A stretch of 64,000 bases of DNA from assembly GCA_904397895.1 (NCBI GenBank), contig CAJFOZ010000068.1:62001-126000 (forward strand). Direction: 5' to 3'. Origin of the DNA: an uncultured Clostridia bacterium (GTDB lineage Bacteria; Bacillota; Clostridia; Oscillospirales; Acutalibacteraceae). Below the pieces are notes generated by a model, which was given only the letters and a program-made list of their open reading frames with translations, made no database searches and had not been told where the DNA came from. Shown here in pieces: positions 1 through 64,000 of this stretch. How positions within the stretch are numbered: position 1 is the first letter of the stretch; each line of letters begins with the position of its first letter. Position numbers and translations under genes: made by a program.

Positions 1-2775
1 GATAAGATCAATCGACGCATCAGCGGGGAATCCCCTATCCTAGCCAGCGACGGCCTCCAAAATGTGGGAGGATACTGGACACAGGAGACTTTGTCGGGCA
101 ATGCCCCCGGTTTCAGCTGGACCAATGGTTCTCCCGACGCTTCAGCGGAAAATAACCAGAATATCGTCTGGAGCCAACAGGGCGTTACATTTGACCTCAA
201 TATGCCAGGCGGATCCTACGATGTAGAGCTGTATGCCACCGGTATTCGTTCTCGCTCCATCATTGAAGTCTTGGGAGGGGACGGCGACGTCCTGGTTCAG
301 CAGGAGCTTTTGCCCAACAGCGAGGAACGGCAATATCGCAAAGTCAGTATGCGGTTTGAGCTACAGGTGCCGGAGAAGTGTACCGTCCGCCTTCTGACCG
401 ATCCAAACGACCAAAGCAATGACTTTAGTGTAGGCATTGCCGCCGCTACATTGCGTACTATCGACTCCTACAATGTCGTTTTTGACTCGGCCGGCGGTAC
501 AAATGTACCCGCCCAATCGGTCAAGGAAGGGGAAAAGGTACAAAAACCTGCCGATCCTATCCGGGAAGGATATCGTTTCCTGGGCTGGTATCGGGATGCG
601 GAAGGATCCCAAGCCTTTGACTTTGAGCAGGATACCATCGCTAACGATCTTACTTTATATGCAAAATGGATTGCTGTTTATGACGTGGCCTTCTCTGTAA
701 ACGGAGGTAGCGCCATAGCTTCCCAACAGGTGGAGGATGGCAGCTTTGTGGAAAGACCTACAGATCCCACCCGTTTTGGCTATACCTTTGAGGGATGGTA
801 CAAGGATGTGGAATTAACCATGCCATGGGATTTTGCATCCGATGTGGTCAATCAGGATGTCACACTTTACGCTTGCTGGAAACCGTTGCCCACAGCCACG
901 ATCTCTAGTGTGGAGGATATTCCGGAAGGGACTGCCGTCCATCTAAGCGACTTTGACGATTGGACTCAGTATGGCCTAAATCAACCTAATGAAATTGCAA
1001 CCAATCGCAAGGACAATATGGATCCCATCATCGGTCAAATTGCCAGTGTGGACAACGCCTATTCTACTGGTGAAAACAATCCCAATCAACCTGTCTCCTT
1101 TACTTGGAACGACGGCGTTCCTACTTCCTCTGAAACCCAAGGATCCACCTCTTTTGGCTGGTCGTCAAAGGGGCTGGACATTCCTCTCACTTTGCCTACT
1201 GGCGCCTATCAAGTGGAACTGTACGCCACAGGCATCCGCGCCAACGCCACAATTGCCGTTTTGGATCAGTCGGGCGAAATTGTAGTCCAACAGCCCCTGT
1301 GGGAGAATACCGGCGAACAGCGCCAATATCAAAAGGTCACGCTGGACTTTTTCTGCACAGAAGGGGAATCCTTCACCGTCCGCCTGTTGGTAGGGGATGA
1401 CAAACAATCCGCTAATTACAGCGTGGGCTTGTCGGCCGTGGCGGTAAAGAGGCAAGCTCCCGGTGTCACAGTGCTTACAGAGGGCCCCGGCTCGGTCACA
1501 GGGGCCGGCATCTATGAAGAAGGAAGCACTGTTACCTTGACGGCTACCCCTGAAGAAGGGTACCAGTTGCAGCGCTGGGAAGTGGTAAAGGGATCTCTGG
1601 AACTGGAAGGGAAGGCGGTTAGTCCCCTGACCTTTGCCATGCCTTCGGATTCTCTTGTCATCCGGGCGGTATTTGAAGAACAAACGGTATCCATACTGGG
1701 CGTTGAAAAGGTGGAAGAGAAATCGACTATCAATCTCAGTGATGAGAAATACAGCGATTGGGCCTATTTAGGATACAAGGATAAGATGATCTACAAAGCC
1801 GATCGTCAAAATGCCATTTTTGCCGGAGCGGCATCAGCTGTCAGCGGAAGCCTTACCGAGGAACAGATGGATAAATACAATCCCAATTCCCCATACTTCA
1901 ACTGGCAGGGAGGCACTCCAACAGAAACTGGAGAAAACGTACGGTATATTGTATGGAACAACACCGGCATTGCCTTTGATATGAATCTGCCTGCCGGACA
2001 GCACAACGCCAGTTTCTACATCTCCGGCGTCCGCGCTGGGGCATATGTCCAAGTGGCGGATGAATCCGGTGCCGTTGTTTTGGAGGAACCTCTGTGGTCC
2101 AATCCGGGCGGGGCACGTGTCTACCGCAAATTAAACCTGAGCTTTGACTGCGATGAGGCTCAAAAATACACCATCCGCCTTATGGTGGATCAAAATGACC
2201 ATGAGGATGCCAACTACAGCGTATCCCTTTTTGCCGCTGTGGTAGAAAGCGTCGATACCCAACCTGAGTCCGATCTCTCCTTTACCGATGGTGAGGGCAA
2301 TCCCTTGACTGCCTTGACGGCGGATACTCTGGTAACCACACTACAGTATCAAAATACCTCCCCAGAGGATCAAAGCCGTATGCTGGTAGTGGCGGTGTAC
2401 AATGCCGACGGTCGTATGATGTATTCCGGCCAGGCCATCAAGGACATAGCCGCCGGGCAGAAGGATACTCTCCAAGTAACCCTTACGATGCCCGACAATG
2501 CCGACGGACACTTTGCCAAAGAGGGTTACTACGCTCATGTTTTCCTGTGGGATGGGAATACCTTCCAACCGGTATGTGAAAAAGTGGAATTTGGAAAAGA
2601 CGATGGAACCAAGCCTATGGGACAAGAAGACGTTCCGTTTAGACAGTCCCAGCCCATCCCGGCCCTGGCAGGGTGGCAACAGGACAAATGGTGGAGAATC
2701 TCCCACAAAACAGTAACGTCGGATTGTTCTGCATATGCCGTATACTCGGCCAGATGGAATGGAGATCTGATCTAG
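1..2775 (+). CDS. Secreted/cell-surface repeat protein (5' truncated by window): three beta-sandwich-like modules, two InlB B-repeats, one bacterial-repeat module
   Basis: Frame is open from base 1 through the 64..2775 ORF. Two repeats of the form YxVxFxxxGG...GYxFxGWY...LYAxW (469-669 and 679-879). Three related ~120-aa modules ('F.W..G.P...VW...G..F...LP.G.Y.VELYATGIR...YRK..'). Confidence 0.8.
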   Translation, partial: DKINRRISGESPILASDGLQNVGGYWTQETLSGNAPGFSWTNGSPDASAENNQNIVWSQQGVTFDLNMPGGSYDVELYATGIRSRSIIEVLGGDGDVLVQQELLPNSEERQYRKVSMRFELQVPEKCTVRLLTDPNDQSNDFSVGIAAATLRTIDSYNVVFDSAGGTNVPAQSVKEGEKVQKPADPIREGYRFLGWYRDAEGSQAFDFEQDTIANDLTLYAKWIAVYDVAFSVNGGSAIASQQVEDGSFVERPTDPTRFGYTFEGWYKDVELTMPWDFASDVVNQDVTLYACWKPLPTATISSVEDIPEGTAVHLSDFDDWTQYGLNQPNEIATNRKDNMDPIIGQIASVDNAYSTGENNPNQPVSFTWNDGVPTSSETQGSTSFGWSSKGLDIPLTLPTGAYQVELYATGIRANATIAVLDQSGEIVVQQPLWENTGEQRQYQKVTLDFFCTEGESFTVRLLVGDDKQSANYSVGLSAVAVKRQAPGVTVLTEGPGSVTGAGIYEEGSTVTLTATPEEGYQLQRWEVVKGSLELEGKAVSPLTFAMPSDSLVIRAVFEEQTVSILGVEKVEEKSTINLSDEKYSDWAYLGYKDKMIYKADRQNAIFAGAASAVSGSLTEEQMDKYNPNSPYFNWQGGTPTETGENVRYIVWNNTGIAFDMNLPAGQHNASFYISGVRAGAYVQVADESGAVVLEEPLWSNPGGARVYRKLNLSFDCDEAQKYTIRLMVDQNDHEDANYSVSLFAAVVESVDTQPESDLSFTDGEGNPLTALTADTLVTTLQYQNTSPEDQSRMLVVAVYNADGRMMYSGQAIKDIAAGQKDTLQVTLTMPDNADGHFAKEGYYAHVFLWDGNTFQPVCEKVEFGKDDGTKPMGQEDVPFRQSQPIPALAGWQQDKWWRISHKTVTSDCSAYAVYSARWNGDLI

Positions 2776-2813
2776 TGGCCATATCAGATCAGATCCATTT
2801 CCCTCCCTATTAA

Positions 2814-2855
2814 AAAGCGGCCTTGCCTCTCCATTCTGGAGGGCAGGGCCGCTTT
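2814..2855. terminator. Bidirectional intrinsic terminator
   Basis: aaagcggccttgcc...ggcagggccgcttt stem between convergent ORFs. Confidence 0.75.
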
Positions 2856-2860
2856 GTTCA

Positions 2861-3103
2861 TTACAGAAGGGTGGAGACCATAGATCGGTCGGACGATGGA
2901 GAGTCCTGAATTTTTTCGGAAGAAAGGCCGGGCACAGCCGATGCATCTTGGGGGAAGATCCAACGATTGTGACATCCGCCGCGTCGTTTGAGGCATTCCT
3001 GATGCCATAAGCAGTGGAGTTCCCGATGGCCGTCCTGATTCAGAAGGGGGATGTTATGTCCAACAATTGAGCAAAACCGTTCCGTATAAAAGATGGCGCC
3101 CAT
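2861..3103 (-). CDS. Small Cys/His-containing hypothetical protein
   Basis: ORF 2861..3112; ATG at 3103 preceded by GAGGTGA at good spacing; C/H-rich (C..H...HRELHCLWHQEC...GGCH). Confidence 0.5.
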   Translation of the reverse strand: MGAIFYTERFCSIVGHNIPLLNQDGHRELHCLWHQECLKRRGGCHNRWIFPQDASAVPGLSSEKIQDSPSSDRSMVSTLL

Positions 3104-3253
3104 AAAAATCACCTCATTCCAGATAACCTTGTCATTCTAGTATATTCACCGGCAGGGCCAAATACACATGGATATCTCGTAAAATATTGTATAGGGCTTG
3201 GCATATCCGACGAAACTACAAGCATACAATACCATAGAAAAGGCGGGATCAGA

Positions 3254-3556
3254 ATGGAACGAATCAAAGGCATTGCGAAGAATCTTTTTTTCAAAAAGCG
3301 TGAACCTTTGCCGGAAGCCGATCCGGCAAAGCAACGTCTTTTAGAAGAAATTCATCTGGTCTGCCAGATGATGCAGACAGCCCATTCCCGTTTTTCAGCC
3401 CAGAGCGATGGGGATCTGATGGAAGCATGCATCTATGAAATGGAGGCTCTGAAGGCCCGATACCGGTACCTCAACCGGCAGGCAAGGGAACTGGGTATCA
3501 CCTGCCAGCCCTATGAGATGCACATGGACGCAAAGGAGGGGAATGCAGTGGGATAG
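3254..3556 (+). CDS. YaaL-like DUF2508 family protein
   Basis: 100 aa, 'RLLEEIHLVCQMMQTAHSRFS...D..LMEACIYEMEALKARYRYLNRQAREL', adjacent to bofA-like ORF as in the yaaL-bofA pair. Confidence 0.7.
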   Translation: MERIKGIAKNLFFKKREPLPEADPAKQRLLEEIHLVCQMMQTAHSRFSAQSDGDLMEACIYEMEALKARYRYLNRQARELGITCQPYEMHMDAKEGNAVG

Positions 3557-3810
3557 GCTTTGCCGTTTCGGCTTCGGTATTGGCAGTAGGAGGCCTTATT
3601 ATTTTGGCCGCTATGGTGCGGACTGGGAAACCGGTAGGCGCTTTTTTCAAATCGTCAATACAGGGGATCCTTTTGATGATAGCCGTTAATTTAACCAGTT
3701 CCTTTACCGGCATGGCCCTTTCGGTCAACGGACTAAGCCTGGGTTTTGCCTGTTTGGCCGGGGCGCCAGGCGTGATTTCGTTGCTGCTTTTGAATATGGC
3801 GGCTTTATAA
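3553..3810 (+). CDS. bofA: Pro-sigmaK processing inhibitor BofA-like protein (start codon uncertain)
   Basis: Hydrophobic protein ending 'GLSLGFACLAGAPGVISLLLLNMAAL', characteristic of BofA; translated frame extends upstream of the TTG at 3580 without a standard start. Confidence 0.7.
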   Translation: MGFAVSASVLAVGGLIILAAMVRTGKPVGAFFKSSIQGILLMIAVNLTSSFTGMALSVNGLSLGFACLAGAPGVISLLLLNMAAL

Positions 3811-3847
3811 GGCAATCCTTCAACGTCATAACGACCCATAAAGACGA

Positions 3848-3884
3848 CAAAAAGGCCGGCGCTAAAAATGGCGCCGGCCTTTTC
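3848..3884 (-). terminator. Intrinsic terminator of the DUF4364 gene (possibly bidirectional)
   Basis: aaaggccggcgc-taaaaat-gcgccggcctttt. Confidence 0.75.
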
Positions 3885-3896
3885 TATTGCTATTTC

Positions 3897-4511
3897 TTAA
3901 AAAGAGGACCCTTCCTGCCGCAGCAGATCGACAAAGCTGTCCATATCCCCCGTCTGGAGGGCAAGTACTCCCTGATACACCCGAGTGGGATTGCTCAAAA
4001 AATGCTCCCGTATGGCTTCTGCCTGCATGCGGTCCCCTACCAAAAGGGTAAGGGCCATCAGGTCATGCTTGCCGTCGGAAACATGGCAGGTAACCGCCAC
4101 ACCGTTTTCCCTAGTGACGATATCCACCTGGTTTTGACGTTCAATGTTCCGTCTGGCCAAAAGCTGTACCGCCGCTGTCACCGCCCGTTCCCGCACGGAA
4201 AGGGGAAGATCACTCTCCAATGCAACCGCCACCTCCCGGCCGGATTCCGTAACTTGAAGCATGATGTCTCCTGTATCCGGATCCTGCGAGGACGTGATAT
4301 GCCCCCGTTCCATCAGATCGCCGATGGCGGCATTGACCTCAAAGAAATTGGCTAAACCGTTTTCATAAATGATGCTGGTGATATGTTCCTGCACCATAGG
4401 CTGCCCCACATGACGAAGCATGTAGCAAATGAGCAGCAAAATCTGATGATAATCGATCAAGCCGCCGGGGGATACTCCGGCTGTAAGGGCATCGTGTTCC
4501 ATTGCAAACAC
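3897..4511 (-). CDS. DUF4364 family protein
   Basis: 204 aa, winged-helix-like N-term ('ILLLICYMLRHVGQPMVQEHITSIIYENGLANFFEVNAAIGDLMERGHI'). Confidence 0.75.
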   Translation of the reverse strand: MFAMEHDALTAGVSPGGLIDYHQILLLICYMLRHVGQPMVQEHITSIIYENGLANFFEVNAAIGDLMERGHITSSQDPDTGDIMLQVTESGREVAVALESDLPLSVRERAVTAAVQLLARRNIERQNQVDIVTRENGVAVTCHVSDGKHDLMALTLLVGDRMQAEAIREHFLSNPTRVYQGVLALQTGDMDSFVDLLRQEGSSF

Positions 4512-4544
4512 CGCCTTTCCTCATACCAATGGCCGCCGGAAAGA

Positions 4545-4826
4545 CTATTCCTGGGGGAGGCCAAATTTATAATGTTTGCGCACCGGCTTTTTCACCGACC
4601 AAACACAGTCCAGGCCGGCGGGGAAATACACCAGTTGCCCTGCGCCAAACCGCACCGTTTCACCGTTGGCGGTTACTTCCACTTCCCCCTCTAGAAGGTA
4701 AGCGGTTTCCGATTCATCGTAACTCCAATCAAAGGTGGAGACGCCGCAACCCCAGGTACTCCACTGGAAAATACCTCGTTTCTCAGCCTCCTGACGAGTG
4801 ATATCTTTGACAACAATTGAACTCAT
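4545..4826 (-). CDS. Cupin domain protein
   Basis: 93 aa, 'YLLEGEVEVTANGETVRFGAGQLVYFPAGLDCVW' cupin motif. Confidence 0.8.
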   Translation of the reverse strand: MSSIVVKDITRQEAEKRGIFQWSTWGCGVSTFDWSYDESETAYLLEGEVEVTANGETVRFGAGQLVYFPAGLDCVWSVKKPVRKHYKFGLPQE

Positions 4827-4989
4827 ATTAAAAAATCCTCCTTTGCCCGGTGTTTTCTTTTATTTTACCAAGGTTCACAGGCGGTGTCAATCGAAAGGGA
4901 AAAGCGGTTGTCAAATGGGATGGCAAGGCTTATAATGAAAAGTACCATCTGGGAGATGGATTATTTGAAAAAGAAAGCGAGGCGGACCA

Positions 4990-6930
4990 GTGACTCCGCT
5001 TGAAACCATACAAAAAGCAGTGGAGGATATCAGGCAGCAGGGGGATTATTATGTCCCAGCCTGGTGGAATGATTTGTCCATTGCTTGTCAAAAGGATGAA
5101 AAACGTCCCGGCGAAGTGATGGTAGACCCTCGCCGCTACTATGGCGACTGTATTGGATGGATCTTGCAGCATCCCCCAAAGACTATGCAGCCTAAGGTGG
5201 ATGGAAGCGTCATGTATTCCATGATGCCCAGGGCCTTTACGGCGTGGAGGCACAGCCGCGACGGGGATCTGGAAAGTGGGACGTTTCTGAAATGCATCGC
5301 CCTGATTCCACGTCTCAAGGAGATGGGGATTGATTTGGTGTATCTCCTTCCTATTTTTTTATCGAGCCATGCCTTTGGAAAGGGGGAACTTCCCAGCCCA
5401 TACTGCATTCAGGATATTTTATCCCTTGACCCGTCTTTGGGGGATCCTCTGATCCCGCAGGTGACGGCCGAACAGCAATTTGCTGCTTTTGTAGAAGCAT
5501 GCCACCGTCTGGGAATGCGGGTGGCATTGGATTTTGTCTTCCGCACAGCGGCCAGGGATAATGTGATGGTTCGGGAACATCCCGACTGGTTTTATTGGAT
5601 CAAGGCCGAGTATCGGGATAATTTGCAGGCTCCCGGCATTCCAGGGGCGGGGCATCAGGTAGTAAGCCCGGACAATGTAGACGCTTTGTACCAGTCCCCG
5701 GAAATGGCACGGTTTGTGGAGTGCTTTGTGGATCCTCCAAAGATGGAGCAGTGGAACCAGGTGATCGAGGAGGCTGACCGGCAGAAAAGGCATCTTCTCG
5801 ATGTGTGCATTGAAAAACTTGGTATTTGTACTCTTACCGGATTTGCCGATACCATCAACGATCCCCAGCCGCCTTGGACAGACATCACCTACTTGAAATT
5901 CTATTTTGATCCCAGCCCGGCGGCCCAGCGCAATCTTCCCACAGGGCAGCTGCCGCCCTTTTTGGCCCAGGACGGGGTAAAATGCAGTGTGTTTGAAGGA
6001 AAGCAGCCCAACCGTCAGCTGTGGGATACCATTGCCGATGTCATTCCCCATTATATTACCCGGTACGGCCTGGACGGCGCCCGTATCGATATGGGGCATG
6101 CCTTGCCAGCGCCTCTTTATCGGGAAATCGTCCACCGGATCAAGGGGTGCAAACCGGAATTTTTACTGTGGTCGGAGGAATTTTCCCCGAAAAATGCCCC
6201 TCGTGCCGCCCGGGACGGCAGTCATTTTATCACCGGGGACTTGTGGGAGATTTGGAAAAACACCCCGTCTTCACAGGTAAACCATCGCATTGCCGAGGGG
6301 CTTCGATCGGTTCTGCCGGTGACCGCCGCGGTGGAGATGGCCGATACGCCCCGCGCCCCCCTGATGGCAGGAGGGGAGGGGCAAGCCAAAGCCATCTTCC
6401 GGATTTTGTCCCTTCTTCCCAACAACGTGCTGCTCATCAACAATGGCCAGGAATTGGGGGAGATCCAGCCCATGAACCTAGGCCTTTGCAACGATGAAAA
6501 CGGCCGGTTTGTGTTACCGCCCCATCATCCCATGTACGGCAAATTGGCATTTTTTGATAAGGTGCAATTCGATTGGCTCAATTGGGATATCCCCCAAAGG
6601 GTCGGGTGGATGAGTGAAATGATAAAACTCCGCCGTCGTTTTGCAGGCTGGCTTCAGGACAAGGATGCCTTTTGCTGGGAGATGCTGGACCAAGACGGTG
6701 AATTAACCGTCCTTCTTTATCAGAGGGAGGGATGTGCATTGACAGCTGTCGTCAACCGCAGCCCTAAGGCTCAGCAAGTGGATTTTACAGAGATTTTTGG
6801 AGCAATGCGGATGGAAAAACAATGCGTTCAGGTGGTGGCCTGTGATGGTTTTACCTTAAAAGGGCAACATAAAAGAGGAGAACTCCAGGGGTTTGGATTT
6901 GTATTATTGGAGTCAAAGGAGGAAACATGA
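4990..6930 (+). CDS. GH13 alpha-amylase-family protein
   Basis: 646 aa; GH13-like motifs 'GMRVALDFVFR', 'GLDGARIDMGHALP' (nucleophile Asp), 'FLLWSEEF' (acid/base Glu); GTG start. Confidence 0.75.
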   Translation: MTPLETIQKAVEDIRQQGDYYVPAWWNDLSIACQKDEKRPGEVMVDPRRYYGDCIGWILQHPPKTMQPKVDGSVMYSMMPRAFTAWRHSRDGDLESGTFLKCIALIPRLKEMGIDLVYLLPIFLSSHAFGKGELPSPYCIQDILSLDPSLGDPLIPQVTAEQQFAAFVEACHRLGMRVALDFVFRTAARDNVMVREHPDWFYWIKAEYRDNLQAPGIPGAGHQVVSPDNVDALYQSPEMARFVECFVDPPKMEQWNQVIEEADRQKRHLLDVCIEKLGICTLTGFADTINDPQPPWTDITYLKFYFDPSPAAQRNLPTGQLPPFLAQDGVKCSVFEGKQPNRQLWDTIADVIPHYITRYGLDGARIDMGHALPAPLYREIVHRIKGCKPEFLLWSEEFSPKNAPRAARDGSHFITGDLWEIWKNTPSSQVNHRIAEGLRSVLPVTAAVEMADTPRAPLMAGGEGQAKAIFRILSLLPNNVLLINNGQELGEIQPMNLGLCNDENGRFVLPPHHPMYGKLAFFDKVQFDWLNWDIPQRVGWMSEMIKLRRRFAGWLQDKDAFCWEMLDQDGELTVLLYQREGCALTAVVNRSPKAQQVDFTEIFGAMRMEKQCVQVVACDGFTLKGQHKRGELQGFGFVLLESKEET

Positions 6931-8570
6931 TGAGCAAAAAACCGTTGTGCGCCTATTTTTGTATGGAGTATGGGTTAGACCCTTCTTTTAAGATTTATTC
7001 GGGCGGTTTGGGCATCCTAGCCGGCGACATTTTAAAGGCGGCCCACGATTTGGAGATGCCTATGGTGGGGGTTGGCATCCTGTGGCGCCAGGGATACAAT
7101 CGCCAGGTCATCCATGAAAACGGACGTCCTATGGATTGCTTCCCCGAATACCGGTACGATTTTCTGAAAGATACTGGGGTAGAGGTGTCGGTGGACATCC
7201 GGGGCCGGGCAGTGCGTGCCAAGGTATGGCTGTGCGACTGCTTTGGCAACGTCCCTTTTTACCTGTTGGATACCAATCTTCCGGACAACAACGACAGCCT
7301 CCTCACCGGCCAACTTTACGGCTGGTTTAATGAAGAACGCATCGCCCAAGAGATGATCTTAGGCATCGGCGGCGTCCGTGCCCTGGAAGCCTTGCACATC
7401 CAACCCGATCTCTATCATTTTAACGACAGCCATCCGGCCTTCGCCGGCCTAGAGCTGATCCGCCGTGAAATGGAGAAGGAAAATGTTACCTTCCAAGAAG
7501 CCAGGCAATCGGTGCGCAAGTCCATTGTATTCACCACCCATACCCCTGTAGAGGCTGGCAATGAAGTCCATTCCCACGACCTGCTTGAGTATATGGGGGC
7601 CTACAACGGTTTGGACAAAGAGGATCTGGTGGAATTGGGCGGCGATCCCTTTAACATGACGGTGGCGAGCCTGCGCATGAGCTATATGGCCAACGGAGTG
7701 GCGCAGCTCCACGGCGAGACAGCACGGAAAATGTGGGCAAAGGTAGAGGATTCCGCGCCCATTTTAGCCATTACCAACGGCGTCCACAATGGGACGTGGC
7801 AGGATGCCGATGTGTACCGCGCCTATCGTGAGGAAGGGGATCTTCTAGCAGCGCATAAGCAAGCAAAACGCAAGATGATCGACGAGATTGAACGGCGCAA
7901 CGGCGTCCGGCTCAAAGAGGATGCCTTGACCATCGGCTTTGCCCGCCGTGCGGCGCCCTATAAGAGGGGGAATCTTATCTTCGGCCGCATGGAGGTGGTG
8001 GAGCCACTCCTCAAAGAGGGAAAACTACAGATCATCTTCTCCGGCAAAGCCCATCCCAACGACCTGACCGGCAAAGAGATTGTGGCCGAATACTATGCTA
8101 TGTCGCAAAAATATCCGGAGTCCATTGTCTTTGTGCAGGACTACGATATGACGGTGGGCGCCCTGCTGACTCGTGGATGCGACGTGTGGCTCAATAATCC
8201 CAGGCGTCCCATGGAGGCATCGGGCACATCCGGCATGAAAGCGGCTATGAACGGCGTACTCAATCTCAGCGTACTGGACGGCTGGTGGCCGGAGGGATGC
8301 GAACACGGCGTCAACGGCTGGCAGATTGGCGATGGCTATGAGGGCGAGGATCAGGATGAAGTGGATCGGGAATCCCTTTATAAGGTGCTGCTGACAGAGG
8401 TCATCCCCACCTATTATGAGGACAAAGAGAAGTGGGCCAAGATGATGCGTGCCTCCATTTCCATGGCCACCGACCGATTCTCCGCGGCACGGATGGTGCA
8501 TGAGTATTACGATTTGATGTACAGCAAAAAGCCGGAGGAAGAGATACCCAAAGCAAAGGCAAGCAAATAA
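6927..8570 (+). CDS. glgP: Alpha-glucan (glycogen/maltodextrin) phosphorylase, short form
   Basis: 547 aa; 'FGRMEVVEPLLKEGKLQIIFSGKAHPND', PLP-lysine region 'PRRPMEASGTSGMKAAMNGVLNLSVLDGWWPEG'. Confidence 0.9.
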   Translation: MMSKKPLCAYFCMEYGLDPSFKIYSGGLGILAGDILKAAHDLEMPMVGVGILWRQGYNRQVIHENGRPMDCFPEYRYDFLKDTGVEVSVDIRGRAVRAKVWLCDCFGNVPFYLLDTNLPDNNDSLLTGQLYGWFNEERIAQEMILGIGGVRALEALHIQPDLYHFNDSHPAFAGLELIRREMEKENVTFQEARQSVRKSIVFTTHTPVEAGNEVHSHDLLEYMGAYNGLDKEDLVELGGDPFNMTVASLRMSYMANGVAQLHGETARKMWAKVEDSAPILAITNGVHNGTWQDADVYRAYREEGDLLAAHKQAKRKMIDEIERRNGVRLKEDALTIGFARRAAPYKRGNLIFGRMEVVEPLLKEGKLQIIFSGKAHPNDLTGKEIVAEYYAMSQKYPESIVFVQDYDMTVGALLTRGCDVWLNNPRRPMEASGTSGMKAAMNGVLNLSVLDGWWPEGCEHGVNGWQIGDGYEGEDQDEVDRESLYKVLLTEVIPTYYEDKEKWAKMMRASISMATDRFSAARMVHEYYDLMYSKKPEEEIPKAKASK

Positions 8571-8598
8571 AACTTTATAAGATAAAGGAGAGGTTTAC

Positions 8599-8895
8599 AT
8601 GGTAAGACATATTGTGTTTTGGAAATTAGCCGATGAGGTCAACGGCATTACAAAAGAGAAGGCAGCGCAAACCATCAAGGAGAAGCTGGAAGCGTTGGTA
8701 GGAGTGGTTCCTGGACTGACCAAAGCCGAAGTCAACTTTGTCATGCCGGGAGGCAAGTTTGACGTGGTGCTGGTATCGGAACTGGAATCCAAGGAGGCTT
8801 TGGCTGTTTATCAAAACCATCCGGCTCATGTTGCTGTCAAAGAATTTGTCCATCAGGTGGCCATCGACCGGGCCGCAGCCGATTGCGAAGTATGA
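8599..8895 (+). CDS. Dabb family (stress-responsive A/B barrel) protein
   Basis: 'MVRHIVFWKLADE...YQNHPAHVAVKEFV' typical of Dabb proteins. Confidence 0.85.
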   Translation: MVRHIVFWKLADEVNGITKEKAAQTIKEKLEALVGVVPGLTKAEVNFVMPGGKFDVVLVSELESKEALAVYQNHPAHVAVKEFVHQVAIDRAAADCEV

Positions 8896-9443
8896 GATTA
8901 TTTATTGCCGTTGATTTTCCAGAGGATGTGAAAAACGCCCTTATGGATTACCAGTCTCAGCTGCGCAGCGTGGGCGCTACAGGACGCTTTGTCCGTCGGG
9001 ATACCCTCCATCTGACACTGCATTTTTTGGGAGAGACACCGCCGTCTCAGCTTGCAGCAGCCAAGAAAGCAGCCGCCGATGCGGCATCTGCATGTAAGCC
9101 CTTTGCCCTGACGACTTCGGCCCCAGGCAGTTTTGACAAGGGGAGAGGCGGTGCAGTGCTCTGGCTGGGCCTTGAGAGAAGCAAAGCCCTGACCGACCTG
9201 CACAATTGTCTGGAGGGTTGTTTGGAAAAGCAGGGATTTGCCCGGGATACAAAAACATTTCGTCCCCATATCACCATGGCTAGAGATGCCAATTGGACAT
9301 CCCAGCTGCCAAGGCTGGATCAATTGTCTATACCGGCCAAGGGAATCACCTTGTTTGAGAGCCGTCGGGATACCGTCACCGGACGTTATCGGTACATCCC
9401 TTTGCACGTCGCCTCTTTTGCTGAGGACGACATTAGGGGGTAA
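8892..9443 (+). CDS. thpR: RNA 2',3'-cyclic phosphodiesterase
   Basis: Two HxT/S-type motifs 'HLTLHFLG' and 'PHITMAR'; 'MRLFIAVDFPEDVK'. Confidence 0.88.
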   Translation: MRLFIAVDFPEDVKNALMDYQSQLRSVGATGRFVRRDTLHLTLHFLGETPPSQLAAAKKAAADAASACKPFALTTSAPGSFDKGRGGAVLWLGLERSKALTDLHNCLEGCLEKQGFARDTKTFRPHITMARDANWTSQLPRLDQLSIPAKGITLFESRRDTVTGRYRYIPLHVASFAEDDIRG

Positions 9444-9450
9444 AAGACAT

Positions 9451-9488
9451 AAAAAGAGGTTCTTTCCACTGGGAAAGAACCTCTTTTT
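9451..9488. terminator. Intrinsic terminator between convergent genes
   Basis: aaagaggttctttccactgggaaagaacctctttttt. Confidence 0.85.
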
Positions 9489-9499
9489 TCTTATTAAAC

Positions 9500-10222
9500 T
9501 TATAAGACTTTGGAGAGAAATTCCTGGGATCTGGGATGCTGAGGATTCTCAAAGAACTGCTGGGGAGGAGCCTCTTCCACTACATTGCCTTCGTCCATAA
9601 ACAGGACGCGATTAGCAACTTCACGGGCAAATCCCATTTCGTGGGTGACCACTACCATGGTCATGCCCTCATCGGCCAGCTCCTTCATAACCTCCAGAAC
9701 CTCGCCGACCATTTCGGGATCCAAAGCGGAGGTGGGTTCGTCAAACAGCATGACGTCCGGATTCATAGCCAGGGCCCGCACGATGGCGATACGCTGTTTT
9801 TGTCCGCCGGAGATGCGGGCGGGATAAGTATCCGCCTTATCCGAAAGCCCGACCCGCTTTAGGAGTTTTAATGCCTTTTCTTTGGCTTCCTCAGGGGTTT
9901 GGAGTTTTAATTTGATGGGGGCCAAGGTGATGTTATCCAAAATGGTAAGGTGGGGGAATAGATTAAAATGCTGGAAAACCATGCCCATCTTTTGGCGCAG
10001 TTGATTGATATTGGTCTTGGGGTCGGTGATCAGATTCCCCTCAAACCAGATTTCACCGGAAGTAGGGGTTTCCAACAGATTGAGGCAGCGTAGAAAAGTA
10101 GATTTGCCCGAACCGGAAGGACCGACTACAACCACTTTTTCCCCTTTTTCAATGTGCTGGTTAATGCCGCACAGCACCTCATGGTCGCCAAAGGATTTAC
10201 GGAGATCTTTAACGTTTATCAC
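9500..10222 (-). CDS. glnQ: Amino-acid ABC transporter ATP-binding protein
   Basis: Walker A 'GPSGSGKST', signature '[15 protein letters not shown]', Walker B '[14 protein letters not shown]'. Confidence 0.92.
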
Positions 10223-10943
10223 TTTGACGCAGCCTCCTTTCCAGACGCTTGATGAAGAAGTTCATAATGGTCACCATAATCCAATAGAACAGGGCAGCCG
10301 TAATCAAAGGGACAAAGGTATTGAAGGTACGGGAGATGATCTGATTGGCGGCTTTGGTCAGGTCGACGACGGCAATGGCCGAGACAATAGCGGTTTCTTT
10401 TAAAAGGGCGATAAATTCATTACAGAGGGCAGGCAAAATATTTTTAAGAGCCTGGGGAAGGATGATATAGCGATATGTGGTGATGGTAGTAAGCCCCAAA
10501 GAACGTCCTGCCTCCATCTGACCCACATCCACGGCCATAATGCCGGCACGGATGGTTTCCGATACATAGGCGCCGGAGTTAATCCCGAAAGCAACCACAC
10601 AGACCCATTCTTTGGGAATAGGAGATTTACCAAAGATGACCAAGCTGAAGATGAGCAATTGTACCATAACCGGAGTGCCGCGGAAAATGGAGAGATAAAC
10701 GTCGCAAATTTTATTGAGCACCTTTAAGACGGGTGAATTTGAACTCTCTCGGCTTACTTTGATAATGGCAACCACTAGGCCGATGATAATACCTAAGATA
10801 CAAGCGCAAATGGTGATTTGCAATGTGACTCCTAAACCTTTTATGTACGACATAAATCGGTCGTCGGCAAATACATTTTGGTAGATTTGATCCCAAAGTG
10901 ATTGGGCTGCAGGCAAAATTGGCATCCCGTCGTTCCTCCTCAC
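10209..10943 (-). CDS. Amino-acid ABC transporter permease
   Basis: HisM/GlnP-type permease '[13 protein letters not shown]...[26 protein letters not shown]'. Confidence 0.92.
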
Positions 10944-11008
10944 AACATATGATGTTTATTTTTTAGGGCCCCCACCCTTGTATTATATTTTTACCCAAAA
11001 CCTAGGAA

Positions 11009-11041
11009 AACAGCCGGCCGTAAAATGGAGGCCGGCTGTTA
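11009..11041 (-). terminator. Hairpin (attenuator/intrinsic terminator) between substrate-binding protein and permease genes
   Basis: aacagccggcc...ggccggctgtt followed on the minus strand by a short T-rich tract. Confidence 0.6.
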
Positions 11042-11076
11042 AACAACCTTAGTATCAACTTGTCAGAAGTGAGAAA

Positions 11077-11937
11077 TTAATCTTCGCCTTCCAAAGAGGA
11101 CTTATACTTGTTGAAGATCTCATCCAGCTTACCGCTGTCCTTCATTTCCTTGAGGATGTCGTTGACAGCTTTCTGGAGATCGGCATTGCCTTCACTGACA
11201 GCTACGCAATACTCATCGGCACCCATAGCTTCATCCAGAATTTTGATTTGGCCTTCGTTCTGAGCCAAAGCCTTCTGAGCGGGATAAGAGTCCATGATAA
11301 CACAATCGATCTGACCGTTTTTCATATCCTGCAGAGCTACAGCATATTTGTCGTAACGTTTAATGCTGTCGGTATCGCCGACGGTTTCCACAGCCAGGAT
11401 ATCGCCGGTGGTGCCGCTCTGGACACCGATGGTCTTGTCTTTCAAATCGTCTTTGCCCTTGATGGTGTCATTGTCAGCGGTGACAACGATAACCTGGTTG
11501 GAAGAGAAATAAGGATCGGAGAAATCCATATTCTGATCACGTTCTTCGGTCTTGGAAACGCCGGCCAAAGCCATATCGGAGTTACCGGTGGCAACTTCAG
11601 CCAGAGCGGTATCAAAGTTCATGTCCTTGACTTCCAGCTCAACGCCCCATTTATCAGCCATATACTGGGCAATGTCCATATCGATGCCCACAACCTTGTC
11701 GCCATCCACATACTCGAAAGGCTCGAAACCGGCCTCGGTGGAAACCTTCAAAACACCGGCCTTCTGGATACGGGCAACTTCAGGATTTTCACTATTAGAA
11801 GAGGAAGCGGCAGAACCGGCAGCCTGAGAAGCTTTGGAGGCAGCGCTGGAAGAAGAACCGTCGCTACCGCAGCTTGCCAAACTCAACGTCATAATGCCTG
11901 CCAGCAAGAAAGCAAACAATTTGGAAACTTTTTTCAT
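11077..11937 (-). CDS. Amino-acid ABC transporter substrate-binding lipoprotein
   Basis: Lipobox 'LASCG', 'ARIQKAGVLKVSTEAGFEPFEYVDGDKVVGIDMDIAQYMADKWG'; start adjusted to MKKVSKL. Confidence 0.92.
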   Translation of the reverse strand: MKKVSKLFAFLLAGIMTLSLASCGSDGSSSSAASKASQAAGSAASSSNSENPEVARIQKAGVLKVSTEAGFEPFEYVDGDKVVGIDMDIAQYMADKWGVELEVKDMNFDTALAEVATGNSDMALAGVSKTEERDQNMDFSDPYFSSNQVIVVTADNDTIKGKDDLKDKTIGVQSGTTGDILAVETVGDTDSIKRYDKYAVALQDMKNGQIDCVIMDSYPAQKALAQNEGQIKILDEAMGADEYCVAVSEGNADLQKAVNDILKEMKDSGKLDEIFNKYKSSLEGED

Positions 11938-11997
11938 AAAAGACCCTCCCAAAGGATTTTGTAATTGCAATGCATGAATCTGTATTGACTGGTTGTT

Positions 11998-12026
11998 ATT
12001 ATACAGCTACAGACGAATAAAATCAA
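11998..12026 (-). promoter_or_regulatory. Sigma-A type promoter of the ABC transporter operon
   Basis: Minus strand TTGATT-17 nt-TATAAT. Confidence 0.7.
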
Positions 12027-12071
12027 GGGTTTTTTGAAAAAATATTCATCTTAGTGCACTTGGTCAATATC

Positions 12072-12368
12072 TTACAGATATGGCCCTTGTTTTTTCTTAT
12101 TTAGTACAAGAATGGTCTGTCCATCGGTCATTCCAGGACGTCTTTCCTTGATGAATGGGCTTCTAAGTTCCTTGCGGACCATATCCCGAAGCACCGTCCC
12201 TGCATGAAAACCATGTATAACAATAAGTGCTTTTGCATCCCGATCCCGGGCCGCCTGGGGGAGAAGCTGCACCAAAAGGCATTTGGCGGCATAAGCGCGC
12301 ATGCCGTGGATATCCACAGCCAAATCCAAACCATAGCGTTTGACTCGATCGGTCCAATTGATGGCCAT
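12072..12368 (-). CDS. Smr-domain-like protein
   Basis: 99 aa, 'LAVDIHGMRAYAAKCLLVQLL...ALIVIHGFHAGTVLRDMVRKEL' resembles Smr/MutS2 C-terminal LDLHG...HG.G...LR pattern. Confidence 0.7.
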   Translation of the reverse strand: MAINWTDRVKRYGLDLAVDIHGMRAYAAKCLLVQLLPQAARDRDAKALIVIHGFHAGTVLRDMVRKELRSPFIKERRPGMTDGQTILVLNKKKQGPYL

Positions 12369-12712
12369 CACAGCACCTCAAACAATAAAATCCAGGCCAA
12401 GATCAACGTGAATCCAGCCGAGAGAATCAAAACAGCTGTCCTTTGACGGCGGCTTTTAATTTTTTGCGACGCAAATCCCATGAGGATGCATGCAATGGCC
12501 AATCCCGACACGTCGATTCCCACTTGGAGGATCGATTGATTCAAAGAAGAATGGGCGGCAATGGTACGGGATAAGACCCGCCCTACCAAATGAAAGGATG
12601 GAAATATTACCAAAGGCAGGACGCTCAAGGCATAGGCGCCGCGCCCCGACCGCAAAAAGATAAAGGAAATACAAAAGATTACGATTATAATAGCCCAACA
12701 TTCGGTCACCAT
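12368..12712 (-). CDS. Small multi-TM hypothetical membrane protein
   Basis: 114 aa with about four hydrophobic segments; start/stop overlap with the downstream Smr-like ORF. Confidence 0.55.
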   Translation of the reverse strand: MVTECWAIIIVIFCISFIFLRSGRGAYALSVLPLVIFPSFHLVGRVLSRTIAAHSSLNQSILQVGIDVSGLAIACILMGFASQKIKSRRQRTAVLILSAGFTLILAWILLFEVL

Positions 12713-13035
12713 AGAAAAATACCACCCTGTCCTAGCCCGTTACATCCGTAATAAGGACTGAAACTGAAAGAATATACGAATAAGTTTATTATCCACGATG
12801 ACAGCCGTTCTGTCAAGGTGGATTGAAAGATTGCTCCAGGTCATTTTTACCGGTTGGGGAGGCAGAAAGCCTGCTTGACCTAAGGGAGGATTTGTGATAT
12901 CATCTTCTTAAAAATAGAGTCGGTAAAAGGATGCCTGTTTTAAGAACTGCGCCAGGTTGAAGTTCAGCGCATGCAGGTTTTAAAATGGCATGCTCTATCG
13001 GTCGTTTGAGATATTGGTAAGGGAGGAGTTTTACC

Positions 13036-13242
13036 ATGGTATCGGAAAACAAAATGATTTGTAAGTGCAAACAGGTCTCGCTATTGGACATTGAACGGGT
13101 CTTACATAATTCCGGCCGCATGGAGGATGTGGAACGCGCTTTTGAAGACGTGCAGAAACAGACAGGATGTTCCACTGGATGCGGCGGTTGTCACGATGAG
13201 ATCTTTGACATCATCTCGAAGATTATTTATAACGTCCAGTAA
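13036..13242 (+). CDS. BFD-like [2Fe-2S]-binding protein
   Basis: 68 aa with CxC...CSTGCGGC ('MICKCKQVS...TGCSTGCGGCHDEI'). Confidence 0.8.
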   Translation: MVSENKMICKCKQVSLLDIERVLHNSGRMEDVERAFEDVQKQTGCSTGCGGCHDEIFDIISKIIYNVQ

Positions 13243-13270
13243 GCCGTTTTTTGGTCTTAAAGTTATTGTA

Positions 13271-13314
13271 AAAAACCGTGGAAGAAGGCGCTTGTTTCTT
13301 CCACGGTTTTTTTA
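13271..13314 (+). terminator. Intrinsic terminator
   Basis: aaaaaccgtggaagaa...ttcttccacggttttttt. Confidence 0.85.
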
Positions 13315-13370
13315 TATGTGAAAAAATAGGTCCCATAACGGCAAACGACACATTCAAAAACTGCGAAAAA

Positions 13371-13416
13371 AGGCAGAAGCCCAGAGGGGGAATAATTCCT
13401 CTGGGCTTCTGCCTTT
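13371..13416 (-). terminator. Intrinsic terminator for the minus-strand small-ORF pair
   Basis: aggcagaagcccagagg...cctctgggcttctgccttt. Confidence 0.8.
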
Positions 13417-13442
13417 ATCGCATTGTTGCATCGGCCGCGCGG

Positions 13443-13616
13443 TTAAATGCATTCCAGATAATTATCCGCATACCGACGGAGGTCATCAGCGCAATGGATG
13501 TTTTGCCCTCGTTCCCGGATGGTCTCCTGGACGTATTCGGGCAGGGAATAGAAAAATTGATTGGCATTTTGATCCTGTTGAAGCAGCGTGGTCAGATTAC
13601 ACGTATTTTGATTCAT
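13443..13616 (-). CDS. 57-aa small protein, paralogue of the neighbouring 13722..13931 ORF (below ORF-track cutoff)
   Basis: My translation: MNQNTCNLTTLLQQDQNANQFFYSLPEYVQETIRERGQNIHCADDLRRYADNYLECI*; GAGGTGAT RBS upstream of ATG. Confidence 0.7.
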   Translation of the reverse strand: MNQNTCNLTTLLQQDQNANQFFYSLPEYVQETIRERGQNIHCADDLRRYADNYLECI

Positions 13617-13721
13617 GATTCATCACCTCAAAGCGGGCTTGTGAACGTTTGAAAAGATAATTGAAAATAAAGGATATCGAAAAATTAATTGCCGTTTCCA
13701 GTGGGGACAAATTCTAGATCC

Positions 13722-13931
13722 TTAACCCCGTTCATGAAAACGGTGCGCTTCCATCAGCTGTTGAGCAACTTCATGAAGGTCCTTTTCCGAGTGGATTTGC
13801 CCAGCGTATTGGTGCAGCTCTTGCCGCACCGGTTCAGGCAAAGATAATACAAAACTGGAGACGTCGTTCTCCTCAGCCTCCAGCGCCCGAAGACCTAGCA
13901 TGGTGTTGATAGGCAACAAAGGTTCTGGCAT
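13722..13931 (-). CDS. 69-aa small protein, paralogue of 13443..13616
   Basis: 'DVSSFVLSLPEPVRQELHQYAGQIHSEKDLHEVAQQLMEAH'; GAGGTGAT RBS. Confidence 0.7.
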   Translation of the reverse strand: MPEPLLPINTMLGLRALEAEENDVSSFVLSLPEPVRQELHQYAGQIHSEKDLHEVAQQLMEAHRFHERG

Positions 13932-14031
13932 AATTGATCACCTCATCAGTAGTCTTGCCATCCGGACGCAAAACATAGAAAGAAAATTTCGGAAAGGCGG
14001 AATGCAAGTTTTTCCTTGGTCCAAACCGGCC

Positions 14032-14060
14032 TTGACAGATGTATTTTTATATGGTAAATT
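14032..14060 (+). promoter_or_regulatory. Promoter of the MATE gene
   Basis: TTGACA-17 nt-TAAATT. Confidence 0.6.
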
Positions 14061-14124
14061 TTATTCATATGCATATAGTATGAATTCGTACTAACAAATT
14101 GCGTGAAAAAGGACGGTGAAATAA

Positions 14125-15441
14125 TTGAGCATTCAAAAACAATTTTTTTCCAATGTTCTTCCCTCTATGCTGGCGTTTGCTTTTTCAGGGGTATACGCCA
14201 TTGTGGACGGCTTTTTCATTGGACAAAAACTGGGGGATATGGGATTGGCGGCCATCAATGTGGCCTATCCCATCACGGCCCTGATCCAAGCAGTGGGAAC
14301 AGGAATCGGTATGGGTGGAGCCATCGCTGTGGCTATCTGCATCGGTCAGAAAAACCAGGAGGGGCAAAAGCGGTATCTTGGCAATACCATTGTGCTCATT
14401 GGAGCGGCGTGCATTGCAATGACCATCCTGTTGCTGCTGGGATTTCCCACTTTGCTGCGATGGTTTGGCGCCGGGGGAGAACTGCTCCATCTGGCGGAGC
14501 AGTATACCAAAGTCATTGCCATGGGCGCGGTTTTTCAAATTTTGGGAACGGGATTGGTACCGCTCATCCGAAACTACGATGGATCGGTCATCGCCATGTG
14601 TTCCATGGTAGCGGGATTTTTGACCAATGTGGTGCTGGATTGGCTGTTTATCATGGTGCTAAACTACGGCATGACGGGAGCGGCAGCGGCTACGGTCATC
14701 GGACAGGCGGTAACAGCGGTCGTCGGGGTGCTGTTCCTTTGGAGAAAAAAGAAACTCCAATGCCTAAAAGGATACAGGCCATCCAAAGAGGGGATCCGTC
14801 GTATCCTGGTGGGAGGTTTGTCCCCCTTCGGGCTGACGTTATCCCCTAACCTAGTCATCATCGTCATCAACAAAGCGGCGTTTTTGTACGGTGGAGATAG
14901 GGCGGTAGCCTGTTATGCAGTGGTGAGTTATGTGGTATGCATCGTGCAATTGCTTCTCCAGGGAGTGGGGGACGGATGCCAACCTTTGATCAGCCGGGCT
15001 TATGGCGCCGGACAAGAAAAAGACATGTATACCGTTAGGAGGATGGCCTATGCTACGGGGGGATGCGTGGCCCTCATCAGTATGGGGATGATGTATGGAT
15101 TCCGCTGGAGCATCCCGGGGATATTTGGCGTATCGTCCCAGCTGACGGGGGATGTGGCACAGGTACTGACCATCTTTTTGCTCGGCTTTGTATTTGTGGC
15201 TTTTTTGCGCATTACCATCCCGTATTTTTATGCCGTCAAGCGCACCTTGTTTGCCTGCCTCCTGATTTATGGAGAGCCTATTCTGCTCTGTGTGGTGGCT
15301 TTACTGGTACTGCCGCCGCTGATCGGAGTGGATGGGGTATGGATCAGCGTACCGGTGGTTCAAGCGGCGCTGACGACGCTTGGGTTTTTCCTGTTGCTCC
15401 GATCAGGGGCAAAGCCAAAAGTTGCACAAGTTACATCTTAA
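14125..15441 (+). CDS. MATE family efflux transporter
   Basis: 438 aa, 12-TM-like; 'YAIVDGFFIGQKLGDMGLAAINVAYPI'. Confidence 0.92.
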   Translation: MSIQKQFFSNVLPSMLAFAFSGVYAIVDGFFIGQKLGDMGLAAINVAYPITALIQAVGTGIGMGGAIAVAICIGQKNQEGQKRYLGNTIVLIGAACIAMTILLLLGFPTLLRWFGAGGELLHLAEQYTKVIAMGAVFQILGTGLVPLIRNYDGSVIAMCSMVAGFLTNVVLDWLFIMVLNYGMTGAAAATVIGQAVTAVVGVLFLWRKKKLQCLKGYRPSKEGIRRILVGGLSPFGLTLSPNLVIIVINKAAFLYGGDRAVACYAVVSYVVCIVQLLLQGVGDGCQPLISRAYGAGQEKDMYTVRRMAYATGGCVALISMGMMYGFRWSIPGIFGVSSQLTGDVAQVLTIFLLGFVFVAFLRITIPYFYAVKRTLFACLLIYGEPILLCVVALLVLPPLIGVDGVWISVPVVQAALTTLGFFLLLRSGAKPKVAQVTS

Positions 15442-15447
15442 ACCCCA

Positions 15448-15486
15448 GGGCCAGGGAGGATCGTCGCCTTCCTGGCCTTTTTGTTT
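15448..15486 (+). terminator. Intrinsic terminator
   Basis: ggccagggagg...ccttcctggcctttttg. Confidence 0.75.
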
Positions 15487-15583
15487 TGTAGTTTTTTGGG
15501 GAAAAGCCGGTTTAATAGATCAGCCTTTCCAAAAAACATTATAGCTATTATAATGTTTTTAAGGGACAACATAGGACGGCGAG

Positions 15584-16426
15584 GTGACGGTAATGGAATG
15601 GTTAACCATCGGACAGATGGCAAAATTAAATGGTGTTTCCCAACAGACGCTGCGGTTTTACGATAAGATGGGACTGCTTTCACCCCTTTACCGTGGGGAG
15701 GATAACCGGTACCGGTATTATAACATTCGTCAAAGCGCGGTGTTGGATATCATCCAGTACATGAAATCCCTGGGCGTGGGATTAAAGGATATCAAGCACC
15801 AATTGGACAGCCAGGATTTAGATTATATCGAGAAGGCTCTGCGGCAGAAACAGCGCCAGATCGACGAAGAGATCCAGGACCTAAAATTTCAACGGCGCGC
15901 CATCGAACGGACCATAGAGAGTTTTGAACGGTACCGCAGTGCCCCGCCCGACGGGACCATTTTGATGGAGTACATCGGCAAACGGCAGATGTACCGCATC
16001 GATGCCGGCATCAATTTCTACGACCACGATCTAGAGACCTACGAGGAGATGCTCCGTCAGCTGCGGGAGAACATCATGGCCGACCGGCTTCCCCAAATTT
16101 ATTTTTGCAATGCCGGGACCATCCTGCGAAGGGATAAGCTGTTGGCAGAGGAATTCTATTCCACCGAAGTGTTTGTGTTTGTGGATCAGGAATTTGTAGC
16201 ACAGGCCCATATGGAAACCGTGCCGGCCGGAAACTATCTTTGTATTTACTGCGATAATTTTTATAAGGAAAAGGAATATGTACAGCGTCTTATGGGGTAT
16301 ATTAACAACCAGGGGTATCAGGTTTGTGGGGACTATTTGTGTGAGGCCATCGCCGAGATACCGGTGGTGGAACGGCAGCAGCGGGGCATGTTTTTACGGC
16401 TTCAAGTGCCGGTCAAATTTCACTAA
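15584..16426 (+). CDS. MerR family transcriptional regulator with C-terminal effector-binding-like domain
   Basis: 'WLTIGQMAKLNGVSQQTLRFYDKMGLLSP...NRYRYYNIRQSAVLDIIQYMKSLGVGLKDIKHQL'; start may be 15593 (MEWLTIG). Confidence 0.9.
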   Translation: MTVMEWLTIGQMAKLNGVSQQTLRFYDKMGLLSPLYRGEDNRYRYYNIRQSAVLDIIQYMKSLGVGLKDIKHQLDSQDLDYIEKALRQKQRQIDEEIQDLKFQRRAIERTIESFERYRSAPPDGTILMEYIGKRQMYRIDAGINFYDHDLETYEEMLRQLRENIMADRLPQIYFCNAGTILRRDKLLAEEFYSTEVFVFVDQEFVAQAHMETVPAGNYLCIYCDNFYKEKEYVQRLMGYINNQGYQVCGDYLCEAIAEIPVVERQQRGMFLRLQVPVKFH

Positions 16427-16457
16427 AAAAGATTGTGATATTTTTGACAAAAAATCC

Positions 16458-16488
16458 TTGACCTTATAGTGGCTACAGCCTTTATACT
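16458..16488 (+). promoter_or_regulatory. Predicted MerR-type promoter (19-bp spacer) upstream of the dehydrogenase gene
   Basis: TTGACC-ttatagtggctacagcctt(19)-TATACT with imperfect dyad around TAG-tgg-CTA. Confidence 0.6.
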
Positions 16489-16554
16489 GAAGTTGACAGT
16501 TGGAAAGGCATTCCTTTTCAAAGGTCTAATTAAAAAAGAAATGAGGTTGGTTCC

Positions 16555-17589
16555 ATGAACGCAGAGAGAATTCGAGTGGTACAGTATGGCTGCGGCAAGA
16601 TGAGCAAATATACCTTGCGTTATTTGTATGAAAAAGGCGCCGATATTGTAGGTGCCATCGATGTCAATCCCGACATTGTGGGGATGGACGTAGGCGATTG
16701 GGCGGGACTTGGCCGTCAGTTGGGCGTCACCATCCGCAGCGATGCCGACGCTGTGCTGGATGAGTGCGATCCGGATATCGCAATTTTGACCCTGTTTAGC
16801 TTTATGGATGACGTATATCCTCATTTTGAACGCTGCGCAAAACGGGGCATCAATGTAGTGACCACCTGTGAAGAGGCCATCTATCCCTGGACAACCGCAG
16901 CAGGCATCACCAATAAATTGGATAAGCTGGCCAAAGAAAATAATTGTACCATTGTGGGCTCCGGCATGCAGGACATTTACTGGATCAATATGATCGGCTG
17001 CGTAGCGGGCGGATGCCATCGCATCGATAAGATCGAGGGTGCTGTCAGCTATAATGTAGAAGATTACGGATTGGCTTTGGCCCAGGCCCATGGCGTCGGC
17101 CTGACCCCGGAGGAGTTTGAGGAGAAGATTGCCCATCCTACTACATTGGAACCGGCTTATGTTTGGAATTCCAATGAATCGCTGTGCAATAAGATGGGAT
17201 GGACCATCAAGAGCCAGACTCAAAAATGCGTCCCATATTTTTACCATGAGGACCTGTATTCTTCTACCTTGGGCGAAACCATTCCCAAAGGAAACTGCAT
17301 TGGTATGAGCGCCGTAGTCACCACCGAGACCTTCCAAGGCCCCATTATCGAGACACAGTGTATCGGTAAGGTGTATGGACCTGATGACGGCGATATGTGC
17401 GATTGGAAGATCCTTGGCGAACCGGATACCACCTTCTTTGTACAGAAACCGGCTACAGTGGAACACACTTGTGCCACCGTTGTCAACCGCATTCCCAGCG
17501 TGCTGAGGGCGCCGGCCGGCTATATGACAGTAGAGAAGCTGGAGGACGTGGAGTATCTGTCCTATCCCATTCATCTTTATCTGGACTAA
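16555..17589 (+). CDS. NAD(P)-binding dehydrogenase of the diaminopimelate/2,4-diaminopentanoate dehydrogenase-like family
   Basis: N-terminal Rossmann '[38 protein letters not shown]'; 345-aa architecture. Confidence 0.7.
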
Positions 17590-17640
17590 ATTTATGCGTC
17601 GTCCGGCAACCTATCTTTACAACAGATAGAGCATAAAATA

Positions 17641-17690
17641 AACTAATCCCCCGCAGATCCCAAAGAAGATCTGCGGGGGATTAGTTTTAA
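17641..17690. terminator. Bidirectional terminator, 19-bp perfect stem
   Basis: aactaatcccccgcagatc / gatctgcgggggattagtt. Confidence 0.85.
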
Positions 17691-17698
17691 TATGGTTT

Positions 17699-18220
17699 TT
17701 ATTTCACATAGGATTCAAAAGCCTTACTGGCGCTTTCTGGATCGGTGCACACCGCCAAAAAGACATATTGATCGTAATCCACCAGTACAGCATTTTTGAC
17801 TTTCTGGTATTCTACAGGATCTAAATTTTTAAAACTATCTTCCTTCAATAAAATATGATTGCTGACAGCAGCCTTGATTTCGGTGACAGAATCGGAATTG
17901 GAGGATTTAAACACCGCCAATTCATCGGCTTTGCCTTCTGAAGAACTGACTAAAAAAGAATAATCCTCAATATCCTCCACATAGATATCAAAATAAGAAG
18001 AGAGATTTTCCCTGGGGACCGAAACCATATCGGTTATATTCAGCTGATTTTGGATATCAGCAGTAATATCAGCAGCAGAAACATTGATTGCCCGAGTGGA
18101 ATAGGCTTGTGCTTGAGACGGGGAAGGGGATCGACGGCATCCGCCGGTTCCAAGTGCAACACACATCATAAGCAAACAGATAGCCAGGAAGAAAAAAGAA
18201 AACCGTAGTATTTTTTGCAT
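17699..18220 (-). CDS. DUF4358 domain lipoprotein
   Basis: Signal peptide with 'GTGGC' lipobox; 'YFDIYVEDIEDYSFLVSSSEGKADELAVFK'. Confidence 0.7.
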   Translation of the reverse strand: MQKILRFSFFFLAICLLMMCVALGTGGCRRSPSPSQAQAYSTRAINVSAADITADIQNQLNITDMVSVPRENLSSYFDIYVEDIEDYSFLVSSSEGKADELAVFKSSNSDSVTEIKAAVSNHILLKEDSFKNLDPVEYQKVKNAVLVDYDQYVFLAVCTDPESASKAFESYVK

Positions 18221-18640
18221 AGAGTCACCACCTTTAGTACCAAAATCTCATCCACTAAAGTCAATGCCCAATAACATAAAAATTGACCGCCTAATCGGTA
18301 GAACTCACGCACTGTTAAAAAATAACCTTTCCGATACAGCCCGTGCGGCATGCCTAAAATTGACTTCCGCAGTAATCCATATATTCAACTTAGGATTTTA
18401 AGAAGAAAAGGATCTTGTCCATCCATCCTTATTATAAATGATAATGTCCGAAAAGCCAAGGGGAATTTTGTAGAATACAGGCGGCCAAAGTAAAATGAAT
18501 TCACATTATTTGTGCATTGTTCCAATTAATTTTTTAAAAAAATAATTTGTTTAAGATGTATTCATTATAGATTGCAAAAAATGGATTGATATAATTTAAT
18601 GGATGAACAAGTTGTTATTGGATTTTTATGGAATACACCC

Positions 18641-18669
18641 TTGATTTTTAAAGGCGATTATGTTAAAAT
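18641..18669 (+). promoter_or_regulatory. Promoter of tRNA-Gly
   Basis: TTGATT-17 nt-TAAAAT, 12 nt upstream of the tRNA. Confidence 0.75.
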
Positions 18670-18680
18670 AGTACCATTCT

Positions 18681-18755
18681 GCGGGAGTAGTTCAGCGGTA
18701 GAGCGTCGGCTTCCCAAGCCGAAAGTCGCGGGTTCGAATCCCGTTTCCCGCTCCA
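18681..18755 (+). tRNA. tRNA-Gly (anticodon CCC), CCA encoded
   Basis: Manual cloverleaf: GCGGGAG/TTCCCGC acceptor, TCGGC-TTCCCAA-GCCGA anticodon arm, GCGGG-TTCGAAT-CCCGT T arm. Confidence 0.95.
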
Positions 18756-18853
18756 GCGGCGAGTCGCCGCACCCAAGTCGTGCACCTCACTTTGTGGGGT
18801 GCGTATTGTTTTGTACCCGCGTTTATGGGGTTGAGGTCTTCCTATATTGCTAA

Positions 18854-18900
18854 ACCAAAAAGACTTCCAGCGCAGTAATCTTGCTGGAAGTCTTTTTGGT
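18854..18900. terminator. Bidirectional intrinsic terminator, 18-bp perfect stem
   Basis: accaaaaagacttccagc / gctggaagtctttttggt. Confidence 0.85.
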
Positions 18901-18943
18901 GTGTTCTAAGTGGGGAGGAGAAAAGTTCTAAAGAGATGCTGGG

Positions 18944-19114
18944 TTATTGCGCTTCATAATGTTTTAAAAACTTTTCCCGATATGTTTTTAAAAACTCCTC
19001 TTCCATGTCCACATAGATGCACTGCTGGCAAGACCCTTGGATATCCAGTGAAATTTCATCCAGGATACAGGCTTGATCCGACCAGTAGATACAAAAACGG
19101 TTTTCACAATACAA
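18944..19114 (-). CDS. 56-aa Cys-rich small protein (TTG start; below ORF-track cutoff)
   Basis: My translation: (M)YCENRFCIYWSDQACILDEISLDIQGSCQQCIYVDMEEEFLKTYREKFLKHYEAQ*; GGAGGTGA RBS 6 nt upstream; five Cys. Confidence 0.75.
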   Translation of the reverse strand: MYCENRFCIYWSDQACILDEISLDIQGSCQQCIYVDMEEEFLKTYREKFLKHYEAQ

Positions 19115-19151
19115 AGCAAATCACCTCCTTTTCTGATAGTATATCCTGCAC

Positions 19152-19172
19152 GCAATGCATATGCAATGCATA
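19152..19172. repeat. Two direct repeats gcaatgcata with 11-bp period (candidate operator)
   Basis: gcaatgcata t gcaatgcata in a divergent intergenic region upstream of an RHH protein gene. Confidence 0.6.
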
Positions 19173-19230
19173 CAGCACAACGTATCTGCCATACACTATA
19201 TGCAGTACATTTGTATTGCGGGGTGATTGT

Positions 19231-19416
19231 GTGTCCAATTTTAAGATTCCCTCCATTCCACCTACTACCAATAAGACCATCCGTTTTCCCAACGATGTCA
19301 TCGACCATGTGGAAAAAGCCATTGAGGGAAAAGATTGCACATTTTCCGCCTTTGTGATTGCCGCAGTGCGGGCGGCGTTGGAGGAGCTGGACAAAGAAAG
19401 CCGAGGCGACAAGTAA
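19231..19416 (+). CDS. Ribbon-helix-helix-like YlcI/YnfO-type small protein
   Basis: GTG start with GGGGTGA RBS: MSNFKIPSIPPTTNKTIRFPNDVIDHVEKAIEGKDCTFSAFVIAAVRAALEELDKESRGDK; the ORF-track start at 18910 is over-extended. Confidence 0.75.
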   Translation: MSNFKIPSIPPTTNKTIRFPNDVIDHVEKAIEGKDCTFSAFVIAAVRAALEELDKESRGDK

Positions 19417-19440
19417 AAAAACAGTCTGTTGAACCAAATA

Positions 19441-19481
19441 AAAGGACGCTTTCCTTGGATCGAGGAAAGCGTCCTTTTTAT
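19441..19481 (+). terminator. Intrinsic terminator
   Basis: aaaggacgctttcct...aggaaagcgtccttttt. Confidence 0.8.
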
Positions 19482-19528
19482 GGCGCCCTGTATGGGGGAA
19501 CAGGGGAGGAAGATAGGAGCAAACAAAA

Positions 19529-20311
19529 TTAATTGGCCACCTTGAGACGAAGACGGAGCTTATCGGCAATCATGGCGATGAATTCCGAATTGGTGGGCTT
19601 ACCGCGCCCATTGTGGATGGTATAGCCAAAGTAGGAGTTGAGTGTATCTACGTCGCCGCGGTCCCAGGCCACTTCGATGGCGTGGCGGATGGCACGTTCC
19701 ACCCGGGACGGCGTGGTGGAATAACGCTTGGCAATGGTGGGATACAGCTGTTTTGTCACGGCATTGATGATCTCGCTGTTGTTGACCGACAACATAATGG
19801 CATCCCTTAAGTAATGGTAGCCCTTGATATGTGCGGGGACGCCAATCTGATGGATGATATCGGTAACCAATACCTCCAGGTCGGGCTGCTGAGCCGCCGG
19901 CTGATGGGAAACCATGGACGGCGTACTGGATGGTACGGTGCTGCACATAGACAAAATTCGATCGGCCAGGTGGTCCATGTCGATGGGCTTGAGGAAGAAG
20001 TAGGAAGCGCCCGAGTTCATGACTTCATGTTCCAGACGAGGGCTGTCAAAACTGGACATGGTGAGAAATTGCGGTTTTTTGGGAAGCGACTTTTGTCCGG
20101 CTGCCTTGATGACGCCGATGGCGTCCAGATGAGGCATGAACACATCCAACAATACCACGTCCGGCTTGGTGGACGAGATGGTGTCCAACACTTTCATGCC
20201 ATCTTTGGGACAGGTGACTGTGTCGATCCCATGGTTTTGAAAGACATGGGCACATTCTTGGCCAAATTCAGGTGAATCGTCAGCAAGTAAAACTTTTAAT
20301 CCTTTTTCCAT
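19529..20311 (-). CDS. spo0A: Sporulation transcription factor Spo0A
   Basis: Receiver domain '[17 protein letters not shown]' plus Spo0A_C '[59 protein letters not shown]'. Confidence 0.97.
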
Positions 20312-20453
20312 TTTAAAACCCCTCCGTAGTGCTTTTCTGTGATTCCAAGTTTACCATATAATACCAAATTTAGCAATACCTTCAACGGCACTTTTTTTTG
20401 TAAAAAATATAAAAAATTTCCAGTTCGTTTTGGATGGGTGATTTTAAGCACAA

Positions 20454-20489
20454 AAATTGAGCATTTTAATTATTCAAAATGCTCAATTT
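20454..20489 (-). terminator. Intrinsic terminator between spoIVB and spo0A
   Basis: aaattgagcatttt...aaaatgctcaattt. Confidence 0.7.
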
Positions 20490-20574
20490 CCAGTCGGTTT
20501 TTGTTTTTTGTATGGCTTTTGGTTACACTAATGAGGAAATATCCATTTCCAATTGATTTCCATGGGATTCCAAG

Positions 20575-21792
20575 TTAAGCCGCTTCATTTTCCATATCGC
20601 ATTGTACGCCAGAGGCGGTTTCTAGCATATTTTCAGCAAAGATCCCGTATCCTCTGGTGGGGTCGTTGACAAATACATGGGTGACGGCCCCCACCAATTG
20701 GCCGTTTTGCAGGATGGGGCTGCCGCTCATCCCCTGGACAATGCCGCCGGTTTTTTCCAAAAGTTCCGGATCGGTGATGTGAACGATCATATTTCGAGTG
20801 GGGCTGTCCTCGTCGAAATTGATTTTTTCGATTTCAATGTCATACGTTTTGGGTTCTTCCCCCTCGATGGTGGTCATGATCTGGGCCGGGCCGGATTGAA
20901 CCTGTTGACGCATGGCCACAGGCACCGGTTCATGCTGGCAGGGGAGAGAATCCAGGACGCCGTACACACCGGTCTCGCCGTTGGTGGCCAGGATCCCCAT
21001 ATCGGATACACTTTTAAAGGTACCGCGCAGTTCGCCGGGCGCTCCTACTTTGCCGGGTTGGACGCCTCCGATGACAGCCGACACAATCTCGCCAGAACTT
21101 AGAGGGAGGATCTCGCCGGTATCCACGTCGCAGATGGCGTGGCCCAATCCGCCAAATACCTTGGTGTTTGGCTCATAAAAGGTCAAAGTGCCGATGCCGG
21201 CTGAACTATCCCGCACCCAGGCGCCAAGTTTATAACAATCTTCACTGGCCGACTTGACTGGGGTCAAGTCCACGTGGAAGGTCATGTTTTTGCGCTGCAA
21301 TTCCACATCCAAGGTCTTGCCTTCGCAGTGCTCGATGATGTCGGAGACGTCCTGGTTGCTGTTTAGTTTTTTGCCGTCGATGGAGATGAGCACATCCCCT
21401 TCTTGGATGCCGGCCTCCTTGGCGGGATTGATGGAGCCTCCTTCAGCATCCACCGACGACATCCCCACCACCACAACCCCTTGGGTAAACATCTTAATGC
21501 CAAAGGGCGTGCCGCAGGGCACCACCATGGTTTGTTCCACCACATCCACATTGACCTGCTTGACCGGTAGGACACCCATTAATTTGACGTCCACCTGATA
21601 GCTGTCGCCGGCTTTGCGGCCCTGGTCGTCGATGGACACGGTAGAGATGGGCAGGCCGCTGTTGATGGCGAACCCCTGGCCTTCCACCACGGAGAACTGA
21701 TCGGGAATGGCAGAACTGACCGTTAATGTAAAAGCTAAGACGGCAGCTGCCAGGCCAGAGAAGACACCTGCCACCCATTTTATTTTTTTCAT
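20575..21792 (-). CDS. spoIVB: SpoIVB peptidase
   Basis: PDZ domain plus 'TGGIVQGMSGSPILQNGQLVGAVTHVFVNDPTRGYGIF'; start adjusted to MKKIKWV; downstream of it lies spo0A as in Firmicutes. Confidence 0.95.
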   Translation of the reverse strand: MKKIKWVAGVFSGLAAAVLAFTLTVSSAIPDQFSVVEGQGFAINSGLPISTVSIDDQGRKAGDSYQVDVKLMGVLPVKQVNVDVVEQTMVVPCGTPFGIKMFTQGVVVVGMSSVDAEGGSINPAKEAGIQEGDVLISIDGKKLNSNQDVSDIIEHCEGKTLDVELQRKNMTFHVDLTPVKSASEDCYKLGAWVRDSSAGIGTLTFYEPNTKVFGGLGHAICDVDTGEILPLSSGEIVSAVIGGVQPGKVGAPGELRGTFKSVSDMGILATNGETGVYGVLDSLPCQHEPVPVAMRQQVQSGPAQIMTTIEGEEPKTYDIEIEKINFDEDSPTRNMIVHITDPELLEKTGGIVQGMSGSPILQNGQLVGAVTHVFVNDPTRGYGIFAENMLETASGVQCDMENEAA

Positions 21793-22090
21793 GATACCCA
21801 CACTTCCTTTATAATCATTACGTCTGAACAGGCTCGTTTTTTGAAATAAAGTCTGGACGCTATAAAAATACACATAGACCTATCGCCTTACTACTTTTCC
21901 ACCGGCGGGATCGATTATCAGAGGCAAATATCCTTATTCGCGGAGGTTTCTGGACGCTGGGATTTTGCCATCCCTTGTGGTTCCATCATCATAAAACAGC
22001 ACAATGCGCAAATTTTTATAGATCAGGTCATCTCATGAAAAAAGCTTCCCATGGGTTGGAGCAAAAGGAAACAATCCGATCCCAAACAAA

Positions 22091-22130
22091 AAAGCGGCAT
22101 CCCATTGATTGGTCAAATGGGATGCCGCTT
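22091..22130. terminator. Intrinsic terminator-like hairpin
   Basis: aagcggcatcccatt...aatgggatgccgctt. Confidence 0.65.
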
Positions 22131-22273
22131 CCAGATGAGCTGAATCGGATAGAAACATTTGCCATGGTAGATATATGCAAAACAAAATTTAAAAATGATA
22201 GGTTGAGTTTACATAATTTTTTTGAATGAGAAGGGACATCCTAAGAATTCTCAACATATTCCACAGGGTTTTC

Positions 22274-22336
22274 CACAATGGAGCCCGCAAATAACGGTGA
22301 AAAACCAAGTTTTGTGGAAAACCCTGGCGAGGATTT
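22274..22336. repeat. 15-bp perfect inverted repeat containing ttttccaca motifs
   Basis: cagggttttccacaa (22274-22288) / ttgtggaaaaccctg (22322-22336). Confidence 0.8.
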
Positions 22337-22406
22337 CCACAATCCCCTTTTAGTTACCAATCTATATGGTAAAAAATGTGTATCCATTTTTATTGTGCCT
22401 TTTATC

Positions 22407-23414
22407 CTAAAGGGTCTCACTGTATCCAGGAGCGGTGACAATTTCTACATTCTGATAGTAATGGCGGATGATATCCTGCCACTTGGAACCTTGACGCGCC
22501 ATATAGTCGGCGCCATACTGGCTCAGTCCGACGCCGTGGCCGTATCCGTGGACGGTGACGGTAAAGACGTTGTCGGCTAGGGAAAGGCTGAAATTGGCCG
22601 ATCGAAGTCCCAAAGCCGTGCGCAAGTCCCGTCCGGATACGGTCTGATCCCCCACTGGGATGGATACCACCGTACCGGCGGCGCTGAGCTGCGGCTGGCC
22701 AAACCAAGTGGCGGGATCCTCTCCCAAGGTCACGTTGGAGAAGGATGCGGCCAGTTTTTGTTTCATCTCGTCGGTGGTGAAGGTGGAGGCGGTTTCGTAT
22801 TGGGGGGCCAAAGTATCGCCGGGGCTGTCGGTGGACTGAAGATAAGGGACGTCGTTGCCCCAATACACTTGAGCGGTCTCGGTAGTGCCTCCCGACATGG
22901 CGTGGTAGACGGCCAGGACTGGTTCCCCTTGGTATACAATAAGTTTCCCCAGGACCTCATCCACAGCCGATTCGATGCGGGACCAAGAGGCGTCGAATTG
23001 ATTGCCCCATTGTTCTTTGGCTTGTTCTTTTGGGAAATACCCTTCCTTTTGGGCGATGTCGACCGCAAAATCCGCCCCTTTGAGCGCTTCGTCCGGAGTG
23101 GCTTCCTGTTGGGCGCGGCGGCGGTAAGCGTATGTATAGGAAGCGGCGGCCTGTGCCTTAAGGGCTTCGGAATGGAAGGAGGGCGGCATCTCGCTTGCCA
23201 CCGCTCCCAATAAGTAGTCCCGGGCCGACACGGTTAGAACCTCGCCGGTGGATTGGTCCAACAGATCAAAGGTATCGTTGCTATTTGTATTTTGGATCCC
23301 GGAGGAATCCGACCCATAGGACTTGGGAGTGAATCCCTCCCCCAAGCAAGCCAAGATGGGAGCAAACAACAAAAAGAAAAACAATAATACAGCGGCTCCA
23401 ACATACTTTTTCAT
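22407..23414 (-). CDS. spoIID: Stage II sporulation protein D
   Basis: 'VTVHGYGHGVGLSQYGADYMARQGSKWQDIIRHYYQNVEI', 'AVYHAMSGGTTETAQVYWG'. Confidence 0.95.
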   Translation of the reverse strand: MKKYVGAAVLLFFFLLFAPILACLGEGFTPKSYGSDSSGIQNTNSNDTFDLLDQSTGEVLTVSARDYLLGAVASEMPPSFHSEALKAQAAASYTYAYRRRAQQEATPDEALKGADFAVDIAQKEGYFPKEQAKEQWGNQFDASWSRIESAVDEVLGKLIVYQGEPVLAVYHAMSGGTTETAQVYWGNDVPYLQSTDSPGDTLAPQYETASTFTTDEMKQKLAASFSNVTLGEDPATWFGQPQLSAAGTVVSIPVGDQTVSGRDLRTALGLRSANFSLSLADNVFTVTVHGYGHGVGLSQYGADYMARQGSKWQDIIRHYYQNVEIVTAPGYSETL

Positions 23415-23516
23415 ACAGACATCCTCCTTCTCGAAGAAAAGCATTGAATTTTTTATTTTGTCAACTTGCAGAATGAACCGATCACCCTATTGCGACAATC
23501 CCAGGAGGCAATCGGC

Positions 23517-23545
23517 TTGACAAGGTGGATTAGATGGGATAAAAT
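23517..23545 (+). promoter_or_regulatory. Promoter of the citrate synthase gene
   Basis: TTGACA-17 nt-TAAAAT. Confidence 0.7.
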
Positions 23546-23684
23546 AGAAAAAGATACTTTTGTGAAATGTGATATGGCAGTTTAAAATGCAGGATAAAAT
23601 ATTTTTCTTGCATTTTAAAAGGAGAAGCCGATGGGTTCTTGTCCTGTTTTCCGGCTCTCCCAGCCTTTGAAGGAGGATGGCTCT

Positions 23685-25055
23685 ATGTGCCCTTACGAGA
23701 AAGAAAATCTATCCATGAGCACCCTTAAAGATTTATGCGATGAATTCCAAAAAAATAACCATATTGACTCTTCCTTTTATCGTCAGTTTCGGGTCAAACG
23801 TGGCCTGCGCAATGCCGATGGCTCCGGCGTCATGGCCGGCCTGACCCGTATTTGCAATGTCCACGGATACGTCATCTCCGATGGGGAGAAGCAGCCGGCC
23901 GAAGGAAAGCTGCAATATAGAGGGATCGATCTGCGGACGTTAGTGGACAGCTGCGTCCAGGAAAATCGGTTTGGTTTTGAAGAAGTGGCTTGGCTCCTGT
24001 TGTTCGGCAAGCTGCCTACACGCGGCCAATTGGAACGCTTCAGCAACCTTTTGGCCCATTGCCGGGAATTGCCGGAGTACTTTGTAGAGGATATGATCAT
24101 TAAAGCGCCGTCCCCCAACATTATGAACAAGCTGGCCCGGTCGGTGCTGGCCCTTTATTCCTACGATAATAACCCGGAGGATACCTCTTTGGAGAACCTG
24201 ATGCGCCAATCCATCCATCTGATTGCCCAGATGCCCTCCATTATGGTCAACGCCTACCAGGTCAAACGCCGCCATTACGATAAGGAAACCATGTATTTCC
24301 ATCCCATTGATTTAAGCCAAAGCATCGCCGAATCCATCTTGGGGGCTTTGCGCATCGATAAGAAATTCACACCCGAAGAAGCTCATCTGCTAGACATCTG
24401 CCTTATGCTCCATGCGGAACACGGCGGCGGCAACAACTCCACCTTTACCGCCCGTACGGTTTCCTCGTCGGGAACCGATACCTATTCGGCCATCGCCGCA
24501 GCCATCGGATCCTTGAAAGGCCCCCGTCACGGCGGCGCCAATATCAAGGTCAACGAGATGCTGGGCTATATTAAGGAAGGCGTCAAGGATTGGAAGGACG
24601 ACGACGAAATCGCCGCTTTCCTGGAGAAACTGATGAACAAGGAAGCCGGCGACCGTTCGGGGCTGATCTACGGGATGGGCCATGCGGTATACACCTTGTC
24701 TGATCCCCGGGCCGTCATCCTCAAGGCCAACGCCAAACGTCTGGCGGAGCAGAAGGGGTTGGGTGCCGACTTTGCCCTGTTGGATGCCGTGGAACGTCTG
24801 ACTCCCCAGGTGCTTGCCAAGGTCAAGGGCATCGACAAAACGGTATGCGCCAATGTGGATCTGTATTCAGGGCTTGTGTATCGTATTTTGGACATCCCAA
24901 CCGATTTGTTCACCCCTTTGTTTGCCATTGCGCGCACACCCGGATGGTGTGCCCATCGCATCGAGGAGCTGACCACAGGCAATCGGATCATCCGCCCGGC
25001 CTATCGGGCGGTGCTGGAGGAACAAACCTATGTGCCTCTCAACGAGCGCCAATAA
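23685..25055 (+). CDS. Citrate synthase (citrate/2-methylcitrate family)
   Basis: 'HAEHGGGNNSTFTARTVSSSGTDTYSAIAAAIGSLKGPRHGGAN', 'GMGHAVYTLSDPRA'; AAGGAGG RBS before the 23685 ATG. Confidence 0.92.
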   Translation: MCPYEKENLSMSTLKDLCDEFQKNNHIDSSFYRQFRVKRGLRNADGSGVMAGLTRICNVHGYVISDGEKQPAEGKLQYRGIDLRTLVDSCVQENRFGFEEVAWLLLFGKLPTRGQLERFSNLLAHCRELPEYFVEDMIIKAPSPNIMNKLARSVLALYSYDNNPEDTSLENLMRQSIHLIAQMPSIMVNAYQVKRRHYDKETMYFHPIDLSQSIAESILGALRIDKKFTPEEAHLLDICLMLHAEHGGGNNSTFTARTVSSSGTDTYSAIAAAIGSLKGPRHGGANIKVNEMLGYIKEGVKDWKDDDEIAAFLEKLMNKEAGDRSGLIYGMGHAVYTLSDPRAVILKANAKRLAEQKGLGADFALLDAVERLTPQVLAKVKGIDKTVCANVDLYSGLVYRILDIPTDLFTPLFAIARTPGWCAHRIEELTTGNRIIRPAYRAVLEEQTYVPLNERQ

Positions 25056-25082
25056 TTTGAGTGATATCTTTTGAATTTAGGA

Positions 25083-25117
25083 AAGAGTCTCATATTTTGG
25101 ATGAGGCTCTTTTTTTG
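25083..25117 (+). terminator. Intrinsic terminator
   Basis: agagtctcat...atgaggctcttttttt. Confidence 0.8.
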
Positions 25118-25359
25118 TGCAACAGGGCTAGGAAAGAAAAATTTATCCGGTGAAAATAAATCACATAAAAATTGATGAAATGGGGGAAGCCCTTTTTGAA
25201 AAAACGGCCTAAGATGGAAATTCAGCTTCAGGCAAAAAATAGGAGTAAAGATCTCGCCATTTGGCACCACCGCTGTTTATTTGGAATAAATGACAAAAAA
25301 CACCTGGGTAAAAGCCGGGATTTATCTGCGAAAAAGACGAAATGAACCTTTGTTTTGTC

Positions 25360-25388
25360 TTGCAATTGCTGGAAATTAAGGTTATAAT
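25360..25388 (+). promoter_or_regulatory. Promoter of the mraZ/dcw cluster
   Basis: TTGCAA-17 nt-TATAAT. Confidence 0.7.
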
Positions 25389-25398
25389 AAAACTCATG

Positions 25399-25428
25399 TG
25401 GAGGTAGGTGGTGAATTCTGGTGAATTC
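25399..25428 (+). promoter_or_regulatory. Candidate MraZ operator: three TGGNG pentamers at 10-bp period
   Basis: TGGAG-gtagg-TGGTG-aattc-TGGTG-aattc just downstream of the promoter. Confidence 0.5.
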
Positions 25429-25458
25429 ATAAGCCTTTTCACAAATGGAGTGGTTGTT

Positions 25459-25878
25459 ATGTTGATCGGCCGTTTTCAACATAATATGGATGACAAAGGC
25501 CGCGTATTTGTGCCGGCCAAGCTCAGGGAAGGGCTGGGCCTATCTTTTTATGTCACAGTGGGCTTAGACAACTGCCTTTTCCTCTACTCCATTGAAGAAT
25601 GGAAGAAGCAGGAAGATAAAATTTGCAGCTTGCCCATGGCGGAATCCCGCAAACTGCAACGCTTTTTCTTTTCCAATGCCATGCTTTTGGAGCCGGATAA
25701 ACAGGGGAGGGTACTGATCCCTCAGTATCTGCGCACCTACGCAAAGCTGGAAGGGGAGGCGTTGATCCTAGGCGTGGGACGACGGGCGGAAATCTGGAAT
25801 CCCTCCCGTTTTGAAGCCTTGGAGCAGGAAATGACAGCCGAAGCGGCGGCCAGTGAAATGGAGAAACTGGGCTTTTAA
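25459..25878 (+). CDS. mraZ: Transcriptional regulator MraZ
   Basis: 'MLIGRFQHNMDDKGRVFVPAKLREGL', head of dcw cluster. Confidence 0.95.
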   Translation: MLIGRFQHNMDDKGRVFVPAKLREGLGLSFYVTVGLDNCLFLYSIEEWKKQEDKICSLPMAESRKLQRFFFSNAMLLEPDKQGRVLIPQYLRTYAKLEGEALILGVGRRAEIWNPSRFEALEQEMTAEAAASEMEKLGF

Positions 25879-25901
25879 CGCCTAGGATGGAGGAAGCAAA
25901 C

Positions 25902-26837
25902 ATGGAATTCCATCATCAGCCGGTGCTGCTGCAAGAGGTATTGGAAGCGTTACAGGTCCGTGAAGACGGCATTTATGTGGATGGTACGGCGGGAGGCGGC
26001 TCCCATTCAGAGGCCATCGCCAGCCGCTTGACCACCGGACGTTTGATCGCCTTGGATCGGGATCCTGACGCCATTGAGGCGGCGTCCAGGAAGCTGGAAC
26101 CCTATCCTCAAGCCCAGGTGGTGAGGGCCAATTTTGACCAGATGGATACGGTGCTCCAATCCTTGGGGATCGACGGGGCCGACGGCATCCTGATGGATTT
26201 GGGGGTCTCATCCCACCAATTGGATACGCCTGAAAGAGGGTTTTCCTATCACAATGACGCTCCCTTGGATATGCGCATGAGCCAGGAAGGAAGATCGGCA
26301 AAAGATCTTGTCAACGAGCTGGAGGCCGATGAACTTACCAGGATCTTTTTTGATTATGGGGAAGAGCGGTATGCCCGCGCCGTAGCCCGAGCCATTGTCA
26401 AGGCGCGGAAAGAAGCGCCTATCGAAACGACCCTTCAGCTGGCGGATATTATCAAATACGCCATGCCTCCCGCAGCCCGTCGAGAGCAGGGGCATCCGGC
26501 CCGAAGATGCTTTCAGGCGCTGCGCATCGCAGTCAATGGGGAGCTGGATCATCTGGAACAGGGGCTCATCCACGCTTTTTCTTGTTTAAAGGAGGGTGGG
26601 CGAATGGCGATCATCACCTTCCATTCGCTGGAGGACCGCATGGTCAAACGTCAATTTGCCAAATGGGCAAAGGGTTGCATTTGTCCACCGGATTTCCCGG
26701 TGTGCGTGTGCGGCCATAAGCCAGAGGCCACTCTGGTATGGCGCAAGGCGGTGGAAGCTTCTCCGGAAGAGCTGGAACGGAATCCACGCAGCCGCAGCGC
26801 AAAACTACGGGCTATTGTAAAGAACCAAAGCCAATAA
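25902..26837 (+). CDS. rsmH: 16S rRNA (cytosine1402-N4)-methyltransferase
   Basis: 'MEFHHQPVLLQEVLEAL...DGTAGGGSHSEAI...GILMDLGVSSHQLDTPERGFS'. Confidence 0.96.
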   Translation: MEFHHQPVLLQEVLEALQVREDGIYVDGTAGGGSHSEAIASRLTTGRLIALDRDPDAIEAASRKLEPYPQAQVVRANFDQMDTVLQSLGIDGADGILMDLGVSSHQLDTPERGFSYHNDAPLDMRMSQEGRSAKDLVNELEADELTRIFFDYGEERYARAVARAIVKARKEAPIETTLQLADIIKYAMPPAARREQGHPARRCFQALRIAVNGELDHLEQGLIHAFSCLKEGGRMAIITFHSLEDRMVKRQFAKWAKGCICPPDFPVCVCGHKPEATLVWRKAVEASPEELERNPRSRSAKLRAIVKNQSQ

Positions 26838-26886
26838 AACCTCTCTGGGGTTTTAAATGATAAACTGAAAGGAGTGCTCCTAGCGC

Positions 26887-27366
26887 ATGCAACAGTTTCA
26901 ATCCAGTGAAGCGTATGACCTTTCTCTTTTTGAACCGCATGAAGAAAAAAAACAACGGAAAGTGCAAAAGCGCCAGGAGAAAAAGCCGAAAAAGGCTACG
27001 GCGCTGCAAGGATACCTTCGGGGCCTGGCCGTCATGTTGGCAATCGGCGCCGCCCTTTCGATAGTAGGGTATATGGTATTCTGTAAGATGCAGCTTTCGG
27101 AGTTGGGGGATCAGGTCACCAAGGCAACGGCTGCCTTGGAAGAGGCCCAGAGCGAACAAGTTCGTCTCCAGGCCGCTTTGGAGGAAAAGATGGCTACCCG
27201 CAACATTGAATCGTATGCCCAAGCCTTGGGCATGGTTCGGATGGAAGCCTATCAAGCGGAATACATCACGATGCACAGCGAGGATAAGGTTGAAGTACCG
27301 GAAGAGCCGGAATCAAAAAATGCCTTCCAAAAGCTTTTGGATCAGATCGGCCAGTGGCTATCATAA
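26887..27366 (+). CDS. ftsL: FtsL-like septum protein
   Basis: Basic N-term, single TM, short coiled coil, position between rsmH and the PBP gene. Confidence 0.7.
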   Translation: MQQFQSSEAYDLSLFEPHEEKKQRKVQKRQEKKPKKATALQGYLRGLAVMLAIGAALSIVGYMVFCKMQLSELGDQVTKATAALEEAQSEQVRLQAALEEKMATRNIESYAQALGMVRMEAYQAEYITMHSEDKVEVPEEPESKNAFQKLLDQIGQWLS

Positions 27367-27457
27367 ACAAAGCAGCTTTTCCATAAGTATTACAGACTTG
27401 ACACAATGAGAGTTAAGAGATGATCTTGGCTCTCATTTTTTAGAAAGGAGGGGGCGC

Positions 27458-29713
27458 ATGGCAAAAGGGCCTTCGAAACGGATGGTCACCCGTATGAAGA
27501 TCCTAATGGTGTGTCTGGTATTTGTGTTTACCGGGGCGCTGTTGGGACAGCTTGCCAGTTTGCAGCTTGTCAACAGCGAAGTGTATCAAAACAAAGCCAT
27601 TGCGCAGCAGCTGCGCACCACCACCATCAATCCCAAACGGGGTACCATCTACGACAGCAACATGAAGGTGCTGGCCCAGAGCGCTACGGTATGGACGGTA
27701 GCATTAGCCCCTGCCAACATCAAGGATGACGCCCAGCTGCAAACCATTGCCGAGGGATTGTCGTCCATTTTGGACGTGGATCAGGAAACCATCATTGAAA
27801 AGGGGCAAAACAAAAAAAGCTATTATGAGATTGTCAAACGCAAGGTGGAGAAACCTCAGTACGATGCCATCACCCAATTTTTAAAGGACAACGGCATCAA
27901 AGCCGGGGTGGACATGTACGAGGATTCCAAACGGTACTATCCCTATAATGACGAAGCTTCGTCGGTCATCGGCTTCACCGGCACCGACAACGACGGGCTT
28001 TATGGATTGGAATCCATGTATGACGAGTACCTGCAAGGCGTACCGGGCAAGGTGGTGTCGGCGAAGAATGCTTACAATACCGATATGCCTTTTGAATATG
28101 AAACCCTGATTGAACCACAGGACGGCAATGGATTGGTGCTGTCCATCGACGAACGCATCCAGGCCATTCTGGAACGGCATCTGGAAGTGGCGGCCAAGGA
28201 GAACAACGTCACCAACCGCGCCGCCGGCATTGTCATGGATGTGGAGACCGGCGAGATCCTGGCCATGGCCACCCACTCCGATTTTGACCTCAACAACCCT
28301 ATGGAGATATTCGACGCCGATGTGGCCAATGAAATAGCGTCCCTCACCGGGGATGCACAGACCGAGGCCAAAAAACAGGCCCAGTTTGACCAATGGCGCA
28401 ATAAACCGGTGTCGGACACTTATGAACCTGGCTCGGTCTTTAAAGTCATCACGGCTGCGATGGCTTTGGAAGAGAAGAAGGTCAGTGTAGACGATACCTT
28501 TAATTGCCCTGGCTACTACGTGGTAGGCGGACGGCGCATCAGCTGTGCCAGACGGACCGGCCACGGTACCGTCACCTTTAAACAGGGATTGGAACAGTCT
28601 TGTAACCCCACCTTTATGCAGGTGGGCGAACGCATCGGCCGGAATCTATTTTATCAATATTTTGAAAACTTCGGTTTTACGGAAAAGACCGGCATCGACC
28701 TGCCGGGTGAAGCCACCAATGCCGGGCTTTTCCATACGGAAGAAAGCCTCAATTCTGTGGAGCTGGCTACATCTTCCTTTGGCCAGACCTTTAAAGTCAC
28801 CCCTCTCCAGATGATCACGGCTATTTCGGCTGTGGCCAACGGCGGGTATCTGCTGCAACCTCACGTGGTGCGCCAGATCCTGGACAGCGACGACAACATC
28901 ATCCAAGCCATCGAACCCAATGTACGCCGCCAGGTGATTTCAACCGAGACGTCCGACTTGCTGCGGGAATTGATGGAAGCGGTTGTCTTTGAGGGCGGCG
29001 GTAAGAACGCATATCTGCCCGGATATCGCATCGCCGGTAAGACCGGTACTTCTGAAAAACGAGACAAAGTCAATGAGGCAACCGGCCAGAAGGACTTGCG
29101 CATTGCCTCCTTCTGTGGATTTGCACCGGCCGACGATCCTAAGGTCGCGGTGCTTATTATGCTGGATGAACCTCACGCTGACAATATCTTTGGCGGAACC
29201 ATCGCCGCACCGGTGGCCCGTGATATATTTGCAGACGTCCTGCCTTACTTAGGCGTAGAACCCCGTTATACTGCGGCTGAACTGCAACAACTGGATACCG
29301 ATACCCCTATCCTGACCGGCCTTTCGCCCGCCGATGCTACCACGAAGGCGGAGCAAAAGGGACTGAAAGTGCGTGTGGTTGGGAACGGCGATACGGTGCT
29401 CAAACAGATGCCGTCGGCCGGCAGTACCATCCCCAAATCGGGGACAGTGGTACTCTACACCAGTGAGGACAGCGAGATGGAGGAGGTGACCGTCCCCAAT
29501 CTGGTTGGATTGACGGTGGCACAGGTCAATACCGAGGCCGCCAATGCAGGCATCAACGTCCGTTTCTCCGGGGTGGGACTGGAGAGTGAGGACGCGGTTT
29601 CCACAGGACAAAGCGTTGTAGCAGGGGAAAAGGTGAGTGCCGGTACGGTAATCGCCGTGGAGTTCCAGCACAACGTAGCCGACGACGCTGCCGATACTGT
29701 GGCCGACGACTAG
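27458..29713 (+). CDS. Penicillin-binding protein 2/SpoVD-type transpeptidase with PASTA domains
   Basis: 'YEPGSVFKVITAAMALE' (SxxK), 'AGKTGTSEK' (KTG), two C-terminal PASTA-like modules. Confidence 0.93.
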   Translation: MAKGPSKRMVTRMKILMVCLVFVFTGALLGQLASLQLVNSEVYQNKAIAQQLRTTTINPKRGTIYDSNMKVLAQSATVWTVALAPANIKDDAQLQTIAEGLSSILDVDQETIIEKGQNKKSYYEIVKRKVEKPQYDAITQFLKDNGIKAGVDMYEDSKRYYPYNDEASSVIGFTGTDNDGLYGLESMYDEYLQGVPGKVVSAKNAYNTDMPFEYETLIEPQDGNGLVLSIDERIQAILERHLEVAAKENNVTNRAAGIVMDVETGEILAMATHSDFDLNNPMEIFDADVANEIASLTGDAQTEAKKQAQFDQWRNKPVSDTYEPGSVFKVITAAMALEEKKVSVDDTFNCPGYYVVGGRRISCARRTGHGTVTFKQGLEQSCNPTFMQVGERIGRNLFYQYFENFGFTEKTGIDLPGEATNAGLFHTEESLNSVELATSSFGQTFKVTPLQMITAISAVANGGYLLQPHVVRQILDSDDNIIQAIEPNVRRQVISTETSDLLRELMEAVVFEGGGKNAYLPGYRIAGKTGTSEKRDKVNEATGQKDLRIASFCGFAPADDPKVAVLIMLDEPHADNIFGGTIAAPVARDIFADVLPYLGVEPRYTAAELQQLDTDTPILTGLSPADATTKAEQKGLKVRVVGNGDTVLKQMPSAGSTIPKSGTVVLYTSEDSEMEEVTVPNLVGLTVAQVNTEAANAGINVRFSGVGLESEDAVSTGQSVVAGEKVSAGTVIAVEFQHNVADDAADTVADD

Positions 29714-29751
29714 ATGCCCCAACTCCCACAGAAATATAGGAGGCTGACTGC

Positions 29752-31191
29752 TTGACACTAGCTGAGCTCTTTGCACCCTACGGTGCAAATGAGGATTGGA
29801 ATGGTGTTGAAATCAGCGACATTACCCGGGATATCACCCAGGTGAAGCGAGGAAGTGTATTTGTCTGTACCCGAGGCCAGGTGCACGACGGCCACCTTGA
29901 GGCGCCAGAGGCGTTAAAACAAGGAGCCGCGGCAGTGGTAACGGGGAGGGATTTAGGATTAGAAAATCAATTGATCGTGCCGGATCCCAGTGAAGCCTAT
30001 GCGTCATTGTGCGCGGCATTTTACGGATTCCCAGCAAAGAAGCTGCGTCTCATCGGGGTCACCGGCACCAACGGCAAAACCACCGTCACCCATATGATCC
30101 GCGCCATGCTTGAGCGGGCGGGATACGTCTGTGGCATCATCGGGACATTGGGAGGGCAGGCGGGCCAAAGAGTCTTTGAGGCTCACAACACCACCCCCGA
30201 CGCCAAGGAGCTTCACAGGACCTTGGCGGCTATGGTGGAGGAAGAATGTGAGTTTTGCGTCATGGAGGTCTCCTCCCACGCATTGGACCAGGGGCGGGTA
30301 GCGGGGCTCCGGTTTGAAGCCGGGGTGTTCACCAACCTGACCCAGGATCACTTGGATTACCACCTCACCATGGAAAACTACTTGGCGGCCAAGAAGAAAT
30401 TGTTTGCCCAGTCGGACATCGGGGTGTACAACCTGGACGACGCCTACGGCATGCGGATGATCGAAGGCCTTTCCTGCCGCAAGGTGGCCTATTCGGCCGA
30501 GAATTCAGTGGCCCACTATACGGCGCAAAACATTGATTATTCCATGGACAGCGTCCGGTTTGACCTGCTGGGCCACGGCATCACCGGCCGCGTCGATTTA
30601 AAGATTCCGGGACTATTCTCAGTATACAACGCCTTGGCGGCTGCGGCCTGTGGCCTGTCCATAGGGCTGCCCTTCGCCAGCGTAGTGGACGCACTCAACC
30701 AGTTTGAAGGGGTTAAGGGCCGGATGGAACGCGTCCCGACAGGTCGGGACTTCACCATTGTCATCGACTATGCCCACACTCCCGACGGCCTGGAAAAAGT
30801 ACTGGCCGCCTGTCGGAAGGGAGAACCAAAACGTTTGGTAGTCCTGTTTGGCTGCGGCGGGGATCGGGATCGGGCCAAGCGTCCGCTGATGGGAAGGGCG
30901 GCGATGGAAGGGGCGGATTTCGCCATCCTCACCAGCGACAATCCCCGGTCTGAGGATCCGCAGGCCATTATCGACGATATTGTAAAGGGCATCCGTACCT
31001 ATTCCACCCCTTATGTCGTCATCCCCAACCGCCAGGACGCCATCCGGTACGCCGTGCGCACCGCTAGACCGGGAGATTTAATCCTTTTGGCCGGCAAGGG
31101 GCATGAGACCTATCAGATTTTAAATACCGGCGTCATCCATTTGGACGAAAGGGAAATAATAGCCGAACAACTGGCAAAACTAGAAAGATAA
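29752..31191 (+). CDS. murE: UDP-MurNAc-tripeptide synthetase MurE
   Basis: 'GVTGTNGKTTVTHMIRAML', 'TSDNPRSEDP' (DNPR, meso-DAP type). Confidence 0.95.
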   Translation: MTLAELFAPYGANEDWNGVEISDITRDITQVKRGSVFVCTRGQVHDGHLEAPEALKQGAAAVVTGRDLGLENQLIVPDPSEAYASLCAAFYGFPAKKLRLIGVTGTNGKTTVTHMIRAMLERAGYVCGIIGTLGGQAGQRVFEAHNTTPDAKELHRTLAAMVEEECEFCVMEVSSHALDQGRVAGLRFEAGVFTNLTQDHLDYHLTMENYLAAKKKLFAQSDIGVYNLDDAYGMRMIEGLSCRKVAYSAENSVAHYTAQNIDYSMDSVRFDLLGHGITGRVDLKIPGLFSVYNALAAAACGLSIGLPFASVVDALNQFEGVKGRMERVPTGRDFTIVIDYAHTPDGLEKVLAACRKGEPKRLVVLFGCGGDRDRAKRPLMGRAAMEGADFAILTSDNPRSEDPQAIIDDIVKGIRTYSTPYVVIPNRQDAIRYAVRTARPGDLILLAGKGHETYQILNTGVIHLDEREIIAEQLAKLER

Positions 31192-31241
31192 ACGCGAGAG
31201 AAGAAGCGAAAAACAGTTTGTGTAGAAGAGGAGTAACAACC

Positions 31242-32612
31242 ATGAGGATGTCAGTAAAAGAGATTGCACATGCTGTACATGGGAGCTACACAGGGGACGG
31301 CAACACTGAGGTTTCCTCTGTATGCATCGATAACCGTCAGGCTTCGCCGGGATGTCTGTTTATCGCCATCCGAGGGGAACGGCTGGACGGACATCAGTTT
31401 GCCGCGGCAGCGGTAGGGGCTGGGGCATCGGCTGTCTTGTGCCACAAAGAGGTGGAGGTTTCCAATGTACCGGTCATTCGTGTGGAGGATACCAGCCGGG
31501 CCTTGATGGATCTGGCGGCTTGGTACCGCGGGACCTTCGACATCCCCGTGGTAGGTGTAACCGGCAGTGTGGGTAAAACCACCACCAAGGATATGGTGGC
31601 CTGTGTGCTGTCGGCCCGGTACCGCACTCTCAAGACAGAGGGCAATTTTAACAATGAAATCGGCCTTCCGCTTACTGTGTTCGGTCTAAAGAAGGAGCAT
31701 CAGGCGGCGGTACTGGAGATGGGCATGAGCAACTTTGGAGAGATCAGCCGTCTTTCCAAAGTGGCTTGCCCAGACCTGGGCATCATCACCAAGATCGGCG
31801 TCTCCCACATGGAGACATTGGGATCCCGGGAAGGTATTTTGAAGGCCAAGCTGGAAATATTAGACGGTATGAAGGGCCGTGCCCCTCTGCTCATCAACGG
31901 GGACGACGATATGCTCTCTACCGTGGGGGACGTAGGGCATCCCCTCATCCGCTTCGGCCTGGAGAACGAGGCTTGTGACTTTTTGGCCCAGGACATCCGT
32001 CAAGGGGAGGAGGAGACTTCCTTTGTCATCCGCTATGACGGTGGGCGGCAAGAGGTTACCATCCCGGCGGTGGGAATCCACGCGGTGTACGACGCCACTG
32101 CCGCCTTTGCCGCCGGCATCCTGCTGGGGGTGGAGAGCGGGAAAGCGGCGGCCGCACTAGGAGTATACCAGCCTTCGGGGATGCGTCAACGCGTTGTCAA
32201 ACGGGACGGCATCACCGTCATTGAGGACTGCTACAACGCAAGTCCCGATTCGGTCCAGGCGGCGTTGGATACGTTAAAGCACATGCCGTGTAAGGGAAAG
32301 CGCATCGCTGTTTTAGGTGATATGCTGGAACTTGGCACCATCTCTCGTCAGGCACATACCAAGTGCGGCGCCCTGGCGGCTCACAGTGCCGACGTCTTGC
32401 TAACCTACGGCCCTATGGCGGCCCAGTACGTGCAGGGGGCTGCCGCAGAAGGCTTGAAGGAAGCTTATCATTTTGACGACAAAGCGGCTTTGGCCGAAAC
32501 ACTCATTTCGGTTTTAGAAAAGGGCGACGTTGTACTGTTTAAAGCCAGCCGGGGCATGCAGCTGGAAGAAGTACTAAAGACCCTGTACGAGAGGTGGGAG
32601 AAAAAATGTTAG
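31242..32612 (+). CDS. murF: UDP-MurNAc-tripeptide:D-Ala-D-Ala ligase MurF
   Basis: 'GVTGSVGKTTTKDMVACVLSARY...TEGNFNNEIGLPLTVF', 'EDCYNASPDSVQAAL'. Confidence 0.95.
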   Translation: MRMSVKEIAHAVHGSYTGDGNTEVSSVCIDNRQASPGCLFIAIRGERLDGHQFAAAAVGAGASAVLCHKEVEVSNVPVIRVEDTSRALMDLAAWYRGTFDIPVVGVTGSVGKTTTKDMVACVLSARYRTLKTEGNFNNEIGLPLTVFGLKKEHQAAVLEMGMSNFGEISRLSKVACPDLGIITKIGVSHMETLGSREGILKAKLEILDGMKGRAPLLINGDDDMLSTVGDVGHPLIRFGLENEACDFLAQDIRQGEEETSFVIRYDGGRQEVTIPAVGIHAVYDATAAFAAGILLGVESGKAAAALGVYQPSGMRQRVVKRDGITVIEDCYNASPDSVQAALDTLKHMPCKGKRIAVLGDMLELGTISRQAHTKCGALAAHSADVLLTYGPMAAQYVQGAAAEGLKEAYHFDDKAALAETLISVLEKGDVVLFKASRGMQLEEVLKTLYERWEKKC

Positions 32613-33619
32613 CCACATCGACCGGTATCTCCGCACTGATTGCCTTTGCGGTGACGACATCTTTGGGACTGTGTGTCATTCCCTTTTTGCGCAAATTGAA
32701 GTTTGGGCAGAGCATTTTGGAGGATGGCCCCACTTGGCACAAGTCCAAGCAGGGGACACCTACCATGGGGGGGATCATGACCATCGCCGGCGTGGCGGCC
32801 GGCGTCTTGGCGGCTTATTTTATTTCCCGGATGGCCTGGCCCCAGGTTATGGATGGCGAGACCACGGTACAAAAAGTGCGTTTCTGGGGCGGCATCCTGA
32901 TGGCGCTGGGTTTTGGATGCGTGGGCTTTCTGGATGACTACATAAAGGTGGTCAAAAAGCGCAATCTAGGCCTTACCAGCCGTCAGAAGATGCTGTTGCA
33001 GCTTTTGGTGGCCGGCGCCTTTGCGGCGGCATTGTATTTTGCAGGCGACCGCGGTATGTACATCCCCTTTGTGGGGCAGATTGATTTTGGCATCTGGTAT
33101 ATCCCCATCATTATGTTTATTGTGGTGGGAGCGGTCAACGCCGTCAACCTGACCGATGGCCTAGACGGTTTGGCCTCCAGTGTTACGTTCTTTGTAGGCG
33201 TATGCTTTATGCTCATTGCGGGGCTGTTGCAGATGATGGGCGTCAGTATGATGGGCGCCGCTTTGGCAGGGGCATGCCTCGGCTTTTTGATTTGGAATTT
33301 CTATCCGGCACGGGTGTTTATGGGCGATACCGGCTCCCTCTTCTTGGGCGGCATGGTATGTGCTTTGGCTTTTGGCGTAGGGATGCCGCTCTTATTGATC
33401 CCGGCTGGAATTGTATATATCATCGAGACCTTGTCGGACATCTTACAGGTGAGCTATTTTAAGATGACAGGTGGAAAGCGCCTTTTCAAGATGGCGCCTT
33501 TCCATCATCATTTGGAGATGTGCGGCTACAGTGAAATCCGCATCAATGCATTGTTTTCCATTTTGACAGCAATCGGCTGTATTCTCGCCATTGTTTGTGT
33601 ACTATTAGGGGGACGTTGA
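32606..33619 (+). CDS. mraY: Phospho-MurNAc-pentapeptide transferase MraY
   Basis: 'GTPTMGGI', 'NAVNLTDGLDGLA', 'MAPFHHHLEMCGYSE'. Confidence 0.96.
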   Translation: MLATSTGISALIAFAVTTSLGLCVIPFLRKLKFGQSILEDGPTWHKSKQGTPTMGGIMTIAGVAAGVLAAYFISRMAWPQVMDGETTVQKVRFWGGILMALGFGCVGFLDDYIKVVKKRNLGLTSRQKMLLQLLVAGAFAAALYFAGDRGMYIPFVGQIDFGIWYIPIIMFIVVGAVNAVNLTDGLDGLASSVTFFVGVCFMLIAGLLQMMGVSMMGAALAGACLGFLIWNFYPARVFMGDTGSLFLGGMVCALAFGVGMPLLLIPAGIVYIIETLSDILQVSYFKMTGGKRLFKMAPFHHHLEMCGYSEIRINALFSILTAIGCILAIVCVLLGGR

Positions 33620-33689
33620 TCGTCCTTTTCCCGATTAATTTTTAAAGGAAAGCACTTTGCCATTTTACTGCGAAAGGAGGAGATTGGGC

Positions 33690-34913
33690 GTGTCGACCGA
33701 ACAAGCGGCCAGACTGGCAAAAAACAAGATAGAGAAAAAGAAAGGCAAGGGAAAGCTCAGCTTCTTCTCGGCTGGGGGATCCTTTGATCTGCCGTTTTTC
33801 TTTTTGATCCTGGCACTTTTGGCCATCGGACTTGTGATGATGTTTTCGGCCAGCTACGCTTATGCATATTATACGCCGAAATTCCACGGGGATAGCCTCT
33901 ATTTCCTCAAACCGCAATTGATGTATGCCGCCTTAGGAATCGTCCTAATGATCGGCGTATCGCTCATCGATTACCGGGTCCTTCACTTCTGGTCCCTGAT
34001 TTTTATGGGCGTCAGTTATGCTCTGTTGGTCATCGTACTTTTCATGCCGGCTCAAAACGGCGCCCACCGCTGGATCCCTTATCCCATTAACTTCCAGCCT
34101 TCGGAAATCGCTAAGTTTGCCTTGATCGCTACCTTTGCCCATCTCATGAGCAAATACCACGATAAAATGGGCACCTTCCGATGGGGCGTTTTGCCGTATA
34201 TCCTCATCTTAGGATCCATCAGCGCTCTGATGATCGCGGAACCCCATCTTTCCGGTACCATCCTCATGTGCCTGATCGGCGTGATTATGATGCTCATCGG
34301 CGGCACCAAACCCAAATGGTTTATCATCGCCATCTCGGCGGGGCTTATTCTATTTGTATGGGTGTTTTTCTTCCCCCAGTATCTGCCGGGGCCGCTGGCC
34401 GATATCGTGACCGAGAAATTGGCCCACGGCTTTACCCGCATCGAGGTGTGGCAGGATCCCTTCTCCGATCCTAAGGGTACCGGCTGGCAGACCATCCAGT
34501 CGCTGTACGCTATCGCTTCCGGCGGGTTCATGGGAGTGGGTTTAGGCAACTCCAGGCAAAAATATATGTACATCTCCGAGCCGCAGAACGACTTTGTGTT
34601 TGCGGTGGTGTGTGAGGAACTGGGATTTGTAGGAGCAGCCGTTATCATCATCCTGTTTGCCCTGCTGGTGTGGAGAGGGTTCGCCATCGCCATGAAAGCC
34701 GAGGATAAATTCGGCGCCCTTTTGGCAGTCGGATTGACCGTCCAGGTAGGGCTCCAAGCCTTCCTCAACATCGCGGTGGTCACCAACCTGATCCCCAACA
34801 CCGGCATCAGCCTTCCTTTCTTCAGCTACGGCGGATCGTCCTTGGTCATGCTGCTGGCGCAGATGGGGGTTGTGTTGTCGGTCTCACGAGGGGCCAGGCT
34901 GCGCAAACGATAA
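33690..34913 (+). CDS. ftsW: FtsW/SpoVE-type lipid II polymerase
   Basis: SEDS protein 'PNTGISLPFFSYGGSSLVMLLAQMGVVLSVSR'; GTG start after AAAGGAGGAG. Confidence 0.93.
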   Translation: MSTEQAARLAKNKIEKKKGKGKLSFFSAGGSFDLPFFFLILALLAIGLVMMFSASYAYAYYTPKFHGDSLYFLKPQLMYAALGIVLMIGVSLIDYRVLHFWSLIFMGVSYALLVIVLFMPAQNGAHRWIPYPINFQPSEIAKFALIATFAHLMSKYHDKMGTFRWGVLPYILILGSISALMIAEPHLSGTILMCLIGVIMMLIGGTKPKWFIIAISAGLILFVWVFFFPQYLPGPLADIVTEKLAHGFTRIEVWQDPFSDPKGTGWQTIQSLYAIASGGFMGVGLGNSRQKYMYISEPQNDFVFAVVCEELGFVGAAVIIILFALLVWRGFAIAMKAEDKFGALLAVGLTVQVGLQAFLNIAVVTNLIPNTGISLPFFSYGGSSLVMLLAQMGVVLSVSRGARLRKR

Positions 34914-35014
34914 TAATGAATCATATCCCGAGGCACCGGCTGCGTCATATTACGCCGCCGGCTTTTGCCTTGTAAGTCGTCGAGAAGAAAAACACAATGA
35001 GGAGTGGAGATGCC

Positions 35015-36142
35015 ATGAAGGTACTTTTGGCAGGCGGCGGCACGGCGGGACATATCAATCCGGCCTTGGCCATTGCAGGCACCGTCAAAAAGCATCAGCC
35101 GGACGCCGAGATTTTATTCGTCGGTAATCAGAAGGGGATGGAAGCCCGTTTGGTCAAGGAGGCCGGTTATGACTTTGCGGCCATCGATGTACGCGGCTTT
35201 CGCCGGAGCTTGTCGCCGGGCAACATTGTCTATAACATAGGGGCGGCGCGGAGGGCGTTGACGTCCACCGTACAGGCCGGGAAGATCCTAAAGTCCTTCC
35301 GTCCGGACATCGCAGTGGGGACGGGCGGATACGTCAGCGGCCCCGTACTGCGTAAGGCGGCTAAGATGGGGGTCCCTATTGTGGTGCACGAACAAAATGC
35401 CTATCCAGGGGTCACCAACCGGATGCTTTCCAAATCGGCCTCCTGTGTCATGCTGGCGGTGGAGGATGCCAAAAGCCGTTTTGATGCAGGGTGCCATATT
35501 GAAGTGACGGGCAATCCCCTGCGTAAGGAAATTTTGACCTATACGAGACAGCAGGCCCGGCATGAGTTGGGACTTGGCGATGAGCCCATGATCCTCTCCT
35601 TCGGCGGCAGTTTGGGAGCCGACTGCATCAACCGCGCCGTGGCCGACCTGCTTGCCTGGAGCTATAAACGCGGCGGCATCACCCACATCCACGGCGTAGG
35701 AAAAGCCGGCTGGGAATGGATGCCTAAGCTGATAGAATCCAAAGGAGTGCCGTTAAAGCGCGCCAAAAACATTATGGTGCGGGAGTACATCGACGATATG
35801 GCCCGCTGTATGGCGGCGGCCGATCTGGTGATTTGCCGCTGCGGCGCCATCACGTTAAGTGAATTGCAGGCCCAGGGAAAAGCCTCTATTTTGGTGCCGT
35901 CCCCCCATGTGGCGGAGAACCACCAGTACCACAACGCCATGAGTTTGGTCCGCCGGGGAGCGGCGGTGCTCATTGAGGATAAGGATTTGACCGGTCCGAA
36001 ACTCATCACCCAGGTGGAAAAACTGCTGGAACACCCCGAGACGCTCCAGGAAATGGGTTCAAAAGCCAAACAAACCGCAATTTTAGACGCTTCTGAACGT
36101 ATTTATAAAGTGATTATGGAGGCTGTTTCCTCTAAAAAGTAA
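35015..36142 (+). CDS. murG: UDP-GlcNAc transferase MurG
   Basis: 'MKVLLAGGGTAGHINPALAIA', 'VVHEQNAYPGVTNRML'. Confidence 0.96.
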   Translation: MKVLLAGGGTAGHINPALAIAGTVKKHQPDAEILFVGNQKGMEARLVKEAGYDFAAIDVRGFRRSLSPGNIVYNIGAARRALTSTVQAGKILKSFRPDIAVGTGGYVSGPVLRKAAKMGVPIVVHEQNAYPGVTNRMLSKSASCVMLAVEDAKSRFDAGCHIEVTGNPLRKEILTYTRQQARHELGLGDEPMILSFGGSLGADCINRAVADLLAWSYKRGGITHIHGVGKAGWEWMPKLIESKGVPLKRAKNIMVREYIDDMARCMAAADLVICRCGAITLSELQAQGKASILVPSPHVAENHQYHNAMSLVRRGAAVLIEDKDLTGPKLITQVEKLLEHPETLQEMGSKAKQTAILDASERIYKVIMEAVSSKK

Positions 36143-36273
36143 AAGATCCGACCTGGAAAGACATGGCCTACTCTGTTCACATCCTCACACCCCCGCCTCT
36201 TTTGGCATACTATGGTTTGCCAGGGAAACTTCATGGTTTGGCTTGGTGTTTTTCATAAAGGGGTGTAGAGGAT

Positions 36274-37527
36274 ATGTCGAAACTGATTGTGCAGGGCGGT
36301 CACAGGCTGGCCGGATCCATCCCTGTGCACGGGGCTAAAAACAGCGCTTTGCCGCTGCTTTCCGCCACGTTGCTGGGCACCACTCCCAGCGTGCTACATA
36401 ATTGCCCGAGGCTATCGGATGTGGATACCTCCATTAAGATTTTATCCCATTTGGGGTGCAAGGTGACCCAGGAGGGATCCAACGTAACGGTGGACGCCTC
36501 CTCGGCAGGACAGTATGAGATCCCGGATAACCTCATGCGGGAGATGCGTTCTTCGGTGGTGTTTTTAGGCGCCATTGTGGCTAGACAAGGAAAGGCGCGC
36601 ATCAGTTTCCCAGGGGGATGTGAGTTAGGGCCTCGTCCCATCGATCTCCATCTGAAGGCGCTGCGCAAGCTGGGCCTTATCATTGAAGAGGATCACGGGT
36701 ACTTAAACTGCCACGTGGGAAAAGGGCTCAAAGGATGCCCCATCAACCTCTCCTTTCCCAGCGTCGGAGCCACGGAAAACATCATGTTGGCTTCGGCTAC
36801 GGCCGACGGTACTACCGTCATCACCAATGCCGCCAGGGAGCCGGAGATCTACGATTTAGCTGATTTCCTCAACCAGTGCGGCGCCCGCATCAGCGGAGCA
36901 GGGGAGAGCACCATCCGCATCGACGGCGTGCCAAAACTCCACGGAGCGGAACACACCGTCATAGCCGACCGCATCACTGCCACCACTTATATGGCGGCCG
37001 CGGCGGTCACAGGAGGGGATCTTCTGTTGGAAAAGGTGATCCCCGATCATTTGCAACCGGTGATCCCTGTGTTTGAAGAGGCCGGATGCCACATCAAGAC
37101 CCAAGGAGATCAATTGCACATTGCAGCACCGGACCGCCTGAAAGCGGTTAAAAACATCCGCACCCTGCCGTACCCTGGATTTCCCACCGATTCCCAAGCC
37201 ATCGTGATGGCTATGTCCACCTTGGCGGAGGGAACCAGTGTATTTGTAGAAAACATCTTTGAAAGCCGGTATAAGCACGTCGGTGAGCTGCTGCGCCTGG
37301 GGGCCCACATCAAAGTGGAGGGGAAAGTAGCCATCGTGGAAGGCGTGGACCATCTGTCCGGCGCACCGGTGGAGGCAGCCGATTTACGGGGAGCTGCGGC
37401 ACTAGTCGTGGCGGGCCTGGCGGCCCAGGGAACCACGCAGATTACCGGCTTACATCATTTGGACAGAGGATATGAAATGATTGAACAGCGCCTCTCTGGT
37501 GTGGGGGCTGTGATAAAGAGGGACTGA
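36274..37527 (+). CDS. murA: UDP-GlcNAc 1-carboxyvinyltransferase MurA
   Basis: 'GHRLAGSIPVHGAKNSALPLLSATLL', 'FPGGCELGPRPIDLH'. Confidence 0.95.
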   Translation: MSKLIVQGGHRLAGSIPVHGAKNSALPLLSATLLGTTPSVLHNCPRLSDVDTSIKILSHLGCKVTQEGSNVTVDASSAGQYEIPDNLMREMRSSVVFLGAIVARQGKARISFPGGCELGPRPIDLHLKALRKLGLIIEEDHGYLNCHVGKGLKGCPINLSFPSVGATENIMLASATADGTTVITNAAREPEIYDLADFLNQCGARISGAGESTIRIDGVPKLHGAEHTVIADRITATTYMAAAAVTGGDLLLEKVIPDHLQPVIPVFEEAGCHIKTQGDQLHIAAPDRLKAVKNIRTLPYPGFPTDSQAIVMAMSTLAEGTSVFVENIFESRYKHVGELLRLGAHIKVEGKVAIVEGVDHLSGAPVEAADLRGAAALVVAGLAAQGTTQITGLHHLDRGYEMIEQRLSGVGAVIKRD

Positions 37528-37532
37528 TCAAT

Positions 37533-38744
37533 ATGGATAATCAAAAGAAAGGTAGTGGCAAGGCCCGGCCGACTGGAAAATCCGGCCCTTCACAGCAAGG
37601 CAAACGTCCTCCGGGAAAGAAACGGGCGCAGGCTCGTTCGGGGACGTCGCCTCAGAGGACAAACCGTCCTGGGAAGCCTCGAGGAAGGCCGTCCGCCGCC
37701 CCCAGCGGGGGGGTAAAGAAGCCGTCGGCTAGGCCGCCTTCGTCGCCACCAAAGGCTAAGACGTCCCGCCCGTCTTCCCTGCCCAAAAAAGGGGAAGCTC
37801 CGTCCCTGGAGGATCGGACCAACCAGGCCCGCAAAATGCAGAGCCGTCAGGAGGCCCGGGATCAAAATGGACGCCGTCACAAACGCAGAAGAAAGGCATC
37901 CACCCGGTTTTATTCCATTTTGGTGGTGCTGTTTGCCGTGGCTATCGGTGTGACGCTGTGTATGACGGTGTTCTTTAACATCCAGACCATCCAGGTACAG
38001 GGGGAGACAAGGTATGAAGCGGAAGAAATTATCCGTGTGTCGGGCATTGCCAAGGGAAAGAACCTCCTGTTAGCCGATACCAAAGGAGGAGAAGAGGATC
38101 TAACGGTAAAATTGCCTTACATCGGTTCAGCCCATATTGTACGGAAGCTTCCCGCCACCGTTGTCATTGAGGTGGAGGAGACCACGCCGGCTTATGCCGT
38201 CCAAATGGAGGGCGGATGGGCGGTGGCCGACCAGACCGGAAAGACGCTGGAATACCTGCAAGGGCAGATCCCATCGGTGCCAGTGGTGGTGGGGATCTCC
38301 GTGACGGGAGCACCGCCGGGATCTCCTATGGAGTTTGAGGACGAGGAACAAAAGAAGAAGCTTACCGACTTGACAAACGCGCTCAAAGAGAATAACCTTA
38401 TAGAGAAAACAAACCAAATGGACTTTACCAATGGATCCGACATCACGGTTTTGTATGATAACCGGGTTACTTTAAAGTGTGGCGGAGCGGTGGATTTGGA
38501 CGCTAAATTGGCCATGGCCAAGGAAGCCATTGCCAGGAAGGCGCCCGACGGACAAAAAGCCACCATTGTGCTGACCAGTACCCAAGCTACGGTAAGGTTT
38601 GAGGATAATGTTTCCAGTGGAGCGAGTTCGCAATCCCCTTCGCCGGAGGAAACTGATGTTTCTTCTACAGGGGATGCCGGTATTTCCTCTGAGAAGGAAA
38701 GCAGTGGAGCGGAGGGAAGCGGCGCACCGTCGAGCACGGATTAA
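37533..38744 (+). CDS. FtsQ/DivIB-type division protein with long basic low-complexity N-terminus
   Basis: Single TM followed by POTRA/FtsQ-like 'FFNIQTIQVQGETRYEAEEIIRVSGIAKGKNLL...IVRKLPATVVIEVEE'. Confidence 0.87.
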   Translation: MDNQKKGSGKARPTGKSGPSQQGKRPPGKKRAQARSGTSPQRTNRPGKPRGRPSAAPSGGVKKPSARPPSSPPKAKTSRPSSLPKKGEAPSLEDRTNQARKMQSRQEARDQNGRRHKRRRKASTRFYSILVVLFAVAIGVTLCMTVFFNIQTIQVQGETRYEAEEIIRVSGIAKGKNLLLADTKGGEEDLTVKLPYIGSAHIVRKLPATVVIEVEETTPAYAVQMEGGWAVADQTGKTLEYLQGQIPSVPVVVGISVTGAPPGSPMEFEDEEQKKKLTDLTNALKENNLIEKTNQMDFTNGSDITVLYDNRVTLKCGGAVDLDAKLAMAKEAIARKAPDGQKATIVLTSTQATVRFEDNVSSGASSQSPSPEETDVSSTGDAGISSEKESSGAEGSGAPSSTD

Positions 38745-38759
38745 AAGGAATGAGGTTTA

Positions 38760-39515
38760 TTGCAAACAAATCCTAGGGAGGACAAGCCATTAAAAAAGCC
38801 ATTGCATAAGATGCCGATGACGTTGGCATTGATGCTGGTGTTAATGGTGGTTGGTTTTTTGGTAACGCTGCAAATCCGAAGCGTCAGTCAAAATAAGATC
38901 ACCCAAAGTGCTACTGACCATAATCGCACCGAAACCATGCAGCAGGACTTAAATGATGCGCTCCAGAAGGTGGATGATCTACAAACCCAGCTGGCCCGGG
39001 CCCGGGCTGATCTGGAGGATCTGCGAAAAGCCGTCGGCGATTCCGACGATACCGCCAAGGTGCTGGAGGAACAGCTGGAGGAGGCCGAACGTCTGGCCGG
39101 ATTAACCGAGTTATCTGGCCCCGGCATTGTAGTCACTATTGAGGACAAGTCCCAAGTCGGGGAGGATGCCGCCGAAAATCCGGAAAAATACATGGTGCAT
39201 GAGGAAGACCTGCTTCGTATGGTCAATGAACTGTTTGCCTCAAGTGCCGACGCGGTATCCATTAACGGCGAACGCATTGTGGCCACTTCAGAAATCCGCT
39301 GTGTGGGAACCACCGTCAGCATCAACAATAAGCGTTACGGCCCACCCTTTGTCATCCAGGCCATTGGTGACCCCGCTGTTTTAGAATACGCATTGACCAT
39401 GCGCGGCGGGCTTGTGGATGTGCTCTCCCCTTATATCGATATCACCGTCGAGAAGAAGGATAATGTTGTCATCCCCGCTTACCAGGGAGATACGGAATTG
39501 GCCTTGGCCAATTGA
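38760..39515 (+). CDS. DUF881 family protein
   Basis: 'LTELSGPGIVVTIEDKS...INGERIVATSEIRCVGTTVSINNKRYGPPFVIQAIGDP'; TTG start. Confidence 0.88.
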   Translation: MQTNPREDKPLKKPLHKMPMTLALMLVLMVVGFLVTLQIRSVSQNKITQSATDHNRTETMQQDLNDALQKVDDLQTQLARARADLEDLRKAVGDSDDTAKVLEEQLEEAERLAGLTELSGPGIVVTIEDKSQVGEDAAENPEKYMVHEEDLLRMVNELFASSADAVSINGERIVATSEIRCVGTTVSINNKRYGPPFVIQAIGDPAVLEYALTMRGGLVDVLSPYIDITVEKKDNVVIPAYQGDTELALAN

Positions 39516-39531
39516 CAGGAGGATGGAGTAC

Positions 39532-39894
39532 ATGACGGTTATATTATTGATGGTAGGGCTTGGCGCCGGCGTGATTTTGGGCCTTATTTTCCCGGGATTT
39601 ATCCCAGCCCAGTTCACCACCTATGTGGCGGTTGGCTTGCTTGCCGGAGTGGATACTTTATTGGGCGGTTTAAGCGCCTATACAAAAGGCCAGTTCCGGT
39701 GGAATATCTTTTTAAGTGGGTTTATTTTTAACACAATTCTAGCTGTTTTGCTCACTTGGTTCGGCAATTTGCTGAGTTTGGACCTGTATTTGGCAGCAGT
39801 TGTGGTGTTTGGAACAAGAATTTTTCATAACTTGGCCGAGTTGAGAAGAATGTTATTGCATTCTTCACAAAAAAATGATAAATTAGATGTATAA
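39532..39894 (+). CDS. sbp: Small basic protein (Sbp, DUF1290)
   Basis: 'PAQFTTYVAVGLLAGVDTLLGGLSAYTKGQFRWNIFLSGFIFNTILAVLLTWFG'; AGGAGG RBS, ORF-track start at 39412 over-extended. Confidence 0.88.
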   Translation: MTVILLMVGLGAGVILGLIFPGFIPAQFTTYVAVGLLAGVDTLLGGLSAYTKGQFRWNIFLSGFIFNTILAVLLTWFGNLLSLDLYLAAVVVFGTRIFHNLAELRRMLLHSSQKNDKLDV

Positions 39895-39943
39895 CAGTCT
39901 GTAAGGACAAGATGCTGGCCATTATCGAAACGGAGGAACGATC

Positions 39944-41035
39944 ATGCCCTTTGAGTTTGCCAATGATTTAGAATTAACCCAGATCAAGGTGGTAGGTGTC
40001 GGCGGTGGCGGAGGCAACGCCGTCAACCGGATGATTACCACTGGGATGCAGGGGGTGGAGTTTATCTCCATCAATACAGACCATCAAGCCCTTTCCCGTT
40101 CGCAAGCTACCCATAAGATCCAGATCGGCACGAAATTGACCGGCGGCAAAGGCGCTGGCTCCAATCCGGAAAAAGGCCAGCGTGCAGCAGAAGAGAGCCG
40201 TGAGGAAATCGCCGATGCTTTAAAGGGCACGGATATGGTCTTTATCGCCGCAGGTATGGGCGGTGGTACCGGTACAGGCGCCGCCCCTGTTATCGCCGAG
40301 GTTGCCCGTGAGCAAGGGATCCTAACGGTAGGTATTGTGACAAAACCCTTCTCGTTTGAAGGCCGCCGCCGCATGCAGCAGGCCGAGGAAGGCATTTCGG
40401 CTTTGAGAGAACATGTGGATTCGTTGGTTGTTATCCCAAATGAGAGGTTAAAGACGGTATCGGAGCAGCGTTTCTCCCTGGCCGACGCCTTTATTATGGC
40501 CGACGATGTGTTGCGCCACGGCGTACAGAGCATCTCCGACCTGATCAAGGTACCTGGAATCATTAACCTGGACTTTGCCGATGTGACCGCTGTCATGAAG
40601 GATGCCGGCTACGCCCATATGGGCCTGGGCGAGGCTGTGGGCAAGGACAAGGCCGAACAAGCTGCTCAGATGGCGGTATCTAGCCCGCTGCTTGAGACTT
40701 CCATCAACGGCGCCAAGGGCGTTATTATCAACATCACATCGTCGCCGGACATCGATCTGGGCGACGTCGACCGCGCCTCTTCCATGATCGCCAAAGCTGC
40801 TCATCCCGATGCCAACATCATCTTCGGTGTGGCCTTTGACGACAGTATGGAGGATTCCATGCGCATCACCGTCATCGCCACCGGATTTGATACACCTCCT
40901 TCCATGGATTCCAATCCTGCCCCTGTGGCCAAGGCTGAGCCTGCACCCAAGGCCGAGCCCCAGAAAAAAGAGGTTTCCGCGGAAGATGAAGGGTTCTTCG
41001 ATATTATGGCTCTGTTTGATAAGCGCAGAGATTAA
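39944..41035 (+). CDS. ftsZ: Cell division protein FtsZ
   Basis: '[14 protein letters not shown]', '[18 protein letters not shown]'. Confidence 0.97.
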
Positions 41036-41052
41036 TTGTTGAGATGAAATAC

Positions 41053-41093
41053 AAAAGCCGCTTGCTGGTTGGATACGAGCAAGCGGCTTTTTG
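41053..41093. terminator. Intrinsic terminator after ftsZ
   Basis: aaaagccgcttgct...agcaagcggcttttt. Confidence 0.85.
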
Positions 41094-41120
41094 TATGTAC
41101 TTTAAGTTTTCAAAAGGATG

Positions 41121-41768
41121 TTATTTCAATAGACGGAGCAAAATAGGAGTTATCTCTGGGACGGACTGGACGGTATAATCGGCCTTTTTAGCTTCTGATG
41201 GGTTAAAACCATAGAGGCATCCCACCGAAGGGATATGGTTGGCACGGGCGGCTTCGATGTCAAAGATGCGGTCCCCCACCATCACGGCTTGGGACGGCGT
41301 GAGCCGCTGGAGTAAAAGCTTTAAGGTGGCGCATTTGTCCAGGCCGTCCACCAAATGCTGGATGTGGTCGATGCGTTCCATAAGGCCTAGGGCCTTTAAA
41401 ACGGCGGTGATATATCGCATGGACGCATTGGAACACACCGCTGTTTGAATACCTGCCCGATGTAGATCATCCAGCATCTGAGGGACGCCGTCGTAATGCC
41501 GGCCCAAGGTCTTCATAGCGGCGTCTTCCAGCTGGGATACCCGGCGGATATATTGCCGCTGGGCCTCGGGATCCCGCCCTGGAAGCATGGTATCCCTACA
41601 GTCTTCCCACCGCATGCCGTAGGTGGATAGGATAAATTCCCGCGTTTGGACTTCTTTTGGCGCATCGAATTCCTTTAACGCTTGCAGGTGAGCAGGTACA
41701 GAAAAAAGATCGGTGCGGTTTAAGGTGCCGTCCAGATCAAAGACGGCCAACGGCTGATGTATCGTCAT
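41121..41768 (-). CDS. HAD-family phosphatase (Gph-like)
   Basis: 'AVFDLDGTLNRTDL', 'MVGDRIFDIEAARANHIPSVGCLYGF'. Confidence 0.88.
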   Translation of the reverse strand: MTIHQPLAVFDLDGTLNRTDLFSVPAHLQALKEFDAPKEVQTREFILSTYGMRWEDCRDTMLPGRDPEAQRQYIRRVSQLEDAAMKTLGRHYDGVPQMLDDLHRAGIQTAVCSNASMRYITAVLKALGLMERIDHIQHLVDGLDKCATLKLLLQRLTPSQAVMVGDRIFDIEAARANHIPSVGCLYGFNPSEAKKADYTVQSVPEITPILLRLLK

Positions 41769-41789
41769 AAAAAATTCCTCCGCAGCGCA

Positions 41790-41830
41790 AAAGCCCCAGC
41801 AGCACAAAAAGCTGCTAGGGCTTATTTTTC
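41790..41830 (-). terminator. Intrinsic terminator of the nifS-nifU unit
   Basis: Minus strand aagccctagcagc...gctgctggggctttt. Confidence 0.6.
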
Positions 41831-41835
41831 ATTTC

Positions 41836-42264
41836 TTAGTGCAGGTGGCAGGCGTCGCAGTCCTCAATCACGCCTACGATGGGGGTGGGATCGATGCCTT
41901 TGCGGGTGTAGTAATCCGAAATGGCCGATTTAATGGCCTGTTCGGCCAACACTGAGCAGTGCACCTTCACAGGGGGAAGGCCGTCCAGAGCCTCCATCAC
42001 GGCCTTGTTGGTGAGCTTGAGAGCCTCCTGGATGGTTTTCCCCTTGACCAGTTCAGTGGCCATAGAGCTGGTGGCGATGGCTGCACCGCAGCCGAAGGTC
42101 TTGAATTTTACATCGGTGATGACGTCATCCTCCACCTTGATGTACATCTTCATAATATCGCCGCACTGGGGATTTCCCACTTCGCCGACGCCGTCGGCAT
42201 CGGCGATCTCGCCTACGTTGCGGGGATTGGAAAAATGGTCCATAACCTTTTCACTGTATGCCAT
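41836..42264 (-). CDS. nifU: Fe-S cluster scaffold NifU/IscU-like
   Basis: 'MAYSEKVMDHFSNPRNVGEI...GNPQCGDIMKMYI...FGCGAAIATSSM...VHCSVLAEQAI'. Confidence 0.94.
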   Translation of the reverse strand: MAYSEKVMDHFSNPRNVGEIADADGVGEVGNPQCGDIMKMYIKVEDDVITDVKFKTFGCGAAIATSSMATELVKGKTIQEALKLTNKAVMEALDGLPPVKVHCSVLAEQAIKSAISDYYTRKGIDPTPIVGVIEDCDACHLH

Positions 42265-42299
42265 GATGATAACCTCCTAATATCAGATATTAAAAACCG

Positions 42300-43481
42300 T
42301 TAAGAATTGTTTTTCACAATGCGTTCCCACAGAGGGGACATAGCCCGCAGCCGCTCCACAATGGGGGGGAGGGCTTCCAGAATGGCGTCCACATCCTCTT
42401 CCGTATTAACGTCGCTGAGGCTGATGCGCAAAGAGCCATGGGCGATCTCATGGGGAAGGCCGATGGCCAATAGTACGTGGCTGGGATCCAAAGAACCCGA
42501 GGTGCAGGCCGACCCGGACGAGGCGGCGATGCCCTTTGCATCCAGCATCAGGAGGAGGGATTCCCCCTCGATGCCTTCAAAGCAGAAATTGGCGTTGCCA
42601 GCCAAACGATGCTGGCGGTCGCCGTTTAAGCGGGAACGGGGAATTTGCAGTACGCCGTCGATCAAACGGTCCCGCATGGCTTGGATGCGTGCAGTGCGGC
42701 CGGGGATATCGGCGGTTGCCTCCTGGATGGCGGCGCCTAACCCTACAATACCCGGGACATTTTCGGTACCAGCTCGGCGGTTAAACTCCTGGGCGCCGCC
42801 GTCGATGAGGTTGGGGAAGCGCAGCCCACGGCGGCAGTACAAGGCTCCCACGCCTTTGGGCCCGTGGAATTTATGGCCCGAAAGGGATAAAAGATCGATG
42901 TTCTGTTCCTTGACGTTGATATCCACCATGCCGATGGCTTGGACAGCGTCGGTGTGGAACAAGACGCCCTTGTCACGGCAGATGGCGCCGATCTCCGGGA
43001 TGGGCTGGATGGTGCCGATCTCATTGTTGGCGTACATGATGCTGACCAGGGCGGTGTCGGGACGGATGGCATTTGCCACGTCCTCGGGCTTTACAATGCC
43101 GTTTTCATACACAGGCAGCAGCGTCACTTCAAAGCCTTCCTTTTGGAGGGATTCCATGGTATGCAGCACGGCGTGATGCTCAAAGGCACTGGTAATCAGA
43201 TGCTTCTTGCCTTTGGCAGCCAGGGAATGGGCGATGCCTTTGATGGCCCAGTTGTCGGCCTCGGAACCGCCCGACGTAAAGAAAATTTCAGAAGAAAGGG
43301 CGCCAATGGCGTCGGCCACCTGCTGCCGGGCACGGTCTACCCCTTCCCGGGCCTCCTGCCCGACATTATATAAACTGGAGGGATTGCCATAAAGCTCGGT
43401 GAAATAGGGGAGCATTGCCTTGACCACCGATGGGGCAGTACTGGTGGTAGCGGCGTTGTCTGCATAAACGATGCGGGTCAT
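42300..43481 (-). CDS. nifS: Cysteine desulfurase NifS
   Basis: '[12 protein letters not shown]', '[17 protein letters not shown]', '[18 protein letters not shown]'. Confidence 0.95.
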
Positions 43482-43647
43482 AATTCTTCACCTCAAATTT
43501 TAGGAAGTTTAGGTGGGGGAAGACAATCGGATATCGTCCAACCTACCTACTAGGTTTGTATTCCTTGTGTTTAATATTATACCAAAACAGTAGGATATTC
43601 AAGCGTTACACAAACAAAAAGAAAAAATTATCGTTTTGACTAGAAAA

Positions 43648-44082
43648 TTACACGTTTTTAGAAGCCATTACAGCCAATTGATCACATCGTTCGTTTTCTG
43701 GATGGTTGGCATGTCCCTTGACCCACACCAGTTCCACTTGATGCTTGTCCAGAAGCGCCAGAAGCTGTTCCCACAAATCGGGGTTGAGGGCGGGTTTGCC
43801 GTCGCCTTTTTTCCATCCACGGGCCTTCCAGCCCTTGGCCCATCCTTTGGTGACGGCGTCGATGAGATATTTGGAGTCGCTGTAAAGGGTGACGTCACAA
43901 GGTTCCTTGAGGGCCGATAGGGCCACAATGGCAGCCGTCAGCTCCATACGGTTGTTGGTGGTGTGTTTCTCCCCGCCGGAGAGCTCCCGTTCTACCCCTT
44001 TGAACCGCAAAATAGCGCCGTATCCGCCGGGGCCGGGATTCCCGGAACAAGCGCCGTCTGTAAAAATATCCACATGTTTCAT
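43648..44082 (-). CDS. rnhA: Ribonuclease HI
   Basis: '[25 protein letters not shown]', '[15 protein letters not shown]', '[17 protein letters not shown]'. Confidence 0.95.
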
Positions 44083-44264
44083 CCAGTAAAAGACGCTCCT
44101 CTCCATCATTGTGCGCACAAAACAGCAAAATAACAGTTTTTATTATACACAAGAACCAAACGCTTCACAAGACGCATCCTTGAACTCTTTTCCATGGGCC
44201 GGTATGATGGCGGCCTGGGTGGAAATAATAAGGGAAAATAATTGCCGAAAGGATGTGCGCATAG

Positions 44265-46622
44265 ATGAAAGCAGTGATTATGGCAGGAGGAGAGGGAAGC
44301 CGGTTGCGTCCCCTGACGTGCGACACCCCAAAACCGATGACCCGATTGTGCGGACGTCCTGTCCTGGCCTATATCTTGGATCTGCTGGCACGCCATGGAT
44401 TTGACGAGGCGGCCGTTACGTTGCGGTATTTGCCCGACGCCGTCACCGATTGGCTGGAGGAAGGCGTCTGGCACTTTAAGAAACGGGAGATTAAGCTACA
44501 CTTTGTAGAGGAGGATCGTCCCTTGGGCACAGCGGGAGGGGTCAAGCACGCCGCCGACTGGTATGACGACAGCTTCCTGGTCATCAGCGGCGACGCCTTG
44601 ACCGATTTTGACCTGTCCGCCGCCATGAAGTTCCACAAGGAGAAGAGGGCGGCGGCCACCCTGCTGGTTAAGGAGGTCAAGGATCCCAGGGAATATGGCC
44701 TTGTAAACTTCGATGAGGAAAACCGCATCACCGGGTTTTTAGAGAAGCCGGGATGGTCCCAAGCCAGCACCAATACCGCCAACACTGGCATCTATATCTT
44801 GGATCCCAGTGTACTGACCCTTATTCCCGAAGGGCAAACCTATGACTTTGGCAAACAGCTTTTCCCTTTGATGCTCCAAAAAGGATTGCCGCTTTTTGCC
44901 TTCCCCTGCGATGGGTACTGGTGCGATATTGGGGACCTGGACACCTATCTTTCTTGTCAGCAGGATATACTCATGGGGAAGGTATCCTGTACCTTGCCGC
45001 CCCAGGCAGAGGATGGGATCTATTGTTCAGGAAGCATGCCCCAGGGCAATTATCAGTTGGTACCTCCGGTCTACATTGGAGAAGGGGTAACCATCGGCTC
45101 CGGCGCCATGGTGGGGTCCGGATCGGTATTGGACGACCATTGCAATGTGGGCAAAGGGGCCAGCATCAAATCGTCGGTCATGCTGCCGGGGGCCTATGTA
45201 GGGGATCGGGCCTCCTTATGCGGGGCACTTTTGGGCCCGGCTGCGTCGGTCAAACGGGCGGGATCCATGTTTGAGGGATCGGCCGCCGGCGCGGGAAGCG
45301 TAGTAGGGGAACGGGCTACCGTGATGCCAGGCGTGCGCATCTGGCCGGGAAAACAGGTGGAGGACGGATTGGTACTCAGGGAAAACCTAAAGTTCGGATC
45401 CCTCCACATGGAATTATTCGACGATGAAGGCATCGCCGGGGAAACCGGGGTGGAGATCACGCCGGAATTCTGCGCCCGGCTGGGCACGGCCATCGGCAGC
45501 CTGGTGCCGTCCGGACGGATAGCGGTTTCCTACAGCTCTGACCAAGGAAGCAAATGCTTATGCCAGGCGCTGGTAGCGGGCATCCTATCCACAGGAGCCA
45601 ACGTGCTGGACTTCGGCATGGGGTTTGAAGCGGAACTCCGTTATCTCACCGGGTTTTATGAGGCGCAGCTGGGAATCTTTTTATCCGGCGGGCTCAAGAC
45701 ACGTATTGTCGTCCTAGAGGAAAAAGGGCTTCCCCTGACCCGTGGACTGGAGAGGGATCTGGAGAGCAAGATGCAGCGTGGGGAATTCAAGCGCTGTAGT
45801 TGGGAAAACATCCAGAGCGCATCGGTACTCCAGGGCGGAAGGATCACCTATCAGAAAGAACTGATGGCTCAGGCGCCGGAGGGGCTTTCCGGCCTATCGG
45901 CCGGCGTCAAATCGGCCTGCCGTCAGGCGGGAGAGGTGCTGAAGCAGGCATTAAAACAGCTGGGCTGTGAAAAGGGCGGATTACAGTTCCACATCGGCAA
46001 TTCCGGTCGGACGGCGGCGGTATTCGGGGAAGAGGTAGGATACGTCTGGCCGGAGAAGGTGCTGGCCCTATGCTGCCTGGACGCCTTTGAACAGGGCATG
46101 GATGTGGCCCTTCCCAGCGATGCGCCCCGTATCATCAATTACTTGGCCCAGCGGTATGACCGGCAGGTGCTGCGTTATCTGGATTGCCCGGTGGAAGGAT
46201 GCGATAGGGAAGCACGTGAACTAGCCGGCAAACAGCCTTGGGTGCGGGATGGCTTGATGATGACGGTACGCCTACTCAGTCTGATGAAACGGCGCCGGTG
46301 TTCTTTGGGGGAACTTTTGGAAGAATTGCCGTCCTTTGCCGTGTCGTCCCGGTCGGTGGTGTGCCACGGCAATCCGGGGGAGGTCATGCGCAGTTTGTCG
46401 GAGGCCGAGCGGGGACGTCAACTGTCCAGCGAGGAGGGGATCCTCTTGCCGGTGGGGGATGGGCAAGTATTGGTCCGCCCCTCCATCCGGGGGAAAAGCC
46501 TGCGCCTCCAGGCCGAGGCGGATAGCTATGAAACAGCCAACGAACTATGCGGCGGTTTAGAACGTCTGCTGTTTTTGCACATGAAACAATGTGGGTTCCA
46601 GGATAATGGTAATCTACTATAA
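44265..46622 (+). CDS. Sugar nucleotidyltransferase (mannose-1-P guanylyltransferase-like) fused to degenerate phosphohexomutase-like domain
   Basis: 'MKAVIMAGGEGSRLRPLTCDTPKPMTRLCGRPVL' plus left-handed beta-helix region; C-terminal domain aligns to PMM/PGM with altered motifs. Confidence 0.88.
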   Translation: MKAVIMAGGEGSRLRPLTCDTPKPMTRLCGRPVLAYILDLLARHGFDEAAVTLRYLPDAVTDWLEEGVWHFKKREIKLHFVEEDRPLGTAGGVKHAADWYDDSFLVISGDALTDFDLSAAMKFHKEKRAAATLLVKEVKDPREYGLVNFDEENRITGFLEKPGWSQASTNTANTGIYILDPSVLTLIPEGQTYDFGKQLFPLMLQKGLPLFAFPCDGYWCDIGDLDTYLSCQQDILMGKVSCTLPPQAEDGIYCSGSMPQGNYQLVPPVYIGEGVTIGSGAMVGSGSVLDDHCNVGKGASIKSSVMLPGAYVGDRASLCGALLGPAASVKRAGSMFEGSAAGAGSVVGERATVMPGVRIWPGKQVEDGLVLRENLKFGSLHMELFDDEGIAGETGVEITPEFCARLGTAIGSLVPSGRIAVSYSSDQGSKCLCQALVAGILSTGANVLDFGMGFEAELRYLTGFYEAQLGIFLSGGLKTRIVVLEEKGLPLTRGLERDLESKMQRGEFKRCSWENIQSASVLQGGRITYQKELMAQAPEGLSGLSAGVKSACRQAGEVLKQALKQLGCEKGGLQFHIGNSGRTAAVFGEEVGYVWPEKVLALCCLDAFEQGMDVALPSDAPRIINYLAQRYDRQVLRYLDCPVEGCDREARELAGKQPWVRDGLMMTVRLLSLMKRRRCSLGELLEELPSFAVSSRSVVCHGNPGEVMRSLSEAERGRQLSSEEGILLPVGDGQVLVRPSIRGKSLRLQAEADSYETANELCGGLERLLFLHMKQCGFQDNGNLL

Positions 46623-46766
46623 TTTAGATCATATTATAGAATAAAAATCAGATGAGTTAAACAAAGATGATGGATGCGTCGCCAAAGGGAAGGAAGAAAA
46701 ATCGTAGTTTATGCCGAGATTTAGGAGATAAAAGGGTACGGTGCGTTACGCTCAAATTTCAAGCAC

Positions 46767-46795
46767 TTGACAGGATTTGAGCGAGAGGTTACAAT
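46767..46795 (+). promoter_or_regulatory. Promoter of the RNase J transcript
   Basis: TTGACA-17 nt-TACAAT. Confidence 0.7.
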
Positions 46796-46801
46796 AATCG
46801 T

Positions 46802-47119
46802 ATTGTACGTGTCCGGTTGAAGTTATCTCAAAGTGTGATTTCGGCATCCGCCTGCTGAGGGCAGGAAGCGAGCGCCTGAGGGCGGCTCTTCTTCCTTTCT
46901 TTGATTTGGCGACGGTTGATGGCCGGTTTAAACAGGTGTCCAGCGGAACGGATTGTAGCTGCGCCCCTGTACTTCTCACTTTGGATATGTGTGAAAGAGA
47001 ACGGATAATTCAATAGTATTTGGAGAAAGCGCCTCGGCCTAGCTCTCGTTTTTTTGAGAAACGCAGGTGAGAGGCTAGGGAAAGTGCGGCTTTCTTGAGA
47101 CATTTGGAGGTTAGTATTT
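46802..47119 (+). promoter_or_regulatory. ~320-nt structured 5' leader of RNase J gene
   Basis: Hairpins at 46863-46896 and 47038-47079; no supported ORF on the plus strand. Confidence 0.5.
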
Positions 47120-49054
47120 GTGACACCTGAAATTAAAAATGCCTTGTTGGGCTCCAGTTCGTCCAAGCAGGAGGAAAAAAACGCCCCTGCCTCCCAGCCC
47201 AAGAAGAGGACAAGCAAGGCCTCGGCAACTCCTAAGCCGAAGGCAACCAGTAAAAAAGAGAAGCCGGCTTCCAAAAAGGACGGTAAGGGAAAGGACCAAT
47301 CCAAATCATCCCCAAAGCAGGGCAAGAATGCCAGTGCCAGCCGGCGGAACCCCCGTGGGAAACAGGACAAACGGTCCCGTTCTGCGGCCAAGGAGCAAAA
47401 GCCGGTTCGGATTTATTATTTGGGCGGCTTAAACGAGATCGGCAAAAATATGACGCTCTATGAGTGCGGGGACGATATGTTCATTGTGGACTGTGGGCTT
47501 GCCTTCCCCGATGACGATATGCTGGGCGTTGATCTGGTCATCCCGGACTTTACCTTTGTGGAGCGGAACAAGGATAAGATCCGCGGTGTGGTGCTCACCC
47601 ACGGCCATGAGGATCACATCGGTTCGCTGCCCTATCTGCTCAAGCAGGTCAACGTCCCTGTGTACGGCACCCGTTTGACATTGGGCCTAGTAGAGGGAAA
47701 ACTACGGGAACACGGTATTTTAAATAAAGCAAAGCTCAACGTCATCCATCCGGGCGACGTGGTGCAGATGGGCTGTATGTCAGTGGAAGCCATCCACGTC
47801 AATCACTCCATCCCCGACGCAGTGGCATTTGCCATCAAGACCCCGTCCGGCACCATTGTCATGACCGGCGACTTTAAGATCGATTGTACCCCCATCCAAG
47901 GGGAGATGATCGATTTGGCCCGTTTTGCCGAGCTGGGCAAGGAAGGGGTCCTGGCCCTGATGGCCGATTCTACCAATGCCGAACGCCCGGGCTACACCAA
48001 ATCGGAACGGTCGGTGGGAGAGAGCTTCGACTCCCTCTTTAAAAAGGCGGAACATCGCCGGATCATCATTGCCACCTTTGCATCCAACGTGCATCGCGTT
48101 CAGCAGATCATCGACGCGGCGGTGCATTACGGCAGGAAGGTGGCCGTTTCGGGCCGCAGCATGGTCAACGTTGTCAACATCGGCATGGAGTTGGGATACC
48201 TGGATGTGCCGGACGGCGTGCTGGTGGACATCGATGTGTTAAACCGTTATCCCAAGGACCAAGTGGTCATCATCACCACCGGCAGCCAGGGGGAACCCAT
48301 GTCGGCTTTAAGCCGTATGGCCATGTCGGACCACCGCAAGGTGGTGGTGGGGCCGGACGATTATATCATCATCTCGGCCAACCCCATCCCTGGCAATGAA
48401 AAGACGGTGGGACATGTAGTCAATGAGCTGATGAAACACGGCTGTGAAGTTGTATACGAAAAGATGTATGAAGTGCATGTGTCGGGCCACGCCTGCCAGG
48501 AGGAGCTCAAGATCATGTTGGGCATTGTAAAACCCAAGTTCTTTATTCCTGTCCACGGCGAGCAAAAGCATCTGCACAAGCACATGACTTTGGCAAAAGG
48601 GATGGGGATCCCTGCCGACCACATCTTGATTTCCGAGATCGGCAAGGTGGTGGAACTGACCCCTAACAGTATGAAGGTAGTGGGCACCGTTCCGGCCGGC
48701 CGGGTGCTGGTGGACGGCCTCGGCGTAGGCGACGTAGGAAGCATCGTGCTGCGGGACCGCAAGCATCTGGCGGAGGACGGACTCATTGTGGTGGTGGCCT
48801 CCATCGATGCAGAATCGGGCTTTGTGGTATCCGGACCGGACATCGTCTCCCGTGGCTTTGTGTATGTCCGGGAATCGGAGATACTGATGGACGATGCCAA
48901 ACGCCTGGTTCGCCGGGTGTTAGAGGACTGTGCGGACAAAAATGTCCGGGAATGGGGCGCTATCAAAAACAGGGTGCGGGAGGATTTGTCCCGCCTGCTG
49001 TACGAGCGGACCAAACGCAGTCCCATGATCCTGCCGATTATTATGGAGGTTTAA
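47120..49054 (+). CDS. rnj: Ribonuclease J with ~90-aa Lys/Ser-rich N-terminal extension
   Basis: 'LTHGHEDHIGSLPYLL', 'MTGDFKID', 'HVSGHACQEELKIMLGIVKPKFFIPVHGE'; GTG start. Confidence 0.93.
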   Translation: MTPEIKNALLGSSSSKQEEKNAPASQPKKRTSKASATPKPKATSKKEKPASKKDGKGKDQSKSSPKQGKNASASRRNPRGKQDKRSRSAAKEQKPVRIYYLGGLNEIGKNMTLYECGDDMFIVDCGLAFPDDDMLGVDLVIPDFTFVERNKDKIRGVVLTHGHEDHIGSLPYLLKQVNVPVYGTRLTLGLVEGKLREHGILNKAKLNVIHPGDVVQMGCMSVEAIHVNHSIPDAVAFAIKTPSGTIVMTGDFKIDCTPIQGEMIDLARFAELGKEGVLALMADSTNAERPGYTKSERSVGESFDSLFKKAEHRRIIIATFASNVHRVQQIIDAAVHYGRKVAVSGRSMVNVVNIGMELGYLDVPDGVLVDIDVLNRYPKDQVVIITTGSQGEPMSALSRMAMSDHRKVVVGPDDYIIISANPIPGNEKTVGHVVNELMKHGCEVVYEKMYEVHVSGHACQEELKIMLGIVKPKFFIPVHGEQKHLHKHMTLAKGMGIPADHILISEIGKVVELTPNSMKVVGTVPAGRVLVDGLGVGDVGSIVLRDRKHLAEDGLIVVVASIDAESGFVVSGPDIVSRGFVYVRESEILMDDAKRLVRRVLEDCADKNVREWGAIKNRVREDLSRLLYERTKRSPMILPIIMEV

Positions 49055-49206
49055 GGGCCTCCCGGCGGGAGAAGGAAAGGCAGGTGACGGCTGTATCACT
49101 GCCTTTTCGTGTCTATGTCCATTTTGGTGGGCAAGCGTCTAAAAAATAGATCGGTGCTGGGCCTATACGGCCCAGATAGCCGTTTTTTAGGTAGGGAAGG
49201 TTTAGG

Positions 49207-51198
49207 ATGAAAAAGCATATCCAGTTGCTAACTGTAATTCCTATTGCACTTTTGGCTGTGTTAGCGATTATGACACTGATCACTTGGTTTTGGAACCAGT
49301 ACATATTTATCGCCTTTGCCGCATTGTTTGCCGTAGCGGCGTTTGCCACTATTTGGCTCAGCGTCCGGTTCCAGCATCATTTTTATCGTTATCTCCAGAA
49401 AATCAGCCGAAGCCTGAATATGACTGAGCAGAACGTCCTCAACCGTTTCCCACTCCCTACATTGGTTTTGGGCAGCGACACCAAGGTGGTTTGGTACAAT
49501 GACCTTTTCCGCCAGCAGGTGTTGCTGGGAAGGGATATATTTGGCGGGAAATTTTCCCGCCTGCTTCCCAACCTGACGGTGGAGGACATGGTGCAAAAAC
49601 CGGTCTCCATCAAGCTTGAAGGCCGGTATTACACCGTCTACAGCGCTAAAACAGAGAAGGAAAACAGTTTGTTATATACCCTTTATTTTGTGGACGACAC
49701 TACGCTGAAGGCCACATATGAAGAGTATCACAAAAGCCGGCCGACGGTGGCGTTGGCGGTCATCGACAATATGGAGGAATTGCTCCAGACGGCCAAAGAC
49801 AGCGAACGCGCCCAAATCCAGGGGCAGATTGAAACCATCCTAGAGCATTGGATCGGCAAGACCACCGGCTTTTTCCGCCGCCTTGGCAATGACCGGTTCC
49901 TTATTGTGATGGAGGAGCGGCATTTGGCGGAGGCCGTCAAAGGCAGGTTCTCTGTGCTGGACCGGGTGAGGGAAGTGACGGCGGGCGGCCGTATGAGCGC
50001 CACGTTGTCCATCGGCGTGGGCCATGGCGGAGAATCCTTCCACGAGTGCGAAGAGATGGCCCGCCAGGCGTTGGACATGGCCTTGGGGCGCGGCGGTGAT
50101 CAGGCCGCTGTACGCAGCAAGGACGGATATGAGTTTTATGGCGGCGTATCCAAGGGCGTGGAAAAACGGACCCGGGTGCGCAGCCGTATTATTGCATCGG
50201 CATTGTCGGAATTGATCGACGGCAGCGGCAATGTGCTGATTATGGGGCATAAGGGGTCAGATCTGGATGCTTTAGGCGCGGCGGTAGGCGTCTACCGGGC
50301 AGTGGTCAGCCGGGGAAAGGATGCCCGCATTGTGGCCAACCGCAAGACGTCCCTGGCCCAGTCGCTGCTCCGCCGCATGGACCAGGAGAATATGGGCAGG
50401 GCTCTGGTGGAGCCGGAGGATGCCTTGGACCTCATCGATGACCAGACCCTCCTGATTGTGGTGGATACCCACCGTCCCGATTTCTTGGATTCCATTGAGG
50501 TGTACCGCCGGTGCGAACACGTGGTGGTCATCGACCATCACCGCAAGATGGTGGAGCACATCGACAATGCCGTCATCTTTTTCCATGAACCGTTTGCCTC
50601 CTCGGCCTGCGAGATGGTTACGGAATTGCTTCAGTATATGACAAACCCCGGTCTCGGACGATTTGAGGCGGAGGCACTATTAGCCGGCATTATGCTGGAC
50701 ACCAAGGATTTCGTATTCCGTACCGGTGTACGGACCTTTGAAGCGGCGGCGTTTTTGCGCCGTAAAGGAGCCGATACGGTGGCGGTTAAGAAGATGTTCT
50801 CCGGCAGCGTGGATTCCTATCAGAAAAAAGCCATGATGGTGACCGAAGCAAAAATCTATCGCAACTGCGCCATCTCATGCAGCGTCCTTTCAGGGGACGA
50901 TATGCGCATCAGCGCTGCCCAGGCGGCGGATGAACTGCTCAATATCGACGGGGTGGACGCCTCCTTTGTGCTTTACAGTGAAAACAATGTGGTGTTTATA
51001 TCCGGCCGGTCCATGGGCCTTGTCAACGTCCAGATCATCATGGAGTCCATTGGAGGCGGCGGGCATTTGACCATGGCAGGGGCGCAGCTTTCGGGCGTCA
51101 GCTTGGAAGATGCCAGGCAGCAGCTTCTGAAGGCTATCGACGTCTACCAGGAGAACCGCGCCATCGAATCAAGGGGGGCAGAGGGGAAAGAAGGTTGA
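49207..51198 (+). CDS. gdpP: Cyclic-di-AMP phosphodiesterase GdpP-like (DHH/DHHA1, degenerate GGDEF, PAS)
   Basis: 'GHKGSDLDALGAAVG', 'VVDTHRPDFLDS', 'VVIDHHRKMVEHIDNAV', 'SIGGGGHLTMAGAQ'. Confidence 0.92.
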   Translation: MKKHIQLLTVIPIALLAVLAIMTLITWFWNQYIFIAFAALFAVAAFATIWLSVRFQHHFYRYLQKISRSLNMTEQNVLNRFPLPTLVLGSDTKVVWYNDLFRQQVLLGRDIFGGKFSRLLPNLTVEDMVQKPVSIKLEGRYYTVYSAKTEKENSLLYTLYFVDDTTLKATYEEYHKSRPTVALAVIDNMEELLQTAKDSERAQIQGQIETILEHWIGKTTGFFRRLGNDRFLIVMEERHLAEAVKGRFSVLDRVREVTAGGRMSATLSIGVGHGGESFHECEEMARQALDMALGRGGDQAAVRSKDGYEFYGGVSKGVEKRTRVRSRIIASALSELIDGSGNVLIMGHKGSDLDALGAAVGVYRAVVSRGKDARIVANRKTSLAQSLLRRMDQENMGRALVEPEDALDLIDDQTLLIVVDTHRPDFLDSIEVYRRCEHVVVIDHHRKMVEHIDNAVIFFHEPFASSACEMVTELLQYMTNPGLGRFEAEALLAGIMLDTKDFVFRTGVRTFEAAAFLRRKGADTVAVKKMFSGSVDSYQKKAMMVTEAKIYRNCAISCSVLSGDDMRISAAQAADELLNIDGVDASFVLYSENNVVFISGRSMGLVNVQIIMESIGGGGHLTMAGAQLSGVSLEDARQQLLKAIDVYQENRAIESRGAEGKEG

Positions 51199-51246
51199 TT
51201 TTTCCCCCAAGACCCGGTATAATTTGGAGAAAAGGAGGCGTTTTTC

Positions 51247-51693
51247 ATGAAAGTGATTTTGAAAGCCGATGTCAAAGGTGCTGGAAAAAACGGTGAATTG
51301 GTCACCGTTTCGGATGGATATGCCCGTAACTTCTTGTTCCCCCGGGGCCTGGCGGTGGAAGCCAGCCAGCATGCCATCCACCAGTTAAAGGATAAAGAGG
51401 CGGCGGCCAAACGCCGTGAGGAACAGAAAAAGGCCGAAGCCCAGGAGACTGCCAACCGCATTGCCGACAAGACTGTAAAGATGACGGCCAAAGCCGGCCA
51501 GGGCGGCCGCCTGTTTGGTTCGGTGACGGCCAAGGAAATTGCCGAAGCGGTGGCAAAACAGTTGGATATTGAGGTGGACAAGCGCAAGGTGGAGATTTCG
51601 GGGGATATTAAATCCTGCGGCACCTATGAGGTAAAATTGCACTTGTATCCCGGCGTATCGGCCCGTGTGTACGCTATGGTCACCGAGGAATAA
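51247..51693 (+). CDS. rplI: 50S ribosomal protein L9
   Basis: '[39 protein letters not shown]'. Confidence 0.96.
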
Positions 51694-51806
51694 ACTAGTT
51701 TTTTACATTGTAGCATTGTCTAAATTTGACGGCGGATTACCTGCCGTCAAATTCATTTTACCCTGTTTTTATCAGGATTTTATAGGATTAGAAAGGAGAA
51801 CCATCG

Positions 51807-53177
51807 ATGAGTGCACCATCCTTCAATACCGGGGCCGACGGCCTTAATTTGCCGTACAGCCTGGAAGCGGAACAATCAGTGTTGGGCGCCGTTCTCATCG
51901 ATGCATCCTGTTTGATCACCGTGCGCAGTATCATCCGCAAGCCGGATTATTTCTATTTGGCCCAGCATCGCGCCATCTATACCCAGATGTGCATGCTGGA
52001 GGACATGCGCAAACCGGTGGATTTTGTCACAGTGCTGGAGGCCCTCAAGGCGGCGGAAGTCTACGACGAGACATCGGGGAAAAGCTATCTCACCCAGCTG
52101 GCCCAGATGGTGCCGTCGGTGGCCAACGTGGCCGCCTATGCTGCCATTGTGCGGGATAAATACGACGTGCGCTCTTTGATCGCCGCATCCCGGGAGATCG
52201 TGGATTCGGCCGCCGACGGCCAGTCGGAGGCAGGGGAACTGCTGGATGCGGCTGAACAGAAGATCTATGATATCCGCCAAGGCCGCAACAACGGTGAAAT
52301 GCGCCATATCGGAAGCGTCATTGTGGAGACCTATGACCACCTCCACAAACTGAGCACCGACGAAACCGGCCAATATGCCGGCGTTTCGTCTGGATTCTCC
52401 GGCGTGGACGCCATTACCACAGGCTTTAATAAATCCGACCTTATCATCGTTGGCGCCCGCCCTGGTATGGGCAAAACCAGTTTTGCCCTCAATATCGCCC
52501 ACAATGTCGGGGTGATCCAAAATAGGACGGTGGCCTTTTTCTCCCTGGAGATGTCCAGCATGCAGTGCGTGATGCGGATGCTGTCGTCGGAGTCCATGAT
52601 CCCCGGGCCCAAGCTGATGACCGGCCGTCTCAGCGATGAGGAATGGAAATCCTTTGCAAGCGCTGCCTCCATGCTGCACAATGCCCCCATCTATTTTGAC
52701 GATACCTCTTCTATCACCGTCCCGGAGATCAAGGCAAAGCTCCGGCATATGAAGGGCGTGGAATTGGCCATTGTGGACTACTTAGGCCTGATGGGCAGTG
52801 GCAGACGCATTGAAAACCGCGTCCAGGAGGTCTCGGAAATCACCAGATCCCTGAAGGTCATGGCCAAGGATCTTAACATCCCGGTCATTGTATTGGCGCA
52901 GCTGTCCCGTGGCAGTGAACATCGCTCCGAACATCGCCCGCAGCTGGCCGATCTGCGCGATTCCGGCTCCATTGAGCAGGACGCCGACGTGGTTATGTTT
53001 TTATACCGCAGCACATATTATAAGGATGGGGAAGAAGAGCAGCAGGATCAGAATCCCAACAGCGCCGAGCTCATCATAGCCAAAAACCGCCATGGCGCTG
53101 TGGATACCATTCCCCTCCACTGGGATGGGAAACACACCCGGTTTACGACACAGGAGTTTGGTCGCCGTGATGGATAA
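51807..53177 (+). CDS. dnaB: Replicative DNA helicase DnaB
   Basis: 'GARPGMGKTSFALNIA', 'LPYSLEAEQSVLGAVLID'. Confidence 0.96.
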   Translation: MSAPSFNTGADGLNLPYSLEAEQSVLGAVLIDASCLITVRSIIRKPDYFYLAQHRAIYTQMCMLEDMRKPVDFVTVLEALKAAEVYDETSGKSYLTQLAQMVPSVANVAAYAAIVRDKYDVRSLIAASREIVDSAADGQSEAGELLDAAEQKIYDIRQGRNNGEMRHIGSVIVETYDHLHKLSTDETGQYAGVSSGFSGVDAITTGFNKSDLIIVGARPGMGKTSFALNIAHNVGVIQNRTVAFFSLEMSSMQCVMRMLSSESMIPGPKLMTGRLSDEEWKSFASAASMLHNAPIYFDDTSSITVPEIKAKLRHMKGVELAIVDYLGLMGSGRRIENRVQEVSEITRSLKVMAKDLNIPVIVLAQLSRGSEHRSEHRPQLADLRDSGSIEQDADVVMFLYRSTYYKDGEEEQQDQNPNSAELIIAKNRHGAVDTIPLHWDGKHTRFTTQEFGRRDG

Positions 53178-54504
53178 AGTAAAATCCTGGATGCAGGAAC
53201 AAAAGATGCTTCAAGCTGGCGAAGCGGTTGTGGTGGCCCTTTCGGGCGGCGCAGACTCCGTTTCGCTTTTGTATTATCTAAAGGAACAGGGCGTTCCGAT
53301 GGGCTGGCAGGTAACGGCCGCCCATTTTAACCATCGATTACGGGGCGAGGAATCCGACCGTGACGAGGCCTTTTGCCGGGATTTGTGCAAAGCGTGGGGC
53401 ATTCCGCTGCAAGTAGGAAGTGCCGACGTGCAAAAGGAAGTGGAGCGGTCAGGGGAATCGGTGGAACAGTGCGCCCGGCGGCTGCGTTATGATTTTTTAT
53501 ACAAAGCGGCCGGCAAGGCAAAAATTGCCACAGCCCATACTTTAAGCGACCAGGCTGAGACGGTTTTGCTGCATCTCTCCCGGGGCGCAGGACTAAGGGG
53601 CATTTGTGGGATCCCGCCAGTTCGAGAAAATATAATTCGTCCGTTTCTGAGGATTACCAGGGATGAGGTGGAGGCATACTGTAAAGAGAACTCACTTCTC
53701 TTTATCACCGATTCTACCAATTTCCAGCGGGACTATGCACGCAACCGCGTCCGTTTGGACGTTATCCCCACCTTGAAGGAAGTCCATCCGGGCTTTTTGA
53801 AGTCCATAGACCGTTGTACTGCCTGGCTGCGGGACATCAAGGATTTTCTAGAACAGCAAACCGAGGATGCTCTTAAAAAAGCCGATTCGGGCCATGGATA
53901 CCGGGTAGAGGAGCTTTTGAAGCAACCGGCGGCCGTCCGGCGGGAAGCCATTATGGAGCTCATCCGAAGGGCTGGAGGAAAAGCCCAGGCGCTGCATGTG
54001 GAGCTGGTGGAGGGATTGTTGTCCCATCCGGGAGGGGCCGATTTGTCGGGAGGCGTGCATGCAAGGCAACACAACGGATTGTTGCGGGTGGAACCCGTCG
54101 TCCGGGAGGAAACGGAGGATATCGCCCCAATCCCGCTAAAAGAGGGGACATTTTTGCTCTCATCAGGGGTCCGGATGACGGTTACGGCTGTAGGGGTTGA
54201 CGAAAAAGAAAATTTTAATAAAATGTTATTTAATAATGCCATAGACTGTGCTAAAATAAAAGGTACAGCTATGATTAGGCGCCGTATGCCTGGGGACCGG
54301 TTCCATCCGGCCGGCCGGGGCTGCGGGAAATCCCTGAAAAAACTCTTTCAAGAGGCTGGGATCGCCCCAGACCAGAGGGATTTTGTCCCGGTTGTCTGCG
54401 ACGAAGAAGGCATCTTGTGGGTCGGCGGTTTTGGGCCGGATGAGCGCGCCGCTATAGGCGCTGGTACCCACCGGCTGTATCGGTTTAAGAGTGTGAGGAG
54501 ATGA
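53170..54504 (+). CDS. tilS: tRNA(Ile)-lysidine synthetase
   Basis: PP-loop 'VVALSGGADSVSLLYYL', 'HFNHRLRGEESDRDEAF'; overlaps dnaB end by 8 bp. Confidence 0.94.
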   Translation: MDKVKSWMQEQKMLQAGEAVVVALSGGADSVSLLYYLKEQGVPMGWQVTAAHFNHRLRGEESDRDEAFCRDLCKAWGIPLQVGSADVQKEVERSGESVEQCARRLRYDFLYKAAGKAKIATAHTLSDQAETVLLHLSRGAGLRGICGIPPVRENIIRPFLRITRDEVEAYCKENSLLFITDSTNFQRDYARNRVRLDVIPTLKEVHPGFLKSIDRCTAWLRDIKDFLEQQTEDALKKADSGHGYRVEELLKQPAAVRREAIMELIRRAGGKAQALHVELVEGLLSHPGGADLSGGVHARQHNGLLRVEPVVREETEDIAPIPLKEGTFLLSSGVRMTVTAVGVDEKENFNKMLFNNAIDCAKIKGTAMIRRRMPGDRFHPAGRGCGKSLKKLFQEAGIAPDQRDFVPVVCDEEGILWVGGFGPDERAAIGAGTHRLYRFKSVRR

Positions 54505-55049
54505 CAAACATGATGGAAGACATTCAATCGGTCTTGCTGGATCAACAGCAGCTTCAAGACATTGTAAAAGAGCTGGGCGAACGTATCAGCCGCGATTACC
54601 AGAATAAAGATCTTTTGGTGGTAGGCGTGTTAAAAGGATCGTTTATGTTTATTGCCGACCTAATGCGCGCCATCAAGGTACCCTGCCGTGTGGATTTCAT
54701 GGCGGTATCCAGCTACAACAACGGTGCAAAAAGTTCCGGCGTTGTGCGCATCATCAAGGACTTGGACAAGCCGATCGAAGGGTTGGATGTCCTTTTGGTG
54801 GAGGATATTTTGGATTCCGGCATGACGTTGAGCTATTTGGTGGATAACCTCAAAGCCCGCCGTCCGGACAGCGTGCGCATCTGCACCCTGCTGGACAAAC
54901 CGGAACGGCGTAAAATGCCCATTCAGCCGGATTACGTGGGCGCCCAGGTGCCCGATGAATTTGTGGTGGGGTATGGGCTGGATTTTGCTGAAAAATACCG
55001 GAATTTGCCCTTTGTGGGTATTTTGAAACCTTCGGTTTACGGAGGCTAA
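54501..55049 (+). CDS. hpt: Hypoxanthine phosphoribosyltransferase
   Basis: '[19 protein letters not shown]', PRPP motif '[14 protein letters not shown]'. Confidence 0.95.
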
Positions 55050-55096
55050 CTAGAATAGATGTCCCTTGGCGGCGAGAGCCGCCAGCGGAACAAGGA

Positions 55097-56971
55097 GTGG
55101 ATGATTCTTTGAGCAAGTATGTACGCAACATTCTCCTCTATGTGGGTTTGCCTGTGGTCATCATGATCATCGCCGTTGTCATGCTCAACTCCAATACACC
55201 CGATGCCCTGAAATATTCCCAAGTCATCGGTTACTTTGAGGATATGAAGGTGCGGGAGTTTACTGTAGATGTGGGCAATGGCGATTTGGTCATGCGTCTG
55301 GATGACGACAGACAGGTGAGCTATACGCTCGCCAATGTGGAAATGTTCCGTGAAGACACCAAACCGTACATTGAGCAATACAATGAGGGTAAACCGGCAA
55401 ATGAGCGGATGGTTTATCACTATAAACCGGCCAGTGATATTCCGTGGCTCTTGAATCTTTTGCCCACGGTGATTCTGATCGTGGCCTTTGGCTTCCTGTG
55501 GTATTTCATGATGAAGCGCATGAGCGCCGGCATGGACGGCGGGGCCAAGACCATGAATTTCGGCAAGGCCAAAGTCAAGCAGGTGGCCGATGAAAAACGA
55601 AAAACCACCTTTGCCGATGTGGCCGGTGCAGACGAGGAGAAGGCGGAATTACAAGAGATTGTCGATTTCCTCAAGGATGCAAACCACTTTAACGAATTGG
55701 GCGCCCGCATGCCTAAGGGCGTTCTGTTGGTAGGCCCTCCTGGTACCGGTAAAACCTTGCTGGCAAGAGCTACCGCCGGTGAAGCAGGCGTACCGTTCTT
55801 CTCCATCTCCGGTTCCGACTTTGTGGAGATGTTCGTGGGCGTAGGTGCATCCCGCGTCCGTGACCTTTTTGATCAGGCCAAGAAGAATTCCCCCTGCATC
55901 ATCTTTATCGATGAAATCGATGCCGTGGGCCGTCAACGCGGTGCAGGCTTAGGCGGCGGCCACGATGAACGCGAACAGACCCTCAATCAGCTGCTGGTGG
56001 AGATGGACGGCTTTGGCGCCAACGAAGGCGTCATCATGATCGCCGCCACCAACCGTGCCGACATCCTGGATCCGGCATTGATGCGCCCGGGACGTTTTGA
56101 CCGCCAGATCCTGGTGGGATATCCCGACATCAAAGGCCGTGAGGAGATCCTGAAGGTGCATGCCCGCAGCAAGCCTCTGGCTCCGGATGTAGACCTTTCG
56201 GTCATTGCCAAAACCACCTCGGGATTCACCGGCGCAGATTTAGAAAATCTTTTGAATGAATCGGCTTTGATGGCGGCCCGCAAGGGATTGCGCGCCATCA
56301 CCATGGAGGAGATCGAGGAGGCCACCATCAAAGTGGTGATGGGCGTGGAAAAACGCTCCCATGTCCTCAACGATAAGGATAAACGCATTACCTCTTACCA
56401 CGAGGCGGGCCACGCCGTGGTGACCTACTATATGCCAACCCAAGATCCTGTGCATCAAATTTCCATTATTCCCCGGGGCATGGCCGGCGGATATACCATG
56501 TCTTTGCCTCGTGAGGACCGCGCCCACATGACAAAGCAGGAGATGAATGAAAACATCGTCACCCTGCTGGGCGGCCGTGTGGCTGAATCGTTGGTCATTG
56601 GGGATATTACCACCGGCGCATCCAATGATATTGAACGCGCCACCGATTTGGCGAAAAAGATGGTGATGAAATACGGCATGAGCGATAAGCTGGGCCCCAT
56701 CAACTATGCGTCCAGCGATTCCAATGAAGTGTTTTTGGGCCGGGATTTCGGCCATACCAGGGAGTATTCGGAATCCCTGGCATCCCAGATTGACAACGAA
56801 GTCCGTGAGATCATTATGACGGCCTATCACCGCTGTGAAAGCATGCTTCAGGAGCATATGGATAAATTGCATCAGGTTGCCAATTATCTCCTGGCCCATG
56901 AGAAAATGGACGGCGAGACCTTTGCATCCATGATGTCCGATCCTTGGACGAAAGAGCCGCAAAACAGCTAA
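55097..56971 (+). CDS. ftsH: ATP-dependent zinc metalloprotease FtsH
   Basis: '[13 protein letters not shown]', '[11 protein letters not shown]' zinc motif. Confidence 0.96.
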
Positions 56972-57016
56972 ACTGAAGCATTCTGAGAGGGATAGAGTCG
57001 GTTAGGAGGGATTACC

Positions 57017-57748
57017 ATGAAACGAAATTCAGCACGCATTTTATTTGGCTTGCTGTTTATCGGTTTAGCGGTATTTGTGGCAGGCAGTGCCTTTGGTTGG
57101 TGGTCGGATCAAGTGATCCACGTGCTTTCCGAGAGCTGGTGGACCTTATTCATCATCGTGCCTGGCGTAGCGGGGATCATATCGTCGGGACCAAAGTTCT
57201 GGAATCTGCTCCTAATCGCCATCGGCGTATGGCTTATGGCCGAAAGCAGCGGTTTATTATCGGAAAGCCAGTCCAGTGCCTTTTTCTGGGCGGTGGTGCT
57301 CCTGCTGGTGGGGGCATGGTTGTTGATCGGATGGTTCTGGAAGCCAAAACATCCGACAAAACCGCCGGCAACTCCCTCCCAACCGGATGAGATGGAAACA
57401 GCTTCCTGGGAAAAGAACAGCGATGACCATCCCGATTATGTGTCAATCTTCAGCGGGCGTCAGCTTTGCAACTTCACAAAGAACCTGCAAGGCGGGAAAG
57501 CCACGGCAGTATTTGGCGGGTTGGAGATCAACATGCGCGATGCCGTACCGGCCAGGGACATCACCCTGGAGCTGACCACGATTTTCGGAGGCATCGATCT
57601 TTACGTCCCCAGCAAAGCACGCATCAAGGTGACGGGGACACCGGTGTTTGGTGGATTTGACAGTGTGTTTGTGCCAAACGAAGACCCGTCCCTCCCTCTT
57701 ATTACGGTCAAATGCACCGCTGTGTTTGGCGGCATTGACCTGAAGTAA
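57017..57748 (+). CDS. LiaF-like membrane protein
   Basis: Four TM segments and C-terminal 'AVFGGLEINMRDAVPARDITLELTTIFGGIDLYVPSKARIKVTGTPVFGGF'. Confidence 0.8.
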   Translation: MKRNSARILFGLLFIGLAVFVAGSAFGWWSDQVIHVLSESWWTLFIIVPGVAGIISSGPKFWNLLLIAIGVWLMAESSGLLSESQSSAFFWAVVLLLVGAWLLIGWFWKPKHPTKPPATPSQPDEMETASWEKNSDDHPDYVSIFSGRQLCNFTKNLQGGKATAVFGGLEINMRDAVPARDITLELTTIFGGIDLYVPSKARIKVTGTPVFGGFDSVFVPNEDPSLPLITVKCTAVFGGIDLK

Positions 57749-57793
57749 GCCTACGGGGGAATCCCTTTCAATCCGGGATGATCCAATAAAGTA

Positions 57794-57823
57794 AAAGGGC
57801 GCTGTCCGGCTGGGCGGCGCCCT
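57794..57823 (+). terminator. Intrinsic terminator-like hairpin
   Basis: aagggcgc...gcgcccta. Confidence 0.55.
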
Positions 57824-57893
57824 ATTCGTGAGAAAGCATCTTGAGATATTCTCAAGAGGAATCCATTATTTTTGGCAAAGGTTGGAGGAGTCC

Positions 57894-59876
57894 ATGGCGA
57901 AACGAAAAAATACCTATGATAACGAAAGCATCTCAGCCCTGAAAGGCGCCGACCGCGTGCGCAAACGCCCGGCCGTCATCTTTGGGTCGGACGGTTTGGA
58001 GGGATGCCAGCATTCCATTTTTGAAATTTTGTCAAACTCCATCGACGAGGCTAGGGAGGGTTTTGGCAAACGCATTGTCATCACCCGGTACAGCGACCAG
58101 TCTGTGGAAGTGGAGGACTTTGGACGCGGCATCCCCGTGGACTTTAACAGCCGGGAGAACCGGTACAATTGGGAACTGGTCTTTTGTGAACTGTATGCCG
58201 GCGGTAAATACAACAATGCCGATTCCGAAAGCTATGAATTTTCCTTGGGGCTCAATGGATTGGGCCTGTGCGCCACCCAGTATTCGTCGGAGTATATGGA
58301 CGTGGAAGTCTACCGGGATGGGTTTAAGTACACCCTCCACTTTGAGCACGGCGAAAATGTAGGCGGCCTCAAGAAGGAGCCCACCACCAAAAAGGCCACC
58401 GGTTCCCGCATCCGTTGGCGGCCGGATCTCCAGGTCTTTACCGATATTGATGTCCCGCTTTCCTATTATCAGGATATCATCAAAAGGCAGGCCATCGTCA
58501 ACGAGGGGCTGACATTCCTCCTACGGGACCAGGTGGGCCGTAAATTTGAAGAATACACCTATCTCTATGAACGGGGTATCGCCGACCACGTGGAGGAATT
58601 GGCAGGGGACAACGCCATGACCTCCGTGCAGGTGTGGCAAACCGAGCGCCAGGGACGGGACCGGGCCGATAAACCGGAATACAAAGTGAAAATCAACGTG
58701 GCCTTGGCATTTTCTAACAAGGTCAATGTGGCGGAATACTATCACAATTCCAGCTGGCTGGAATATGGCGGCGCGCCGGAGAAGGCAGTGCGTTCGGCTT
58801 TTGTATCCCAGATCGACGCCTATCTCAAGCAGAACGGCAAGTATAAACAAGGGGAAAGCAAAATTTCCTTCCAGGATGTGGCCGATTGCCTCATCATCGT
58901 CATCTCTTCCTTTTCCACCCGGACATCCTATGAAAACCAGACCAAAAAGGCCATCACCAACCGGTTTATCCAGGAGGCCATGACCGAGTTCCTCCGCCAT
59001 CAACTGGAGATCTATTTCATCGAAAATCCCCTGGATGCGGAGAAGATCGCAGCTCAGGTGCTGGTCAATAAGAGGAGCCGCGAAGAGGCGGAGAAGCTGC
59101 GCATCAGCAGCAAAAAGAAATTGTCGGGCAATTTGGATCTGTCCAACCGGGTGGAGAAGTTTGTGGACTGCCGCAGCCGCGACGTAGGCGTGCGGGAACT
59201 GTATATCGTGGAGGGCGATTCGGCTTTAGGAGCCTGCAAACAGGCCAGGGACCCAGATTTCCAAGCCATTATACCGGTCCGAGGGAAAATCCTCAACTGC
59301 CTGAAGGCCGATTATAACCGCATCTTTAAAAATGATATCATCACCGACCTGTGCAAAGTGCTAGGATGCGGGGTGGAGGTCCATACCAAAGCCAACAAGG
59401 ATTTTTCCTCCTTTGATTTGGGTTCCCTGCGGTGGAACAAAGTCATCATCTGCACCGATGCCGATGTGGATGGTTTCCAGATCCGCACGCTGATTTTGAC
59501 CATGCTGTACCGCCTGATGCCAACCCTCATCGAGGAGGGCAAGGTGTTTATCGCGGAGTCACCCCTTTATGAGATTAATACCAAGGATCAGACCTATTTT
59601 GCCTACACCGAGCAGGAGAAGGTCAAAGTGCTCCAGGAGATCGGGCAGGAACGGTATACCATCCAGCGGTCCAAAGGTCTGGGCGAAAACGAGCCGGAGA
59701 TGATGAGCCTTACTACTATGAATCCCGCCACCCGCCGTCTCATCAAGGTGGAGCCTGACGACGCATTGGAGACGGCCGCTATGTTTGACTTGATGCTAGG
59801 GGACAATCTCAGCGGACGCAAGGACTATATCTCTCAAAACGGCGCCCAGTATTTAGAACTGGCCGATTTGTCATAA
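57894..59876 (+). CDS. Divergent type IIA DNA topoisomerase subunit B (GyrB/ParE-like)
   Basis: GHKL plus TOPRIM: 'VEGDSALGACKQARD', 'CTDADVDGFQIRTLILT', 'RSKGLGENEPEMM'. Confidence 0.9.
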   Translation: MAKRKNTYDNESISALKGADRVRKRPAVIFGSDGLEGCQHSIFEILSNSIDEAREGFGKRIVITRYSDQSVEVEDFGRGIPVDFNSRENRYNWELVFCELYAGGKYNNADSESYEFSLGLNGLGLCATQYSSEYMDVEVYRDGFKYTLHFEHGENVGGLKKEPTTKKATGSRIRWRPDLQVFTDIDVPLSYYQDIIKRQAIVNEGLTFLLRDQVGRKFEEYTYLYERGIADHVEELAGDNAMTSVQVWQTERQGRDRADKPEYKVKINVALAFSNKVNVAEYYHNSSWLEYGGAPEKAVRSAFVSQIDAYLKQNGKYKQGESKISFQDVADCLIIVISSFSTRTSYENQTKKAITNRFIQEAMTEFLRHQLEIYFIENPLDAEKIAAQVLVNKRSREEAEKLRISSKKKLSGNLDLSNRVEKFVDCRSRDVGVRELYIVEGDSALGACKQARDPDFQAIIPVRGKILNCLKADYNRIFKNDIITDLCKVLGCGVEVHTKANKDFSSFDLGSLRWNKVIICTDADVDGFQIRTLILTMLYRLMPTLIEEGKVFIAESPLYEINTKDQTYFAYTEQEKVKVLQEIGQERYTIQRSKGLGENEPEMMSLTTMNPATRRLIKVEPDDALETAAMFDLMLGDNLSGRKDYISQNGAQYLELADLS

Positions 59877-59904
59877 TGAAACGAGTTTAAAGGTAGGGAT
59901 CGCA

Positions 59905-62139
59905 TTGCCACCGAGAAAACGAAAAACCTCATCCAAAAAGCCAAGATTACAGATTCAGGGCGTCATCGAAGGGGCGGGGGAGGTGCGTCTCCAGCCCATC
60001 ACCGAGACGTTGGAAACCAATTATATGCCCTATGCCATGAGCGTCATCGTATCCCGTGCATTGCCGGAGATCGATGGATTTAAGCCGTCCCATCGTAAGC
60101 TTTTATATACCATGTACAAAATGGGGCTGCTCACCGGTCCCCGCACCAAATCGGCCAATGTGGTGGGCGCCACCATGAAGCTCAATCCCCATGGCGACAG
60201 CGCCATCTACGAGACCATGGTGCGCCTGGCCCGAGGCAACGAGAGTTTGCTCCACCCCTACGTGGATTCCAAGGGGAACTTCGGCAAAGCCTATTCCCGG
60301 GATATGATGTACGCTGCTTCCCGTTATACCGAGGTCAAATTAGACGCCATCTGCAAAGAGTTGTTTGGCGACATCGATAAGGACACCGTGGATTTTGTGG
60401 ATAACTACGACAACACCATGAAGGAACCCACCCTGTTGCCCACCGCCTTCCCCACCGTACTGGTCAACGCCAACACCGGTATTGCCGTCAGTATGGCCAG
60501 TTCCATCTGTCCCTTTAATCTGGAAGAGGTGTGTGAAACCACCATTGCCCTCATCAAGAATCCGGATCACGACATCGCTTCCACTCTCAAGGCGCCCGAT
60601 TTCCCAGGGGGAGGCCAGATCCTCTACAACCGGGATCAGCTGGATAAAATCTACAGCACCGGCCGCGGAGGCGTGCGTGTACGAGGAACCTATACCTACG
60701 ACGCCGACAACCACTGCATCGACATCACCCAAATCCCGCCAACCACCACCATTGAAGCCATCATCGACAAGGTGGTGGACTTGGTCAAGGCGGGCAAAAT
60801 GCGGGAAATCGCCGATATCCGGGACGAGACCGGCCTCCCTGGCCTTAAGATCACGGTGGATCTGAAACGCGGCGTGGATCCAGATAAACTCATGCGCAAA
60901 CTGTATCAAATGACGCCTCTGGAAGATACCTTCTCCTGCAATTTTAATGTGCTGATCGCCGGCATGCCCCGGGTGATGGGCGTCAGAGAACTGCTGGGTG
61001 AATGGATTGCCTTCCGCGTGGAATGCATCCGCCGCCGCACCCATTACGATTTGGTCAAGGCGCAGGATAAGCTGCATTTGCTCCAGGGCCTTCAGAAGAT
61101 CCTGTTGGACATCGATAAAGCCATCGCCATCATCCGCCAGACCGAGGAGGAGAGCGAGGTAGTGCCCAACCTGATGATCGGGTTTGGCATCGACCAGATC
61201 CAGGCCGAATATGTGGCCGAGATCAAACTGCGCCATTTAAACCGGGAGTACATTCTCAAGCGCACAGCTGAGATCAAGGAGCTGGAGGAAAAAATCCAGG
61301 AACTTCAGGGCATTCTGGACAGCAAAAAACTAGTCAAGCGAATCATTGTGGATGAACTCAAAAAGGTGGCCGCTCAATATGGCCAGCCCCGGAAGTCCGC
61401 CATTGTGTACGACGTGGACGAGGAAGAACTGGAGGAGGAAGTACCCGATTATGCAGTACACTTGTTCCTCACCAAAGAGGGCTACTTTAAGAAGGTGACG
61501 CCCCAGTCCCTGCGCATGAGCGGGGATCACAAACTCAAGGAGGGGGATGAGATTGCCCAGGCGGTGGAAGCCACCAATAGCGTATCTCTCCTGTTCTTCA
61601 CTGACCGTTGCCAAGTGTATAAGGCCCACGCCTTTGATTTTGACGATACCAAGGTCAGCCTCCTGGGGGATTATATCCCCGCCAAATTGGGCATGGACGA
61701 AGGGGAAAAGGTCGTCAAGATGGTGGTCACGCAGGATTACAGTGGATTCCTCCTCTTCTTCTTTGAAAACGGCAAGGTGGCCAAGGTGGAGCTTAGCCGT
61801 TATGAAACCAAGCAAAACCGCCGTAAGCTGGTGGGGGCCTATTCGGATAAAGCAGCCCTTGTGGATATTATCCACGGCTTGGAGGATGGGGAAGTGCTGA
61901 TGAAATCGACCTCTTCCCGCATGTTATTGCTGCACACCGGCGCTTTGATGCCCAAGGCCACGAGGGATACCCAGGGCGTCCAGGTCATGACCCAGAGGAA
62001 AGGGCATCATCTGGAATCGGTGAGACCCTTTGAGGAGGGGATGGTCCACAACGCCAACCGGTACCGCGTCAAGAGTCTGCCGGCCATCGGCGCTCTGCCT
62101 GCGGCGGAGGATTTGGGCGAACAGCTCACCTTATCTTAA
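59905..62139 (+). CDS. Divergent type IIA DNA topoisomerase subunit A (GyrA/ParC-like)
   Basis: 'YAMSVIVSRALPEIDGFKPSHRKLLYTM', 'NPHGDSAIYETMVRLA', 'YAASRYTEVKL' catalytic Tyr. Confidence 0.9.
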   Translation: MPPRKRKTSSKKPRLQIQGVIEGAGEVRLQPITETLETNYMPYAMSVIVSRALPEIDGFKPSHRKLLYTMYKMGLLTGPRTKSANVVGATMKLNPHGDSAIYETMVRLARGNESLLHPYVDSKGNFGKAYSRDMMYAASRYTEVKLDAICKELFGDIDKDTVDFVDNYDNTMKEPTLLPTAFPTVLVNANTGIAVSMASSICPFNLEEVCETTIALIKNPDHDIASTLKAPDFPGGGQILYNRDQLDKIYSTGRGGVRVRGTYTYDADNHCIDITQIPPTTTIEAIIDKVVDLVKAGKMREIADIRDETGLPGLKITVDLKRGVDPDKLMRKLYQMTPLEDTFSCNFNVLIAGMPRVMGVRELLGEWIAFRVECIRRRTHYDLVKAQDKLHLLQGLQKILLDIDKAIAIIRQTEEESEVVPNLMIGFGIDQIQAEYVAEIKLRHLNREYILKRTAEIKELEEKIQELQGILDSKKLVKRIIVDELKKVAAQYGQPRKSAIVYDVDEEELEEEVPDYAVHLFLTKEGYFKKVTPQSLRMSGDHKLKEGDEIAQAVEATNSVSLLFFTDRCQVYKAHAFDFDDTKVSLLGDYIPAKLGMDEGEKVVKMVVTQDYSGFLLFFFENGKVAKVELSRYETKQNRRKLVGAYSDKAALVDIIHGLEDGEVLMKSTSSRMLLLHTGALMPKATRDTQGVQVMTQRKGHHLESVRPFEEGMVHNANRYRVKSLPAIGALPAAEDLGEQLTLS

Positions 62140-62157
62140 TACACAAAAATCTAATGC

Positions 62158-62190
62158 CAGCCGTCTACAGATAAAGTAGGCGGCTGATTT
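62158..62190 (+). terminator. Intrinsic terminator
   Basis: cagccgtctac...gtaggcggctg then attt. Confidence 0.6.
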
Positions 62191-62254
62191 ATTAGAAAAT
62201 GTTATAACAATAGTTTAATGCAATTGTGCTTTTTGGAAAACTTTCCTCTGTTTC

Positions 62255-62283
62255 TTGATAATTTTGTCATATTGTGATACAAT
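62255..62283 (+). promoter_or_regulatory. Promoter of the SipW-type surface gene transcript
   Basis: TTGATA-17 nt-TACAAT. Confidence 0.65.
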
Positions 62284-62316
62284 TTGAAGTAGAATGGTAT
62301 ATTTAAGGTTTACGAA

Positions 62317-62440
62317 TCAGAAAAGGCCCATCCCTTTGCGAAAGGGCGGGGATCCAAGGGCATAAACCGATCGGGTTTGCGCCTTTGGATCCCCGAAGGG
62401 GAACGTGACGGCCGCGCCCGGCGGAAGCGGGGCATTGTGC
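62317..62440 (+). ncRNA. Candidate structured leader RNA
   Basis: ccctttgcgaaaggg hairpin; ggggatccaagggc...gcctttggatcccc stem enclosing aaacc-gatc-gggttt; GC-rich 3' part. Confidence 0.45.
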
Positions 62441-62466
62441 AAAGAGACACAAAAGGAGGTTCTATT

Positions 62467-62529
62467 GTGAAAATTGCACATTTGGTAAAATTTGCCACGG
62501 GGGGGAGGGCGTTGACTGCCTCCAATTAG
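62467..62529 (+). CDS. Possible 20-aa leader peptide
   Basis: GTG with AAAGGAGG RBS: MKIAHLVKFATGGRALTASN*. Confidence 0.3.
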   Translation: MKIAHLVKFATGGRALTASN

Positions 62530-62652
62530 TCAATTTGACGGAAATCGTGGAGGGAAACAACACAACACGGTAGGCATTCTCTGGATTTTGCAGCTTTTTG
62601 GGAGAATGTCTTGTCCCGGAAAAGCTGACAAAATTTCAGGAGGATGAATAAA

Positions 62653-64000
62653 ATGACACAAAGCAAAAGTACCAAAAGAGCTCTGCTGGCCAGTGCATTG
62701 TCTATCCTGGTGTGTGTGGCCCTGCTGGTGGGGACAACCTTCGCTTGGTTTACCGACAGCGTAACCAATAAGGGCAACCGCATTGAAGCAGGGAGCCTGA
62801 AAGTCGATCTGCTGATGGACAAAGGAAAAAATGGCAATTATGAAAGTATTGCAAACGGAACTGGGGACATTTTCAGTGCAGAAACCGGCAACGGTATTCT
62901 TTGGGAGCCGGGCAAGACGGAGATTGTATATCTGGCAGTACAGAACAAGGGAAGCCTTGCCATCAACTATAACCTGCTGTTTGACATTACCGATGGAGAT
63001 CCCGGCCTGATCGGATCTCTGGAATACGCGGTGTTGGACGGCAAACAAGCAGCTGATGTGACCGCAAAATCTTGGGAAGAGTTGAAGGCCATCGATGGCG
63101 CTCAAGTGGGTGAACTCCAAGCGGGAGAGACAACCGCAGCCCCCAACGGCACTTTGGATGAGATTGTCAGAGGGGAAGAGAACGAGACGGATTACTTTGC
63201 TTTGGCAGTACATATGAAGGAGAATGCCGGCAATGAGTATCAGAATGGTTCTATCACCATTGATCTGACTCTGGTGGCCAAGCAGGCCATGGCGGAAGAA
63301 GATGGCTTTGGCAGCAATGAGTATGATAAGGATGCCAGCTATCCTGTGTCCGTAGATGTAGAGGATCTGGACTCTCTTGAGGATGCTCTCAATAATACCG
63401 GTGCTCCGGTTGAAATTAATGTGACACAATCCATCACAGATGGCAAAAGTTTGACTGTCACAGGTGATGTCACCATGAATTTAGGAAATAATACACTGAA
63501 TCTGCATGGTATGACAGTGGTTGGAGCCGGCATCAAGGTAGAGAATGGAGGTTCCATGACAATCAACGCTGAGGCAAACAAAGGACTAGTATACACTGCC
63601 GGTAGCCTTACTACAGATGGTAATGGAAGCACTTTGACCGTCAACGGCGGTAACTATGGCGTCAGCGGATCCAAGAGTGCACAAGTTACCGCTCAAAATG
63701 GAAGTAATATCTATCTCAATGATGGTATTTTCTCCAATTCAGGATACCAAGGTCATGCTGTTATGGCTACCAGCGGATCCACCGTTACAATCTCTGGCGG
63801 AAGCTTTAGTGTAAGTGGCGCAGAAAGCACGGCTCTTTATGCGGACGGCGGTACCATTGTGGTCGACAATTGTAAGTTTAGCTATATCAATGGAAAACGC
63901 TATGCTGTGGCCAATGGCGGTCAGATTCTCGTTTCTAAGACGGTTTCGCCCAGTCAGCCCACTAGTGTTGCCGCCGGCTGCATTGTAAACGATAACGGCG
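62653..64000 (+). CDS. SipW-type-signal surface protein with beta-helix-like repeats (3' truncated; absent from ORF track)
   Basis: ATG with AGGAGG upstream; no stop to window end: MTQSKSTKRALLASALSILVCVALLVGTTFAWFTDSVTNKGNRIEAGSLKVDLLMDKG...VTISGGSFSVSGAESTALYADGG. Confidence 0.85.
   Translation, partial: MTQSKSTKRALLASALSILVCVALLVGTTFAWFTDSVTNKGNRIEAGSLKVDLLMDKGKNGNYESIANGTGDIFSAETGNGILWEPGKTEIVYLAVQNKGSLAINYNLLFDITDGDPGLIGSLEYAVLDGKQAADVTAKSWEELKAIDGAQVGELQAGETTAAPNGTLDEIVRGEENETDYFALAVHMKENAGNEYQNGSITIDLTLVAKQAMAEEDGFGSNEYDKDASYPVSVDVEDLDSLEDALNNTGAPVEINVTQSITDGKSLTVTGDVTMNLGNNTLNLHGMTVVGAGIKVENGGSMTINAEANKGLVYTAGSLTTDGNGSTLTVNGGNYGVSGSKSAQVTAQNGSNIYLNDGIFSNSGYQGHAVMATSGSTVTISGGSFSVSGAESTALYADGGTIVVDNCKFSYINGKRYAVANGGQILVSKTVSPSQPTSVAAGCIVNDNG

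Follow-up and report, generated by a model that had tools for sequence, protein, structure and literature searches.

What is the function of a phosphohexomutase fold whose catalytic motifs have been lost, when the sugar-1-phosphate nucleotidyltransferase (NTase) to which it is fused has retained all of its own? This question is raised by one gene in the window (i.e. the whole 64,000-nt stretch of DNA that was analyzed), which was described in the original prediction as an NTase joined to an apparently dead phosphohexomutase domain. The evidence for all claims made here regarding the fusion protein is computational. The probable answer is that the NTase is linked via a left-handed β-helix to a non-catalytic mutase fold that serves as a binding, scaffolding or regulatory module with a separable function. 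The coordinates of the features are collected in Table 1.

Table 1. Positions of the fusion gene, its domains and motifs, and the conserved downstream genes, in window coordinates.
Feature	Position	Strand	Remark
Complete fusion gene, NTase/left-handed β-helix/pseudo-phosphohexomutase	44265..46622	+	ATG start, 785 aa
NTase domain, aa 1-236	44265..44972	+	Pfam PF00483, E 3.5e-48
NTase signature GGEGSRLRPLTCDTPKP	44286..44336	+	Intact
Left-handed β-helix (hexapeptide) domain, aa 237-365	44973..45359	+	PF00132, 3 stretches
Pseudo-phosphohexomutase region (PGM/PMM-like, four-domain), aa 382-775	45408..46589	+	Profile and model
Degenerate phosphoserine loop GIFLSGGLKT (TASHNP position)	45672..45701	+	Gly in place of the catalytic Ser
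Degenerate metal loop HIGNSGR (DGDGDR position)	45990..46010	+	Alignment
Degenerate phosphate loop RPSIRGK (RPSGTEP position)	46476..46496	+	Alignment
RNase J gene, conserved downstream neighbor in Clostridia	47120..49054	+	Gene order
DHH-type (GdpP-like) phosphodiesterase, rplI, dnaB	49207..53177	+	Names by sequence resemblance

Architecture of the fusion protein

Pfam matches in the protein comprised NTP_transferase (residues 2-236), hexapeptide stretches (the best at 269-302) and PGM_PMM_I (383-508, E = 4.5e-9); of PGM_PMM_IV, a weak trace only was detected. When a profile built from 52 homologues was compared to solved mutases, the whole C-terminal region was covered (E about 1e-60), and a broader profile of this region, built from 29 members, matched the T. 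kodakarensis PGM/PMM with an E-value of 7.6e-105. The AlphaFold model of the fusion protein had a mean pLDDT of 91, featured regular short strands in the β-helix domain, and was matched in its C-terminal part to archaeal PMM/PGM by Foldseek; because the pTM was 0.58, the arrangement of the domains in this model is uncertain. By its four-domain fold and its full-length homology, the C-terminal region belongs to the α-D-phosphohexomutase (aPHM) superfamily. The NTase, β-helix, and PGM-like domains are collinear with those of cd05805-type fusions, and homology to members of that family runs from end to end. The accession (“MPG1_transferase” in CDD) comprises NTP_transferase/LbH/PGM-like fusion proteins. 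The architecture is a known type, not a local oddity. Misplacement of the gene by the draft assembly was ruled out: a single-contig congener (G679) has it in the same ten-gene order.

The NTase half was predicted to be intact, and it is: the GGxGxRLxPLTxxxPKP signature, the catalytic Asp residues of SGD and WxDIG (WCDIGD in this protein), and the Lys of EKP are all present. These catalytic positions are retained in about 187 of 189 homologues. The best NCBIfam model for the window protein was mannose-1-phosphate guanylyltransferase, at 211 bits (below its cut-off of 440). In other phyla, GT4 glycosyltransferases, GH57/GH77 glucan enzymes, and true PGM/PMM genes are among the same-strand neighbors of the fusion, a setting that would fit a function of the NTase in sugar-nucleotide metabolism. 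The notion that the organism encodes no other UDP-glucose or glucan pyrophosphorylase was discarded, as GalU-like and GlgC/GlgD-like genes are located elsewhere in the genome. A separate 322-aa protein (G000:C15, L004) combines an apparent N-terminal winged helix with an NTP-transferase domain similar to LicC-type cytidylyltransferases.

The mutase active site

The window protein was aligned to the T. kodakarensis mutase and to the genome's own GlmM. A Gly occupies the phosphoserine position, the Asp triplet of the metal loop has become G, S, and R, the catalytic Lys is replaced by Val and the Arg of GxRG by Ala, and the sugar-binding GExSGH loop is absent. The phosphate loop has kept R, P, and S but carries I-R-G-K instead of GTEP. 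None of the four elements characteristic of an active aPHM (the Ser, metal, sugar, and phosphate loops) was found whole. The catalytic residues were also sought elsewhere in register, and none were located in MAFFT, HMM, or hhalign alignments. The original prediction therefore held up: the homology to mutases is real, the catalytic residues are missing in register, and every peptide that it quoted lies no more than a few bases from its stated position. All three motif changes that it had listed (SGGLKT, HIGNSGR, and RPSIRGK) were recovered, with the R-P-S of the last surviving. It had proposed structure prediction and alignment to solved mutases as checks, and had named Ser and Mg-loop residues displaced in register as contrary evidence; the former returned an aPHM fold with no working active site, and the latter were looked for by alignment and not found. 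Judged from these alignments, the C-terminal fold is very probably non-catalytic. Three further mutases, two of them with canonical motifs, are encoded in the window genome; together with the PGM/PMM neighbors of the fusion loci in other phyla, they indicate that mutase chemistry is available elsewhere.

Distribution of the family and loss of mutase residues

In the window's order, 76 of 147 genomes had a match to the fusion (some to GlgC-type paralogues only); in the phylum, 171 of 300 had one at E ≤ 1e-60. The all-phyla set contained 80 loci, which, according to the record titles, included Actinomycetota, Chloroflexi, Armatimonadota, Cyanobacteria, Eremiobacterota, Elusimicrobia, and Deltaproteobacteria; Campylobacterota also carry a homologue. 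Up to three matches to the family per genome were observed in G430, G439, G600, and others, and one of the G600 copies (L109) lacks the NTase Arg and Lys.

A set of 190 homologues represented Bacillota, both within and beyond the window's order, as well as other phyla; every one of them retained at most three of seven key mutase residues. Because no homologue exceeded this number, the entire family has the look of a pseudo-mutase; this status appears to extend across bacterial phyla rather than being peculiar to the window protein. In the majority, the third Asp of the metal loop is Glu, and the Arg and Ser of the phosphate loop are Leu and Asp, respectively; most members have a changed sugar loop or none at all, and the phosphate loop of most is of an acidic LPDxEEP type. 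Outside Bacillota, the loops have mostly been recast in one way (TASHNP to hVRxSPxDP, DGDGDR to DxxGE[RK], GExSGH to GDxxGGFIFP, and RPSGTEP to LPDPEEP). A Ser occupies the phosphoserine position in 45 of 85 other-phylum members, compared to Gly in the window, so some residual phospho-chemistry may persist in those members. In the window's order-level lineage, erosion has gone further than in the other phyla, and the phosphate loop is basic, not acidic.

On haloarchaeal and Methanohalobium plasmids, adjacent but separate glmM-like and glmU-like genes match the two halves of the fusion, and this is possibly a pre-fusion arrangement.

Selection on the pseudo-mutase

A single pair of sequences, the window gene and that of a single-contig congener (L203, 93% identical), was used for dN/dS estimation. 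Values of 0.024, 0.056, and 0.048 were obtained for the NTase, helix, and pseudo-mutase, respectively, and 0.028-0.079 for the pseudo-mutase subdomains; these figures are approximate because dS was near 1. The pseudo-mutase is under strong purifying selection and is not decaying freely. Among standalone copies of the domain (see below), dN/dS was 0.04-0.23.

Retention of the pseudo-mutase after loss of the NTase

A new observation is that, in some gut-type Clostridia, loss of the NTase has left the pseudo-mutase in place on at least three occasions (in genus g44, in genera g102 and g500, and in genus g162). In g44, all five genomes encode the pseudo-mutase alone, as a protein of about 410 aa with its own start, preceded in most by a Shine-Dalgarno-like purine run. 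A relative in the same family (G027) retains the fusion with a damaged NTase signature (GGKHPR, and QAA for PKP). In another family, the pseudo-mutase stands alone in g102 (12 genomes) and g500 (one genome), whose sister, g185, has fusions without the NTase signature in the members examined; in three of these, the NTase was not recognized by Pfam and the helix and pseudo-mutase were still present. The third case, g162, features standalone copies in three genomes and a full fusion in a relative of the same family. As a fusion with a decayed NTase is the sister group in two of the three cases (G027 and g185), the pattern suggests that the NTase was lost stepwise. In the g185 loci L050, L241, and L242, the NTase and mutase active sites are both dead, the ORF is intact, and it adjoins RNase J. 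The standalone loci are L224-L228, L244-L256, and L266-L268, several of which are too diverged for the Pfam cut-offs.

The domain tree, which was built quickly and contains some long branches, requires three separate changes, which are forced by well-supported branches. A single clade of all standalone lineages was rejected in the AU test (p about 1e-9), as was a union of the second and third (p = 0.011). A hidden NTase partner was also considered. A search of the standalone genomes for an NTase-helix orthologue elsewhere yielded GlgC-level matches (about 1e-11 to 1e-27) or none, the exceptions being the decayed NTase halves of the g185 and G027 fusions themselves; as controls, intact fusions scored 1e-107 and 1e-118, and the window genome's own GlgC scored 3e-24. 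Some of the standalone assemblies are incomplete and could hide partners; several reach 96-99% completeness, and G294 consists of one contig. Apparent splitting of the gene in G699 and G033 could be traced to stretches of N and the end of a contig and was not fission. A standalone copy is still predicted to adopt the aPHM fold (pLDDT 83.5; best Foldseek matches 9du5, 3pdk, and 1wqa).

Gene neighborhood

In the window (41121-53177), the conserved order is fusion, rnjA, GdpP-like gene, rplI, and dnaB, with rnhA, nifS-like, and nifU-like genes divergent upstream of the fusion; the order downstream of RNase J is shared by several relatives. RNase J lies directly downstream in 25 of 33 loci at the order/family level, in 11 of 22 at the class level, and in all 18 standalone loci of g44, g102, and g500. 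The adjacency was not seen in the g162 standalone loci, in any of 27 further loci from the phylum, or in any of 78 loci from the all-phyla set. In the window, the interval from the fusion gene to RNase J contains a promoter-like site (TTGACA-17-TACAAT, 46767-46795, 11/12); co-transcription of the two is thus not required.

Proposed explanation and alternatives

An archaeal-type PMM/PGM was probably fused to an NTase and then lost catalysis. In the fusion, the pseudo-mutase may tune or position the NTase; its separable function would probably be exercised via a protein partner or a ligand, and the domain would have been retained for that function where NTase activity was dispensable. Repeated retention without the NTase argues for a role separable from NTase catalysis, and persistence of the pseudo-mutase next to a dead NTase, or after deletion of the NTase, weakens a role that purely serves that enzyme. 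The suggestion in the original prediction of an allosteric sensor or binding module is incomplete if read as serving the NTase alone. A purely cis-acting allosteric sensor of the attached NTase (e.g. for feedback by a hexose phosphate or an NDP-sugar), akin to a fused GMPPA, is unlikely given the lineages just described, despite the permanence of the fusion in most of the family, the near-universal integrity of the NTase, and the precedent of GMPPA: this non-catalytic paralogue is reported to bind GDP-mannose and to regulate GMPPB (PMC11228364). Loss of the NTase might, however, be tolerated for reasons unrelated to the function of the pseudo-mutase. Tentatively, the pseudo-mutase may constitute an autonomous regulatory family with a function in trans in Clostridia, possibly together with RNase J or in c-di-AMP turnover. 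On that view, the trans function made the live half of the enzyme superfluous, and this half was dropped on at least three occasions.

In a narrower form of the scaffolding or regulatory explanation, the pseudo-mutase would be a protein partner of RNase J or of the DHH phosphodiesterase/c-di-AMP system. The frequent RNase J adjacency favors it, as does the precedent of an aPHM, GlmM, which inhibits the c-di-AMP cyclase CdaA/DacA through direct binding (PMC8573169, PMC6368335). However, conserved gene order alone is weak evidence, the adjacency is missing in g162 and outside Clostridia, and the promoter-like site separates the two genes in the window; this form is doubtful, and the RNase J and c-di-AMP ideas, drawn from gene order and the GlmM-CdaA analogy, should be treated as leads only. 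It is highly improbable that the domain is a vestige on its way out: the faster evolution and further motif loss in the window's lineage would fit, but every subdomain has a low dN/dS (0.03-0.08), the fold is predicted by AlphaFold with high confidence, and it was the NTase, not the pseudo-mutase, that was lost in three lineages. Hardly credible is a still-active mutase with rearranged residues, because the metal, phosphate, sugar, and general acid/base residues have all been replaced together, the window protein has no phosphoserine Ser, and other mutases are present in its genome. Retention of the Ser in many family members would speak for activity, as would an annotation tradition in which S. 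coelicolor SCO1388 “appears to be a bifunctional enzyme” (PMC5982138) and the cd05805 accession is placed among enzymes “specific for other sugars” (PMC9426568). In the former study, SCO1388 was additionally deleted, and the double mutants were the same as the single mutants (PMC5982138).

The reading of the mutase fold as a non-catalytic module bears on a widespread bacterial family that is currently handled as a bifunctional mutase/pyrophosphorylase. Should the family indeed be a pseudo-mutase, its members ought no longer to be counted as PMM/PGM, and the annotations and pathway models in which they are would have to be corrected. Nature offers a series, from active fusion through dead-NTase fusion to pseudo-mutase alone, that provides ready material for learning the purpose of the dead mutase.

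Comparison with known systems

In the open-access literature, coverage of which was incomplete, the family was nowhere found to be described as a pseudo-mutase; in a 2022 paper, phosphoryl transfer is ascribed to all known members of the phosphohexomutase superfamily (PMC9426568). The cd05805-type fusions, e.g. SCO1388, have the same three-part architecture and size as the window protein, and Streptomyces homologues align with it end to end. Published accounts regard them as bifunctional or catalytically active, whereas the mutase half in the window appears inactive by sequence, its lineage having lost further residues that other phyla retain. The nearest solved relatives of the full C-terminal domain are archaeal-type PMM/PGM (T. 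kodakarensis 9du5 and P. horikoshii 1wqa), which carry TASHNP, DGDADR, GGExxGG, and RASGTEP; none of these is whole in the window. For the NTase-helix half, the nearest are cyanobacterial tlr0611 (8x7s, a UTP-glucose-1-phosphate uridylyltransferase, i.e. of the UDP-glucose type) and GMPPB/plant VTC1; all are without a mutase-like domain. GlmM, as an inhibitor of CdaA, is an aPHM fold that works via protein binding, but it is also a live enzyme, unlike the pseudo-mutase, and the parallel is a precedent only. GMPPA resembles the window domain, by analogy only, in that it is homologous to an enzyme of a sugar-nucleotide pathway, is itself dead, and acts by binding; it is, however, a dead NTase in trans, whereas the present family features a dead mutase, usually in cis.
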